Virus record (IMG/VR): IMGVR_UViG_3300036390_000005
Coordinates: 1-39,389 of that record
Strand: one strand, 5' to 3'
DNA: 39,389 nt
Source of the DNA: a virus
Part shown: one piece after another, positions 1-39,389 of the stretch
Layout: each line of letters starts with the position of its first letter
How positions within the stretch are numbered: position 1 is the first letter of the stretch
Translations under genes and position numbers: made by a program
Notes under the pieces: model-generated
Database searches by the model: none
What the model saw: only the letters and a program-made list of their open reading frames with translations
Told to the model about the DNA's origin: nothing

Positions 1-420
1 ATGCAAATTTCATCCCAACAGGGGCCGTCGCTGGCTGAAGTCATCGCTTTCACCATTCTCGAAAGCGCCGACAATGTCGCTCGCGTTGAGCGGGCGGCAA
101 GGCATCGCCTGCGCCGCAAACATGCATGGTCTGGTTTTGAGGTGTTCGCCGTGGAAGTTGAGCCTGCTGCCGATGAGCTCTCGAACATCAAGGCTTATTG
201 TGCTCCGGTCGCCGCTCCTCATTCTCAAACACTCGTCTTGGAGTTCCTAACGGATACCGGCGACAAGCGCCGCTCTCCGCGCTTTGACGCATTTCTCAGC
301 GCCTGTGGGGTAAAGGAGCGGGTCGATGACACGCGCGAAATCGAAGGTCGCTATTTCTCCGTACGCAACGGCGGTCGTATCGCCGCCGACTTCGGTCCGC
401 TCGCTCTTTCGGTTCTCTGA
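1..420 (+). CDS. Hypothetical phage protein, early/replication module
   Basis: A 139 aa reading frame whose ATG is the first base of the window, so the true start may lie further upstream. I recognise no family. The protein has no membrane segment or signal peptide and looks like a soluble mixed alpha/beta protein. It is followed after one base by the ATG of the next gene at 422, and that gene overlaps the primase-helicase gene, so the three appear to form one transcription unit. Position suggests a small replication-accessory protein, but this is inference from context only. Confidence 0.6.
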   Translation: MQISSQQGPSLAEVIAFTILESADNVARVERAARHRLRRKHAWSGFEVFAVEVEPAADELSNIKAYCAPVAAPHSQTLVLEFLTDTGDKRRSPRFDAFLSACGVKERVDDTREIEGRYFSVRNGGRIAADFGPLALSVL

Positions 421-421
421 C

Positions 422-691
422 ATGCAGATCCTGGACATCAAACCCGTCGCCAACTCGGGCGGCGGGATGCGCACGATTGCGCATTTTGACCTCCAATTAT
501 CCGATGACGTCAGATTGTACGGCGTGAGGCTGATGGAGGCTCCTGACGGGAAACGCGTCGTATATGCGGCACAGGCTGGCAGTCGCAGGGCGGCAACTTT
601 TGCTCGCCCCCTGGCTGAAAAGATCACAGCCGCAGCATCTCAGTCCTACGTGGAGGCGATTACAGCCAATGCCAAAAATTCCCGCACTTAA
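422..691 (+). CDS. Small phage protein, weak SpoVG-like look
   Basis: An 89 aa protein starting at the ATG one base after the previous stop codon; the longer upstream extension of this frame would overlap the previous gene by about 95 bases and is unlikely. The sequence has the order 'short beta-strand, GGGMRTIAHF, VRLYGVRLMEAPDGKRVVYA', which recalls the compact SpoVG fold (a small nucleic-acid-binding protein in Firmicutes). The resemblance is by eye and weak. Its 3' end overlaps the start of the primase-helicase gene by 23 bases, which suggests translational coupling. A role in DNA or RNA binding during replication would fit but is not shown. Confidence 0.6.
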   Translation: MQILDIKPVANSGGGMRTIAHFDLQLSDDVRLYGVRLMEAPDGKRVVYAAQAGSRRAATFARPLAEKITAAASQSYVEAITANAKNSRT

Positions 692-3167
692 ATCTTCATC
701 GTTCGACGAAGTCGCCATCCGCGATCACGTGGGGATGATCCACGGTCTGGCCGGCGGCCTCGACGGCGTGCTTGCTGTCTCTGCGTTCCATGCAAATCCC
801 AACAAGGACGAAGACACGGCCGGCGTCGTCAGCCGGCACGCGATCGGTGACGTCGAGGGCACGGTTGAGTCGATAATGTGTCACTCGGAAACGCCCCACT
901 TGAATGTCTTCATCGGCCTGCAGGTGATGCGCAAAGGACTCGCACGGGCGCAGAGAGGCACCGAGCGCGACATCGTTGCGGTGCTTGGCTTGGTTGTCGA
1001 CATGGACGCCGACACCGGCAAGACCGGCGATTTGCCGGTTTTGCCGAACCTCGTGCTTGAGACGTCACCCGGCAATCGGCAGCCGTTCATCCTGTTTGAC
1101 CGCCCCATCCCCGCTTCCGAAGCTAAGCCGCTGGCCGCGGCTCTCCGCCGGGCAACTGGTTCAGATCATGGCACAGCAGACGTCACACACCTCTGGCGCG
1201 TGCCAGGCACGTTCAATTGGCCCAATCGGAAAAAGCTCTCGCGCGGACGCTCGGAATTGCCGGCGGACGTCTTTGTTGAGCAAGAGTGGCAGGGCGACCT
1301 GATCGCAGTCGAGGACCTGAAGGCGGCACTGGCACCATGGATGGTCGAGAACACTGCTTTCGGACAGTCGGTGACACTTGGCGAAATCCCTGTAAATGTG
1401 AATGTTTCTGACAAGGCAGCAGCCATGCTGGCGGCCAATGATGTTGGCGACCGCTCTGAATGGGCGTCGGCAGTGGTCGAGCAGCTTGCGTTCGACGGTA
1501 TGACAGCGGAGGCGGCCTATTCGGCCTTTACCTCGGCGAGCGGCAACTGGTTCGAGCGTTACGATTCGAAGGATCCCGAAAAGGACTTCGTCCGTTGTTG
1601 GGCGAAGTTCGGCCAGCCTCACGAAGCGGCACGGGCGGCATCTGCAGAACTGGCATCCGCATTCGTTGCCAAGAACGCGGCCAAGGCTCCACTTGTTGCC
1701 GCGAATGACAACGAGCCCGCTCCGACACTCGGGACGCGGCCGGTCGACCCATGGGCACAGCGAAAACACCCATCAATGCCTCTCGGTCTACTGCCGGCAG
1801 CCATTGAAGAGTTCGCCACTTCTCAGGCCGCCATCATGGGGGTTGATGCCGGCGGGCTTGCGGCCTCGGCCCTGGCAGTCTGCGCTGCCGCAATACCTGA
1901 CGCGATAACCCTGCGGGTCAAGCGCCATGATGATTGGGAGGAATCTGCACGATTGTGGGTGGCCCTTATTGGAAACCCTTCAGCGAAGAAGTCTCCAGTG
2001 ATTAGCACCGCGACCCGCGCGCTGCGATCCATCGACGATGAGCTCGTGCAAAACTACATCAGCGAGAAGCGGAAATACGATGCCCTCGACAAGGCAGGCA
2101 AGGCAGAAACAAGCGCACCCCGCCAGGTGCGCACGCGCATAGAGGACGTGACCGTCGAGGCTGCGCAGGAGGTGCTGAAGGATACGCCGCAAGGCGTTCT
2201 GTTGATCCGCGACGAGCTCTCCGGCTGGTTCGGGTCTATGGAGAGATACGGCACTGGCAAGGGCGCAAGCGCCGACAGGTCTTTCTGGCTCCAGGCCTTC
2301 AATGGCGGCGGCTACAGCGTCAACCGTGTTGGCCGGGGCGTGGTGGCAATCGACAATCTGTCGGTTTCTATGCTCGGCGGTATTCAGCCCGAACCTATCC
2401 GCAAGATCGTGGCAGATTCGGCTGACGATGGCCTACTGCAGCGCCTCTTCCCTATCTGCATGGGAACGGCCACCGTGGGGCTCGACGTGCCGCCTGCGGC
2501 GGCTGTGGGGGAGTATGGTGGGCTCATCCGTCGACTGCACTCCATGAAGAGGCCAATGCAGGCCGGCATGCGAGAAGTCGCGTTGCGCTTCGACAATGCC
2601 GGCCAGGATTTGCGCGCGGAGCTTGAGGTGAAGCACCATGCAATGGCAGCTGGATGGGAGATCCTCAATAAAAAGTTGGCGGCTCATATCGGTAAGTACG
2701 ACGGCCTCTTCGCGCGGCTATGCATCGTGTTCCATTGCGTGGAAACAACGGGCGATCGGCCTGCCCACGTGATTCCGTTCGATGTAGCGCGGCGCGCTGC
2801 CGACTTCCTGCATGAATTCCTGTTTCCGCACTCCCTGGCGTTCTATCAAAACGTCCTTGGCATGTCCGATAAGCAAGATGCTCTGCTGTCGGTTGCCGGC
2901 TGGATACTGACGCACCGGCCCGAGAAGATGACCGTGCGTGATGTGCAGCGCGGTGACCGTATCATGCGGGAGATGGACCGCGAGCAGGCCGAAGACGTCC
3001 TGCGGCGGCTGGACGCCATGTCGTGGCTGGAGCCGATGCCAACGGCGCGTAGGGATAGCATCACCTATGTCGTCAATCCTGACGTCTACGTCGAATTCGA
3101 ACATCGGGCTGAGAAGGAGAAGGGCCGGCGGGAGAGAGTTCGCGAACTGATTGCGTCATCCTGTTAA
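669..3167 (+). CDS. Phage primase-helicase (RepB-like primase + DUF3987)
   Basis: 832 aa. The ATG at 669 was chosen because the longer form (from 564) would lie mostly inside the preceding gene. Residues about 100-200 look like a RepB/archaeo-eukaryotic-type primase: an acidic VDMDAD strand (110-115) and a conserved block GTADVTHLWRVPGTFNWPN (168-186). A linker with AANDNEPAP follows (343-351). Residues about 370-760 match DUF3987-type ATPases, with the P-loop variant GNPSAKKS (435-442) and a Walker B-like LLIRDELSGW (511-520). Proteins of this build prime and unwind DNA for phage or plasmid replication. The C-terminal 70 residues are charged and may bind DNA or a partner. This is the main replication protein of the window. 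Confidence 0.85.
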   Translation: MPKIPALKSSSFDEVAIRDHVGMIHGLAGGLDGVLAVSAFHANPNKDEDTAGVVSRHAIGDVEGTVESIMCHSETPHLNVFIGLQVMRKGLARAQRGTERDIVAVLGLVVDMDADTGKTGDLPVLPNLVLETSPGNRQPFILFDRPIPASEAKPLAAALRRATGSDHGTADVTHLWRVPGTFNWPNRKKLSRGRSELPADVFVEQEWQGDLIAVEDLKAALAPWMVENTAFGQSVTLGEIPVNVNVSDKAAAMLAANDVGDRSEWASAVVEQLAFDGMTAEAAYSAFTSASGNWFERYDSKDPEKDFVRCWAKFGQPHEAARAASAELASAFVAKNAAKAPLVAANDNEPAPTLGTRPVDPWAQRKHPSMPLGLLPAAIEEFATSQAAIMGVDAGGLAASALAVCAAAIPDAITLRVKRHDDWEESARLWVALIGNPSAKKSPVISTATRALRSIDDELVQNYISEKRKYDALDKAGKAETSAPRQVRTRIEDVTVEAAQEVLKDTPQGVLLIRDELSGWFGSMERYGTGKGASADRSFWLQAFNGGGYSVNRVGRGVVAIDNLSVSMLGGIQPEPIRKIVADSADDGLLQRLFPICMGTATVGLDVPPAAAVGEYGGLIRRLHSMKRPMQAGMREVALRFDNAGQDLRAELEVKHHAMAAGWEILNKKLAAHIGKYDGLFARLCIVFHCVETTGDRPAHVIPFDVARRAADFLHEFLFPHSLAFYQNVLGMSDKQDALLSVAGWILTHRPEKMTVRDVQRGDRIMREMDREQAEDVLRRLDAMSWLEPMPTARRDSITYVVNPDVYVEFEHRAEKEKGRRERVRELIASSC

Positions 3168-3189
3168 AAGCAACCTTAAGACGATAACC

Positions 3190-3297
3190 GTCACCGACCG
3201 TCCCTTGCGCGTGTGAGAGTAGTACCAAATTTGGAATCTCTCTCTCTCTGAAAGAGCATGTTTCTATCCCGCACGCACACAAGGGACAATTGGTGAC
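3190..3297. repeat. Nested inverted repeat (possible origin or structured leader)
   Basis: In the gap between the primase-helicase gene and the next gene, GTCACC (3190-3195) and GTCCCTTG (3200-3207) are mirrored by CAAGGGAC (3280-3287) and GGTGAC (3292-3297). Both arms have exactly four unpaired bases between the blocks. Pairing continues inward with mismatches (GTGTG 3211-3215 with 3272-3276, one wobble). The enclosed DNA holds the palindrome CCAAATTTGG (3225-3234) and a CT-dinucleotide run (about 3237-3249). This could be a replication origin or a large RNA hairpin in the leader of the following gene. Confidence 0.55.
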
Positions 3298-3333
3298 ACT
3301 CCAACTTTTAAGATCATCCTCAAGGAGGGACTC

Positions 3334-3732
3334 ATGCCACGTATAAAAACCGCCGAAGAATCCGCACGCCGCGAGGCCGAAAAGGCCAAGCTGTCAGCAC
3401 TTACTGTCGTGGCCGACAGCAGCCGACCCCGTGACCCACGGATGCAAGCAGAGCACTATCGCCAGCACCTGCTCAACGCAAACCGGACCATCGACACTCT
3501 GCAGCAGCGCATTGCCGAACTTGAGGCCACCCTTCGACAGGAGCGGGAGGATCATCGCTATCGCCTATCTCTGACGGTGGGTCGGACGGCGGCGGAAGAG
3601 GCCCGTATAGCGGCGTTCAATTTCGCCATCAACTCTGCGGCAGCGCTTGCCGAGGGGCCAGACGGAACGCCGACGTCACTGTCAAACGCCATCAGCGAAA
3701 TCAAGCCGTCAAAATCCAAGTTTATCAACTAG
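3334..3732 (+). CDS. Hypothetical coiled-coil phage protein
   Basis: 132 aa with a clear ribosome-binding site (AAGGAGG, 3322-3328) before the ATG. Residues about 40-75 are rich in heptad-like Leu/Ile with many Gln/Glu/Arg (NANRTIDTLQQRIAELEATL), predicting a coiled coil. Ala-rich helices follow. No catalytic motif and no membrane segment are visible. It lies between the primase-helicase gene and a 386 aa hypothetical gene and probably shares their transcript, though the 166-base gap with a large inverted repeat in front may mark separate control. The function is unknown. Confidence 0.7.
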   Translation: MPRIKTAEESARREAEKAKLSALTVVADSSRPRDPRMQAEHYRQHLLNANRTIDTLQQRIAELEATLRQEREDHRYRLSLTVGRTAAEEARIAAFNFAINSAAALAEGPDGTPTSLSNAISEIKPSKSKFIN

Positions 3733-3742
3733 GAGCGCCAGC

Positions 3743-4903
3743 ATGAAAATTGACACGCGAGACCTGTCGAACCTAGCCGAACTCCTTGCAGCCGCACCGG
3801 AGGCCACCAAACCCACCAGGGCCGCGCCGAAGAAGAAGGCGACTCCAGTAGCCGCTAACGATAACGAGCCCGCCCCACAGTTGGCGTGGCCGGCACTCGG
3901 GCGGCTGGCTCACCGCGGGGACGCGGTACGTGCGTTTGCGCTCCGGCACTGGAAGAACCTCTGCTACCCAGGCAGCGGCTACGATCCGCAACCTATCGAG
4001 GACAATGAGCCGGAGACGATCGAGATCCGTCCATCAGAGGCAGAGATGTTGCGTGCGGTCGGATGGACCGTCTCAGGCGAAGAGCGCTCGCTGCAGACTG
4101 GAAAGCTCGTGCCGACATACGAGCCCAGAGAGACGCAGGCCGCCACCACACGTAACCGTAATGGCGGGACAGACACACGCGTGGGCGGCCTCCTGTTTCG
4201 AGACGGGAAGCTGATTGAATGGGGCGTGACCGCGAAGGGGCGGCTTTTGAAGCCGGTAGAGCGCCCCAGAGCCGGCAAGGGCGGTCAACCCACAGAACGT
4301 AGCGAAGCGGCCATCTGGGCTTACGTGCGCGCGCCAGCTGACACCAACTCGCCAATGCATGCCGTACCCTACCAGCGACCGTTCTCAGGAGAGCCGGCGA
4401 TCATGGACTGCTACGAGCCTTTGCCGCGCGAAGAGCCAAGCGCCAAGGATCGGCGCGGCCGCTTCGGAGTCGAGGAGGCGAGGGCGGTTCTGCGGGACTA
4501 TGGCGTCGACGGTGCCGTACCGTTCGGCAAGCTTCCTGTTCAGGCGAAGATGTGCGCTGACGGACTTGTGCCGGGCAGTCAATGGGTGGGCGGAATAAAA
4601 ATGCCGAAGCCGCTTGGCGAGATCTCGGCGGCTGCGGGGTCCGATGCACCAATCGTCCGCCTCATGGAGACCGCAGACCACCTCGGCCAGCTTCGGCGGC
4701 TGCTGCGAGATCATGCGAAGGTGCTGGATCTGGCAATCACCAACGCCACAGCCCGTGAAATCGGTATCGCGATGGGTAAGGCTCCGGCCTACGCCGAGAA
4801 AGTTGGCCCCTTCTTGATCGACGCTGCGTTGGATGCGCTGCTGGCGATTGACGAGACCGCCCACACGAAAACTGAGCCACCAGAAGAAAAAATGGCGGCG
4901 TAA
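3743..4903 (+). CDS. Hypothetical phage protein, end of replication module
   Basis: 386 aa; the start at 3743 is preceded by AGGAGC, while the frame extension upstream to 3647 would overlap the preceding gene and was rejected. The N-terminal 60 residues are a basic/Ala-rich linker containing AANDNEPAP (about residues 37-45), the same motif as in the primase-helicase. The centre contains Gly/Arg-rich blocks; the C-terminal 130 residues are helical (PIVRLMETADHLGQLRRLLR). No known domain is recognised. It is the last forward gene before the convergent reverse cassette, so it closes the replication module. A role in DNA replication or host takeover is inferred from position only. Confidence 0.7.
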   Translation: MKIDTRDLSNLAELLAAAPEATKPTRAAPKKKATPVAANDNEPAPQLAWPALGRLAHRGDAVRAFALRHWKNLCYPGSGYDPQPIEDNEPETIEIRPSEAEMLRAVGWTVSGEERSLQTGKLVPTYEPRETQAATTRNRNGGTDTRVGGLLFRDGKLIEWGVTAKGRLLKPVERPRAGKGGQPTERSEAAIWAYVRAPADTNSPMHAVPYQRPFSGEPAIMDCYEPLPREEPSAKDRRGRFGVEEARAVLRDYGVDGAVPFGKLPVQAKMCADGLVPGSQWVGGIKMPKPLGEISAAAGSDAPIVRLMETADHLGQLRRLLRDHAKVLDLAITNATAREIGIAMGKAPAYAEKVGPFLIDAALDALLAIDETAHTKTEPPEEKMAA

Positions 4904-4942
4904 CCTCCGGTCAAAAGGGTCGATGATCGGTATATTAGTGAA

Positions 4943-4963
4943 GGGGTCGCGAAGAGCGGCCCC
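4943..4963. terminator. GC-rich hairpin between convergent operons
   Basis: GGGGTCGC (4943-4950) and GCGGCCCC (4956-4963) form an 8 bp stem (one G-T pair) with loop GAAGA. It lies between the forward replication genes ending at 4903 and the reverse cassette ending at 5045. No T-run follows on either strand, so it is a weak terminator candidate at best. Confidence 0.35.
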
Positions 4964-5044
4964 AAAACATTTGAGGCGCCGAGATCCGCGGACGCAAGAA
5001 CTCGCGAGAGATCTCCGGGACGGCCTCAACTCAATATCGACAAG

Positions 5045-5368
5045 CTAAATCACCTGCTTTTGAGACAGGAACGTCAGGACCCCTGCGGTTGCTGCGACAC
5101 CTGTGAAGACGGCGATCCAAAAGTCGGGTCTTTGTTTCTTTTCCACGGCGTCGCGCCAAGTGTTGTAGACCCCTTCAAGAAGGCACTGCGTAAGGAAACC
5201 TGCAGCGATAGCGCCCGCTAGCGACCAAAGAAACGCGGCTACGTACCGAACAAAGTCAGTGGGGAAGCCTGGCACCGATCGAGGCCAAAAATAGTAACAG
5301 CCGGCGATCATTGCTGCCGCGGCCGCTACTTTCGCAACGTGATAGATCCAGTCTGGATAGTGACGCAT
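5045..5368 (-). CDS. Small polytopic membrane protein
   Basis: 107 aa with about three membrane segments: residues about 10-28 (VAKVAAAAAMIAGCYYFW), 38-62 (FVRYVAAFLWSLAGAIAAGFL) and 84-102 (FWIAVFTGVAATAGVLTFL). The charged loop NTWRDAVEKKQR lies between segments 2 and 3. GAGGG precedes the start. It is the last gene of a three-gene reverse cassette: its start overlaps the preceding gene by 43 bases, which suggests coupled translation. No family is recognised. A small inner-membrane protein in a reverse-oriented prophage cassette may be expressed from the silent prophage and could act in exclusion of other phages; this is inference. Confidence 0.6.
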   Translation of the reverse strand: MRHYPDWIYHVAKVAAAAAMIAGCYYFWPRSVPGFPTDFVRYVAAFLWSLAGAIAAGFLTQCLLEGVYNTWRDAVEKKQRPDFWIAVFTGVAATAGVLTFLSQKQVI

Positions 5369-5562
5369 TTCGATACCCTCATTAACGCGGGGCCGCTTAT
5401 AGAGGGCTCGTCACGAAGGTCCAGTGTAGGCACGTCTAAATCGACCTTCATGCTGAGTAGAGTGTAAATCTTCCAATCACCGCGCGCGCCTCCTCTCGCT
5501 GCGCGGTGGTCTGGCCGCTGGTCGAGCTTTACCTGCTCCCAGCGGCCTATTGTGTTGCTCAC
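5326..5562 (-). CDS. Small hypothetical protein, middle gene of reverse cassette
   Basis: 78 aa, starting with GTG at 5562-5560. The GTG shares bases with the TGA of the upstream gene (GTGA overlap), a typical sign of coupled genes. The N-terminal half is basic (QRPDHRAARGGARGDWK) and the C-terminal half shows alternating hydrophobics. No motif is recognised. Without the overlap with both neighbours this frame would be doubtful; the chain of overlaps is the main argument that it is translated. Confidence 0.45.
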   Translation of the reverse strand: MSNTIGRWEQVKLDQRPDHRAARGGARGDWKIYTLLSMKVDLDVPTLDLRDEPSISGPALMRVSKCVTIQTGSITLRK

Positions 5563-5861
5563 GATTCCTGAGATTCATCGGAGTTAAAAGTCGCGCCAGA
5601 GTATTCGGCGACAATCCATTTCTCGACGGTGATCTTGGATCCCAACTGCTGTTCGGCGTCGGGCTGTATTGCCTTGAACGCTGCTACGGCGGCATCACGA
5701 TTGGAAAATGTTCCGACAAGAGTGGTGTTTGGCAAGCGGTACCATTTCTTATCGCTAGATAGAATCCAAATCTGCCAATCGTTCCGCAGTGCGGCGTCTC
5801 TAAACTTTTCGTGCGGTGAGTTTCTATTGTTGAGATCGTAGGTGGCAATGAACGTGGGCAT
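5559..5861 (-). CDS. Small protein with Cas2/SinR-like start, reverse cassette
   Basis: 100 aa. The start at 5861 (MPTFIATYDLNNRN) is preferred over the upstream ATG at 5903 because GGAGG stands just before it. The beginning, a hydrophobic beta-strand ending in YDLN, is the hallmark look of Cas2/SinR-type ferredoxin-fold proteins. A helix (FRDAALRNDW), a strand (QIWILSSDKKWYRLP) and a second helix (RDAAVAAFKAI) follow, so the order of elements also fits. No Cas1 or CRISPR array is present, so a CRISPR role is not supported. It is the first gene of a reverse three-gene cassette and possibly a nuclease-like or toxin-like accessory protein. The fold is inferred by eye. Confidence 0.6.
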   Translation of the reverse strand: MPTFIATYDLNNRNSPHEKFRDAALRNDWQIWILSSDKKWYRLPNTTLVGTFSNRDAAVAAFKAIQPDAEQQLGSKITVEKWIVAEYSGATFNSDESQES

Positions 5862-5945
5862 TTTGTCCTCCATGTAGATGCAACCTAATGTATATAATGT
5901 CAATGCAAATCTGCAACCGAAAAGCCAAGACGGACGTGTACTCCC
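5862..5945. promoter_or_regulatory. AT-rich divergent intergenic region
   Basis: The 84 bases between the reverse cassette and the forward gpZ-like gene are much more AT-rich than their surroundings. On the + strand TATAAT occurs at 5893-5898 without a good -35 element. On the - strand TATACA (complement of 5890-5895) and TTGCAG (complement of 5911-5916) are 15 bases apart. Promoters for both directions are likely here but cannot be fixed exactly. Confidence 0.35.
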
Positions 5946-6569
5946 ATGATTATCGTCTCAGTCGTCGGCTCAGGAGCCGCGCAGATGGAAGAGGCGACGC
6001 GCGCCCTTGGCAGCAAGGCCAGGGCGGGCACAGCGTTCGCCAGAGCACTCAACCGCACAGGTGACACGGTTCGCAATGAAGCCGGTCGCAAGCTTTCGGA
6101 GCAGACGGGGCTGCCAAAGACCACAGGCAAGAAGGCTTACCGACAGGGTGGTGAGAGGGCGTCACCATCAAGCTTGTCCTACATAGTGCACGGGCAGGGC
6201 GGACAGGTTAGCGTCAAATACTTCAAGCCTCGTGAGACTGCGCTAGGCGTCAGTGCTGCGCCGAGAAACAATCGGCAGGTGTTCGTTGGCTCTTTTATGA
6301 GAGCCGGATGGTGGCCCAACCGCATCAGCAAGCCCAACTGGAATGGGCAGGTGTTCTATCGCGTCGGCGACGGGCATTCATATGCTGGCCTGAAGTCAAA
6401 AGGCGCAAAGCGATCTGGGACTAAATTCCTAAAAGCCAAGACCGACGTGGTGATCCCAACCGAGATGGTTCAGGGGTTGGCTGGTGATGCGTGGAGGGAT
6501 GGCGCAAGGCGCCTGCAGCCGCGTATTGAGCACGAGGTTCGGGCAATGACCAAGGGCGTCGTGTCTTGA
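5946..6569 (+). CDS. Phage minor tail protein Z-like (gpZ family)
   Basis: 207 aa, basic. The pattern of an N-terminal helix (MEEATRALGSKARAGTAFARAL), NRTGDTVRNEAGRKLSEQTGL and a C-terminal helix fits prophage minor tail protein Z (the lambda gpZ group), which acts at tail completion before head-tail joining. What is odd is its place: it sits ahead of the packaging genes and about 8 kb from the tail genes, separated from them by a toxin-like gene and a reverse gene. It is the first forward gene after an AT-rich divergent region, so it may have its own promoter. Confidence 0.65.
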   Translation: MIIVSVVGSGAAQMEEATRALGSKARAGTAFARALNRTGDTVRNEAGRKLSEQTGLPKTTGKKAYRQGGERASPSSLSYIVHGQGGQVSVKYFKPRETALGVSAAPRNNRQVFVGSFMRAGWWPNRISKPNWNGQVFYRVGDGHSYAGLKSKGAKRSGTKFLKAKTDVVIPTEMVQGLAGDAWRDGARRLQPRIEHEVRAMTKGVVS

Positions 6570-6733
6570 CGCCAGCGGATACTCGGCGAGGCTGATCATC
6601 ATGCGGAATGATGCGAATTGCATCCAGGCTGAGGTCGTCGATTTCGTCGATGCGCGGCAAGGTGTTTGAGGGGAGAAGGTGGACAACGAGACAGGTGCTG
6701 TCTTGGCGGGATCAAGGTGTCTAGTATCACTGA

Positions 6734-7141
6734 ATGCCGATTCGCTACCCAGTCTCACCCCGGACCATACTGCTTTGCGACTATGCCAAAGGTGGCTTCC
6801 TGCCGCCCGAAATGGTGAAGCGGCGGCCTGTTGTAGTCGTGTCGCCTCGCCTTCCACATCGCGATGGCCTTTGCGCCGTGGTCCCGTTGTCAACCTCACC
6901 TCCCGACTACGAACTGCCGTATGTGGTGGAGATGAAACTACATGATCCATTGCCGTCACCGTTCGATGCACTAATCATGTGGGCCAAGTGTGACATGATC
7001 GCTACGGTGGGCTTTGAGAGACTTGATCTGTTTCGTTGCGGACGTGACCAATATGGAAAGCGCAGATATGTCACACCCAAAGTGGACGACGAGACGTTTG
7101 CCAGAATTGTGGCTGGTGTCAGATGCGGATTAGGAATTTAA
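6734..7141 (+). CDS. PemK/MazF-like toxin family protein, no antitoxin seen
   Basis: 135 aa. PRTILLCDYAKGGFLPPEMV, then KRRPVVVVSPRLPHRDGLCA and VVPLSTSPP, are the typical opening strands and substrate-loop region of PemK/MazF-type proteins, whose best-known members are mRNA-cutting toxins. The middle has ALIMWAKCDMIATVGFERL. No AbrB-, RHH- or Phd-like antitoxin frame lies directly before or after it; the upstream 164 bases hold only a 22-codon frame. No clear ribosome-binding site precedes the ATG. A terminator follows at 7226. It may be an orphan toxin kept as an accessory gene, or a relative with another role in rhizobial phages. Confidence 0.8.
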   Translation: MPIRYPVSPRTILLCDYAKGGFLPPEMVKRRPVVVVSPRLPHRDGLCAVVPLSTSPPDYELPYVVEMKLHDPLPSPFDALIMWAKCDMIATVGFERLDLFRCGRDQYGKRRYVTPKVDDETFARIVAGVRCGLGI

Positions 7142-7210
7142 CTTGACGTTAAGCGCGCAAGCACCATATTCGGGTTGATCGCTGGCGATGAGAGTCGTTC
7201 AGCCTCAAGA

Positions 7211-7222
7211 CCTCCTAGGAGG
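7211..7222. repeat. Perfect 12-bp palindrome
   Basis: CCTCCTAGGAGG is its own reverse complement. It stands directly before the terminator stem that follows the PemK/MazF-like gene. It could be a protein-binding site or extend the terminator structure. It also contains AGGAGG on both strands, but no start codon is suitably placed. Confidence 0.4.
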
Positions 7223-7225
7223 CAG

Positions 7226-7272
7226 ACCCCGCCAAGGCGATAACAAGCATGGCGGGGTTTCTTTTTGTTTTT
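7226..7272 (+). terminator. Rho-independent terminator after PemK/MazF-like gene
   Basis: ACCCCGCCA (7226-7234) pairs with TGGCGGGGT (7250-7258), a perfect 9 bp stem with a 15-base loop. It is followed by a T-rich tract broken only by single C and G residues (7258-7272). It is oriented to stop forward transcription from the toxin-like gene, separating it from the packaging module. Confidence 0.85.
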
Positions 7273-7305
7273 CCAGCAGGCACGTCAGCGTCTGGACTAT
7301 TCTCT

Positions 7306-7488
7306 CTAGACGACACGCCACGGCTTCGGACTCAACCGAGCTTCGCCAGCCAGAGCGAGTTCGACGAGCTCATCAGCGTCAGTCACGCCTGCGTCGTACA
7401 GGACGCTGACCAAGCCTTCGGCGCCTTTAGCGCGATGCCGCACCTCCGTCACGACCTCGGCAACAGTCTTCTCTCGATCGTCGGTCAT
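7306..7488 (-). CDS. Small reverse-strand hypothetical protein
   Basis: 60 aa, acidic at the start (MTDDREKTVAEVV), with Ala/Val/Glu-rich helices. GGAGG stands 6 bases before the ATG, a strong ribosome-binding site, which makes this reverse frame more credible than the forward frame on the same DNA. No motif is recognised. It lies alone in reverse orientation between a forward terminator and the terminase genes, like a small accessory gene with its own expression. Confidence 0.6.
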   Translation of the reverse strand: MTDDREKTVAEVVTEVRHRAKGAEGLVSVLYDAGVTDADELVELALAGEARLSPKPWRVV

Positions 7489-7518
7489 TTAGGCCTCCTC
7501 GATTGAATGTGTGCAGAA

Positions 7519-7574
7519 TGCAGCCCACCCCCACGTTGGGTCCTCCCTTCGTTTCTGCAGCCCTAGCGGGTGGG
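7519..7574. other. Repeat-bearing region before terminase (possible cos)
   Basis: TGCAGCCC occurs twice in the same orientation (7519-7526 and 7556-7563), and CCCACCC (7524-7530) faces GGGTGGG (7568-7574). In lambda-type phages the cos site with terminase-binding repeats lies directly before the small-subunit gene, as here. The repeats are short and no cleavage site can be identified, so this is a candidate only. Confidence 0.25.
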
Positions 7575-7626
7575 ACGGCCCGATTCCTCGCACTCTGCAA
7601 CTTTTTTAGTTTTGGATTTCCTTCCT

Positions 7627-8235
7627 ATGATGAAGTTGAAAACCGCAGAGCTTGCCCTACTGCTTGGGCTGACGACACGGCGCGTCAACCAGTTGGCGGA
7701 AGAGGGCTTGCTGGTTCGCAGCGGCCACGGCGAGTTCGAGGGTCCGGCAAGCGTCCAGGCATACGTCGCGCATGCGGGCAACCGCGGCAAAGACAAAGAG
7801 ACGGCACTCGATGCCGAGAAGGAAACGGCCCGCCTCCGCAAGGAACAGGCCGATACCCAAGAATTGAAAAACGCGAAACTTCGCAAGGAGTTGCTTCCGG
7901 TTGAGGAGGTGTCGCGCGTTTGGTCTGAACAGGTCTCCAGCATCCGCAGCGGATTGCTGGCCGTTGTCTCTCGCACCCGGCAAAGGATGTCACTCTCACC
8001 CGAGGATGCACTGATCCTTGATGAGGAAATCCGCGATGCAATGACCAAGCTTGCGGATGGAGTTGACGTATATGACGCAGACGATGGCGACCTTGAAGAA
8101 GGTGATGGCGACCCTTCGCCCGCCTCAGAAAATCAATCTGTCCGAGTGGATGGAAAAGGAAATCCGCCTGCCGAGCACGGTGTCAGGCGTCCCCGGAAAG
8201 ATAAAGCTCTACGCCCCGCAAAAAGGAATAGCTGA
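7627..8235 (+). CDS. Terminase small subunit (Nu1-like)
   Basis: 202 aa from the ATG at 7627 (the next codon is also ATG). The first 55 residues form a winged-helix/MerR-like DNA-binding domain (LKTAELALLLGLTTRRVNQL, then EEGLLVRSGHGEF), as in phage lambda gpNu1, which recognises cos DNA. A charged coiled region follows (about 60-95), then a helical part that would contact the large subunit; the tail is acidic and then basic. No good ribosome-binding site is visible. The last 131 bases overlap the start of the large-subunit gene in another frame, an unusually long overlap. Confidence 0.85.
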   Translation: MMKLKTAELALLLGLTTRRVNQLAEEGLLVRSGHGEFEGPASVQAYVAHAGNRGKDKETALDAEKETARLRKEQADTQELKNAKLRKELLPVEEVSRVWSEQVSSIRSGLLAVVSRTRQRMSLSPEDALILDEEIRDAMTKLADGVDVYDADDGDLEEGDGDPSPASENQSVRVDGKGNPPAEHGVRRPRKDKALRPAKRNS

Positions 8236-9889
8236 CGCGATCGGGGATCCTGCTTATCGGCAGGTCTCCGTATTGAAGTCTGCACGTATCGGCTACACCA
8301 CTGTCCTGACCGGCGCGGTTGCTAACTTCGTGGTCAATGACCCGTCGCTGATGCTGGTCTATCTGCCGAACGACGACATGGCCAAGTCCTTCGTAACTTC
8401 GGACCTCGAGCCGACGTTTGCGGATTCGCCGATACTGCAGGGCGTCCTATCGGGTGACAAGTCATCTGGCGGCAAAGATCGAAGCACGATGCTGATGCGC
8501 CAGTTTACTGGCGGCACACTCAAGATCCTTTCGGCCGAAACGCCGCGAAGCTTCCGCGCTCACAATGCGCGGGTGGTGATCATGGACGAAGTCGACGGCA
8601 TGAAGCCAACGACGGAAGGCCATCCGATACCGCTGGCAAAGCGACGCACGGCGCAGTTCGCAGACTATAAGCTGGTCGTCGGCTCTACACCTGACGAGGA
8701 GGAAACCAGCTACGTCGCTACGGAATATACCAAGTCCGACCAGCGAGTTTTCGAAATTCAGTGCATCGAATGTGACGACTTCAGCGAAGTGCTTTGGAAG
8801 GATATCCACTGGCCGGAAGGCCAGCCGGAGAAGGCCGCCTGGCACTGCCCGAATTGTGGCTGCGAAGTCGAGCACAAGCACAAGTCTACGATGGTCCAGC
8901 GTGGCCGCTGGCGGATTACGAAGCCAGAGGTCAAAGGACACGCCGGCTTTAAGATCAACTCGCTGACAAGCCCTCTGCCGAATGCGGATTGGGGCTTGCT
9001 GGCCGAAGAGTTCTTGCTCGCCAAGAATGACCCGCTGCTTCTGAAGCCGTTCGTCAATACGATCCTCGGCGAGCCGTGGCGGACTGAGACAGACCGCATC
9101 GACGAGCTCGTGCTGCAGCAATCCGCGGAGCCGTTCGGGCTTGGCGGCGCAGACCAACACGCCTTTCCTGAAGATGTGCTTTCGGTCACGGTCGGAATCG
9201 ACATGCAGGACGACCGCGGCGAGATCACGTATCTCGGCCACACGGAAGCCGGCCAGATTTTGGTTCTGGATCACGACATCGTCTACGGCTCGTATGAGCA
9301 CGACGACTTCTGGACTGACATCGACACGATAATCAAGCAGAGATGGCGGCACCCGCTCGGCGGGGAGATTGGTATCGACGCTGTGGCGGTTGACTCGTCT
9401 AGCGGCAGCCACATGGCCCACGTCTACGCATTCGTGAAGCCCAGGCTGCGCCGCAAGGTCGTGGCCATCAAGGGTGATGGCGGCCGGCGCAAGTTCATTG
9501 AGCGATCGAAGACGATGAAGAAGGATCCACTGTGGATCGTCGGCGTCGACAGCATCAAGGACACGATCTTCAACCGCGTCCAGCACGGCAAGATTTTCCG
9601 GTTTTCGAAAGACCTGCCGGAAGTCTGGTACGAGCAATTCACGGGCGAGCAGTCGGTCGTGAAGATGGATCGTGGGCGTCCCGTCCGCAAGTGGATTCCG
9701 GTCCCTGGCCGGCGCAACGAAGCGCTGGACTGCACGGTTTACGCATTGGCCGTCAAGGAGCTTGTCACAGTCAACTGGGCCGAAAGGCGCGGGCAGCTGT
9801 CGTCTGGGCACACACTGGCGGCCGCGAATGACAACACCGCGGCTGCGTCGAGCAATGCGCCGCGCGTCAGAGAATCAAGGTGGCTTTGA
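8105..9889 (+). CDS. Terminase large subunit (GpA family)
   Basis: 594 aa from the ATG at 8105, which has GAAGAAGG before it; 8084 is an alternative start. It is the packaging motor and cos nuclease of lambda-type phages. The ATPase part shows the deviant Walker A KSARIGYTT (58-66) and the Walker B strand ARVVIMDEVDGM (about 154-165). A zinc-finger-like block with two CxxC pairs lies at about residues 220-260 (IQCIEC, HCPNCGC). The C-terminal nuclease has acidic strands VTVGIDMQDD and IDAVAVDSSSG. AANDN occurs near the C-terminus. The TGA overlaps the ATG of the next gene. Confidence 0.95.
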   Translation: MATLRPPQKINLSEWMEKEIRLPSTVSGVPGKIKLYAPQKGIADAIGDPAYRQVSVLKSARIGYTTVLTGAVANFVVNDPSLMLVYLPNDDMAKSFVTSDLEPTFADSPILQGVLSGDKSSGGKDRSTMLMRQFTGGTLKILSAETPRSFRAHNARVVIMDEVDGMKPTTEGHPIPLAKRRTAQFADYKLVVGSTPDEEETSYVATEYTKSDQRVFEIQCIECDDFSEVLWKDIHWPEGQPEKAAWHCPNCGCEVEHKHKSTMVQRGRWRITKPEVKGHAGFKINSLTSPLPNADWGLLAEEFLLAKNDPLLLKPFVNTILGEPWRTETDRIDELVLQQSAEPFGLGGADQHAFPEDVLSVTVGIDMQDDRGEITYLGHTEAGQILVLDHDIVYGSYEHDDFWTDIDTIIKQRWRHPLGGEIGIDAVAVDSSSGSHMAHVYAFVKPRLRRKVVAIKGDGGRRKFIERSKTMKKDPLWIVGVDSIKDTIFNRVQHGKIFRFSKDLPEVWYEQFTGEQSVVKMDRGRPVRKWIPVPGRRNEALDCTVYALAVKELVTVNWAERRGQLSSGHTLAAANDNTAAASSNAPRVRESRWL

Positions 9890-10080
9890 TGGCTGAGATA
9901 GACGACGAGATCGCCGCCATCAAAGCGGCCCTGGCTCAAGGCGCGCGCAAGGTTATCTTTCGGAGCGGCGGTACGCATCGCGAGATTGAATATCACTCAC
10001 TGAAAGACATGCGCGAATATCTGGCCTCTCTTGAGGCCAAGAAGGGCATTCGCAGGCGCGTGACGCTCGCTGCATTTTAA
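9889..10080 (+). CDS. Head-tail joining protein, gpW-like
   Basis: 63 aa. The ATG shares its A with the stop of the terminase gene. The pattern EIAAIKAALAQGARKVIFRS, then a short strand pair, then REYLASLEAKKG is that of the small lambda gpW family, which sits below the portal and is needed before tails attach. Its position between terminase and portal is the canonical one. Length is in the family range (about 60-70 aa). Confidence 0.8.
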   Translation: MAEIDDEIAAIKAALAQGARKVIFRSGGTHREIEYHSLKDMREYLASLEAKKGIRRRVTLAAF

Positions 10081-10089
10081 GGGGATGGC

Positions 10090-11601
10090 ATGAAACAAAC
10101 GGTTTTGGACCGGGCAATCGGATGGATTGCACCGGCAGCCGGCTTGCGCCGTCTTCGGCATAGAGCGGCAATGGAGATTGTGGCGCGCTCATATGATGGC
10201 GCGGCCAGCGGACGAAACATGCACTCTTGGCGCACTCCGTCCACTTCTGCTGACGCAGAGGTTGGCGCTGGTGTCCGGCTCTTGCGTGACAGGATGCGCG
10301 ATCTTGTGCGGAACAACCCGCACGCAGAGAACGCACTTTCGGTCCTCGTGACGCATGCTGTGGGTGAGGGGATTGTGCCCCGCGCCAAGGACAAGAAGGT
10401 CAACGCGCTTTTCCAGAAGTGGATGAAGCAGTGCGACGCGGACGGTCAGCTTGATTTCTACGGCCTTCAGGCACTCGCGGTTCGCGGGATGCTGGAGTCC
10501 GGCGACGGCCTTGTTCGACGTCGTCGACGCAGGACAAGCGACGGCCTAGCCGTTCCGCTGCAGCTTCAGGTTCTTGAGGCCGACATGATCGACTCCACGA
10601 AGGAGGGGGTCTTGTCTGGCGCGCGCAATGCCATTCAGGGCATCGAGTTCGATTCGCTCGGAAAGCGCAGGGCTTACTGGCTTCACGCCACGCACCCCGG
10701 CAACACGCACTTCGACGGGCTGTTCACGGTTGAATCCAAGCCCATTCCGGCTGAGGAGATCGCGCACGTCTACGAGAAGAAGCGCACGCAGGTTCGTGGC
10801 GTGCCGTGGGGGTCCGCGGCAATATCTTCGATCTACGACCTGAACGGATACGAGCAGGCGGAGATTGTCAGGAAGCGCCTTGAGGCGTGTATGGTCGGTG
10901 TCGTTACTGGCGGCGACGATGACATTCTTGGGCTGCCCGTAACCGATGGCGACACCCAACGCCCTGGCGTCTACGATTCTACTGGCGCGATCGTTGAGAA
11001 GTTCGAACCCGGCATGTTCCTGCATGCTGCGGGCGGCAAGGATATCAAGTTCAGCCAGCCCACCGCGACGGGCGGATACGACGCATACAAGAATTCGCAG
11101 CTGCACACGATCGCGGCTGGCTTTCGCATTCCTCACTCACTGCTGTCCGGACGGCTCGACGGCGTCAACTACTCGTCGAGCAAGGTCGGCCTTGAGCACT
11201 TCAAGCGAACGATGTCAGCCCTTCAATGGCAGATCATCATTCCGATGCTGTGCGAGCCGATCTGGCAATGGTTTCTCGAGGCCGCCTACCTGGCCGGCGA
11301 GATCAGCAGCATGGACCATCCTGCAAAATGGAGCCCGCCGCGGTTCTACAGTGCAGATCCTGCGAAGGACACCAAGGCACTTGTGGCCGAGGTTCGTTCT
11401 GGATTGAAGCCGCTCGGCGCTGCGATTGCTGAGATGGGTTACGACCGCGACGAGATATTCGCGGAATACGAATCCGACATCAAGGAGATGGACCGCCTCG
11501 GTCTGATCTTCGACAGCGACCCAAGAAAAATGTCAGGCAACGGGCAGGCGCAAAACGTCGACTCGGACGATGCCGACCTTCCCGATAAGGCAACGACATG
11601 A
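10090..11601 (+). CDS. Portal protein (lambda family)
   Basis: 503 aa. It forms the dodecameric ring at one vertex of the head through which DNA passes. Visible family features: RNNPHAENALSVLVTHAVGEG near residues 75-95, IEFDSLGKRRAYWLH, IPAEEIAHVYEKKRTQVRGV with the downstream GYEQAEIVRKRLEACM helix, and the late block SLLSGRLDGVNYSSSKVGLE. Length agrees with lambda-type portals (about 500-530 aa). GGGG stands before the ATG. The stop overlaps the protease start (ATGA), as expected for a coupled head operon. Confidence 0.95.
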   Translation: MKQTVLDRAIGWIAPAAGLRRLRHRAAMEIVARSYDGAASGRNMHSWRTPSTSADAEVGAGVRLLRDRMRDLVRNNPHAENALSVLVTHAVGEGIVPRAKDKKVNALFQKWMKQCDADGQLDFYGLQALAVRGMLESGDGLVRRRRRRTSDGLAVPLQLQVLEADMIDSTKEGVLSGARNAIQGIEFDSLGKRRAYWLHATHPGNTHFDGLFTVESKPIPAEEIAHVYEKKRTQVRGVPWGSAAISSIYDLNGYEQAEIVRKRLEACMVGVVTGGDDDILGLPVTDGDTQRPGVYDSTGAIVEKFEPGMFLHAAGGKDIKFSQPTATGGYDAYKNSQLHTIAAGFRIPHSLLSGRLDGVNYSSSKVGLEHFKRTMSALQWQIIIPMLCEPIWQWFLEAAYLAGEISSMDHPAKWSPPRFYSADPAKDTKALVAEVRSGLKPLGAAIAEMGYDRDEIFAEYESDIKEMDRLGLIFDSDPRKMSGNGQAQNVDSDDADLPDKATT

Positions 11602-12248
11602 CGAAAAAGACAGTAAGCCTGCCGAAGTTCGGCAGGAATGTGGAGGTTAGGTCGGCCTCCTACGACGAGGCGGACAATACCGTCGAAGTCATCTGGACGA
11701 CCGGGGCTCCGGTGCGCAGGTATTCCTGGCGCGACGGCGTTTATTACAACGAGATCCTCGAGGTGAGCGACGCGGCGGTGAGGCTTGAACGTCTCAACGC
11801 TGGCGCACCGTTCCTTAACACGCATTCCGATTGGTCTCTTGAGGACGTCATCGGTTCTGTCGTGCCCGGTTCGGCCCGCATTGAAGGCGGCGTGGGTTAT
11901 GCCCGCGTGAAGCTTTCGAGCGCACCAGAAGACTCGGCCATCCTTAGCAAGATCAAGGACGGCATAATCCGCAACGTCTCCGTCGGCTACGCCATCCACA
12001 AGGTCGAAAAGACAGTGAATGAGCAGGGCGGCGACGAAGACTGGCGAGTTGTCGACTGGGAGCCGATGGAGATTTCCGCGGTGCCTATTCCAGCAGATGC
12101 CGGGTCGCAGATCCGGAGCGAGAGGCAGGGCGCCGACGTGCCGTGCGAATTCACCACCACCCGGGCCGTCGGCCGCAACGAAATGGTCCGCAAGCGCATG
12201 GAAATGCGTGAGCGCCAGGCAATCACCCGCGTAGCGGGCCATCAGTAA
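11598..12248 (+). CDS. Prohead protease (U35/HK97-like)
   Basis: 216 aa serine protease that matures the capsid. The likely catalytic residues are His76 (in PFLNTHSDW) and Ser128 (in IRNVSVGYAI), with acidic candidates in WEPMEISAVPIPAD (Glu158 or Asp167), matching the His-Ser-acid arrangement of HK97 proteases. The N-terminal 60 residues are a beta-rich extension. The C-terminal 45 residues are basic and presumably removed or scaffold-like. In many related phages the protease is fused to the capsid protein; here the two are separate genes 9 bases apart. Confidence 0.9.
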   Translation: MTKKTVSLPKFGRNVEVRSASYDEADNTVEVIWTTGAPVRRYSWRDGVYYNEILEVSDAAVRLERLNAGAPFLNTHSDWSLEDVIGSVVPGSARIEGGVGYARVKLSSAPEDSAILSKIKDGIIRNVSVGYAIHKVEKTVNEQGGDEDWRVVDWEPMEISAVPIPADAGSQIRSERQGADVPCEFTTTRAVGRNEMVRKRMEMRERQAITRVAGHQ

Positions 12249-12257
12249 GGAAACACC

Positions 12258-13778
12258 ATGAAAGACCTTTTGAAGAAGCTCGCGCTCCTCGAAAAGCGCG
12301 CCGCCGACAAGCTGGCCGAAGTCAAGGACGACACAGCCGTTGACGCCGCTCGCGCCATTGAGGCCGAGCACGAAGGCATCCTGGCCGAAATCGCCGAAGT
12401 TCGCTCGCAGATCGACGCCGCGAAGGCCGCCGGGCGGGGCGAGGGTGGCGATGCCCGCGCAGCTGTGGCTGCAGAGCGCCAGCGCGCCGCAAGCATTAAC
12501 GAGGTGGCCGCCAAGTTCGGCGTGTCTGAATTCGCCCGCTCCTACGTCGACGACGGCAAGAGCGTGGACGAGTTCCGCGCAGCCCTGATCGACCACCTGG
12601 CTTCCAAGGAAACCACCGTGAACAGCAACGTCCGCACCTCCGTCGGCACCGAGCACGTCGAAAAGCGCGCCGCTGTCATTGAAGCAACGTTGCTCCATCG
12701 CGCTGACCCGGCCCGACACGCGCTGCCAGAAGGCGCCAACGAATTCCGCGGCATGTCTCTGACGGATATGGCCCGCGACGTGCTGGAAGCTCAGGGCGTC
12801 AAGACGCGCGGCATGTCCAAGCACGAGATTGCCACCGAAGCGCTTTCGCAGCGTATGGGCGGCATGCACTCGACGTCGGACTTCAGCGTCATTCTCGGCA
12901 ATACTGTGAACCGCACCCTGCGCGCCGCTTACGAGGCTGCCCCGCAGACATTCCGTCCGCTGGTCCGCGAGACCACTGTCTCCGACTTCAAGTCCGTCAC
13001 CCGCGCGCAGATGGGCGAGGCTCCAAAGCTTGAGAAGGTCAACGAGCACGGCGAGTTCAAGCGCGGCACGATCGGCGAAGGCTCCGAGAGCTACAAGGTC
13101 ACCACGTTCGGTAAGATCGTCGGCATCACCCGCCAGGCTCTTATCAACGATGACCTCGGCGCTTTCACGCGCATCTCGCAGATGTTTGGCGCACAGGCCG
13201 CTCAGCTTGAGTCGGATCTGGTCTGGGCTGAAATCCTGTCCAACCCGACCATGGGCGACGGGGTTGCCCTGTTCCAGCTTGCAAACCACAAGAACCTGCA
13301 GACTGCCGCAGCGTTCGCCGAAGCGCAGATCACCAAGATGCGCACGGCAATGGCCAAGCAGGTCGGCATCGACGGCAAGACTGTTCTGAACATCCGCCCG
13401 TCGTTCTTGATCGTTCCGATGGAACTGGAAGCCGCCGCAGAGAAGCTGATCAACGCGCAGTTCGTGCCAGTCACGACCGAAACGGCCGTTGCTGCATCTG
13501 TTCGCTCGCTGACGGTCATCTCTGAGCCGCGCATCGACAACGGCCTGGTCCACCCCGTTACGGGTGCCGCCATCGCTGGCAGCGCGACCGCCTACTACTT
13601 GGCGGCTTCACCACTGCAAAGCGACACGATCGAGCTCGCGTACCTCGAGGGCAACCGTGGCGTTTACACAGAATCCAAGATGGGCTTCAACACCGATGGC
13701 GTTGAGATCAAGGTCCGCATGGATGCCGGGGCGAAGGCAATCGACTGGCGCGCATTCCAGAAGAACGCTGGCGCCTAA
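12258..13778 (+). CDS. Major capsid protein (HK97 fold)
   Basis: 506 aa with AAGGAAA before the ATG. Residues 1-90 are a charged coiled coil (LLKKLALLEKRAADKLAEVK) that corresponds to the delta/scaffold part removed by the protease. From about residue 200 the sequence has the capsid-shell style: DFSVILGNTVNRTLRAAYEA, RPLVRETTVSDFKSVTRAQM, EGSESYKVTTFGKIVGITRQ, then P-domain helices and a final strand GVEIKVRMDAGAKAIDWRAF. This organisation is the same as the capsid half of 'prohead protease/major capsid fusion' proteins. A TTCG-loop hairpin follows the gene. Confidence 0.95.
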   Translation: MKDLLKKLALLEKRAADKLAEVKDDTAVDAARAIEAEHEGILAEIAEVRSQIDAAKAAGRGEGGDARAAVAAERQRAASINEVAAKFGVSEFARSYVDDGKSVDEFRAALIDHLASKETTVNSNVRTSVGTEHVEKRAAVIEATLLHRADPARHALPEGANEFRGMSLTDMARDVLEAQGVKTRGMSKHEIATEALSQRMGGMHSTSDFSVILGNTVNRTLRAAYEAAPQTFRPLVRETTVSDFKSVTRAQMGEAPKLEKVNEHGEFKRGTIGEGSESYKVTTFGKIVGITRQALINDDLGAFTRISQMFGAQAAQLESDLVWAEILSNPTMGDGVALFQLANHKNLQTAAAFAEAQITKMRTAMAKQVGIDGKTVLNIRPSFLIVPMELEAAAEKLINAQFVPVTTETAVAASVRSLTVISEPRIDNGLVHPVTGAAIAGSATAYYLAASPLQSDTIELAYLEGNRGVYTESKMGFNTDGVEIKVRMDAGAKAIDWRAFQKNAGA

Positions 13779-13787
13779 TCACCCATA

Positions 13788-13805
13788 GGCCCGCTTCGGC
13801 GGGCC
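13788..13805 (+). terminator. Stable TTCG hairpin after the capsid gene
   Basis: GGCCCGC (13788-13794), loop TTCG, GCGGGCC (13799-13805): a perfect 7 bp stem with a very stable tetraloop. No T-run follows, so it is more likely to protect the capsid mRNA 3' end or to attenuate transcription than to stop it fully. Confidence 0.5.
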
Positions 13806-13824
13806 ACCACAACTGGAGAACACT

Positions 13825-14151
13825 ATGAAAACTTATATCCAGCCGGGTGACGTCGTCACGGTTCTGGCTCCTTACGATGTCGCTTCCGGCGCGGGCTGCC
13901 TTGTCGGCACCCTGTTCGGCGTCGCCGCATACACCGCGCTTTCGGGCGCCGAAGTCGAGATCAAGACCGACGGCGTTTACGAACTGCCGAAGCTTGCCGC
14001 TCAGGCTTGGACTGTTGGCGCGATCCTGTATTGGGACGACACCAACAAGTGGCTGACCACGGTCGCCAGCACGCACGTCGCCGTCGGCAAGGCGCTCAAG
14101 GTTGCGGACAACCCGTCGGCTACCGGCATCGTCCGCCTTTCGGGCGTCTAA
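13825..14151 (+). CDS. DUF2190-like capsid decoration protein
   Basis: 108 aa, beta-rich, with GGAG before the ATG. The strand pattern MKTYIQPGDVVTVLAPYDVA, GCLVGTLFGVAAYTA, VYELPKLAAQAWTVGAILYW and VGKALKVADNPSATGIVRLS fits DUF2190 proteins. These are found next to major capsid genes and are thought to decorate or cement the shell. It is directly downstream of the capsid gene behind a hairpin, which may allow different protein amounts. Confidence 0.85.
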   Translation: MKTYIQPGDVVTVLAPYDVASGAGCLVGTLFGVAAYTALSGAEVEIKTDGVYELPKLAAQAWTVGAILYWDDTNKWLTTVASTHVAVGKALKVADNPSATGIVRLSGV

Positions 14152-14152
14152 T

Positions 14153-14518
14153 ATGGTCGATTGGCGAGTTCTCGAATCGAAGGTCGACGAGACGATTGGC
14201 GCCACCTTCGGCGAGGAGGTTCGCCACCAACCAATCAAGAGCGGGGCGGTGGATATCACCCGCCCCGTTTCGATTTTTCGGGCCGTGCTGCACACGCCGA
14301 CGCCTGAAGGAACTATCCAGATCGCCGGCGACATCGTCTCGTCTGCGAATGCGGCGGAGGCTGCGCTGGTCATTCAGCGGGCTGACGTGCCTGGCGTCGT
14401 GTTTCGGAAGCTTGACAAGATTCGCGGTAGTGAGTTGCCCGGCCAGCCGTGGTGGGAAATCAAGTCGGTCAATGACCGCTACACGTCCATCATCGTGTTG
14501 GCGCTGAACCAAGCATAA
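14153..14518 (+). CDS. Putative head-tail connector protein
   Basis: 121 aa from the ATG at 14153; the longer frame from 14102 would overlap the decoration gene. It contains SGAVDITRPVSIFRAVLHTP, a strand-rich centre and PWWEIKSVNDRYTSIIVLAL at the end. The position after the capsid decoration gene and the length agree with lambda gpFII-type head-tail joining proteins, but the sequence match is not strong by eye. It probably fills the neck between portal and tail. Confidence 0.6.
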   Translation: MVDWRVLESKVDETIGATFGEEVRHQPIKSGAVDITRPVSIFRAVLHTPTPEGTIQIAGDIVSSANAAEAALVIQRADVPGVVFRKLDKIRGSELPGQPWWEIKSVNDRYTSIIVLALNQA

Positions 14519-14527
14519 GAGGTAACC

Positions 14528-15304
14528 ATGTCACTCATCCGAATCGCGGCCCGCATGTCGGCCGTCCGCGCGCTGCGTGGAAAGACATTGGTGGGCGACA
14601 ACGTCCTTGATAGCCAGATTGGCGCGCTCGACGTGGGCGCCAACGGCGAGCTGAGGACGGAAGAGGACAAGCCGTTTATCAGCGTCTACACGCACAGCGG
14701 CAAGACAACGGGGAGCGGGCTGCGCGCCTTGAATGGCAATGGCCCGACTGAATTTCTTTTCGAGGCGGGCGTTACTGCCGCCATGACCGAGACGGATCCG
14801 GAGACGGGCGCTAGCACGTTGATCGGAATCGGCATCCCGGCGACTGATGGCGCCTTTGAATTTCATCTGGACTTGGTCGCGCGGCAGATTGCTGACGCCC
14901 TGAACGATCCGGACAATGAATGGGCCGAGATCTGGCGCAAGTGCGTCAATTCCGTCCAGTCTGTCGAGCGCGAGCGCACGAGTGGCGATGGCAGCGGCAT
15001 CCGATTGGCTGCGCAACAGATCAAGGTGACGGCAGACCTTTTCGCAGATCCTGCGACGGGCGCCACACTGGCCGACACGCACCCGCTGGCTCTCTTCTTC
15101 GCCAAGGCGGATGAAGAGAACGACGCAGTGCTGCACGAAGCGGTTGACGCCATGCGGGCTGCCCTGGTGGGCGTTGCGCCACAGTGGAAGCTTGACCAGC
15201 GCAGATACGGCAACACGCTGACCGAAGGCGAGGCCATGACATATGTGCCGGTCGCCGACGGTGACATCGGCGGAGCCGAGGCGGAAGCGACGGTGGCGCC
15301 ATGA
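14528..15304 (+). CDS. Hypothetical neck/tail-completion position protein
   Basis: 258 aa with GAGGTAA before the ATG. No family is recognised. The first 75 residues ([18 protein letters not shown]) are strand-rich and resemble small tail-terminator proteins in style. The middle is helical ([16 protein letters not shown]) and the C-terminal half includes [20 protein letters not shown]. It sits between the head-tail connector and the baseplate spike gene and overlaps the latter by 4 bases. A role as tail terminator or tail-completion protein is inferred from position. Confidence 0.7.
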
Positions 15305-15867
15305 TCCCGCGCAAGATTGGTGATCAGGTTGCAGATCTCTATTACCGTCTGGCTGAAGTCGAGCGGCGCGCACGAAACCGCAAGCGCACCGGCAAGATTG
15401 CAGAAATCGGCGAAGGCGAGAACGCGGGCAAGTACCGCGTCCAATTGAGCGAGCAGGGCGGCAAGCCCTATCTCTCGCCGTGGCTGAAGGCCAAAGCGCT
15501 TGGCGCCGGCGGCGTGAAGATCGAAGTCGTGCGGACGGTCGGCGAGCAAGTCGACGTGGTTTCAGAGAGTGGAGATCTGACTGACGCGTCGATCGACCTG
15601 TCCACATACAGCGACGAGAACGCGAGAGCAAACGGCGAGAATGTGCCGCTGCACATCAAGATTGGGGCGGCCACGATTGAGATGGGCGAGGGCGCCGTCA
15701 AGATCACAGCCCCCGCCGTGATTGTTGATAGTCCGCTTGTTCAACTGGGCGGGAACGGCGGCCGCAAGGTTGCGAGGGTCGGCGACATGGTGAACGTCGG
15801 CTCCGGATCATCGCAGGGCCTATGGCCGATCGTCGAGGGCTCGGGCTCTGTGTTCGCCGTCGACTGA
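15301..15867 (+). CDS. Baseplate spike protein (gpV family)
   Basis: 188 aa. An N-terminal OB-like part has the usual [36 protein letters not shown] and [13 protein letters not shown] blocks. A repetitive beta-helix region follows ([20 protein letters not shown]) and ends in [20 protein letters not shown]. This is the build of P2 gpV/Mu gp45, the trimeric spike at the centre of the baseplate that punctures the outer membrane. It opens the baseplate module and overlaps the preceding gene by 4 bases. Confidence 0.9.
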
Positions 15868-15884
15868 GAACAAGGAACAGCCAA

Positions 15885-16088
15885 ATGAAAAAATACACGG
15901 TTCGCACTTCGTGCGAAATCGCGGGCGTTTGGCGGGAAGCCGGCTCGACACTTGAGTTGACCGACGAGCAGGCGCGCGAACTGGCGCCGCCTTTCGGACG
16001 CGTCGTTCTCCCCGTCGTCATCATTGAAAGGCCAGCCAATGGCAGAATCCCAAGGCACACACGCCAGAACAGGCGAGGCGCTAAGTGA
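15885..16088 (+). CDS. Small conserved-style phage protein
   Basis: 67 aa starting at the ATG at 15885 (AAGGAA before it), not at 15822 inside the spike gene. MKKYTVRTSCEIAGVWREAG, then LELTDEQARELAPPFGRVVL. It looks like the short 'head-completion/tail-associated' proteins with an ELTDEQA helix that are common in phages, but no function is known. It overlaps the following baseplate gene by 50 bases, so its basic C-terminus (PRHTRQNRRGAK) is encoded in overlap. Confidence 0.6.
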   Translation: MKKYTVRTSCEIAGVWREAGSTLELTDEQARELAPPFGRVVLPVVIIERPANGRIPRHTRQNRRGAK

Positions 16089-16413
16089 CTGGCAGAACGT
16101 CGAGCAGTCCATCCGCAAGATCCTGACGACGCCGATAGGCTCGCGGGTCATGCGCCGGACGTTCGGCAGCGACCTGCCGGACTTGGTCGACCGCAAGATG
16201 ATTCCGGCCAACATTCTGCGCGTCTACAGCGCATCGGCGAGCGCCATTCTCAAGTGGGAGCCGCGCTTCCGCATGACGGCCGGGCGACTGATTGCCGCCA
16301 ATGAGGGCGGACAACTTCAATTAGAAATTTACGGGACGTATTACCCGCGCGGGCACCTCGGCGACTATAGCGTTGCCGAGAACGCATCCACGCGGGTCGT
16401 CTACGAGAGGTAG
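16039..16413 (+). CDS. Baseplate wedge protein gpW (gp25-like)
   Basis: 124 aa from the ATG at 16039. NVEQSIRKILTTPIGSRVMR and FGSDLPDLVDRKM are the signature of the gp25/gpW lysozyme-like baseplate family, including the GxR...FGS core. The end EIYGTYYPRGHLGDYSVAEN fits the family's last strands. In T4 and P2 this protein forms the wedge and starts sheath polymerisation. It is placed directly before gpJ, as in P2. Confidence 0.9.
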   Translation: MAESQGTHARTGEALSDWQNVEQSIRKILTTPIGSRVMRRTFGSDLPDLVDRKMIPANILRVYSASASAILKWEPRFRMTAGRLIAANEGGQLQLEIYGTYYPRGHLGDYSVAENASTRVVYER

Positions 16414-16418
16414 CGGCT

Positions 16419-17288
16419 GTGGCGGTTCTCGACATCACGACTTTGCCGGCGCCTGCCGTAATTCAGGAAGTCGACTACGAGGTTATTCTCGCACGTCAGA
16501 AGGCGCAGTTCATCACGGAATGGAACGCACTGCGCGTCACATATCCGGAGCTTCCTGCCTACGACACGCTATCCATCGAAAGCGATCCTGTAGGCATCGT
16601 CACGCAGGCCGAGAGCTACCGCGAAGTGCTGCTCTTGGCGCGCATCAACGAAGCGGCCCGCGCACGCCTTCTGGCATTTGCGGCGGGCAGCGACCTTGAC
16701 CAGCTCGCCGCCTTTTATGACGTCGTCCGCCAGGTTGGCGAGACCGACACGAGACTGAAGACGCGGGTCATCCTTGCCATTCAAGGGCGGTCCACCGGCG
16801 GCCCGAAAGAGCGATACAAGAGCATCGCCATGAACGCGGACGTTCGCGTTGCGAGCGTCGAGGTCTACCGCGTCGGCCGATCGCCGCTGATTTATGTGGC
16901 CATCTACTCGACGGAGCCCAACGGTGTGGCGAGCGAAGGCTTGCTGACGATTGTGCGGGCGGCCCTTGAGAACGACAACGTGCAGCTGGTCAACGACGAG
17001 TTTGTTGTGGCTTCCGCCGTCCTGACGGTTGTCAATCTGGTCGCGAATATCTGGCTTCTGCCTGACGCCGACGAGGCGACTGTGACGCGAGCCGCTACGG
17101 CACTGCGCGATGCATGGGCCATTGAGCAGCAGCTCGGCCGCGACCTCATCCGTGAATGGTGGGTCTCCAAGCTCATGATTTCCGGCGTCCACAAAATCAC
17201 GCCAGTGACGGCTGACGTCATCGTTCCGCCATCACAAGCGGCGGCCATTGGCACAATTACCCTCAACCTCCAAGGGAGGGCGTTTTGA
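16419..17288 (+). CDS. Baseplate assembly protein J (gpJ)
   Basis: 289 aa starting with GTG at 16419. Typical opening: LPAPAVIQEVDYEVILARQK, AYDTLSIESDPVGIVTQAES and INEAARARLLAFAAGSDLDQ, the conserved gpJ helix followed by LAAFYDV. The later part has the characteristic ADVRVASVEVYRV and GVASEGLLTIVRAAL sections. gpJ builds the baseplate wedge with gpW and gpI. The gene ends overlapping the gpI start. Confidence 0.95.
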   Translation: MAVLDITTLPAPAVIQEVDYEVILARQKAQFITEWNALRVTYPELPAYDTLSIESDPVGIVTQAESYREVLLLARINEAARARLLAFAAGSDLDQLAAFYDVVRQVGETDTRLKTRVILAIQGRSTGGPKERYKSIAMNADVRVASVEVYRVGRSPLIYVAIYSTEPNGVASEGLLTIVRAALENDNVQLVNDEFVVASAVLTVVNLVANIWLLPDADEATVTRAATALRDAWAIEQQLGRDLIREWWVSKLMISGVHKITPVTADVIVPPSQAAAIGTITLNLQGRAF

Positions 17289-18400
17289 CATCCCTTATCC
17301 TTGATCCATCCGACCTGTTCGAAAAGACGATTGAAAGTTCGCACGCGGAGCGGTGGACAAGGATGGGGGCTGCTGTCCCCTCCATCACGACGGCCAAGGA
17401 ATCCCCGCCTCCGACATTCCTGCCTTATCTCGTATACGAGTACGGCCTGGGCATGCTGACGCCATATGTCACGAACCTTTATGACGTCATTGACGCAGGG
17501 GTTCGCTGGCACAGGCTGCGCGGCACGTACACAGGCGTTGCGCAGGGCTTGTCATTCGTAGGCGTCACGGCAACCGTCGAGCCCGCCTGGCATGGTCGCG
17601 CATGGTGGAATTCCGCGCAGCTGCGCTTCCCGTCTCTGCCCGCAAACGACGTGCCGCTGCTCGGCGCAATAGAGGGTATCACAGGGCTTTCCCTTCCTTT
17701 CCGCTCCGACTTCCGGCGCGGTGTTTTCGACTACGACATCCAGCCGGCAGAAGCCGACGGGGCAATGCTGGACGAGAGCCACATCGAAGAGGAAAGCGGC
17801 GTTCGCTTGTCGGCGACTGGTGCTGTCTGGTCTTTCGGCCGCACAGCTGAATTCGACCACCTGCTTTCGGAAGCGGAGGGGACGGCCATAGGCAACTGGA
17901 TTGCCATCCCGGCAGAGGGCGGCGGCGTCGCGTGGGCGTCAATGACGTACCTGTGGTCAACCGCGAATTTCCTCTGGTCGGCAAACGCGGACGCACAGCG
18001 CCGCGCGCTGATGGCTGCCTGGTTCGCTGGCCGCGAGATCTACGTGGCATTTCTGGATTCCGACGACGAAGTCATCGGCTATCGCAAGGCTAAAGCCTGC
18101 CATCCGGTGTCCGCCGACTTTGACGGGCCGTATTCGGTCGACGGGCAGGCATATGCGCCTGCGTCCGGTGGTCAGCGCGTCTACATTGAGGCCATGACGG
18201 ATTTCGAGGACGCCTTCGACGTGACGGCGGAATCCGTTGTGCTGGTTGTCAACGTTACACGGGCCGCAGGCGTCCCATCTGGTCAGCTATGGCTGGAGCC
18301 GAGCGAAATCACAAGCGGCGACTTCTTCGCATCAAAAACAGTTTCCATTCCCTTGCGAAAGACCGTGCGGGACAGGGTTAAATATATCGTGAGGTTCTGA
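17285..18400 (+). CDS. Tail protein I (gpI), long form
   Basis: 371 aa; the start is TTG at 17285, sharing bases with the TGA of gpJ (TTGA). Residues 1-95 fit gpI: FLPYLVYEYGLGMLTPYVTN, WHRLRGTYTGVAQGLSFVGV. P2-like gpI proteins are about 180-220 aa; this one has a further 150-200 residues with Trp-rich repeats (WASMTYLWSTANFLWSANAD) and strands, possibly a fibre-attachment or adaptor part. It connects baseplate wedge and tail fibre. It is coupled by overlap to the next gene (TGATG). Confidence 0.85.
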   Translation: MTSLILDPSDLFEKTIESSHAERWTRMGAAVPSITTAKESPPPTFLPYLVYEYGLGMLTPYVTNLYDVIDAGVRWHRLRGTYTGVAQGLSFVGVTATVEPAWHGRAWWNSAQLRFPSLPANDVPLLGAIEGITGLSLPFRSDFRRGVFDYDIQPAEADGAMLDESHIEEESGVRLSATGAVWSFGRTAEFDHLLSEAEGTAIGNWIAIPAEGGGVAWASMTYLWSTANFLWSANADAQRRALMAAWFAGREIYVAFLDSDDEVIGYRKAKACHPVSADFDGPYSVDGQAYAPASGGQRVYIEAMTDFEDAFDVTAESVVLVVNVTRAAGVPSGQLWLEPSEITSGDFFASKTVSIPLRKTVRDRVKYIVRF

Positions 18401-21400
18401 TGGCTTTCGAACATTCTAGCGGCTTGCCGAACGCCTTTGACCGCGCACAGGGCCGCGGCGATTGGCAGAGCGTCGTATATCACGGCGAGCGCCGGTTTAT
18501 TCAGGGCGCGGAGCTCAACGAAGCGCAGACGATTGCGCGGGCGCGCTCCACGCGCCTCGGACGCCTTATCGTCAGCGACGGCGACCGGATCGAACGGGGT
18601 GAAGCGATCGTCGACACTGTCGCCGGTAGCGTGACCCTGACGGCCGGCCGCGTTTACGCAGACGGCGACGTGTGGGACGTAGCAGCGGCCGTGCTGACTA
18701 GCGTTCCGATGACCGGACGCATTGAAGTCGGCATTCGACTCGTCAAGACCTACATCACGCACGAGGACGACGTGACTCTGGTTGGGCTTGTTCCCGGCTC
18801 CGCCGCAGAAGGCGAGCCGGGCGCTGCCCGTGAAGTCGTTGACGCATCGTGGGCGTGGGCTGGCGACGCAGGCGACGGTGATTTCTTTGCCGTTTACGCG
18901 CTGCAGGACGGCGTCATCCTCGACCAGGTTGGCCCGAATATTCTGGCGCCGGCGCTGCAATCCATCATCGAATACGACCGCCCCAACGGCAACTACATCG
19001 TCAAGGGCTGCAAGGTCACGGCGCTTGGCGCCAGCGCCGGCAATCAGGTGTTCTCGATCTCCGAAGGCGAGGCCAACATCAACGGCTACAAGCGCACGCG
19101 CTTGATGTCGCTGCGCCACTCTGAACTTGAAGACTGGGACGAGCTTGCCATCCCCGGCGAGACACACACTTATCCCGGCGGAGCCGACTACACGTTTACG
19201 GTTGCCGAAGGGCCGATTGGCGTCATCAACTCGATTCTGCTGACCAAGGAGAAGACGGTCAGCGTGACGCGCGGCGCAATCGCCAATGGCGCGGACGGAC
19301 TGCCGGACACCAGCGTGACGTCGATCGTATCGGTTACGCAGGGCGGCACGACTTATGTTGCCGACACGGACTTCACGCGCGTCAACAACACTGTAGACTG
19401 GGGCCTCGCCGGCGCAGAGCCTGCGACTGGCTCTTCCTATTCGGTCACCTATCGCTACCGCGACTCGGTGACTGCAACGGCATTCACAGCCTACAATGTG
19501 ACCGTGGCGGGCGGCGCGACTGGCGGCGATATCATCATTGCCTATACCAAGAAGATGCCGCGTGTGGACCGCCTCTGCCTCGCCGAGGACGGTTCACCGC
19601 TCTACATCAAGGGCATTTCGGCACGGAGCAACCCGCGCCCACCGATCGTCCCCGGCAATGCGCTCAACCTGGCCAAGATTGAAAACAATTGGGTCGACGT
19701 TCCCGTGGTCACGAACGACGGCACGCCGTCACTGACGTGGGACCAGCTCTGGCGTTACTTGGACCGCATCACCGACTTCGACCGACTGATTCAGTTGGAC
19801 CGACTGAAGAACGAGGTCGACTTCCGTGAGCCAGTAGCAAAGCGCGGCACGTTTGTGGATCCCTTTGTCGACGACACGTACCGCGACGAGGGCGTGACGC
19901 AGAGCGGCGCGATTGCCGATGGCATGCTTATGCTGTCGATCGAGCCGACGTTCTATATGGCCGACCTGGACTCTGCCGTGACACTTGACCCGGTGGAAGA
20001 GGTTCTGATTTCGCAGCCGCTGAAAACGCTGTGTGAGAAGATCAACCCCTACGCCAACTTCAATCCGCTGCCCGGCGCCTTGTCACTGTCACCGGCTGTC
20101 GACTTCTGGACTGTCAGTCAGACGCAATGGCTATCCAGCCAGACGCAGGAGTTCAACCGAGGCACACAGACCAACGCAGGGCCGCTGCGCACGACATCGA
20201 CCGACACTCGTGTCGTAGATCGTCGCGTCGAGCAATCACAGTTCCTGCGGCAGATTCCGGTCGACTTCACCATCTCCGGCTTTGGGGCTGGTGAAATCCT
20301 CGAGGAGCTGACGTTCGACGGGATCGACGTGAAGCCGGCCGGCACACAAACGGCCAATAGTTCTGGTGTTATCACCGAGACGTTCACCATCCCGGCGAAC
20401 GTGACGGCGGGCACCAAGACTGTCTTTGCGAAGGGGGCAGGCGACACGGAGGCTACCGCGCTCTTCACGGGGCAGGGCACAATCGAAATCAACGTGATGC
20501 GTCAGGTAACGACGATCAACACGTGGGATAGGCAGCGCCTTCAGCTCGACTTCCGGCAGAGCGACCGCGGTCCAGGCGACCCGCAAGCGCAGATGTTTGC
20601 GGTTCCCGAGTTGCGTCAGGTCATGGGCGTCGACTTCAGTCTTTGCGCCATCGGCGACACGACGAAGAACATCATCGTTGAGCAGCGGTCGATTGATAAC
20701 GGCTACCCGACAACGACGATATTTGCGCAGTCGCTTGTGCCCATGTCGGGCGCTGTGGCTGGGTGGAAGTCGGCACGCTACGGCCTGCCTGTCACGACTG
20801 CTCCGGAGACGCGCCACGCATTCGTCATCAAGACGGATGACGCAGACCACTCTGTGTCCATCGCCAAGCTTGGCGGCTTCGACGCGGATCTGCAGCGTTT
20901 CGTGACCAGCCATCCCTATGTCACCGGCCCACGGTTCTCCTCGGTCAACGCCGAGACGTGGACGGCCCATCAGGATGAGGCGCTGGCCTTCCGCGTCGTT
21001 GCCGCGACCTACCCGGTTACGACAAAGACTGTGGCGTTGGGGTCTTTCGATCTGGTCAACTGCTCCGACTTGCAAGTCAGGGCGGCCGTCGAACTGCCGT
21101 CTGCTGGCTGCTCCGTTGTGTTCGAAATCGAGCGCACGAACGGCACCATCTACCGGCTGGCTCCGTTCCAGGTCCTGCAGCTGACCGAGTACATCACCGA
21201 GACCGTCGAAATGCGGGCGGTGTTGGTCGGCACCACCAAGCTCTCGCCCATCCTCTACGCGCCCGTCGAGCTCATTGCCGGTGAGATTGCGGAGGAGTTC
21301 ACCTACGTGACGCGGGCCTTTGACTTGGGGACGGCTGCCAGGATCGCGACCTATCTGAAGGCATACCTGCCGGGCGGTTCGTCGCTGACTGTCGAACTTT

Positions 21401-21588
21401 CAAAAGACGGCGGGTCGTTCATCAGCATGCCGCTCGACGAGACGGAGGCGCTGGCATTCCCGCTGTGGACTGAGCGCAAATACGAACTTGACGGCCAGAC
21501 GGCGACGACTGCGCGCATCCGGATCACGGGGGCGGGCGGCCCTGCCGCGCGGCTCATCGTTGGCGACCTCGGCGCCGGCATTATGTGA
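18400..21588 (+). CDS. Large baseplate/fibre-connector protein, DUF4815-like
   Basis: 1062 aa, the largest protein of the window; the ATG shares a base with the gpI stop. The opening (GLPNAFDRAQGRGDWQSVVY, GAELNEAQTIARARSTRLGR) matches my memory of DUF4815 proteins in rhizobial and other alphaproteobacterial contractile-tail phages. The middle is beta-rich with Ig-like stretches (YSVTYRYRDSVTATAF; VTAGTKTVFAKGAGDTEATA), and the end has GGPAARLIVGDLGAGIM. Its place between gpI and the fibre suggests a structural part of the baseplate rim carrying the fibre. No enzyme motif was found. Confidence 0.75.
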   Translation: MAFEHSSGLPNAFDRAQGRGDWQSVVYHGERRFIQGAELNEAQTIARARSTRLGRLIVSDGDRIERGEAIVDTVAGSVTLTAGRVYADGDVWDVAAAVLTSVPMTGRIEVGIRLVKTYITHEDDVTLVGLVPGSAAEGEPGAAREVVDASWAWAGDAGDGDFFAVYALQDGVILDQVGPNILAPALQSIIEYDRPNGNYIVKGCKVTALGASAGNQVFSISEGEANINGYKRTRLMSLRHSELEDWDELAIPGETHTYPGGADYTFTVAEGPIGVINSILLTKEKTVSVTRGAIANGADGLPDTSVTSIVSVTQGGTTYVADTDFTRVNNTVDWGLAGAEPATGSSYSVTYRYRDSVTATAFTAYNVTVAGGATGGDIIIAYTKKMPRVDRLCLAEDGSPLYIKGISARSNPRPPIVPGNALNLAKIENNWVDVPVVTNDGTPSLTWDQLWRYLDRITDFDRLIQLDRLKNEVDFREPVAKRGTFVDPFVDDTYRDEGVTQSGAIADGMLMLSIEPTFYMADLDSAVTLDPVEEVLISQPLKTLCEKINPYANFNPLPGALSLSPAVDFWTVSQTQWLSSQTQEFNRGTQTNAGPLRTTSTDTRVVDRRVEQSQFLRQIPVDFTISGFGAGEILEELTFDGIDVKPAGTQTANSSGVITETFTIPANVTAGTKTVFAKGAGDTEATALFTGQGTIEINVMRQVTTINTWDRQRLQLDFRQSDRGPGDPQAQMFAVPELRQVMGVDFSLCAIGDTTKNIIVEQRSIDNGYPTTTIFAQSLVPMSGAVAGWKSARYGLPVTTAPETRHAFVIKTDDADHSVSIAKLGGFDADLQRFVTSHPYVTGPRFSSVNAETWTAHQDEALAFRVVAATYPVTTKTVALGSFDLVNCSDLQVRAAVELPSAGCSVVFEIERTNGTIYRLAPFQVLQLTEYITETVEMRAVLVGTTKLSPILYAPVELIAGEIAEEFTYVTRAFDLGTAARIATYLKAYLPGGSSLTVELSKDGGSFISMPLDETEALAFPLWTERKYELDGQTATTARIRITGAGGPAARLIVGDLGAGIM

Positions 21589-21597
21589 GGCTAGAGA

Positions 21598-22524
21598 ATG
21601 GCACAGACTGCAAACTTCAACCTCGAAAAGCCGGACATCACGCGCGACGTGGACGAGGAATTCTACCAGCTTCAGGAGACCCTGGACCTGCTGGATTCCA
21701 TCCTCACGACGCTACAGACGGCGGTGAATGCAAAAGCCGCCGCGACGCACACGCACGCAATTTCCGACGTCATTAATTTGGCGTCGGAGTTGGCTTCCAA
21801 GATGCCTGCGTCCACCACGTTCAAGCTTGATGACCTGACCGACGTTTCGGGCGCCGATGGCGCACCGAACAACTACGTTCTGGTCAAGTCCGCCTTGGGC
21901 TGGTTGCCGTCTTCGGCGCTGGCCGCGCTTGGAACACACGGGCACCTGATTTCTGAAATCACAGGGCTTGTGGATGCGCTGGCTGGGAAGAGCGCCGTAG
22001 GGCACGCCCACGCGATAGTTGACACAACGGGGCTGCAGACGGCGCTGGATGCGAAGGCGAATACATCCGATCTCGCCGCCGCCGTGCCTGCCGGGGCGGT
22101 CTTCTCGTTCGCGCAGAATAGCGCACCGACAGGATGGCTCAAAGCAAACGGCGCTGCGGTTTCTCGCACTACTTATGCCTCGCTTTTTTCCGCAATTGGC
22201 ACCGCGTTCGGTGCGGGCAACGGGTCCACGACTTTCAATCTTCCCGACCTTCGGGGTGAGTTCCTTCGTGGCTGGGATGATGGTCGAGGCATAGATAGCG
22301 GGCGCGTGTTTGGCTCGGCGCAGGCTGACGGAATGAAGAGCCACACTCACGACCTGAACATGAGGTCCGACAGCAGCGGTATGAACCACAACGTCTCGTT
22401 TGCGAACGTGCCTGGCACCAACTCATCTACGACGACAAGCGTCTCGACCGCACCGGTCGGCGCAACAGGCGGTTCCGAGACCCGTCCACGCAACGTCTCA
22501 CTGCTGTACTGCATCAAGTTCTAA
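21598..22524 (+). CDS. Tail fibre protein with tail-collar domain
   Basis: 308 aa. The N-terminus (TANFNLEKPDITRDVDEEFY) is a baseplate-attachment segment. The shaft has three repeats beginning with HxH and ending in ALxxK: THTHAISDVINLASELASK, THGHLISEITGLVDALAGK and GHAHAIVDTTGLQTALDAK. The collar domain starts at VPAGAVFSFAQNSAPTGWLK and contains FNLPDLRGEFLRGWDDGRG; HTH recurs near the tip (SHTHDL). HxH motifs of this type bind iron in T4-like fibre tips. It is the likely receptor-binding fibre, rather short (308 aa). A chaperone-like gene follows. Confidence 0.9.
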   Translation: MAQTANFNLEKPDITRDVDEEFYQLQETLDLLDSILTTLQTAVNAKAAATHTHAISDVINLASELASKMPASTTFKLDDLTDVSGADGAPNNYVLVKSALGWLPSSALAALGTHGHLISEITGLVDALAGKSAVGHAHAIVDTTGLQTALDAKANTSDLAAAVPAGAVFSFAQNSAPTGWLKANGAAVSRTTYASLFSAIGTAFGAGNGSTTFNLPDLRGEFLRGWDDGRGIDSGRVFGSAQADGMKSHTHDLNMRSDSSGMNHNVSFANVPGTNSSTTTSVSTAPVGATGGSETRPRNVSLLYCIKF

Positions 22525-22533
22525 GGGACCATC

Positions 22534-23043
22534 ATGCTTGTTTTCAACTATCACCCCGCCACCGGGGAATATCTTGGCACGACTAAAGCTGACGAGAGCC
22601 CCCTCGAGCCTGGTGTGTTCCTCATTCCCGCACACGCGACTGAGATTTCGCCTCCCGTGCCACGAGAGGGCTTCTTCCTCTGCTTCACTGGCAACGCCTG
22701 GGGCTACTCACCAATTCAAGCCCCAGAGCCTCCACCGACTGAAGAGCCGGCCCCCTACACACCTCCCTCCATCTCCGACCGGCAGTTCTTCCACATCCTA
22801 GCGCTCGACGGCCTTATCACAGAGGCCGAAGCCATCGCGGCTGTGAAGACTGGCGACGCCCCGGCTGCTTTTGAGACATTCATATCATCTCTTCCTGAAG
22901 GCGACCGCTTCAACGCGCGCATGCTCCTTGAGGGCGCCACGACGTTTGAGCGCAATCATCCGCTGACCGCGGCGTTCGGCACGATGTACGGCATGGCGGC
23001 CGAAGAGATCGACGATCTCTGGCGTCGGGCTTCGGCGCTCTAG
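22534..23043 (+). CDS. Putative tail fibre assembly protein
   Basis: 169 aa, directly after the fibre gene. It begins MLVFNYHPATGEYLGTTKAD and continues with REGFFLCFTGNAWGYSPIQ, typical of fibre-assembly chaperones: a short ligand domain, then a Pro-rich hinge (PEPPPTEEPAPYTPP). The C-terminal 80 residues are helical (SDRQFFHILALDGLITEAEA), as seen in fibre-associated proteins of alphaproteobacterial phages. It probably helps trimerise the fibre. Confidence 0.7.
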   Translation: MLVFNYHPATGEYLGTTKADESPLEPGVFLIPAHATEISPPVPREGFFLCFTGNAWGYSPIQAPEPPPTEEPAPYTPPSISDRQFFHILALDGLITEAEAIAAVKTGDAPAAFETFISSLPEGDRFNARMLLEGATTFERNHPLTAAFGTMYGMAAEEIDDLWRRASAL

Positions 23044-23131
23044 CAGCCGCGACCGAGTCACCGCAAGGAGAGCGGGGCTCAAAACCATGAAACAACCTGA
23101 GCGCTCCAGCGCACACTAAAGGAGGCCACGC

Positions 23132-24559
23132 GTGGCAGACCTATCGTATCATCACGGCGTCAAGGTAGCGGAAAGCACCGACGTCCCGGCGCTGCTGCGC
23201 GTCGAAAACTTTGGCGTCACGTTCTTCAACGGCACGGCGCCCGCAGCTGACGCGGCAGTGTTCCCGCTGAACACCCCGACGGTCGTCACCAGCCTGCCAG
23301 GCGCAGCCGCGCTTGGTGCGACCGGCACGCTTCTCGCCGACCTCACCACCTACTTCGGCGAAGGCGGCTCCATTGCGATCGTCAACCGCGTCGAGGACAG
23401 CGAGACGCCGGCGACTCTGCAGGAAAACCTCATCGGCAACGCAGTCGCTCGCACAGGTCTCTACGCTGCACTGAAGGCCAAGGCAGTCACCGGCTACCAG
23501 CCGCGCGTAATCGTGACCGCTGGCGATACCGGCGCATGGATCGACGACGGCGTTGTCTCTGTTGCCGTCACGAACGGCGGCACGGGCTACACCACGGCTC
23601 CGACCGTTGCCATCACGGAAGTTGACGGCGGCACTGGTGCAACCGCGACCGCTACCGTTGTGGCTGGCGTCGTCACGGCAGTCACCGTCACGGCTGCCGG
23701 CTCCGGTTACACCACGGCGGCAGTTGCCTTCTCTGGTGGTGGCGGCACTGGTGCTGCTGCGACGGCAAGCGTTGGCGACGTCGCAAACCCGTTCATCTCC
23801 GCACTGGCCACGATCTGCCCGCAGATCCGCGCCCGCGCATATGTCAACGGCCCGAACACGACCAACGCAGAAGCCATCCGCTTCCGCAACACGGTCAACA
23901 GCGACCGCATCCTGATCATCGACCCCAAGGGCATCAAGAACGTCAGCGGCACGCCCGTCACTGTGCCGATTGCTCCGGTCTTTGCAGGCGTGCGCGCGGC
24001 CGTTATCGCATCGGCTGAAGGTGTATCCGGTTCGGTTTCGAACAAGATCATCAAGACGCTCGACGGCGTTGCGCGCACCATTCAGTACCCGATCGACAGC
24101 AACACCCTGAACGAAAACCAGGTTTCGACAGTCATCAATGAGCGCGGCGGGCTTCGCACGTGGGGCAGCCGACTGGCCACCGACGTCGAGATCTGGCAGT
24201 TCGACAGCGTTCGCGCGACGGCCGACATGGTCAACGAAGCGCTGGAAGACATCTACTTCCAGTGGGTCGACAAGAAGTTCACCAAGGGCAACCTGAAGCA
24301 GATGATCGAAGACGGCAACGCCGCGCTTCGCGTCTTCAAGGCGAACAACGATATCCTCGGCGGCCGAGTCTGGCTGTCCGACCTGAACCAGCCGACAGTC
24401 AACGCCAACGGCAAGGTGTTCCTGAATGTTGAATTCGAGCCCGTCGGCCTGATGGAGCAGATCAACATCACGACCTTCCGCAACATTCTCTACTACCAGG
24501 TTCTGCTCGACGAAGTGCGCGGCCTGATCGAGAACGGCCCGCTGACTCTGGCGCCCTAA
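23132..24559 (+). CDS. Tail sheath protein (gpFI family) with inserted repeat domain
   Basis: 475 aa, starting with GTG behind a near-perfect AAAGGAGG site, as fits a highly made structural protein. It forms the contractile sheath. The N-terminus ([20 protein letters not shown]), the strand [32 protein letters not shown] and the C-terminal [12 protein letters not shown]-like part with [20 protein letters not shown] are family features. An insertion of about 75 residues (141-215) breaks the strand-helix connection in the middle of the sheath fold and holds two copies of a GxGYTTA repeat. Confidence 0.9.
23552..23776 (+). repeat. Two-copy GxGYTTA repeat inside sheath gene
   Basis: Residues 141-176 and 181-214 of the sheath protein are repeats: [19 protein letters not shown] then [18 protein letters not shown], each followed by a Gly-rich turn ([25 protein letters not shown]). 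The DNA also repeats in part (GGNTACACCACGGC). Such beta-rich repeats are known as surface modules in other phage structural proteins, so this is probably an outward-facing decoration. Confidence 0.7.
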
Positions 24560-24582
24560 CGGCAGCATAAGGAAACAACCAC

Positions 24583-25092
24583 ATGGCTACCAATCTACCG
24601 AGCTTCCTGCTGCGCGACTGCATGCTTTGGGCTGACCGTGAATCCAAGCTTGGCCAGATCGGCGACATCACGCCGCCGGTCCCACAGGTCAAGGTCGAAG
24701 AAATGCGCAACGCGGGGATGATCAAGCCCCGCGAAGTGCAGATGGGATACGAGAAGCTGGAGTTCGGCTTCAAGATGCCCGGCTTCGACCCGCAGGTTCT
24801 GAAGCTGTTCGGCCTTCGCCCCGGCTTTGAAAACCCGTTCATGATCACCGGCGCGCTGGTTGACGAAGACGGCGCCGAGCATTCGGCCGTCATGACCATT
24901 CGCGGCTTCCTAAAGCAGGCTGACGCCGGCACTTGGAAGGGCGGCGATCAGGCTGAAAACGACTACATGGTCTCGGTCAACTACTACAAGCTCGAGGTCG
25001 ACGGCGACCCGATCTACGAGATGGACGACTTCGACATCCTCGTCGGCGGCGTCAGCCAGCGGGCTGGCATCCGCAACGCTCTGTTGCTCTAG
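24583..25092 (+). CDS. Tail tube protein (gpFII family)
   Basis: 169 aa with AAGGAAA before the ATG. FLLRDCMLWADRESKLGQIG, then YEKLEFGFKMPGFDPQVLKL and ADAGTWKGGDQAENDYMVSV are characteristic of P2 FII-type major tail tube proteins (about 170 aa). It forms the inner tube inside the sheath. It follows the sheath gene directly, as in P2. The reverse gene after it ends 4 bases inside its end. Confidence 0.95.
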   Translation: MATNLPSFLLRDCMLWADRESKLGQIGDITPPVPQVKVEEMRNAGMIKPREVQMGYEKLEFGFKMPGFDPQVLKLFGLRPGFENPFMITGALVDEDGAEHSAVMTIRGFLKQADAGTWKGGDQAENDYMVSVNYYKLEVDGDPIYEMDDFDILVGGVSQRAGIRNALLL

Positions 25093-25358
25093 TCCAAGTG
25101 CAAGGCCCGAGCCCTGGCGTTCGGGCCTGCTTCGATGGCCGCATGGACAAGGCGCATGACCACTAAGGCCGCCTCATCCGAAGCCATTCGGTGATTTTTG
25201 TCTAGGGCACGCCGGAACATCGCCACCTCTTCAGTCAGGGCAGGCGTCATCTCTGAATACTGCATCATGTTGGCCAAGTCAGGTTCGCAATCCCGGCCAT
25301 GAGCGACCGCTCGCTTCAGCGCGTCGCCCCAATCCTTGATGTGCTGTTCAATCAGCAT
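25089..25358 (-). CDS. Small reverse-strand protein inside the tail operon
   Basis: 89 aa, mostly helical, with acidic and basic patches (HIKDWGDALKRAVAHGRDCE; MFRRALDKNHRMASDEAALV). GGGAGG precedes the ATG by 5 bases. It is convergent with the tube gene (4-base overlap) and divergent from the next tail gene, with 11 bases between the two starts. No family or membrane segment is recognised. Reverse genes tucked into late operons are often lysogenic-conversion or control genes. The forward strand of this region has no competing long frame. Confidence 0.6.
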   Translation of the reverse strand: MLIEQHIKDWGDALKRAVAHGRDCEPDLANMMQYSEMTPALTEEVAMFRRALDKNHRMASDEAALVVMRLVHAAIEAGPNARARALHLD

Positions 25359-25369
25359 AGGAGCCTCCC

Positions 25370-25705
25370 TTGGGCCACAAAATCATCTTCCCCGGCGTCG
25401 ACGAACTCGTGGCCGTGAGCCTTAGTACCCCATTTCTATTGGTGGGCGAGGAGTGGCCCAAGTCAAGCCAACTGACCTTCTTTGCTGGCCAACTTCCGAC
25501 CGGCGCCGCCAGCTTCTCGTTGAGCTTCGACGGGAGTGACTACGGCACAGACATGGCAGTGGCCGTTCGCCAAGCGATTCAGCAGGTGAACTCCGAATGG
25601 GGGCTGACAGACAACTGGAATCCCGGGACGCACCGATTCACCGGCAGCCGCTCGCAGCCATTCGCACCAATCCACCCACCACATCCCAAGAGGAGACCAA
25701 CATGA
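25370..25705 (+). CDS. Hypothetical tail-module protein, TTG start
   Basis: 111 aa starting with TTG at 25370, with AGGAG (25360-25364) at normal distance. Its stop overlaps the start of the tail assembly chaperone gene (CATGA), which supports its reality. FPGVDELVAVSLSTPFLLVG is followed by a helix (DMAVAVRQAIQQVNSEWG). No known family. It lies where P2-like phages go directly from tube to chaperone, so it is an extra gene in this module. Confidence 0.6.
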   Translation: MGHKIIFPGVDELVAVSLSTPFLLVGEEWPKSSQLTFFAGQLPTGAASFSLSFDGSDYGTDMAVAVRQAIQQVNSEWGLTDNWNPGTHRFTGSRSQPFAPIHPPHPKRRPT

Positions 25706-25962
25706 TTTCTTATACCCTTCGCACGCCAGTCGAGCACAACGGCAAGACCTATTCCGCGCTGACCTTCCGCAGGCCGAAGACCGGCGACCTGATGGTCCTC
25801 GACAACTTCAAGGGCGAGATGTCCAAGACGATCGCGCTGCTCGCCACCATTTCCGACGTGCCGATGCCGGCTTTCAAGGACATCGAGATGGGTGACCTGA
25901 ACGGCATCATCGAAGCCACGGCAGGACTACTGGGAAACGCGCCGGCCACGACTGGCGCCTGA
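25702..25962 (+). CDS. Tail assembly chaperone, short form (gpE-like)
   Basis: 86 aa from the ATG at 25702 with AGGAG before it. KTYSALTFRRPKTGDLMVLD, then ATISDVPMPAFKDIEMGDLN matches the phage tail assembly chaperone family that includes P2 gpE and Mu gp41. Chaperones of this class coat the tape measure protein during tube assembly. A slippery heptamer lies 22 bases before the stop codon and allows a longer form. Confidence 0.85.
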   Translation: MISYTLRTPVEHNGKTYSALTFRRPKTGDLMVLDNFKGEMSKTIALLATISDVPMPAFKDIEMGDLNGIIEATAGLLGNAPATTGA

Positions 25963-26087
25963 TCGCCAGCTTCACGGCGGCTGTGCTGCACACCCCCATC
26001 GACGCCATTGAAGGCTGGGAGCCAGACAAGCTCCTGGCCTACTTCGACAAGGCGCAGGAAGTCCACAAAGTCATGCGGGGCATCTAA
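25702..26087 (+). CDS. Tail assembly chaperone, -1 frameshift product (gpE+E'-like)
   Basis: Ribosomes shifting by -1 at GGGAAAC (25932-25938) would make a 128 aa protein: 79 residues of the short form plus 49 residues ending at the TAA 26085-26087. The added part (HDWRLIASFTAAVLHTPIDA, then a helix DKLLAYFDKAQEVHKVM) has no ribosome-binding site or good start of its own and fills the otherwise empty gap before the tape measure gene. The arrangement copies P2 E/E' and lambda G/GT. Confidence 0.85.
25932..25938 (+). promoter_or_regulatory. Slippery heptamer for -1 ribosomal frameshift
   Basis: GGGAAAC lies in the right phase (G GGA AAC, codons CTG GGA AAC) for tandem slippage; lambda's G/GT site is the near-identical GGGAAAG. 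A perfect 6 bp hairpin follows (CTGGCG 25952-25957, loop CCTGAT, CGCCAG 25964-25969) 13 bases downstream and may stimulate the shift. Confidence 0.85.
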
Positions 26088-28180
26088 TGGCCGTCCTAAA
26101 AAGTTTACTTATCCTCTCGCTGATCGACAACGTCAGCGGCCCGGCTCGCCGCATCAGTGGCGTCATGGCTGGCTTCCAAAAGCAGCAGCTCGGCATGCTT
26201 TCCGCGCTTCGCGGTGCGGGCGGCTTGCTCGCCCTCGGCGCTGGCTATCTCGGCGTTACGCAGGGCATCGGCGCCACAGCTGGCGCGGCCGTTGAATTCG
26301 AAGAGGCGTTCGCCAACGTTCGCAAGGTGCTGAACGGCAGCGACGAGCAGCTGGAGAACATTCGCCGTTCCATCATCGGCATGTCCAAGGACCTGCCTAT
26401 CGCGGCCAGCGGCATCGCGGAAATCTACGCGGCTGCCGGCCAGGCAAACATCCCGATTCAGGAGATGAACAAGTTCGTCGAGATGGTCGCGAAGGTGTCG
26501 ACGGCGTGGGACGTTCCTGTGGCTGAGACTGGCGACGCGCTTGCGAAGATCAAGACGCAGCTGAACCTTGGCGTCGCGGAAGTCGGCCTGTTCGCGGACT
26601 CCCTGAACCACCTTGCGAACAACACGGCAGCCAACGCGCCAAACCTGCTCGAGTACACAAGCCGCGTTGCCGCCACCGGCGAGATGTTTGGCTTCTCGGC
26701 GCAGGAAACGCTGGCATTCGGCGGCGCCATGATTTCGGCAGGCGCCGAGTCGGAAGTCGCGGCTACTTCCTTCCGGAATATGGGCCGGGCGCTGACCAAG
26801 GGCACCGAAGCTACCAAGATGCAGAGGACGGCCTACAAGCGGCTCGGCCTCGACGCGGTGAAGACCGCCAAGAACATGCAGAAGAATGCGTTGGGCACCA
26901 CGCTCGACGTCATTGAGAAGATCCAAGAGCTTCCGGAATGGGAGCGCATCAGCATGGCGTCGGCGCTGTTCGGCGACGAAGCCCGTGCGCTTATGCCGGC
27001 CATCAACAACTCCACGGAGCTTCGGCGCCAGTTGGGGCTTGTTGGCGACCAGGCGAACTATGCCGGGTCGGCGTTCAACGAATACATCATCCGCGCAAAC
27101 ACAACCGGAAACGTCCTGCAGATACTGCGCAACAAGTTTGCTGACCTCTTCCGGGGCATCGGCGACAATATGCTGCCGGGCATCAAGGAAGCGGCGCTAG
27201 GCGTCGGCGACATCATCGACAGCCTCGGCGAGCGCGCGCACGTGTTCTCCCAGATGGAAGCGGCGTTCAAGGGCTTTGCGCAGGGCATGGGTGCCGAGGG
27301 CGGCATCCGCGACATGATCAACGACCTCGGCGACCTGCTATTCGGCGCTGCCGATGGCAGTGCTGCCGCCGACAAGATCGGCCGCATCTTCGTGAAGTTC
27401 AAGGAGTGGGGCGCCGCGGTTCGCGAGCTCACAACCGCGATTGCAGCCAACCCGCTGGTTAAGTTTTTTGCCGACTTGGCACCATACGGCTTCCAGATCA
27501 TGCTGTGGGGCGCAGGCATTGCGATGCTCGCCGGGACCATCCGGAAGCTGGCCGCGGCACTGATGTTCCTGTCAGGCGCGTCGACGATCCTGGCGGCGCT
27601 GAAGGCTGTTGGAAGCATAGCTGCTATTGTTGGCGGCGGCGCTGCTGCGGGTGGTGCGCCGAAAGGCGGACCGACAACCCCAGGCGGCCCAGGCTCACCG
27701 AAAGCAGGCGGGAGCATTTGGAGCACACTCAAGGGGTTGAGTGCAGCCGCATTGGCGCTCGGCGTCGTTACGACGCTTGGCGGCAACGGCGAAGTCACTC
27801 AGTTGACGCCAGAGCAGCGGAACATGATGTTCAACAAGCGCGGGCAGTCACCTGTGACGCCGACCATCCCTGGCATCTCCGCTTTTACCGCACTGGACAA
27901 CGCCACCCACGCTCGCGCCATGGGCTTCGGTGGCTCAACCGAAAACCAGCCGGGCAAGACCAAGGACGACATCGACATCGGCGTGCTGCGTGCGGCCATG
28001 GCGCCGCAGGGCGTCCAGCAGGTCATGGTGACAAACCCGCAAGCGCCGAACGTTACAGTTCACGCGCCGATCACCATAACTGGTGTGGCTGACGGGTCTG
28101 CGGCCGGCAGTGCGGCGGCAAGCCAACTCGGCAACGAGGTGAAGTCGGCTGTCGAATCCGGATATATGGACAGCCGGTGA
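26087..28180 (+). CDS. Tape measure protein
   Basis: 697 aa. The ATG shares a base with the stop of the frameshift product (TAATG). Residues about 70-420 have the TP901/PhageMin tail pattern: EFEEAFANVRKVLNGSDEQL, IYAAAGQANIPIQEMNKFVE, EYTSRVAATGEMFGFSAQET and ASALFGDEARALMPAINNST. Two to three hydrophobic stretches (about 455-530) are expected for the part that enters the host membrane. The C-terminus has a Gly/Pro/Ala-rich loop and FTALDNATHARAMGF. Tape measure length sets tail length; at about 0.15 nm per residue this gives roughly 100 nm. Confidence 0.95.
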   Translation: MAVLKSLLILSLIDNVSGPARRISGVMAGFQKQQLGMLSALRGAGGLLALGAGYLGVTQGIGATAGAAVEFEEAFANVRKVLNGSDEQLENIRRSIIGMSKDLPIAASGIAEIYAAAGQANIPIQEMNKFVEMVAKVSTAWDVPVAETGDALAKIKTQLNLGVAEVGLFADSLNHLANNTAANAPNLLEYTSRVAATGEMFGFSAQETLAFGGAMISAGAESEVAATSFRNMGRALTKGTEATKMQRTAYKRLGLDAVKTAKNMQKNALGTTLDVIEKIQELPEWERISMASALFGDEARALMPAINNSTELRRQLGLVGDQANYAGSAFNEYIIRANTTGNVLQILRNKFADLFRGIGDNMLPGIKEAALGVGDIIDSLGERAHVFSQMEAAFKGFAQGMGAEGGIRDMINDLGDLLFGAADGSAAADKIGRIFVKFKEWGAAVRELTTAIAANPLVKFFADLAPYGFQIMLWGAGIAMLAGTIRKLAAALMFLSGASTILAALKAVGSIAAIVGGGAAAGGAPKGGPTTPGGPGSPKAGGSIWSTLKGLSAAALALGVVTTLGGNGEVTQLTPEQRNMMFNKRGQSPVTPTIPGISAFTALDNATHARAMGFGGSTENQPGKTKDDIDIGVLRAAMAPQGVQQVMVTNPQAPNVTVHAPITITGVADGSAAGSAAASQLGNEVKSAVESGYMDSR

Positions 28181-28489
28181 TTACTCGACAGCGAGGACGC
28201 CAATCGACCTCGCTGTCGACCTTGCGATAGTGCAGTCAGACGGCGTCGGTTTTCCCAAGAATTCGGCCGTCTGCACCGAAGAGCTAATGAATGAAAGCGT
28301 TTCTGGGTTGTCCAGACCGCTCTTTGCAAAATACTCGTCCAGTTTTGCCTGATCTATCTCGTAACCACACGCGGCCGATTTTGCCATGATCTCCGCCAGG
28401 CCGTTCGCCTTCTGCATCAATTGCAGGTCCATCTGCGCAATTGCACCAGTCGATACGAGCGTCGTCAAAAGCGTCAGCACTGCACGCAT
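28181..28489 (-). CDS. Exported small protein next to tape measure gene
   Basis: 102 aa from the ATG at 28489, which has GGGAGG 8 bases before it; the upstream extension is not needed. The first 18 residues (MRAVLTLLTTLVSTGAIA) form a signal peptide with a likely cleavage site before QMDLQ. The mature part is helical with two cysteines (AACGYEI; PSDCTIA) that could form a disulfide in the periplasm. It is convergent with the tape measure gene with no base between the stops and sits in reverse inside the late operon. Its exported nature and position suggest a lysogen-expressed protein acting in the cell envelope, for example in blocking DNA injection by related phages; this is inference. Confidence 0.7.
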   Translation of the reverse strand: MRAVLTLLTTLVSTGAIAQMDLQLMQKANGLAEIMAKSAACGYEIDQAKLDEYFAKSGLDNPETLSFISSSVQTAEFLGKPTPSDCTIARSTARSIGVLAVE

Positions 28490-28524
28490 TAGATCATCCT
28501 CCCACACGTCATCAAGGAGCGCCC

Positions 28525-28968
28525 ATGTCCGGACCAGTCGCAATGGCACTAGGGCCATTTACGTTTGAGGCCATCGGCTTCGGCTACGGTGACGTAGGAA
28601 GACGGGTACAAACGCCATGGACTGAAGTCAAGGTTGCGCAGTCATTGGACAGGCAGCAGTGGCTCGGCCCGACGTCCGAAGAGGTCACAATCAAGGGGGT
28701 TCTCTTCCCCGCGCAATACGGCGGGCAGGAGTCACTGGACGGCATCATCTCGGCCGCCATGTCCGGCACGCCACTGATGCTTGTTTCGGGCACTGATGGA
28801 GCGGGCGTCATTCACGGGCAGTTCTCGATTCAGTCCGTCGATGAAGACCGCAGCTTCCACGACGCCAACGGCACGCCGCGCAAGAATTCCTACACGATCA
28901 CGCTGAAGCGCATGTCCGACGCGTCCATCGGCGGAGCCGTGGCGTCAATCGTCAGCCTGTTCGGCTAA
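28525..28968 (+). CDS. Tail protein gpU
   Basis: 147 aa from the ATG at 28525, behind AAGGAG. ALGPFTFEAIGFGYGDVGRR, then SLDRQQWLGPTSEEVTIKGV and FPAQYGGQESLDGI are the hallmarks of the P2 gpU family, a small baseplate-hub component linking tube and hub. Length matches the family (about 130-160 aa). The gpU-gpX-gpD order is as in P2. Confidence 0.9.
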   Translation: MSGPVAMALGPFTFEAIGFGYGDVGRRVQTPWTEVKVAQSLDRQQWLGPTSEEVTIKGVLFPAQYGGQESLDGIISAAMSGTPLMLVSGTDGAGVIHGQFSIQSVDEDRSFHDANGTPRKNSYTITLKRMSDASIGGAVASIVSLFG

Positions 28969-28984
28969 CGCAGCAGGAGGGCTT

Positions 28985-29194
28985 ATGGCCACCATCTACA
29001 CCACACGCCAGGGCGAGACAGTCGACCTTGCCTGCCTTCGCCATTACGGGCGCACGGCAGAAGTCACCGAGCTCGTGCTGGACGCCAACCGCGGCATCGC
29101 TGCAGAGATCATCCTGCCGATGGGCACCGTTCTGACCATGCCCGACTACGACACCAAGACTGCCGACACCAAACTCGTCAGCCTTTGGGATTGA
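28985..29194 (+). CDS. Tail protein X (LysM-like)
   Basis: 69 aa behind AGGAGGG. TIYTTRQGETVDLACLRHYG, then LDANRGIAAEIILPMGTVL is the P2 gpX signature, a short LysM-like domain (R-G-E-T-V, ANxG-like turn, LP-G) thought to contact peptidoglycan or to help hub assembly. It lies between gpU and gpD. Confidence 0.9.
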   Translation: MATIYTTRQGETVDLACLRHYGRTAEVTELVLDANRGIAAEIILPMGTVLTMPDYDTKTADTKLVSLWD

Positions 29195-29212
29195 TCCCGA
29201 CGAGGACAAGAT

Positions 29213-30358
29213 ATGCGCCCACAAATTGAAGTGACGATCGACGGCAATGCGGTTGCCGGCGCCTTCTACGAGCGCCTTGTGTCCATCACCGTCGTGGACA
29301 AGGAAGAGGCGGGCGCCGACACGGTCGACATCGAGTTGCACGACGACCCGCAGCAGTTCCTCGCCATCCCTCGCAAGGGCGCAATCATTGATGTGCGGCT
29401 CGGCTACGGCACGCTGCGAAGCCTAGGCCAGTTCACCGTCGACAAAGTGTCCGTGAAGTGCCTGCCGTATTCGATGCAGATCAGCGGCAAGTCAGCCGAC
29501 CTTCGCAAGGGGAAACTCAAGGAGCGCCAGGAGCGCGCCTGGGACAAGAAAACGGTCAAGGACATCGTCGGCGAGATCGCCAGCGAAAGCGGGCTATCGG
29601 CTGCGATCGACGCGACAATCGGCGAGCACGAATACGAGTGGTTCGCGCAGCAGGACGAAAGCAACATCCACTTTTTGCGCCGCCTGGCCGAACGCCACAA
29701 CGCGCTTTTCAACATCAAGAATGGGCGGCTGATCTTCGCGAAGCGCGGATCAGGCAACAGCGCGGCCGGCACGTTTGTCGGATCCGTGGTCGTAACGCCT
29801 CCGGTTATCGTCGAGGGCTCTTGCAACTTCGAAGCCAACGACCGGACAAAATACAACAAGGTCGTCGCCTACTACCAGGACAGCGACACGGCCAAGCGCA
29901 TTGAAATCGAAGCCGAAGGCGACGAAGACGGCGACAGCGTGTTTCGCATTCCGGAACCGTTCTCGAGCGTCGAGGAGGCCGACAAGGCTGCGCAAGCTCG
30001 AGCTAAAGACCTGAAGCGAGGCGAGGGGGCCGCGTCGGTGACTGTCATCGGCGACACGGCCATCGCAGCCGGCGCTCCGCTCTTGTTTGAGAACGTGCGC
30101 CCCGGCCTGGACGGTGCGCCGTACATCATCGACACGGTCACGCACACCTTCAGCAAGGGCCAGGGCTACACCACGCAGATCAGCGCCAAGCTCTACGACG
30201 GCAAGTCCGGCGGCGAGTCGGGTGATGCGTCAGGCGGCGAAGATCCGGATTCGTCCGGCGGAGAAACCACGCCGGCCAAGAATGCGCCAGCTGGCACGCC
30301 AGCCACGCCAAACCTCTGGAATCAGACGCGCCGCTATGGGCGCACCGACGAGAACTAG
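29213..30358 (+). CDS. Baseplate hub protein, late control D family (gpD)
   Basis: 381 aa. It forms the hub ring that holds the spike (equivalent to T4 gp27). Typical parts: RLVSITVVDKEEAGADTVDI near the start, IIDVRLGYGTLRSLGQFTVD, GEHEYEWFAQQDESNIHFLR with RLAERHNALFNIKNGRLIFA, and YIIDTVTHTFSKGQGYTTQI near the end. The C-terminal 55 residues are low-complexity (Gly/Ser/Asp/Pro, then GTPATP) and probably disordered. GAGGAC precedes the ATG. It closes the tail module. Confidence 0.95.
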   Translation: MRPQIEVTIDGNAVAGAFYERLVSITVVDKEEAGADTVDIELHDDPQQFLAIPRKGAIIDVRLGYGTLRSLGQFTVDKVSVKCLPYSMQISGKSADLRKGKLKERQERAWDKKTVKDIVGEIASESGLSAAIDATIGEHEYEWFAQQDESNIHFLRRLAERHNALFNIKNGRLIFAKRGSGNSAAGTFVGSVVVTPPVIVEGSCNFEANDRTKYNKVVAYYQDSDTAKRIEIEAEGDEDGDSVFRIPEPFSSVEEADKAAQARAKDLKRGEGAASVTVIGDTAIAAGAPLLFENVRPGLDGAPYIIDTVTHTFSKGQGYTTQISAKLYDGKSGGESGDASGGEDPDSSGGETTPAKNAPAGTPATPNLWNQTRRYGRTDEN

Positions 30359-30387
30359 CGTCACCAACACCACCACAGGAGACTACC

Positions 30388-30600
30388 ATGCAACTGCTAG
30401 ATAACTGGCGGACGCTTTTCAGCGCCTGGTCTGTGCAGATTTGGTCATTTACGACCTTCCTTGAGGTTGCGCAGCAGCTCGTGCCACTGCTCGATCCTTA
30501 TATTCCATGGTGGGCAACCGTGTTGCTCATGCTGGCCGGCATCGGCGCGCGGTTCATCAAGCAGCCCGTCGCAACGGAGGCGCCCGATGCCGATAAATAA
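30388..30600 (+). CDS. Putative holin
   Basis: 70 aa with AGGAG before the ATG. Two hydrophobic segments are visible: about 11-33 (FSAWSVQIWSFTTFLEVAQQ) and 41-57 (WWATVLLMLAGIGARFI), followed by a charged tail. It is the first gene of the lysis cassette, overlapping the endolysin start by 14 bases. Size, two membrane segments and position fit a class II-like holin or a pinholin for the SAR endolysin that follows. No clear family assignment is made. Confidence 0.65.
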   Translation: MQLLDNWRTLFSAWSVQIWSFTTFLEVAQQLVPLLDPYIPWWATVLLMLAGIGARFIKQPVATEAPDADK

Positions 30601-31186
30601 GATCGTGCCGACGAGGCGGGCGGCTGCGCTGATTGCGGCCGTCATGCTGGCATTCAGCGGCGGCGCTTACGGGGTGTACGACGCCAAGACGGACACAGTC
30701 GCCGTCGAGCAGATGCAGATTCCCGCCGCGGTCTTCCTGGCAGTCGAGCTTATCAAGCCGTGGGAAGGCATTCACCTGAATGCCTACCGCGACGTCGTCG
30801 GCGTGCCGACGATCTGCTGGGGCGAGACCAAGGGCGTCAAGATGGGCATGCGGAAGACGCGCGATGAGTGCGACCGTATGCTGATCGAAACCGTTTATCG
30901 CGACTATTACTTGCCGATTTCGAAGTCTCCGAACTTCCTGGCCGCACCGGACAGCGTGCAGGCGTCAATGATTTCCGGCGCCTACAATTTCGGGGTGCGC
31001 GGCTGGCTCAGCTCAACGGCTGCCCGCAAGGTTGCCTCCCGCGACTGGCCGGCTGCGTGCGAAGCGCAGACAGCGTGGAACAAGGCCGGCGGCAAGACTT
31101 GGCGCGGACTCGTCAACCGGCGTGAGATGGGCGACGCGACCCGCATCGGCGAGGCCGAGCTGTGCAAGACGGGGATTCCCAAATGA
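30587..31186 (+). CDS. SAR-type endolysin, GH24 lysozyme
   Basis: 199 aa from the ATG at 30587 with GGAGG before it. The N-terminal hydrophobic stretch AAALIAAVMLAFSGGAYGVY (12-31) is weakly hydrophobic and Ala/Gly-rich, as in signal-arrest-release endolysins, which are exported by Sec and later freed from the membrane. The catalytic triad of T4-type lysozyme is present with exact spacing: Glu60 (KPWEG), Asp69 (AYRD) and Thr75 (GVPTICWGET). It cleaves peptidoglycan between N-acetylmuramic acid and N-acetylglucosamine. The stop overlaps the spanin start (ATGA). Confidence 0.9.
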   Translation: MPINKIVPTRRAAALIAAVMLAFSGGAYGVYDAKTDTVAVEQMQIPAAVFLAVELIKPWEGIHLNAYRDVVGVPTICWGETKGVKMGMRKTRDECDRMLIETVYRDYYLPISKSPNFLAAPDSVQASMISGAYNFGVRGWLSSTAARKVASRDWPAACEAQTAWNKAGGKTWRGLVNRREMGDATRIGEAELCKTGIPK

Positions 31187-31554
31187 TCGCGTTCCTATTC
31201 AGTCCCATCGGGCGCTGGATGATTGGTGGGTTGGCAGCGTTCGCGCTGCTGGCTTCCGCCTACGCCTACGTTGACCACAAGGGCTACCAGCGGGCCGCAG
31301 GCGTCTACGAGCAGCGCATTGCCGCCGACGCTGCAAAGCGGCTTGAGGCAGACCTGAACGAACAGCGCCGGCAGATCATCGCGAACAATGCCGCAAAGAA
31401 GCGTGAGGCGGAAGCCATCGCCGCGCTGGAGGCCGAAGAGGCCAGAAATCTCGAACTGCGTAAGGAGTTGCGGCGTGAAGCTGAACAAGATCCTGACCGT
31501 GATCGTGTTGTGCTTGGCGCTCCCAGCGTGCGCCGTATCAACAAGATCCGTTGA
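31183..31554 (+). CDS. Inner-membrane spanin (Rz-like)
   Basis: 123 aa from the ATG at 31183. One membrane segment near the N-terminus (MIGGLAAFALLASAYAYV, about 14-31) is followed by a long charged helix rich in Arg/Glu/Ala (about 45-105), the periplasmic coiled coil of i-spanins. Spanins fuse inner and outer membranes in the last step of lysis. The outer-membrane partner is encoded inside its 3' end in another frame. Confidence 0.85.
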   Translation: MIAFLFSPIGRWMIGGLAAFALLASAYAYVDHKGYQRAAGVYEQRIAADAAKRLEADLNEQRRQIIANNAAKKREAEAIAALEAEEARNLELRKELRREAEQDPDRDRVVLGAPSVRRINKIR

Positions 31555-31768
31555 ACCGATAAAGCCGCCGCAAATTGCCTTGCCGGATAGCGCGTTGCTC
31601 AAGGAGTGCCCACGCCCCATAGACCTGGGAGACAAGCCGCTTACGCAGCGCGTCCTTGAGAACCTGTGGGTGACCGACCGAGCTTCGTTGCTGGATTGCT
31701 ACCGCCGCCACCTGGCGCTCCGCAACTTCGTCCTAGACCGCGATGCGGGATTGCGTGGTGACCCGTGA
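31475..31768 (+). CDS. Outer-membrane spanin lipoprotein (Rz1-like), embedded
   Basis: 97 aa from GTG at 31475, with AAGGAG 8 bases before. A lipoprotein signal with lipobox LPAC at residues 16-19 (KILTVIVLCLALPACAVST) is followed by a Pro-containing segment and a conserved-style helix (DRASLLDCYRRHLALRNFVL). The upstream part of this frame (from 31388) lies in Rz and is not translated in this view. It overlaps the i-spanin gene by 80 bases in a different frame, the classic Rz/Rz1 arrangement. It also overlaps the next gene by 4 bases. Confidence 0.85.
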   Translation: MKLNKILTVIVLCLALPACAVSTRSVEPIKPPQIALPDSALLKECPRPIDLGDKPLTQRVLENLWVTDRASLLDCYRRHLALRNFVLDRDAGLRGDP

Positions 31769-32115
31769 CTGGCCCTGAAATCATGTACGTTGTGCTTTTC
31801 TTTGCGACCATCTCAGGCGCCCTGTGGGCCGTCTGGTGGCGGATTGAAGGGAAGGTGGACCGAGCAAAGGAAGAAGCCTTGCGGCGCGCTGATGCGGCTG
31901 CTGCGAGGGTTGACGCTGTATCTGTTGAGCTTGCCGCCCACCGGCTGCACAGCGCCGAAGTCTTCGCCACGAAGCAGGGCATGCAAGAACAGACGGCCCA
32001 GCTGCTGCGAGCGATCGAAGGCGTGGGCAATCGAATCGACGGGATGAATGAGCGGTTGGACCGCGCGTTTGAGCATCCGCACGTTCCGCCGCCGCGGCGC
32101 CGCGCGTCCACATAG
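31765..32115 (+). CDS. Small membrane protein with coiled coil, end of lysis cassette
   Basis: 116 aa starting with GTG at 31765, overlapping the spanin stop (GTGA). One membrane segment (MYVVLFFATISGALWAVWWR, about 7-26) is followed by a charged coiled coil (about 28-95) and a basic Pro/Arg-rich end. This build resembles accessory proteins found behind spanins, possibly a second holin or antiholin-like regulator. No family is named with confidence. A terminator follows. Confidence 0.7.
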   Translation: MTGPEIMYVVLFFATISGALWAVWWRIEGKVDRAKEEALRRADAAAARVDAVSVELAAHRLHSAEVFATKQGMQEQTAQLLRAIEGVGNRIDGMNERLDRAFEHPHVPPPRRRAST

Positions 32116-32135
32116 CGCCACCACGCGCCAACTGG

Positions 32136-32170
32136 CCCGCTTGCCCTAACCGGCGGCGGGGCTTTTTTTT
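32136..32170 (+). terminator. Terminator of the late operon
   Basis: CCCGC (32136-32140) pairs with GCGGG (32156-32160), followed directly by GC and a run of eight T (32163-32170). It stands 20 bases after the last lysis gene and 15 bases before the end of the convergent reverse gene. Confidence 0.75.
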
Positions 32171-32184
32171 CTTTGGCCTCTCGA

Positions 32185-33405
32185 TTACTTGCCCGCCTCC
32201 AAGATGTCGCGGATGTTCGGCGGAGCTATCTCTGAGTGGCCGGATCCGTCTATCGGCCTGAAGAGGGCGTTTAAGGCGATGGCAAGCTCAGCTGGCGTGG
32301 ACTTGTTCTGAGAGGTCAGCGCCGTATACGTGTTCGCAATCGTGCTGCGAAGTTGAGCGTCGGCCTGTAGCGCCAGGTTCTGCACGACGATGCGGCTGAT
32401 GTGCCTGAGGATCCATGCGAACGCGAGTGTCGGCAACGTAATAAAGGCCAGCGGCACTAAGGCAAGCAGCCCAGGCGTTTCGCGGTCACCTACGATGGTC
32501 CGGTAGGCTTCGGCGACCAAATCTACGCCGAAATGGGTGATCCAGTAGACGCCGCTGCCTATGGCTACCAAGAAGATCAGCCCAAACAGAATGGCGACGT
32601 TACGGTGCGATCTTGCTTTCGCTGTCCAGAAAGCAGTCGGGGCCTCAATGGCCAGCCGCTCATGTATCAAATTCTCGAACTCGAAAATGCTCGCTTTGGA
32701 TTGCCGCAACTGGTCTTGGAACTGCGCCCGGTAGTCCTCTAGAGCTTGTTTGAACGCGTCAACGTGTACCTTGCCGAGAATCTCTAGTCTCTCCTTGTGG
32801 GTCTCGTGCAGTTCGCTCACTTCACGCGATTTGGTCTGAATTTCTTCGAGCAGATCGCGAGAGCTGGCACCTAGTTTGCGGATCTCTTCACGTTCCGACG
32901 CGGCAGATCGCTCGAATTCGAAGAACTTTAGCATGCCGCCAAGACCGGACAACCAAAGGGCCCACGGCAACTGGTCTTGGTTGCCCTGAGTGTAGCGTCT
33001 TGCGTTGATCGGCTGCAATGTTGAGGCCATGGCGGCGAATGCGCCAGGGTATAATGTGGGATCGTTTTTCTTCAGCCTTGAAAGGAAGTTTGCCTGCCTT
33101 CCTTCAGAAAGCAGGACGCCACTTTCATCGATGTAGTTTAGCCGGGCGTGCGCTGCGCCGTGCCCATTCGCCTCGATGAAGATCTCAGAACTCAATTGCT
33201 TCAAGAACTGAAGATGCTGTCTTGCAATAGGAACGCCAGAGCCCTGAGGAAAGGTGTTCATCGTTTCCCAAAACAGGATCTCCTTATCGATCCAAACATA
33301 GACCTCCTCCTCTGTGTGGAACCGCTTTGAGAACCGCTGTGCCGGAACCTTGAGTGTGATCGGAAATCCGTCGTTCTTGCTGATGACCGGCATCATATCC
33401 CCCAT
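32185..33405 (-). CDS. Coiled-coil, two-TM membrane protein, DUF6161-like
   Basis: 406 aa if it starts at 33405; the ATGs at 33396 and 33393 are alternatives, and 33393 has GGGGGA just before. The N-terminal 160 residues are soluble (TEEEVYVWIDKEILFWETMN). A long coiled coil follows (about 165-250), then two membrane segments (270-290 and 311-333) and a C-terminal cytoplasmic part with TYTALTSQNKSTPAELAIAL and ALFRPIDG. This layout and the YxAL...ALFRP end match my memory of DUF6161 proteins, whose function is unknown. By eye the GC content is lower than in the tail genes. It sits between the lysis cassette and the integrase, a usual place for accessory genes; a role in exclusion or abortive defence is inferred. 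Confidence 0.75.
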   Translation of the reverse strand: MGDMMPVISKNDGFPITLKVPAQRFSKRFHTEEEVYVWIDKEILFWETMNTFPQGSGVPIARQHLQFLKQLSSEIFIEANGHGAAHARLNYIDESGVLLSEGRQANFLSRLKKNDPTLYPGAFAAMASTLQPINARRYTQGNQDQLPWALWLSGLGGMLKFFEFERSAASEREEIRKLGASSRDLLEEIQTKSREVSELHETHKERLEILGKVHVDAFKQALEDYRAQFQDQLRQSKASIFEFENLIHERLAIEAPTAFWTAKARSHRNVAILFGLIFLVAIGSGVYWITHFGVDLVAEAYRTIVGDRETPGLLALVPLAFITLPTLAFAWILRHISRIVVQNLALQADAQLRSTIANTYTALTSQNKSTPAELAIALNALFRPIDGSGHSEIAPPNIRDILEAGK

Positions 33406-33702
33406 TGATCACCGTGAGTTGTACACAATGAAAACGGCGGCGGAAACGGTTCATGTGCGGCGGGAGGGTGCAGGCGGCCCATAGTAAGCTGGGGGCGTAC
33501 TATCGATCCGTTTCGAGTCGGAGGTTGTTAGCCCCGCCCGCGTTCTCTTCTGTGATCTATTCTGCCACGGTGACAATCATCAAATCTGACATCTTATTGT
33601 CGTGTACGCCCCTCAATGGCTCGTCGGCATCGCATACGACGGCCCTCTACGGACCACGGATGCGCAGCTATCTCTTCAACGCGATAGCTGCGGATCTGTC
33701 AG
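33406..33702. other. Gene-poor stretch with a strong hairpin
   Basis: About 297 bases without a convincing gene; the short forward frames have no ribosome-binding site and no recognisable product. It should carry the promoter of the DUF6161-like gene: on the reverse strand TTGATG and ATAGAT occur 17 bases apart (complement of about 33552-33580), only a weak match. A hairpin lies at its right edge. Confidence 0.4.
33663..33692 (-). terminator. Hairpin behind the lipoprotein pair
   Basis: CGCAGCTATC (33663-33672) and GATAGCTGCG (33683-33692) form a perfect 10 bp stem with a 10-base loop, 11 bases after the stop of the reverse lipoprotein gene. There is no T-run, so it may act with Rho or stabilise the mRNA end. 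Confidence 0.5.
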
Positions 33703-33960
33703 TCACCGATTTGTACACCTAAACGTAGCCACGAAATCAGCAACGCCATCCGGGACCAATTCGGCATCGCGGCCCAACTTAGCGCAGTGCGTCTGCGCCT
33801 GAGCCGCGGCCTCTCCGATGGTATTCGTTCCAACATTCTGTATTGTGACTGTTCGCGGTGTGGCGGCCAAAATAGTCGGCTTTGGCACAGCTTCGCATCC
33901 GGCGAGTAGTGAGAGAACAGTCAACAAGACAAAGTCGAGTTTAGGAGCGGACATGGTCAA
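33703..33960 (-). CDS. Small lipoprotein
   Basis: 85 aa; the ATG at 33960 overlaps the stop of the preceding reverse gene (4-base overlap). A lipoprotein signal with lipobox LAGC is visible (FVLLTVLSLLAGCEAVPKPT). The mature part is short and contains two further Cys (THCAKLG; TFRCTNR) and a central helix (TIGEAAAQAQTH). A hairpin follows. It pairs with the next lipoprotein gene. The 'TVTIQNVGTNTIGEAAAQAQ...C' pattern is common in small envelope lipoproteins of alphaproteobacteria. Confidence 0.75.
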   Translation of the reverse strand: MTMSAPKLDFVLLTVLSLLAGCEAVPKPTILAATPRTVTIQNVGTNTIGEAAAQAQTHCAKLGRDAELVPDGVADFVATFRCTNR

Positions 33961-34289
33961 TTGCAGCCCTTGCTCTTCAAAGTGTTCTCGATCGCCTGAA
34001 CCTTGCCCTTGGCAACGGCAACCTGACCTTCCTTGTCCCCACCGACGGCTGACGACATCGGCACGCCAATCAGGAAGACGCCGACAGCATCGCCTGTGGC
34101 GGCTTCATTTTGAGCCTTGGAGACTGCGGCCAAATTCTGCTGCTCTTTGATGAGTTCATTGCCGAGCTGTTGACAGTTCTGTCCCTGATAGACAGCCATC
34201 GGAATATCTACGGGAACGATGGCGTCCGGGCGCTTGGCACAAGAAGACAGTACAGCCAGTACGGCCGCGGCGATAATCAGTTTGCGCAT
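33957..34289 (-). CDS. Small lipoprotein with glycine-rich hydrophobic segment
   Basis: 110 aa with GGGGAG before the ATG. Signal peptide and lipobox LSSC (LIIAAAVLAVLSSCAKRPDA). The mature part has a helix (NCQQLGNELIKEQQNLAAVS) and a Gly/Val-rich hydrophobic stretch (TGDAVGVFLIGVPMSSAVGG), then a charged end with Cys. It resembles envelope lipoproteins found in rhizobial genomes and prophages. With the overlapping second lipoprotein gene it could change the surface of the lysogen. Confidence 0.8.
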   Translation of the reverse strand: MRKLIIAAAVLAVLSSCAKRPDAIVPVDIPMAVYQGQNCQQLGNELIKEQQNLAAVSKAQNEAATGDAVGVFLIGVPMSSAVGGDKEGQVAVAKGKVQAIENTLKSKGCN

Positions 34290-34350
34290 GTTTGCTCCCC
34301 AGCATTGTGTTGCCGGGAAGGTAGCGGCGAGGTTGTGGCTTGGGAAGCCC

Positions 34351-34578
34351 TTATTCCGAGTTTTCCCGCGTCCACTTTTCGTAAGGATCCTCTACTTCAG
34401 CCGTCACGCCCCGCAGCACGTCCAGCTTGTCGGCGATAGCCTCCTTGTCCCATCGACGGGTGCCAGGAACGGCGGGCGGCATGACACCCCGAGCGATCCA
34501 TAGACTGAACGTGGACAGAGCAATACCGCACATCGCTGCTGCTTGAGCTCTCGTCAGCAGGCGGGGGTCAGTCGCCAT
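34351..34578 (-). CDS. Excisionase/AlpA-like HTH protein
   Basis: 75 aa from the ATG at 34578 (GGAG before it). LLTRAQAAAMCGIALSTFSL, WIARGVMPPAVPGTRRWDKE is the MerR/excisionase-type winged helix: recognition helix, then wing with P-x-x-x-x-x-R-R-W. The end is acidic. It is the last gene of the integrase operon; excisionases of this kind bend attachment-site DNA and turn the integrase toward excision. It overlaps the gene before it by 11 bases. Confidence 0.8.
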   Translation of the reverse strand: MATDPRLLTRAQAAAMCGIALSTFSLWIARGVMPPAVPGTRRWDKEAIADKLDVLRGVTAEVEDPYEKWTRENSE

Positions 34579-34747
34579 CGGCGAGCTCCAGCTTAGCCTT
34601 GATCCTTGCAAGGGTGGTGCCGTGGGCGACTGCCGCGTCGTATTCCCGCTCGACCCGATCCAGTAGCGGCATCAGATCCGGATATCGGTGGACGAGTTCT
34701 GCTGCCATCAGCAGGTGTTTTCTAAGCGTCGGAATCCGATCAGTCAT
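34568..34747 (-). CDS. Tandem mini-protein, copy 2
   Basis: 59 aa, too short for common ORF cut-offs. MTDRIPTLRKHLLMAAELVH, then RYPDLMPLLDRVEREYDAAV and LARIKAKLELADGD. It is clearly related to the gene just upstream (LVxRYPxxxPLLxRxERxxDA...KLELxD). Predicted all-helical. It starts 8 bases inside the end of copy 1 and ends inside the excisionase start. Function unknown; linked to the integrase operon. Confidence 0.75.
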   Translation of the reverse strand: MTDRIPTLRKHLLMAAELVHRYPDLMPLLDRVEREYDAAVAHGTTLARIKAKLELADGD

Positions 34748-34916
34748 CGGTGAGCTCGAGCTTTACCCTGACACGATCAGCCGCGTTCTTTGCATTGGAC
34801 ATTGCGTCCCAGTCTCGCTCGAGGCGCTCAAGTAGCGGCACCACCTCCGGATATCGTTCAACCAGATCCGCCAGGCCCAAGAGCGCCCGCTTCAGTCTTT
34901 GTCTTGTGATCGCCAC
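34740..34916 (-). CDS. Tandem mini-protein, copy 1
   Basis: 58 aa starting with GTG at 34916 behind GGAGG; the long upstream extension of this frame (to 35129) runs through the preceding gene and is not used. AITRQRLKRALLGLADLVER, then YPEVVPLLERLERDWDAMSN and VRVKLELTDD. Predicted helical, with the same pattern as copy 2, so the pair arose by duplication. It overlaps the gene before it by 59 bases. Confidence 0.75.
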   Translation of the reverse strand: MAITRQRLKRALLGLADLVERYPEVVPLLERLERDWDAMSNAKNAADRVRVKLELTDD

Positions 34917-35184
34917 GTCTTTTCCTCCACTGTCCCAAACGCTCCTCGCCATCGGCCACACCGAAGCCTGCCGTGACGCCGAAGTAGCCCTCATAGAATT
35001 TGATGACCAACGGCACGGGTCGCCCCTCGTGCAGAGGATCCACACGCGGAAAGCCTTTGCGCTCAAGTTGCGGGACAACGGTCTTGACCCACGCTGTTGC
35101 GCGCTCCTTGCCGACGATTGCGACGGCAAGCTGTTGATCGGTGGCGAATACGGGGAGGGCGGATAGGGCGCTAGTCGTTAGCAT
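34858..35184 (-). CDS. Putative helical DNA-binding protein next to integrase
   Basis: 108 aa; the ATG at 35184 lies 14 bases inside the end of the integrase gene. FATDQQLAVAIVGKERATAW, VKTVVPQLERKGFPRVDPLH, then EGRPVPLVIKFYEGYFGV. This reads as a short winged-helix-type protein with basic helix pairs. In my memory such proteins stand directly behind tyrosine integrases in alphaproteobacterial prophages. The C-terminal 20 residues overlap the next gene and are probably disordered. It may be a cofactor of recombination. Confidence 0.65.
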   Translation of the reverse strand: MLTTSALSALPVFATDQQLAVAIVGKERATAWVKTVVPQLERKGFPRVDPLHEGRPVPLVIKFYEGYFGVTAGFGVADGEERLGQWRKRRGDHKTKTEAGALGPGGSG

Positions 35185-36253
35185 TGCGGCCCCACTTCAC
35201 AAACCTGCGTGCATCCGACACGGGATGATCCCACATGGGCCATCCATCCGGCGGCACGATCGTATTGATTGCTTCTGTGAGCGGAGCCTGCGGCACGTGG
35301 GTGTAGCGCCTGCTCATGTCGTCGACCACGTGCCCGAGGATCTGGTCCTTCAGGTGTGGGTGGATCCCGTTAATGACAAGCTGCGTCGAGACCGTGTGGC
35401 GTGCCGTATAGGGGCTAATGTCGTCGATGCCGCTCCGCTTGCGCGCTCCCCGAATGGCGCCCTTTAGCTGGCCGCCCGCATCTTCAAGAATCGGATACGG
35501 CTCGCCCTTGTGCGTACGAAACAGAATTCCGCCGCGCTCCATCAACCCTTCGAACAGTGGCACCAAGAACTCATGCATCGGCACGCCCCGCGGCTCCCCC
35601 GTCTTCGACGAACTTATGACGATCCATCGTCCCTTGATATTCACGTCGGCAGCGCGCAGAGCGAAGAGCTCTATCGGCCGCATGCCAGTAAAAAACAGGG
35701 CCGTCATCACCATGGCCGGAGCCGGAGACATGTGTGAAACGAACTGCCTGGCCCGCTCATAGTCCACTGGTGCGGATCCACTGCGGACGACGAGCCTGCG
35801 ACTGTTGGTGCCTTTCGCTTTCCGAGGGCGCGACCACTGGCGAGCTTCAGCCCAACCGTTCCTGACGGCATGGTTCCACACCGCGATGAACGGCGTGTAG
35901 CATTGGCGATTGCGCGTCGCTCTCTGCGCCGTCGGGTAAAGCTTGCGCGCCGCGTTGTCCAAATCGTTCTGACGCAACTTCCTCAGGTGGATAGGGCCAA
36001 TTTCTTCACACAGAACACGAAGAAAGCGTGGGGAGCCATCGGCATCGAGATAGGATCTTACTGTCTCATCGAAGGTAACATTGATCCTTTTTCCAAACAG
36101 GCTCTCGTCCAGAACTTCTTTGGATCGAATGGTCAGGATTATTTCCGCGCTTTCGCGGTAGGCGACCTTAGTGCTCTCGCAAACAGAGATGCCTCGAATG
36201 GATCCGCGGATCCACCAATTTGGAGAGTCTTTCCGGCGGAGAAGCTTCAGCAT
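35171..36253 (-). CDS. Tyrosine-type integrase
   Basis: 360 aa. N-terminal: WIRGSIRGISVCESTKV, typical of alphaproteobacterial prophage integrases; core-binding domain about 55-150. The catalytic domain shows Arg192 (GMRPIE), Lys217 (SSKTGE), Arg285 (PYTARHT), His308 (ILGHV) and the nucleophile Tyr317 (SRRYTHV). The usual first His of the box II HxxR is Tyr here (Y282-T-A-R285), a known variant. It inserts the phage genome at the host attachment site. First gene of a reverse operon with four overlapping small genes. Confidence 0.95.
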   Translation of the reverse strand: MLKLLRRKDSPNWWIRGSIRGISVCESTKVAYRESAEIILTIRSKEVLDESLFGKRINVTFDETVRSYLDADGSPRFLRVLCEEIGPIHLRKLRQNDLDNAARKLYPTAQRATRNRQCYTPFIAVWNHAVRNGWAEARQWSRPRKAKGTNSRRLVVRSGSAPVDYERARQFVSHMSPAPAMVMTALFFTGMRPIELFALRAADVNIKGRWIVISSSKTGEPRGVPMHEFLVPLFEGLMERGGILFRTHKGEPYPILEDAGGQLKGAIRGARKRSGIDDISPYTARHTVSTQLVINGIHPHLKDQILGHVVDDMSRRYTHVPQAPLTEAINTIVPPDGWPMWDHPVSDARRFVKWGRNAND

Positions 36254-36364
36254 TTTTGGGCACCACGGGTCAAACGTACGCCGCCGGCACGAATGCCGAA
36301 AGCCTGTCGTCTCCTCATGTGGTGGTAGGTGGTGGTTAGAAGCTAATGGCGCGTTTTCTATCGG

Positions 36365-36607
36365 TCAAGATGGTTCGAACATCTTGCGCAGGCGAGCTAG
36401 GTCTGCACGTTTTAGATCAATTGCTTCCACGCCGTCGCCGCTCTTTTTGAACCATGTCTTAGCATCGGTCACAGCCGGTCCGTAAGGCGAAGGATAGTCG
36501 CCCAGTCCCAAGATCCATTGCCGCACTATCTCACGGTCCATTCGGCCCGCGTCATAGCGATCATGGATGGTTCGCGTGGCCGCGATGAAATCCTCAAGCT
36601 TCTTCAT
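36365..36607 (-). CDS. Partner gene of XRE regulator, hypothetical
   Basis: 80 aa, overlapping the stop of the XRE gene (ATGA). KLEDFIAATRTIHDRYDAGR, then REIVRQWILGLGDYPSPYGP and a charged end with helix LKRADLARLRKMFEPS. No family recognised. Its tight coupling to the regulator gene suggests they work together. It starts 112 bases from the integrase gene and may already belong to the host side. Confidence 0.65.
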   Translation of the reverse strand: MKKLEDFIAATRTIHDRYDAGRMDREIVRQWILGLGDYPSPYGPAVTDAKTWFKKSGDGVEAIDLKRADLARLRKMFEPS

Positions 36608-36858
36608 CCCTGCTGATCTCGCAGGCGTACTCCAGGGCCAGCCGCACTGCTGGTGGCTCCGTCGGCAATGAAGGCGATTCCAGCATTCTCAAGGGCGGCC
36701 TGGATTGCCTCTACCGTCCTCGACTGCGCAGCTAACTCACCTGGCTGAATCTCGAGCCTCTTGATTGAGGGGAGCGAGATCCCGCTCGCATCGGCTAGGT
36801 GCTTCTGTTCCCAACGCAACAGCGCTCTAGCTGCCCGAACCTGCTCGCTACTCAACAT
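36604..36858 (-). CDS. XRE-type HTH regulator
   Basis: 84 aa. LLSSEQ-type opening (MLSSEQVRAARALLRWEQKH), then the HTH LADASGISLPSIKRLE and a helix (SRTVEAIQAALENAGIAFIA) ending in GPGVRLRD. This exact build is frequent as a small chromosomal regulator in Rhizobiales. GAGG of operator 1 acts as its ribosome-binding site. The three operator-like repeats upstream suggest it regulates itself and the divergent gene. Confidence 0.85.
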   Translation of the reverse strand: MLSSEQVRAARALLRWEQKHLADASGISLPSIKRLEIQPGELAAQSRTVEAIQAALENAGIAFIADGATSSAAGPGVRLRDQQG

Positions 36859-36861
36859 TTT

Positions 36862-36925
36862 AATACCTCAGGTATTGACGACGCCTCAGGAATCGAATAA
36901 TACTTCAGGCATCACCAGAGTGCAA
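36862..36925. promoter_or_regulatory. Overlapping divergent promoters with three operators
   Basis: Forward promoter: TTGACG (36875-36880), 17 bases, TAATAC (36898-36903). Reverse promoter: TTGCAC (complement of 36920-36925), 17 bases, TATTAT (complement of 36897-36902). Both use the same -10 DNA. Three repeats of xTCAGG within AATACCTCAGGTATT (36862-36876), CGCCTCAGGAATC (36882-36894) and AATACTTCAGGCATC (36899-36913) lie 18 and 19 bases apart. Site 1 covers the RBS of the XRE gene and touches the forward -35; site 2 is in the forward spacer; site 3 covers the shared -10. Confidence 0.8.
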
Positions 36926-36975
36926 CGCAAGCCGACGAACACGGTAAACGGACCGTTAGCAGGAGGAGCCAGGAC

Positions 36976-37158
36976 ATGCAGACCGAAAGACCGAAGTATG
37001 AATTTGATCCGCAAGACATTGACGCCATTCTCGACCAGATCGCCGAACGGCGCGGCATTGAACGGCGCGGGCATTACCGCAGCCTCGTGACCGGCGAGCA
37101 GTTTCTCATCGGGGTGAACAAAGACGGCGCGTTGGTTTCTGTGCCGGTTGCGGGATAA
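36976..37158 (+). CDS. Small protein divergent from XRE regulator
   Basis: 60 aa with AGGAGG 12 bases before the ATG and a good promoter further upstream. YEFDPQDIDAILDQIAERRG, then RGHYRSLVTGEQFLIGVNKD and VPVAG. No family recognised. It is likely controlled by the XRE protein through the operators. It ends 7 bases before tRNA-Arg, so read-through into the tRNA gene is possible. Confidence 0.65.
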   Translation: MQTERPKYEFDPQDIDAILDQIAERRGIERRGHYRSLVTGEQFLIGVNKDGALVSVPVAG

Positions 37159-37165
37159 CAGACAC

Positions 37166-37242
37166 GGTCCCGTAGCTCATCTGGATAGAGCGGCTGACTT
37201 CTAATCAGCAGGCAGCAGGTTCGAGTCCTGCCGGGATCTCCA
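37166..37242 (+). tRNA. tRNA-Arg (anticodon TCT)
   Basis: A complete cloverleaf can be folded: acceptor GGTCCCG with CGGGATC (one G-U), D-stem region TAGCTCATCTGGATAGAGC, anticodon stem GCTGA/TCAGC with loop CTTCTAA (anticodon TCT), T-stem GCAGG/CCTGC with TTCGAGT, discriminator T and encoded CCA. It reads AGA codons. A terminator follows at 37307. It stands next to the integrase end and is a possible but unproven attachment site. Confidence 0.95.
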
Positions 37243-37306
37243 ATTTGAAGACAGCGACGGCAAGTTCACCACCATCGAGGGCCACCGACCCTGGCAAACC
37301 GTCGCA

Positions 37307-37342
37307 GCCCCGCTCCCGAAAGGTCGAGCGGGGCAACTTTTA
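37307..37342 (+). terminator. Terminator after tRNA-Arg
   Basis: GCCCCGCTC (37307-37315) pairs perfectly with GAGCGGGGC (37326-37334); the loop can form an inner CC-GAAA-GG pair; AACTTTTATT follows. It is placed to end tRNA transcription and is convergent with the SRAP gene. Confidence 0.85.
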
Positions 37343-37353
37343 TTGCAGTCCCC

Positions 37354-37986
37354 TCATGCGGGAAGCAAGATAAGTCGATCATCAGGCAATGGCCGCTGCA
37401 GGTCCTTGGCCTCCGCCCACGGAGCCTGAAGCCATAGGTCGATTTCTTCCTCGGTCGTCAGGATCACCGGCATTGCCTTCGGATGGATCGGCTTGACGAT
37501 CGCGTTCGGCTCGCAGGTGAGGAAGCCATAGAGCTGATGCTCGCCCGGCCTCGGGTTCTTGATCGCGCCGCGCTCACCGAGCCACGACGCCCAGATACCG
37601 GCGAAGAAGGCGAGGGGCTTTTCCTCATTGATGGCGAACCAGCGCTTGGTCTTCTTCGGCTTCGTGTCCTCCCACTCGCAGAAGGCCGTCCAGGGGACGA
37701 CACAGCGCCACTCCGGGACAAGCCATCGCCGCCAGTGGGGTGAAGCGGTGTTCCGAATGTTTGTAACGCCGGTATCGGGCTTTCCCTGGGTGACGGATGG
37801 CGGCGAGGGCATGCCCCACGTCAGGTTCACGAGTTCACGGCCCTCAGGCGTCGCACGGATCACGGGGCCGGGACGGTCGGGATAGACGTCGAGCGAGGGC
37901 GGCAGATTGCCGACATGGTCGATCATCGCACGCGTTATGGCGCGGATCGCTTCCTGGTTCGTGGTGATGTTGTAGAGGTTGCACAT
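37354..37986 (-). CDS. SRAP-family protein (YedK/HMCES-like)
   Basis: 210 aa from the ATG at 37986, since Cys must be residue 2 after Met removal (MCNLYN). The family forms a covalent thiazolidine shield at abasic sites in single-stranded DNA. Key residues are visible: Cys2, Asn76 ([11 protein letters not shown]), Glu104 (FCEWED) and His168 ([10 protein letters not shown]). Length fits (200-230 aa). It probably belongs to the host rather than the prophage, though SRAP proteins also ride on mobile elements. Confidence 0.9.
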
Positions 37987-38069
37987 GGTGGGCCTCACGC
38001 GTCTGTTCTCGGGAACGTTTTTGAAGATATGTGGTTGGGTATGCTTCAAGCATACAAGGCTGAATTTTC

Positions 38070-38375
38070 ATGGCGAAATATTTTTTCAACATTCGCAGCG
38101 CCGGTCGGGTTGAACCTGACAACGTGGGGGCTGATTTCGACGACGATGTGGCCGCCGAACTGGAGGCAGTCGAGGCAGCAAAAGACATGATAGACGACGC
38201 ACTCGCCGGCGACGGGTCTGTCGGTTCACAAGAGATCGAGATCGTGACTGCGGCCGGAGATTGGGTCGCCACGCTGCCATTGAAAGCAGTGCTCGATCCG
38301 CAGGAACTCCGACGAAGGCTTTCCTCTCGTGAAAGGGCGTCCTCGGATAAGTCGGATGCCCCTGAAATCTGCTAG
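38070..38375 (+). CDS. DUF6894-like small protein
   Basis: 101 aa. MAKYFFNIRSAGRVEPDNVG, then DVAAELEAVEAAKDMIDDAL and EIVTAAGDWVATLPL. This order (KYFFN strand, D-x-x-G-x-D/E-F turn, helix, two strands) is typical of the small DUF6894 proteins abundant in Rhizobiales chromosomes, of unknown function. Likely host gene. Confidence 0.7.
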   Translation: MAKYFFNIRSAGRVEPDNVGADFDDDVAAELEAVEAAKDMIDDALAGDGSVGSQEIEIVTAAGDWVATLPLKAVLDPQELRRRLSSRERASSDKSDAPEIC

Positions 38376-38424
38376 CGTGACAGTTGGCAGTAGCATCTCG
38401 TACAATCGCCGATGGGAGGATGCT

Positions 38425-38793
38425 ATGCGGGAAGATCAGATTGCGGCTTTTGTCGAAGAGATCCTGGAGACGGGCGCTACGCTGTATGCGGTTGGTGAAG
38501 GCTGCTATTTCTTCGGTGAAATGGACGTCTCTGAGGACAAGGCTGCCGAGATCTCCGCTCGCGTGAACCGCATCTGCGTGCGCTACGGACCGCGAGACCA
38601 TCTGCGAAGCCAGATCGCCGAACACCTCAAGAGCCTTGGTCGACTGATTGAGATCGACAGTGAGGGCAAGGTATTGCGTTGGATTGGCCGTTCAGCGCCG
38701 CCAGATGAAGGTACCGCTTGCCTTGATCGGTTCGCCAACTGGGCGGAAGACAGCGGGAACAGAGCTGGCGAACCAAAAGCCAGATACCATTGA
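38425..38793 (+). CDS. Hypothetical protein, host side
   Basis: 122 aa from the ATG at 38425, with GGGAGG before it; the upstream extension to 38329 overlaps the preceding gene and lacks a site. REDQIAAFVEEILETGATLY, then AVGEGCYFFGEMDVSEDKAA and ARVNRICVRYGPRDHLRSQI. No family named. The helices and spacing resemble small uncharacterised rhizobial proteins. It is convergent with the reverse gene at the window end. Confidence 0.7.
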   Translation: MREDQIAAFVEEILETGATLYAVGEGCYFFGEMDVSEDKAAEISARVNRICVRYGPRDHLRSQIAEHLKSLGRLIEIDSEGKVLRWIGRSAPPDEGTACLDRFANWAEDSGNRAGEPKARYH

Positions 38794-38808
38794 TGTTTCA
38801 GAAGTTTC

Positions 38809-38826
38809 GTGGGCCGGAGGGCCCGC
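38809..38826. terminator. Short GC hairpin between convergent genes
   Basis: GTGGGCC (38809-38815) and GGCCCGC (38820-38826) form a stem of up to 7 bp (one T-G pair) with loop GGAG in the 41-base gap between a forward and a reverse gene. No T-run, so it is only a weak terminator candidate. Confidence 0.35.
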
Positions 38827-38834
38827 TACGGCTC

Positions 38835-39386
38835 TCACCTTATCGTCGACCGCTCTTGCTTTCGCTGGTTCATCCATTTTTCTAAGATGGCCCGGACGTC
38901 CGCGTAGGACGTCGTAGCTGTACTCCAGTTGGAGTTTGTGCTGGCAGACGTTCGTAGTGGGTCGCCGTTGTCGTAGTAGGCACCCATGATCTGATCATCG
39001 CGGTCTTCCTGACCAGCTACCGCGTCGAGAACGATCCTAAAGTATGGCTTCTGTCCGGTGCCCTGTACCCCGATCCTCACACCGAGGCGGTCTCTGATCT
39101 TCTCGTGGCGGTGCATGTTGCCAAAAACCCGACGAACGTAACCGTCTGGATCTGTCAGATGAGGAAGAATTGTCTCGATCGTCTCATCCGGAGCAAGTCT
39201 GTCTTTCACTTCCCAATCCTCCGTCCAGCGCACGTGCAGTCTTTTTAAGGCGGGCAATCTCTCTATTGCAATCCATTTCGGCAGAAGTCGTGCGCGGCGA
39301 CAATCAAGGTGAGACTCAGCGTCAATCAGGATGAGACTTGGCGGCGGGGGTGTGACGAAGGGAGGGCATAGCCCGACCGGAGTCAC
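38835..39386 (-). CDS. Hypothetical protein, possibly cut by window end
   Basis: At least 183 aa; the frame is open to an ATG 3 bases before the window end, so the real start may lie outside. It contains PKWIAIERLPALKRLHVRWT, ETILPHLTDPDGYVRRVFGN, DRLGVRIGVQGTGQKPYFRI and a C-terminal helix (ADVRAILEKWMNQRKQE). No family is recognised. No membrane segment. Confidence 0.5.
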   Translation of the reverse strand: MTPVGLCPPFVTPPPPSLILIDAESHLDCRRARLLPKWIAIERLPALKRLHVRWTEDWEVKDRLAPDETIETILPHLTDPDGYVRRVFGNMHRHEKIRDRLGVRIGVQGTGQKPYFRIVLDAVAGQEDRDDQIMGAYYDNGDPLRTSASTNSNWSTATTSYADVRAILEKWMNQRKQERSTIR

Positions 39387-39389
39387 ACC

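Follow-up and report, generated by a model that had tools for sequence, protein, structure and literature searches.

Programmed -1 frameshifting predicted in the gpE-type tail chaperone gene of a virus with a contractile-tail module, at a slip site conserved among relatives

The tail assembly chaperone gene of virus record IMGVR_UViG_3300036390_000005 almost certainly directs a programmed -1 frameshift in a gpE-type chaperone, in the architecture of the lambda G-GT and P2 E-E' genes; we infer the slip itself from sequence comparison, through which the slip site, a conserved -1 domain and the gene order can be recognised. The record, a stretch of 39,389 bases that was analysed as a whole, is referred to here as the window. 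A family profile search revealed within it a contractile-tail module in which a PF10109 chaperone, scoring well above the curated cut-off of 25 bits for that family, sits between the tail tube gene upstream (PF04985) and the tape measure gene downstream (PF10145). The features of this region are the following.

23132–24559: sheath (PF17482, barely above its cut-off)
24583–25092, plus strand: tail tube protein FII (PF04985, E = 2.8e-38)
25702–25962, plus strand: gpE-like frame-0 tail assembly chaperone, 86 aa (PF10109 Phage_TAC_7, 47.5 bits, E = 1.8e-12; PHROG 166, tail protein)
25932–25938, plus strand: putative slippery heptamer G_GGA_AAC (read from the sequence; also found in phase, again where the chaperone frame ends, in 38 further loci)
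25938–26087, plus strand: predicted extension E' in the -1 frame, 49 aa followed by TAA (HMM trained on 36 other loci, E = 1.5e-19; AlphaFold2 pLDDT 93)
25952–25969, plus strand: 6-bp inverted repeat CTGGCG/CGCCAG spanning the frame-0 stop (seen in the sequence and in the computed fold)
26087–28180, plus strand: tape measure protein, 697 aa (PF10145 PhageMin_Tail, E = 2.8e-40; PHROG 28, E = 1.5e-69)
28525–28968, plus strand: gpU-like tail protein (PF06995, E = 7.6e-29)

Three further ORFs lie in the same region. The stop codon of a 111-aa ORF at 25370–25705 (plus strand) overlaps the ATG of the chaperone (ATGA), which suggests that the two are translationally coupled; this ORF has no significant family match in Pfam, PHROGs or NCBIfam. 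Two minus-strand ORFs are located amid the plus-strand tail genes, one at 25089–25358 (89 aa) without a family match in Pfam, PHROGs or NCBIfam and one at 28181–28558 (125 aa) without a match in NCBIfam, the library scanned in its case, and both may be morons.

Near its end the chaperone frame, which terminates at TGA 25960–25962, reads CTG GGA AAC, so that GGGAAAC at 25932–25938 lies in X_XXY_YYZ phase, as the sequence-only reading had proposed. The two frames overlap around the heptamer: the -1 frame runs without a stop from 25896 to 26084 and is closed by TAA 26085–26087, whose last base is also the first of the tape measure ATG (26087–26089). After AAA this frame contributes 49 codons, giving a predicted fusion of 79 + 49 = 128 aa. 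The extension of 49 residues up to a TAA overlapping the tape measure start, as originally read from the sequence, is thus confirmed, and all coordinates given in that reading are correct. GGGAAAC by itself is not rare, with four copies in the window versus 4.7 expected. Nine other window genes, 4685 codons in all, contain no in-phase XXXYYYZ (Y = A or T), and GGA is a minor glycine codon in them (23 of 425); from codon usage, about 1.5% of Gly-Asn pairs would be expected to be written G-GGA-AAC. In seven other loci the heptamer is unchanged relative to the window and the preceding 222 nt are just 52–65% identical to it. Judged from these sequences, conservation of the heptamer among relatives is far above chance. 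Inspection by eye for an upstream Shine-Dalgarno-like stimulator found AGGA 5 nt before the window heptamer, a motif not conserved in relatives.

The 128-aa fusion, used as a direct query against genome and viral contigs, retrieved no relatives, and these were reached instead via the tape measure protein and a chaperone alignment. A total of 127 loci of PF10109 type, some of them near-identical, were pooled from tape measure relatives, from bacterial genomes of the family and order to which the Shinella relative belongs, searched with PF10109, and from an alignment search of viral contigs. An E'-like -1 frame was detected by the E' HMM in 101 of the 127 loci, 65 of which played no part in training the model, and 98 of these 101 have an in-phase slippery site. 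The site class was taken as the first in-phase match in the frame overlap, and the 98 sites comprise 39 GGGAAAC (window included), 14 GGGGGAG, 13 GGGAAAG and 32 others, including 8 TTTTTTG and 7 CCCTTTC; because only the first match is counted and some loci have several sites, single class assignments may be wrong, for example in L124 and L125. In these two loci the end of the chaperone frame holds two in-phase heptamers in one overlap, GGGAAAC and, 12 nt downstream, A_AAA_AAG. Among the 26 loci without an E'-like frame, 17 have no slippery site. Conservation of the heptamer and of the -1 frame among relatives, which had been named as the check on the proposed frameshift, is borne out by these counts. 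In three loci, L018, L028 and L037, an E'-like -1 frame is present and no slippery heptamer was recognised in phase; where the E'-like frame begins, none of the three showed a start codon accompanied by a clear ribosome-binding site.

These counts also bear on whether the frame break could be a sequencing error or the mark of a decayed gene, with the heptamer present by coincidence. The window virus is known from sequence alone, which leaves room for such an explanation; however, about 100 loci, drawn from viral contigs as well as bacterial genomes, show this break in the same position, with E' intact each time, and on the strength of this conservation we regard error or decay as already refuted, its remaining probability being negligible. 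Relatives that lack the heptamer and begin the second part at a separate start were also sought. The tape measure relatives found without the heptamer, L011 (Shinella) and L012 (Rhizobium), carry a chaperone that is different or has diverged, and both lack a -1 extension altogether. Their tape measure proteins are about 55% identical to that of the window, and because a related tape measure protein is accompanied there by a different chaperone without extension, the chaperone appears, from these sequences, to be exchangeable relative to the tape measure gene.

The extension E' is recognisable as a domain in its own frame. An HMM built from the 36 other loci, with the window excluded, matched 25896–26084 in a six-frame translation of the window, and the runner-up had an E value of 0.077. 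The AlphaFold2 model, built with 15 locus sequences, has a mean pLDDT of 93 and helices at residues 6–17, 21–24 and 29–46, which predicts a confident helical domain and agrees with the helical style ascribed to the extension from its sequence. A fold search gave no PDB match and no significant match among viral models, as expected for only 49 residues, and no significant model for the E' part was found in Pfam, PHROGs or NCBIfam. Substitutions in E' lean just slightly to third codon positions because the sequences are too diverged.

The extension had also been said to have no start site of its own. In-frame start candidates do occur within E', one GTG (25983) and one ATG (26073), and neither is preceded by a recognisable Shine-Dalgarno sequence. 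These two codons, together with the listing of E' as a separate hypothetical protein in some records, are what would favour independent initiation of E' as a small gene in its own right, an explanation that we consider very improbable: initiation at GTG 25983 would remove the conserved DWRLI part and initiation at ATG 26073 nearly all of E', the -1 frame of L004 has no start codon at all, and a separate gene would leave the conserved heptamer unexplained.

The perfect 6-bp hairpin that had been noted after the heptamer, CTGGCG-CCTGAT-CGCCAG, is indeed present and begins 13 nt after it; a role for it as stimulator is unsupported. We used sliding-window folding, group comparison and a synonymous-codon null to evaluate this structure. 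The 102 nt after the heptamer have a folding z of -1.0 relative to dinucleotide shuffles. Dependence of the frameshift on the hairpin is suggested by its presence in the window and by the non-redundant GGGAAAC loci, in which the fold just after the site is stabler than that of the sequence flanking it (mean z -1.61 at the site; paired p = 0.003, post hoc). We nevertheless find this dependence unlikely, because the effect in the GGGAAAC group is gone once the null holds codon usage and the peptide of the -1 frame constant (mean z -0.2, p = 0.34), the window itself gives p = 0.135 under this synonymous-codon null, the GGGAAAG group has no such folding signal, and the distance between stem and heptamer varies among relatives, being greater in several of them than in the window. 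The stem derives largely from codons of the conserved DWRLIA stretch. Given that the hairpin is not above the nulls, that its stem comes from the DWRLIA codons and that its distance shifts, it most likely arose as a by-product of the coding sequence, and no conserved stimulating structure was found after the heptamer. Another candidate, hairpins that compensate AAC but not AAG sites, was promising with n = 7 and weaker with n = 18 (p = 0.02), and was rejected with the AAC sites unsupported under the codon null.

In the frameshift that we propose, most ribosomes would stop at TGA 25960–25962 and yield the 86-aa protein, and a minority would pause with tRNAs on GGA and AAC and then re-pair one base back, on GGG and AAA. 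The slipped ribosomes would read the -1 frame to TAA 26085–26087, resulting in the 128-aa fusion with its added helical domain of 49 aa. If the two forms act as in lambda G/GT, the short one would coat the tape measure protein, and the less numerous long ones would carry tail tube subunits to it via the E' domain, with the result that the tube would polymerise to the right length. In lambda, gpG attaches to the tape measure protein, and it is through its T domain that gpGT recruits the tube subunit (PMC5009743). Shift rates of 6–7% have been measured for two phage chaperone genes (PMC3711429), and G_GGA_AAC has been reported as the g-t shift site of the haloarchaeal virus HCTV-1 (PMC5009743). 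For the window we infer a slip involving tRNA-Gly and tRNA-Asn at a rate that would give a few percent of fusion, with the chaperone roles as outlined.

The heptamer of lambda G/GT is GGGAAAG, which like that of the window is of the G_GGA_AAN type; the A-site codon is AAG in lambda and AAC in the window, and the tail of lambda is non-contractile whereas the tail module of the window is contractile. As predicted for the window, lambda shifts to the -1 frame shortly before the chaperone frame ends and just ahead of the tape measure gene (PMC5009743). P2 E/E+E' resembles the window in that the chaperone gene of a contractile tail is flanked by those for the tube and the tape measure protein and that the -1 extension overlaps the tape measure start and has no ribosome-binding site of its own; in P2 the -1 frameshift takes place at T6G instead of GGGAAAC (PMC3931495). 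The sequence-only reading had described the window as a copy of these two systems; because its heptamer ends in AAC, not in the AAG of lambda, and P2 uses T6G, the architecture is the same and neither site is copied.

Further counterparts are found in three phage records. Burkholderia phage Mica (MT701586), reached with a consensus-like query written by hand from relatives, has a PF10109 chaperone right before the tape measure gene, with the joined frameshift product annotated, and differs from the window in having AAATTTT in phase. Chaperone E of Paracoccus phage vB_PyeM_Pyei1 belongs to the same family (39% identity) and has an E'-like -1 frame; unlike in the window, the in-phase heptamer is GGGAAAG, the extension (pyei1_p51) is annotated separately as a hypothetical protein and minus-strand genes follow E'. 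Chromohalobacter phage YPCBV-1 has the same layout with TTTTTTG in phase, and E' is recorded as a separate hypothetical protein. The expectation that the long product would be lost in automatic annotation therefore holds for Pyei1 and YPCBV-1, which list the extension separately, but not for Mica. In L007, L008 and Pyei1 (L133, 1613–2631), the E' frame and the tape measure gene are separated by inserted DNA, so that the usual overlap of the two is lost.

At L016, L017, L022, L025, L033, L045, L095–L097, L099, L126, L127, L129 and L130, G_GGG_GAG stands in place of the G_GGA_AAC or G_GGA_AAG of relatives and E' is intact. Altogether 16 loci have G_GGG_GAG or GGGGGAA, at a homologous position where this can be aligned (LMGE vs LMGN). 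These sites resemble a GGGGGAA motif reported in actinophages by PRFect (PMC10885494), and they are the one mildly unusual point, located outside the window. We see evenly balanced chances that in rhizobial phages and prophages one homologous slippery position, after LLG or LMG, holds G_GGA_AAC, G_GGA_AAG or the non-canonical G_GGG_GAG and so offers a natural set for measuring the exchange of slip-site chemistry at a maintained product ratio; if true, the set would include one slip that obliges the A-site tRNA to re-pair with GGA.

A -1 frameshift in the tail chaperone is a standard device of most long-tailed phages, and as a mechanism it has been familiar since lambda and P2 (PMC5009743, PMC3931495). 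Because of this, and because the fusion of Mica was already annotated within PF10109, the window represents a further example of a known mechanism and leaves the current understanding of tail assembly unchanged. It adds a well-conserved case, in a family for which the fusion was missed in two of the three public records examined, and the family survey provides a usable aligned set of slip sites, including GGGGGAR sites without a canonical heptamer, for testing slippage of the bacterial ribosome.
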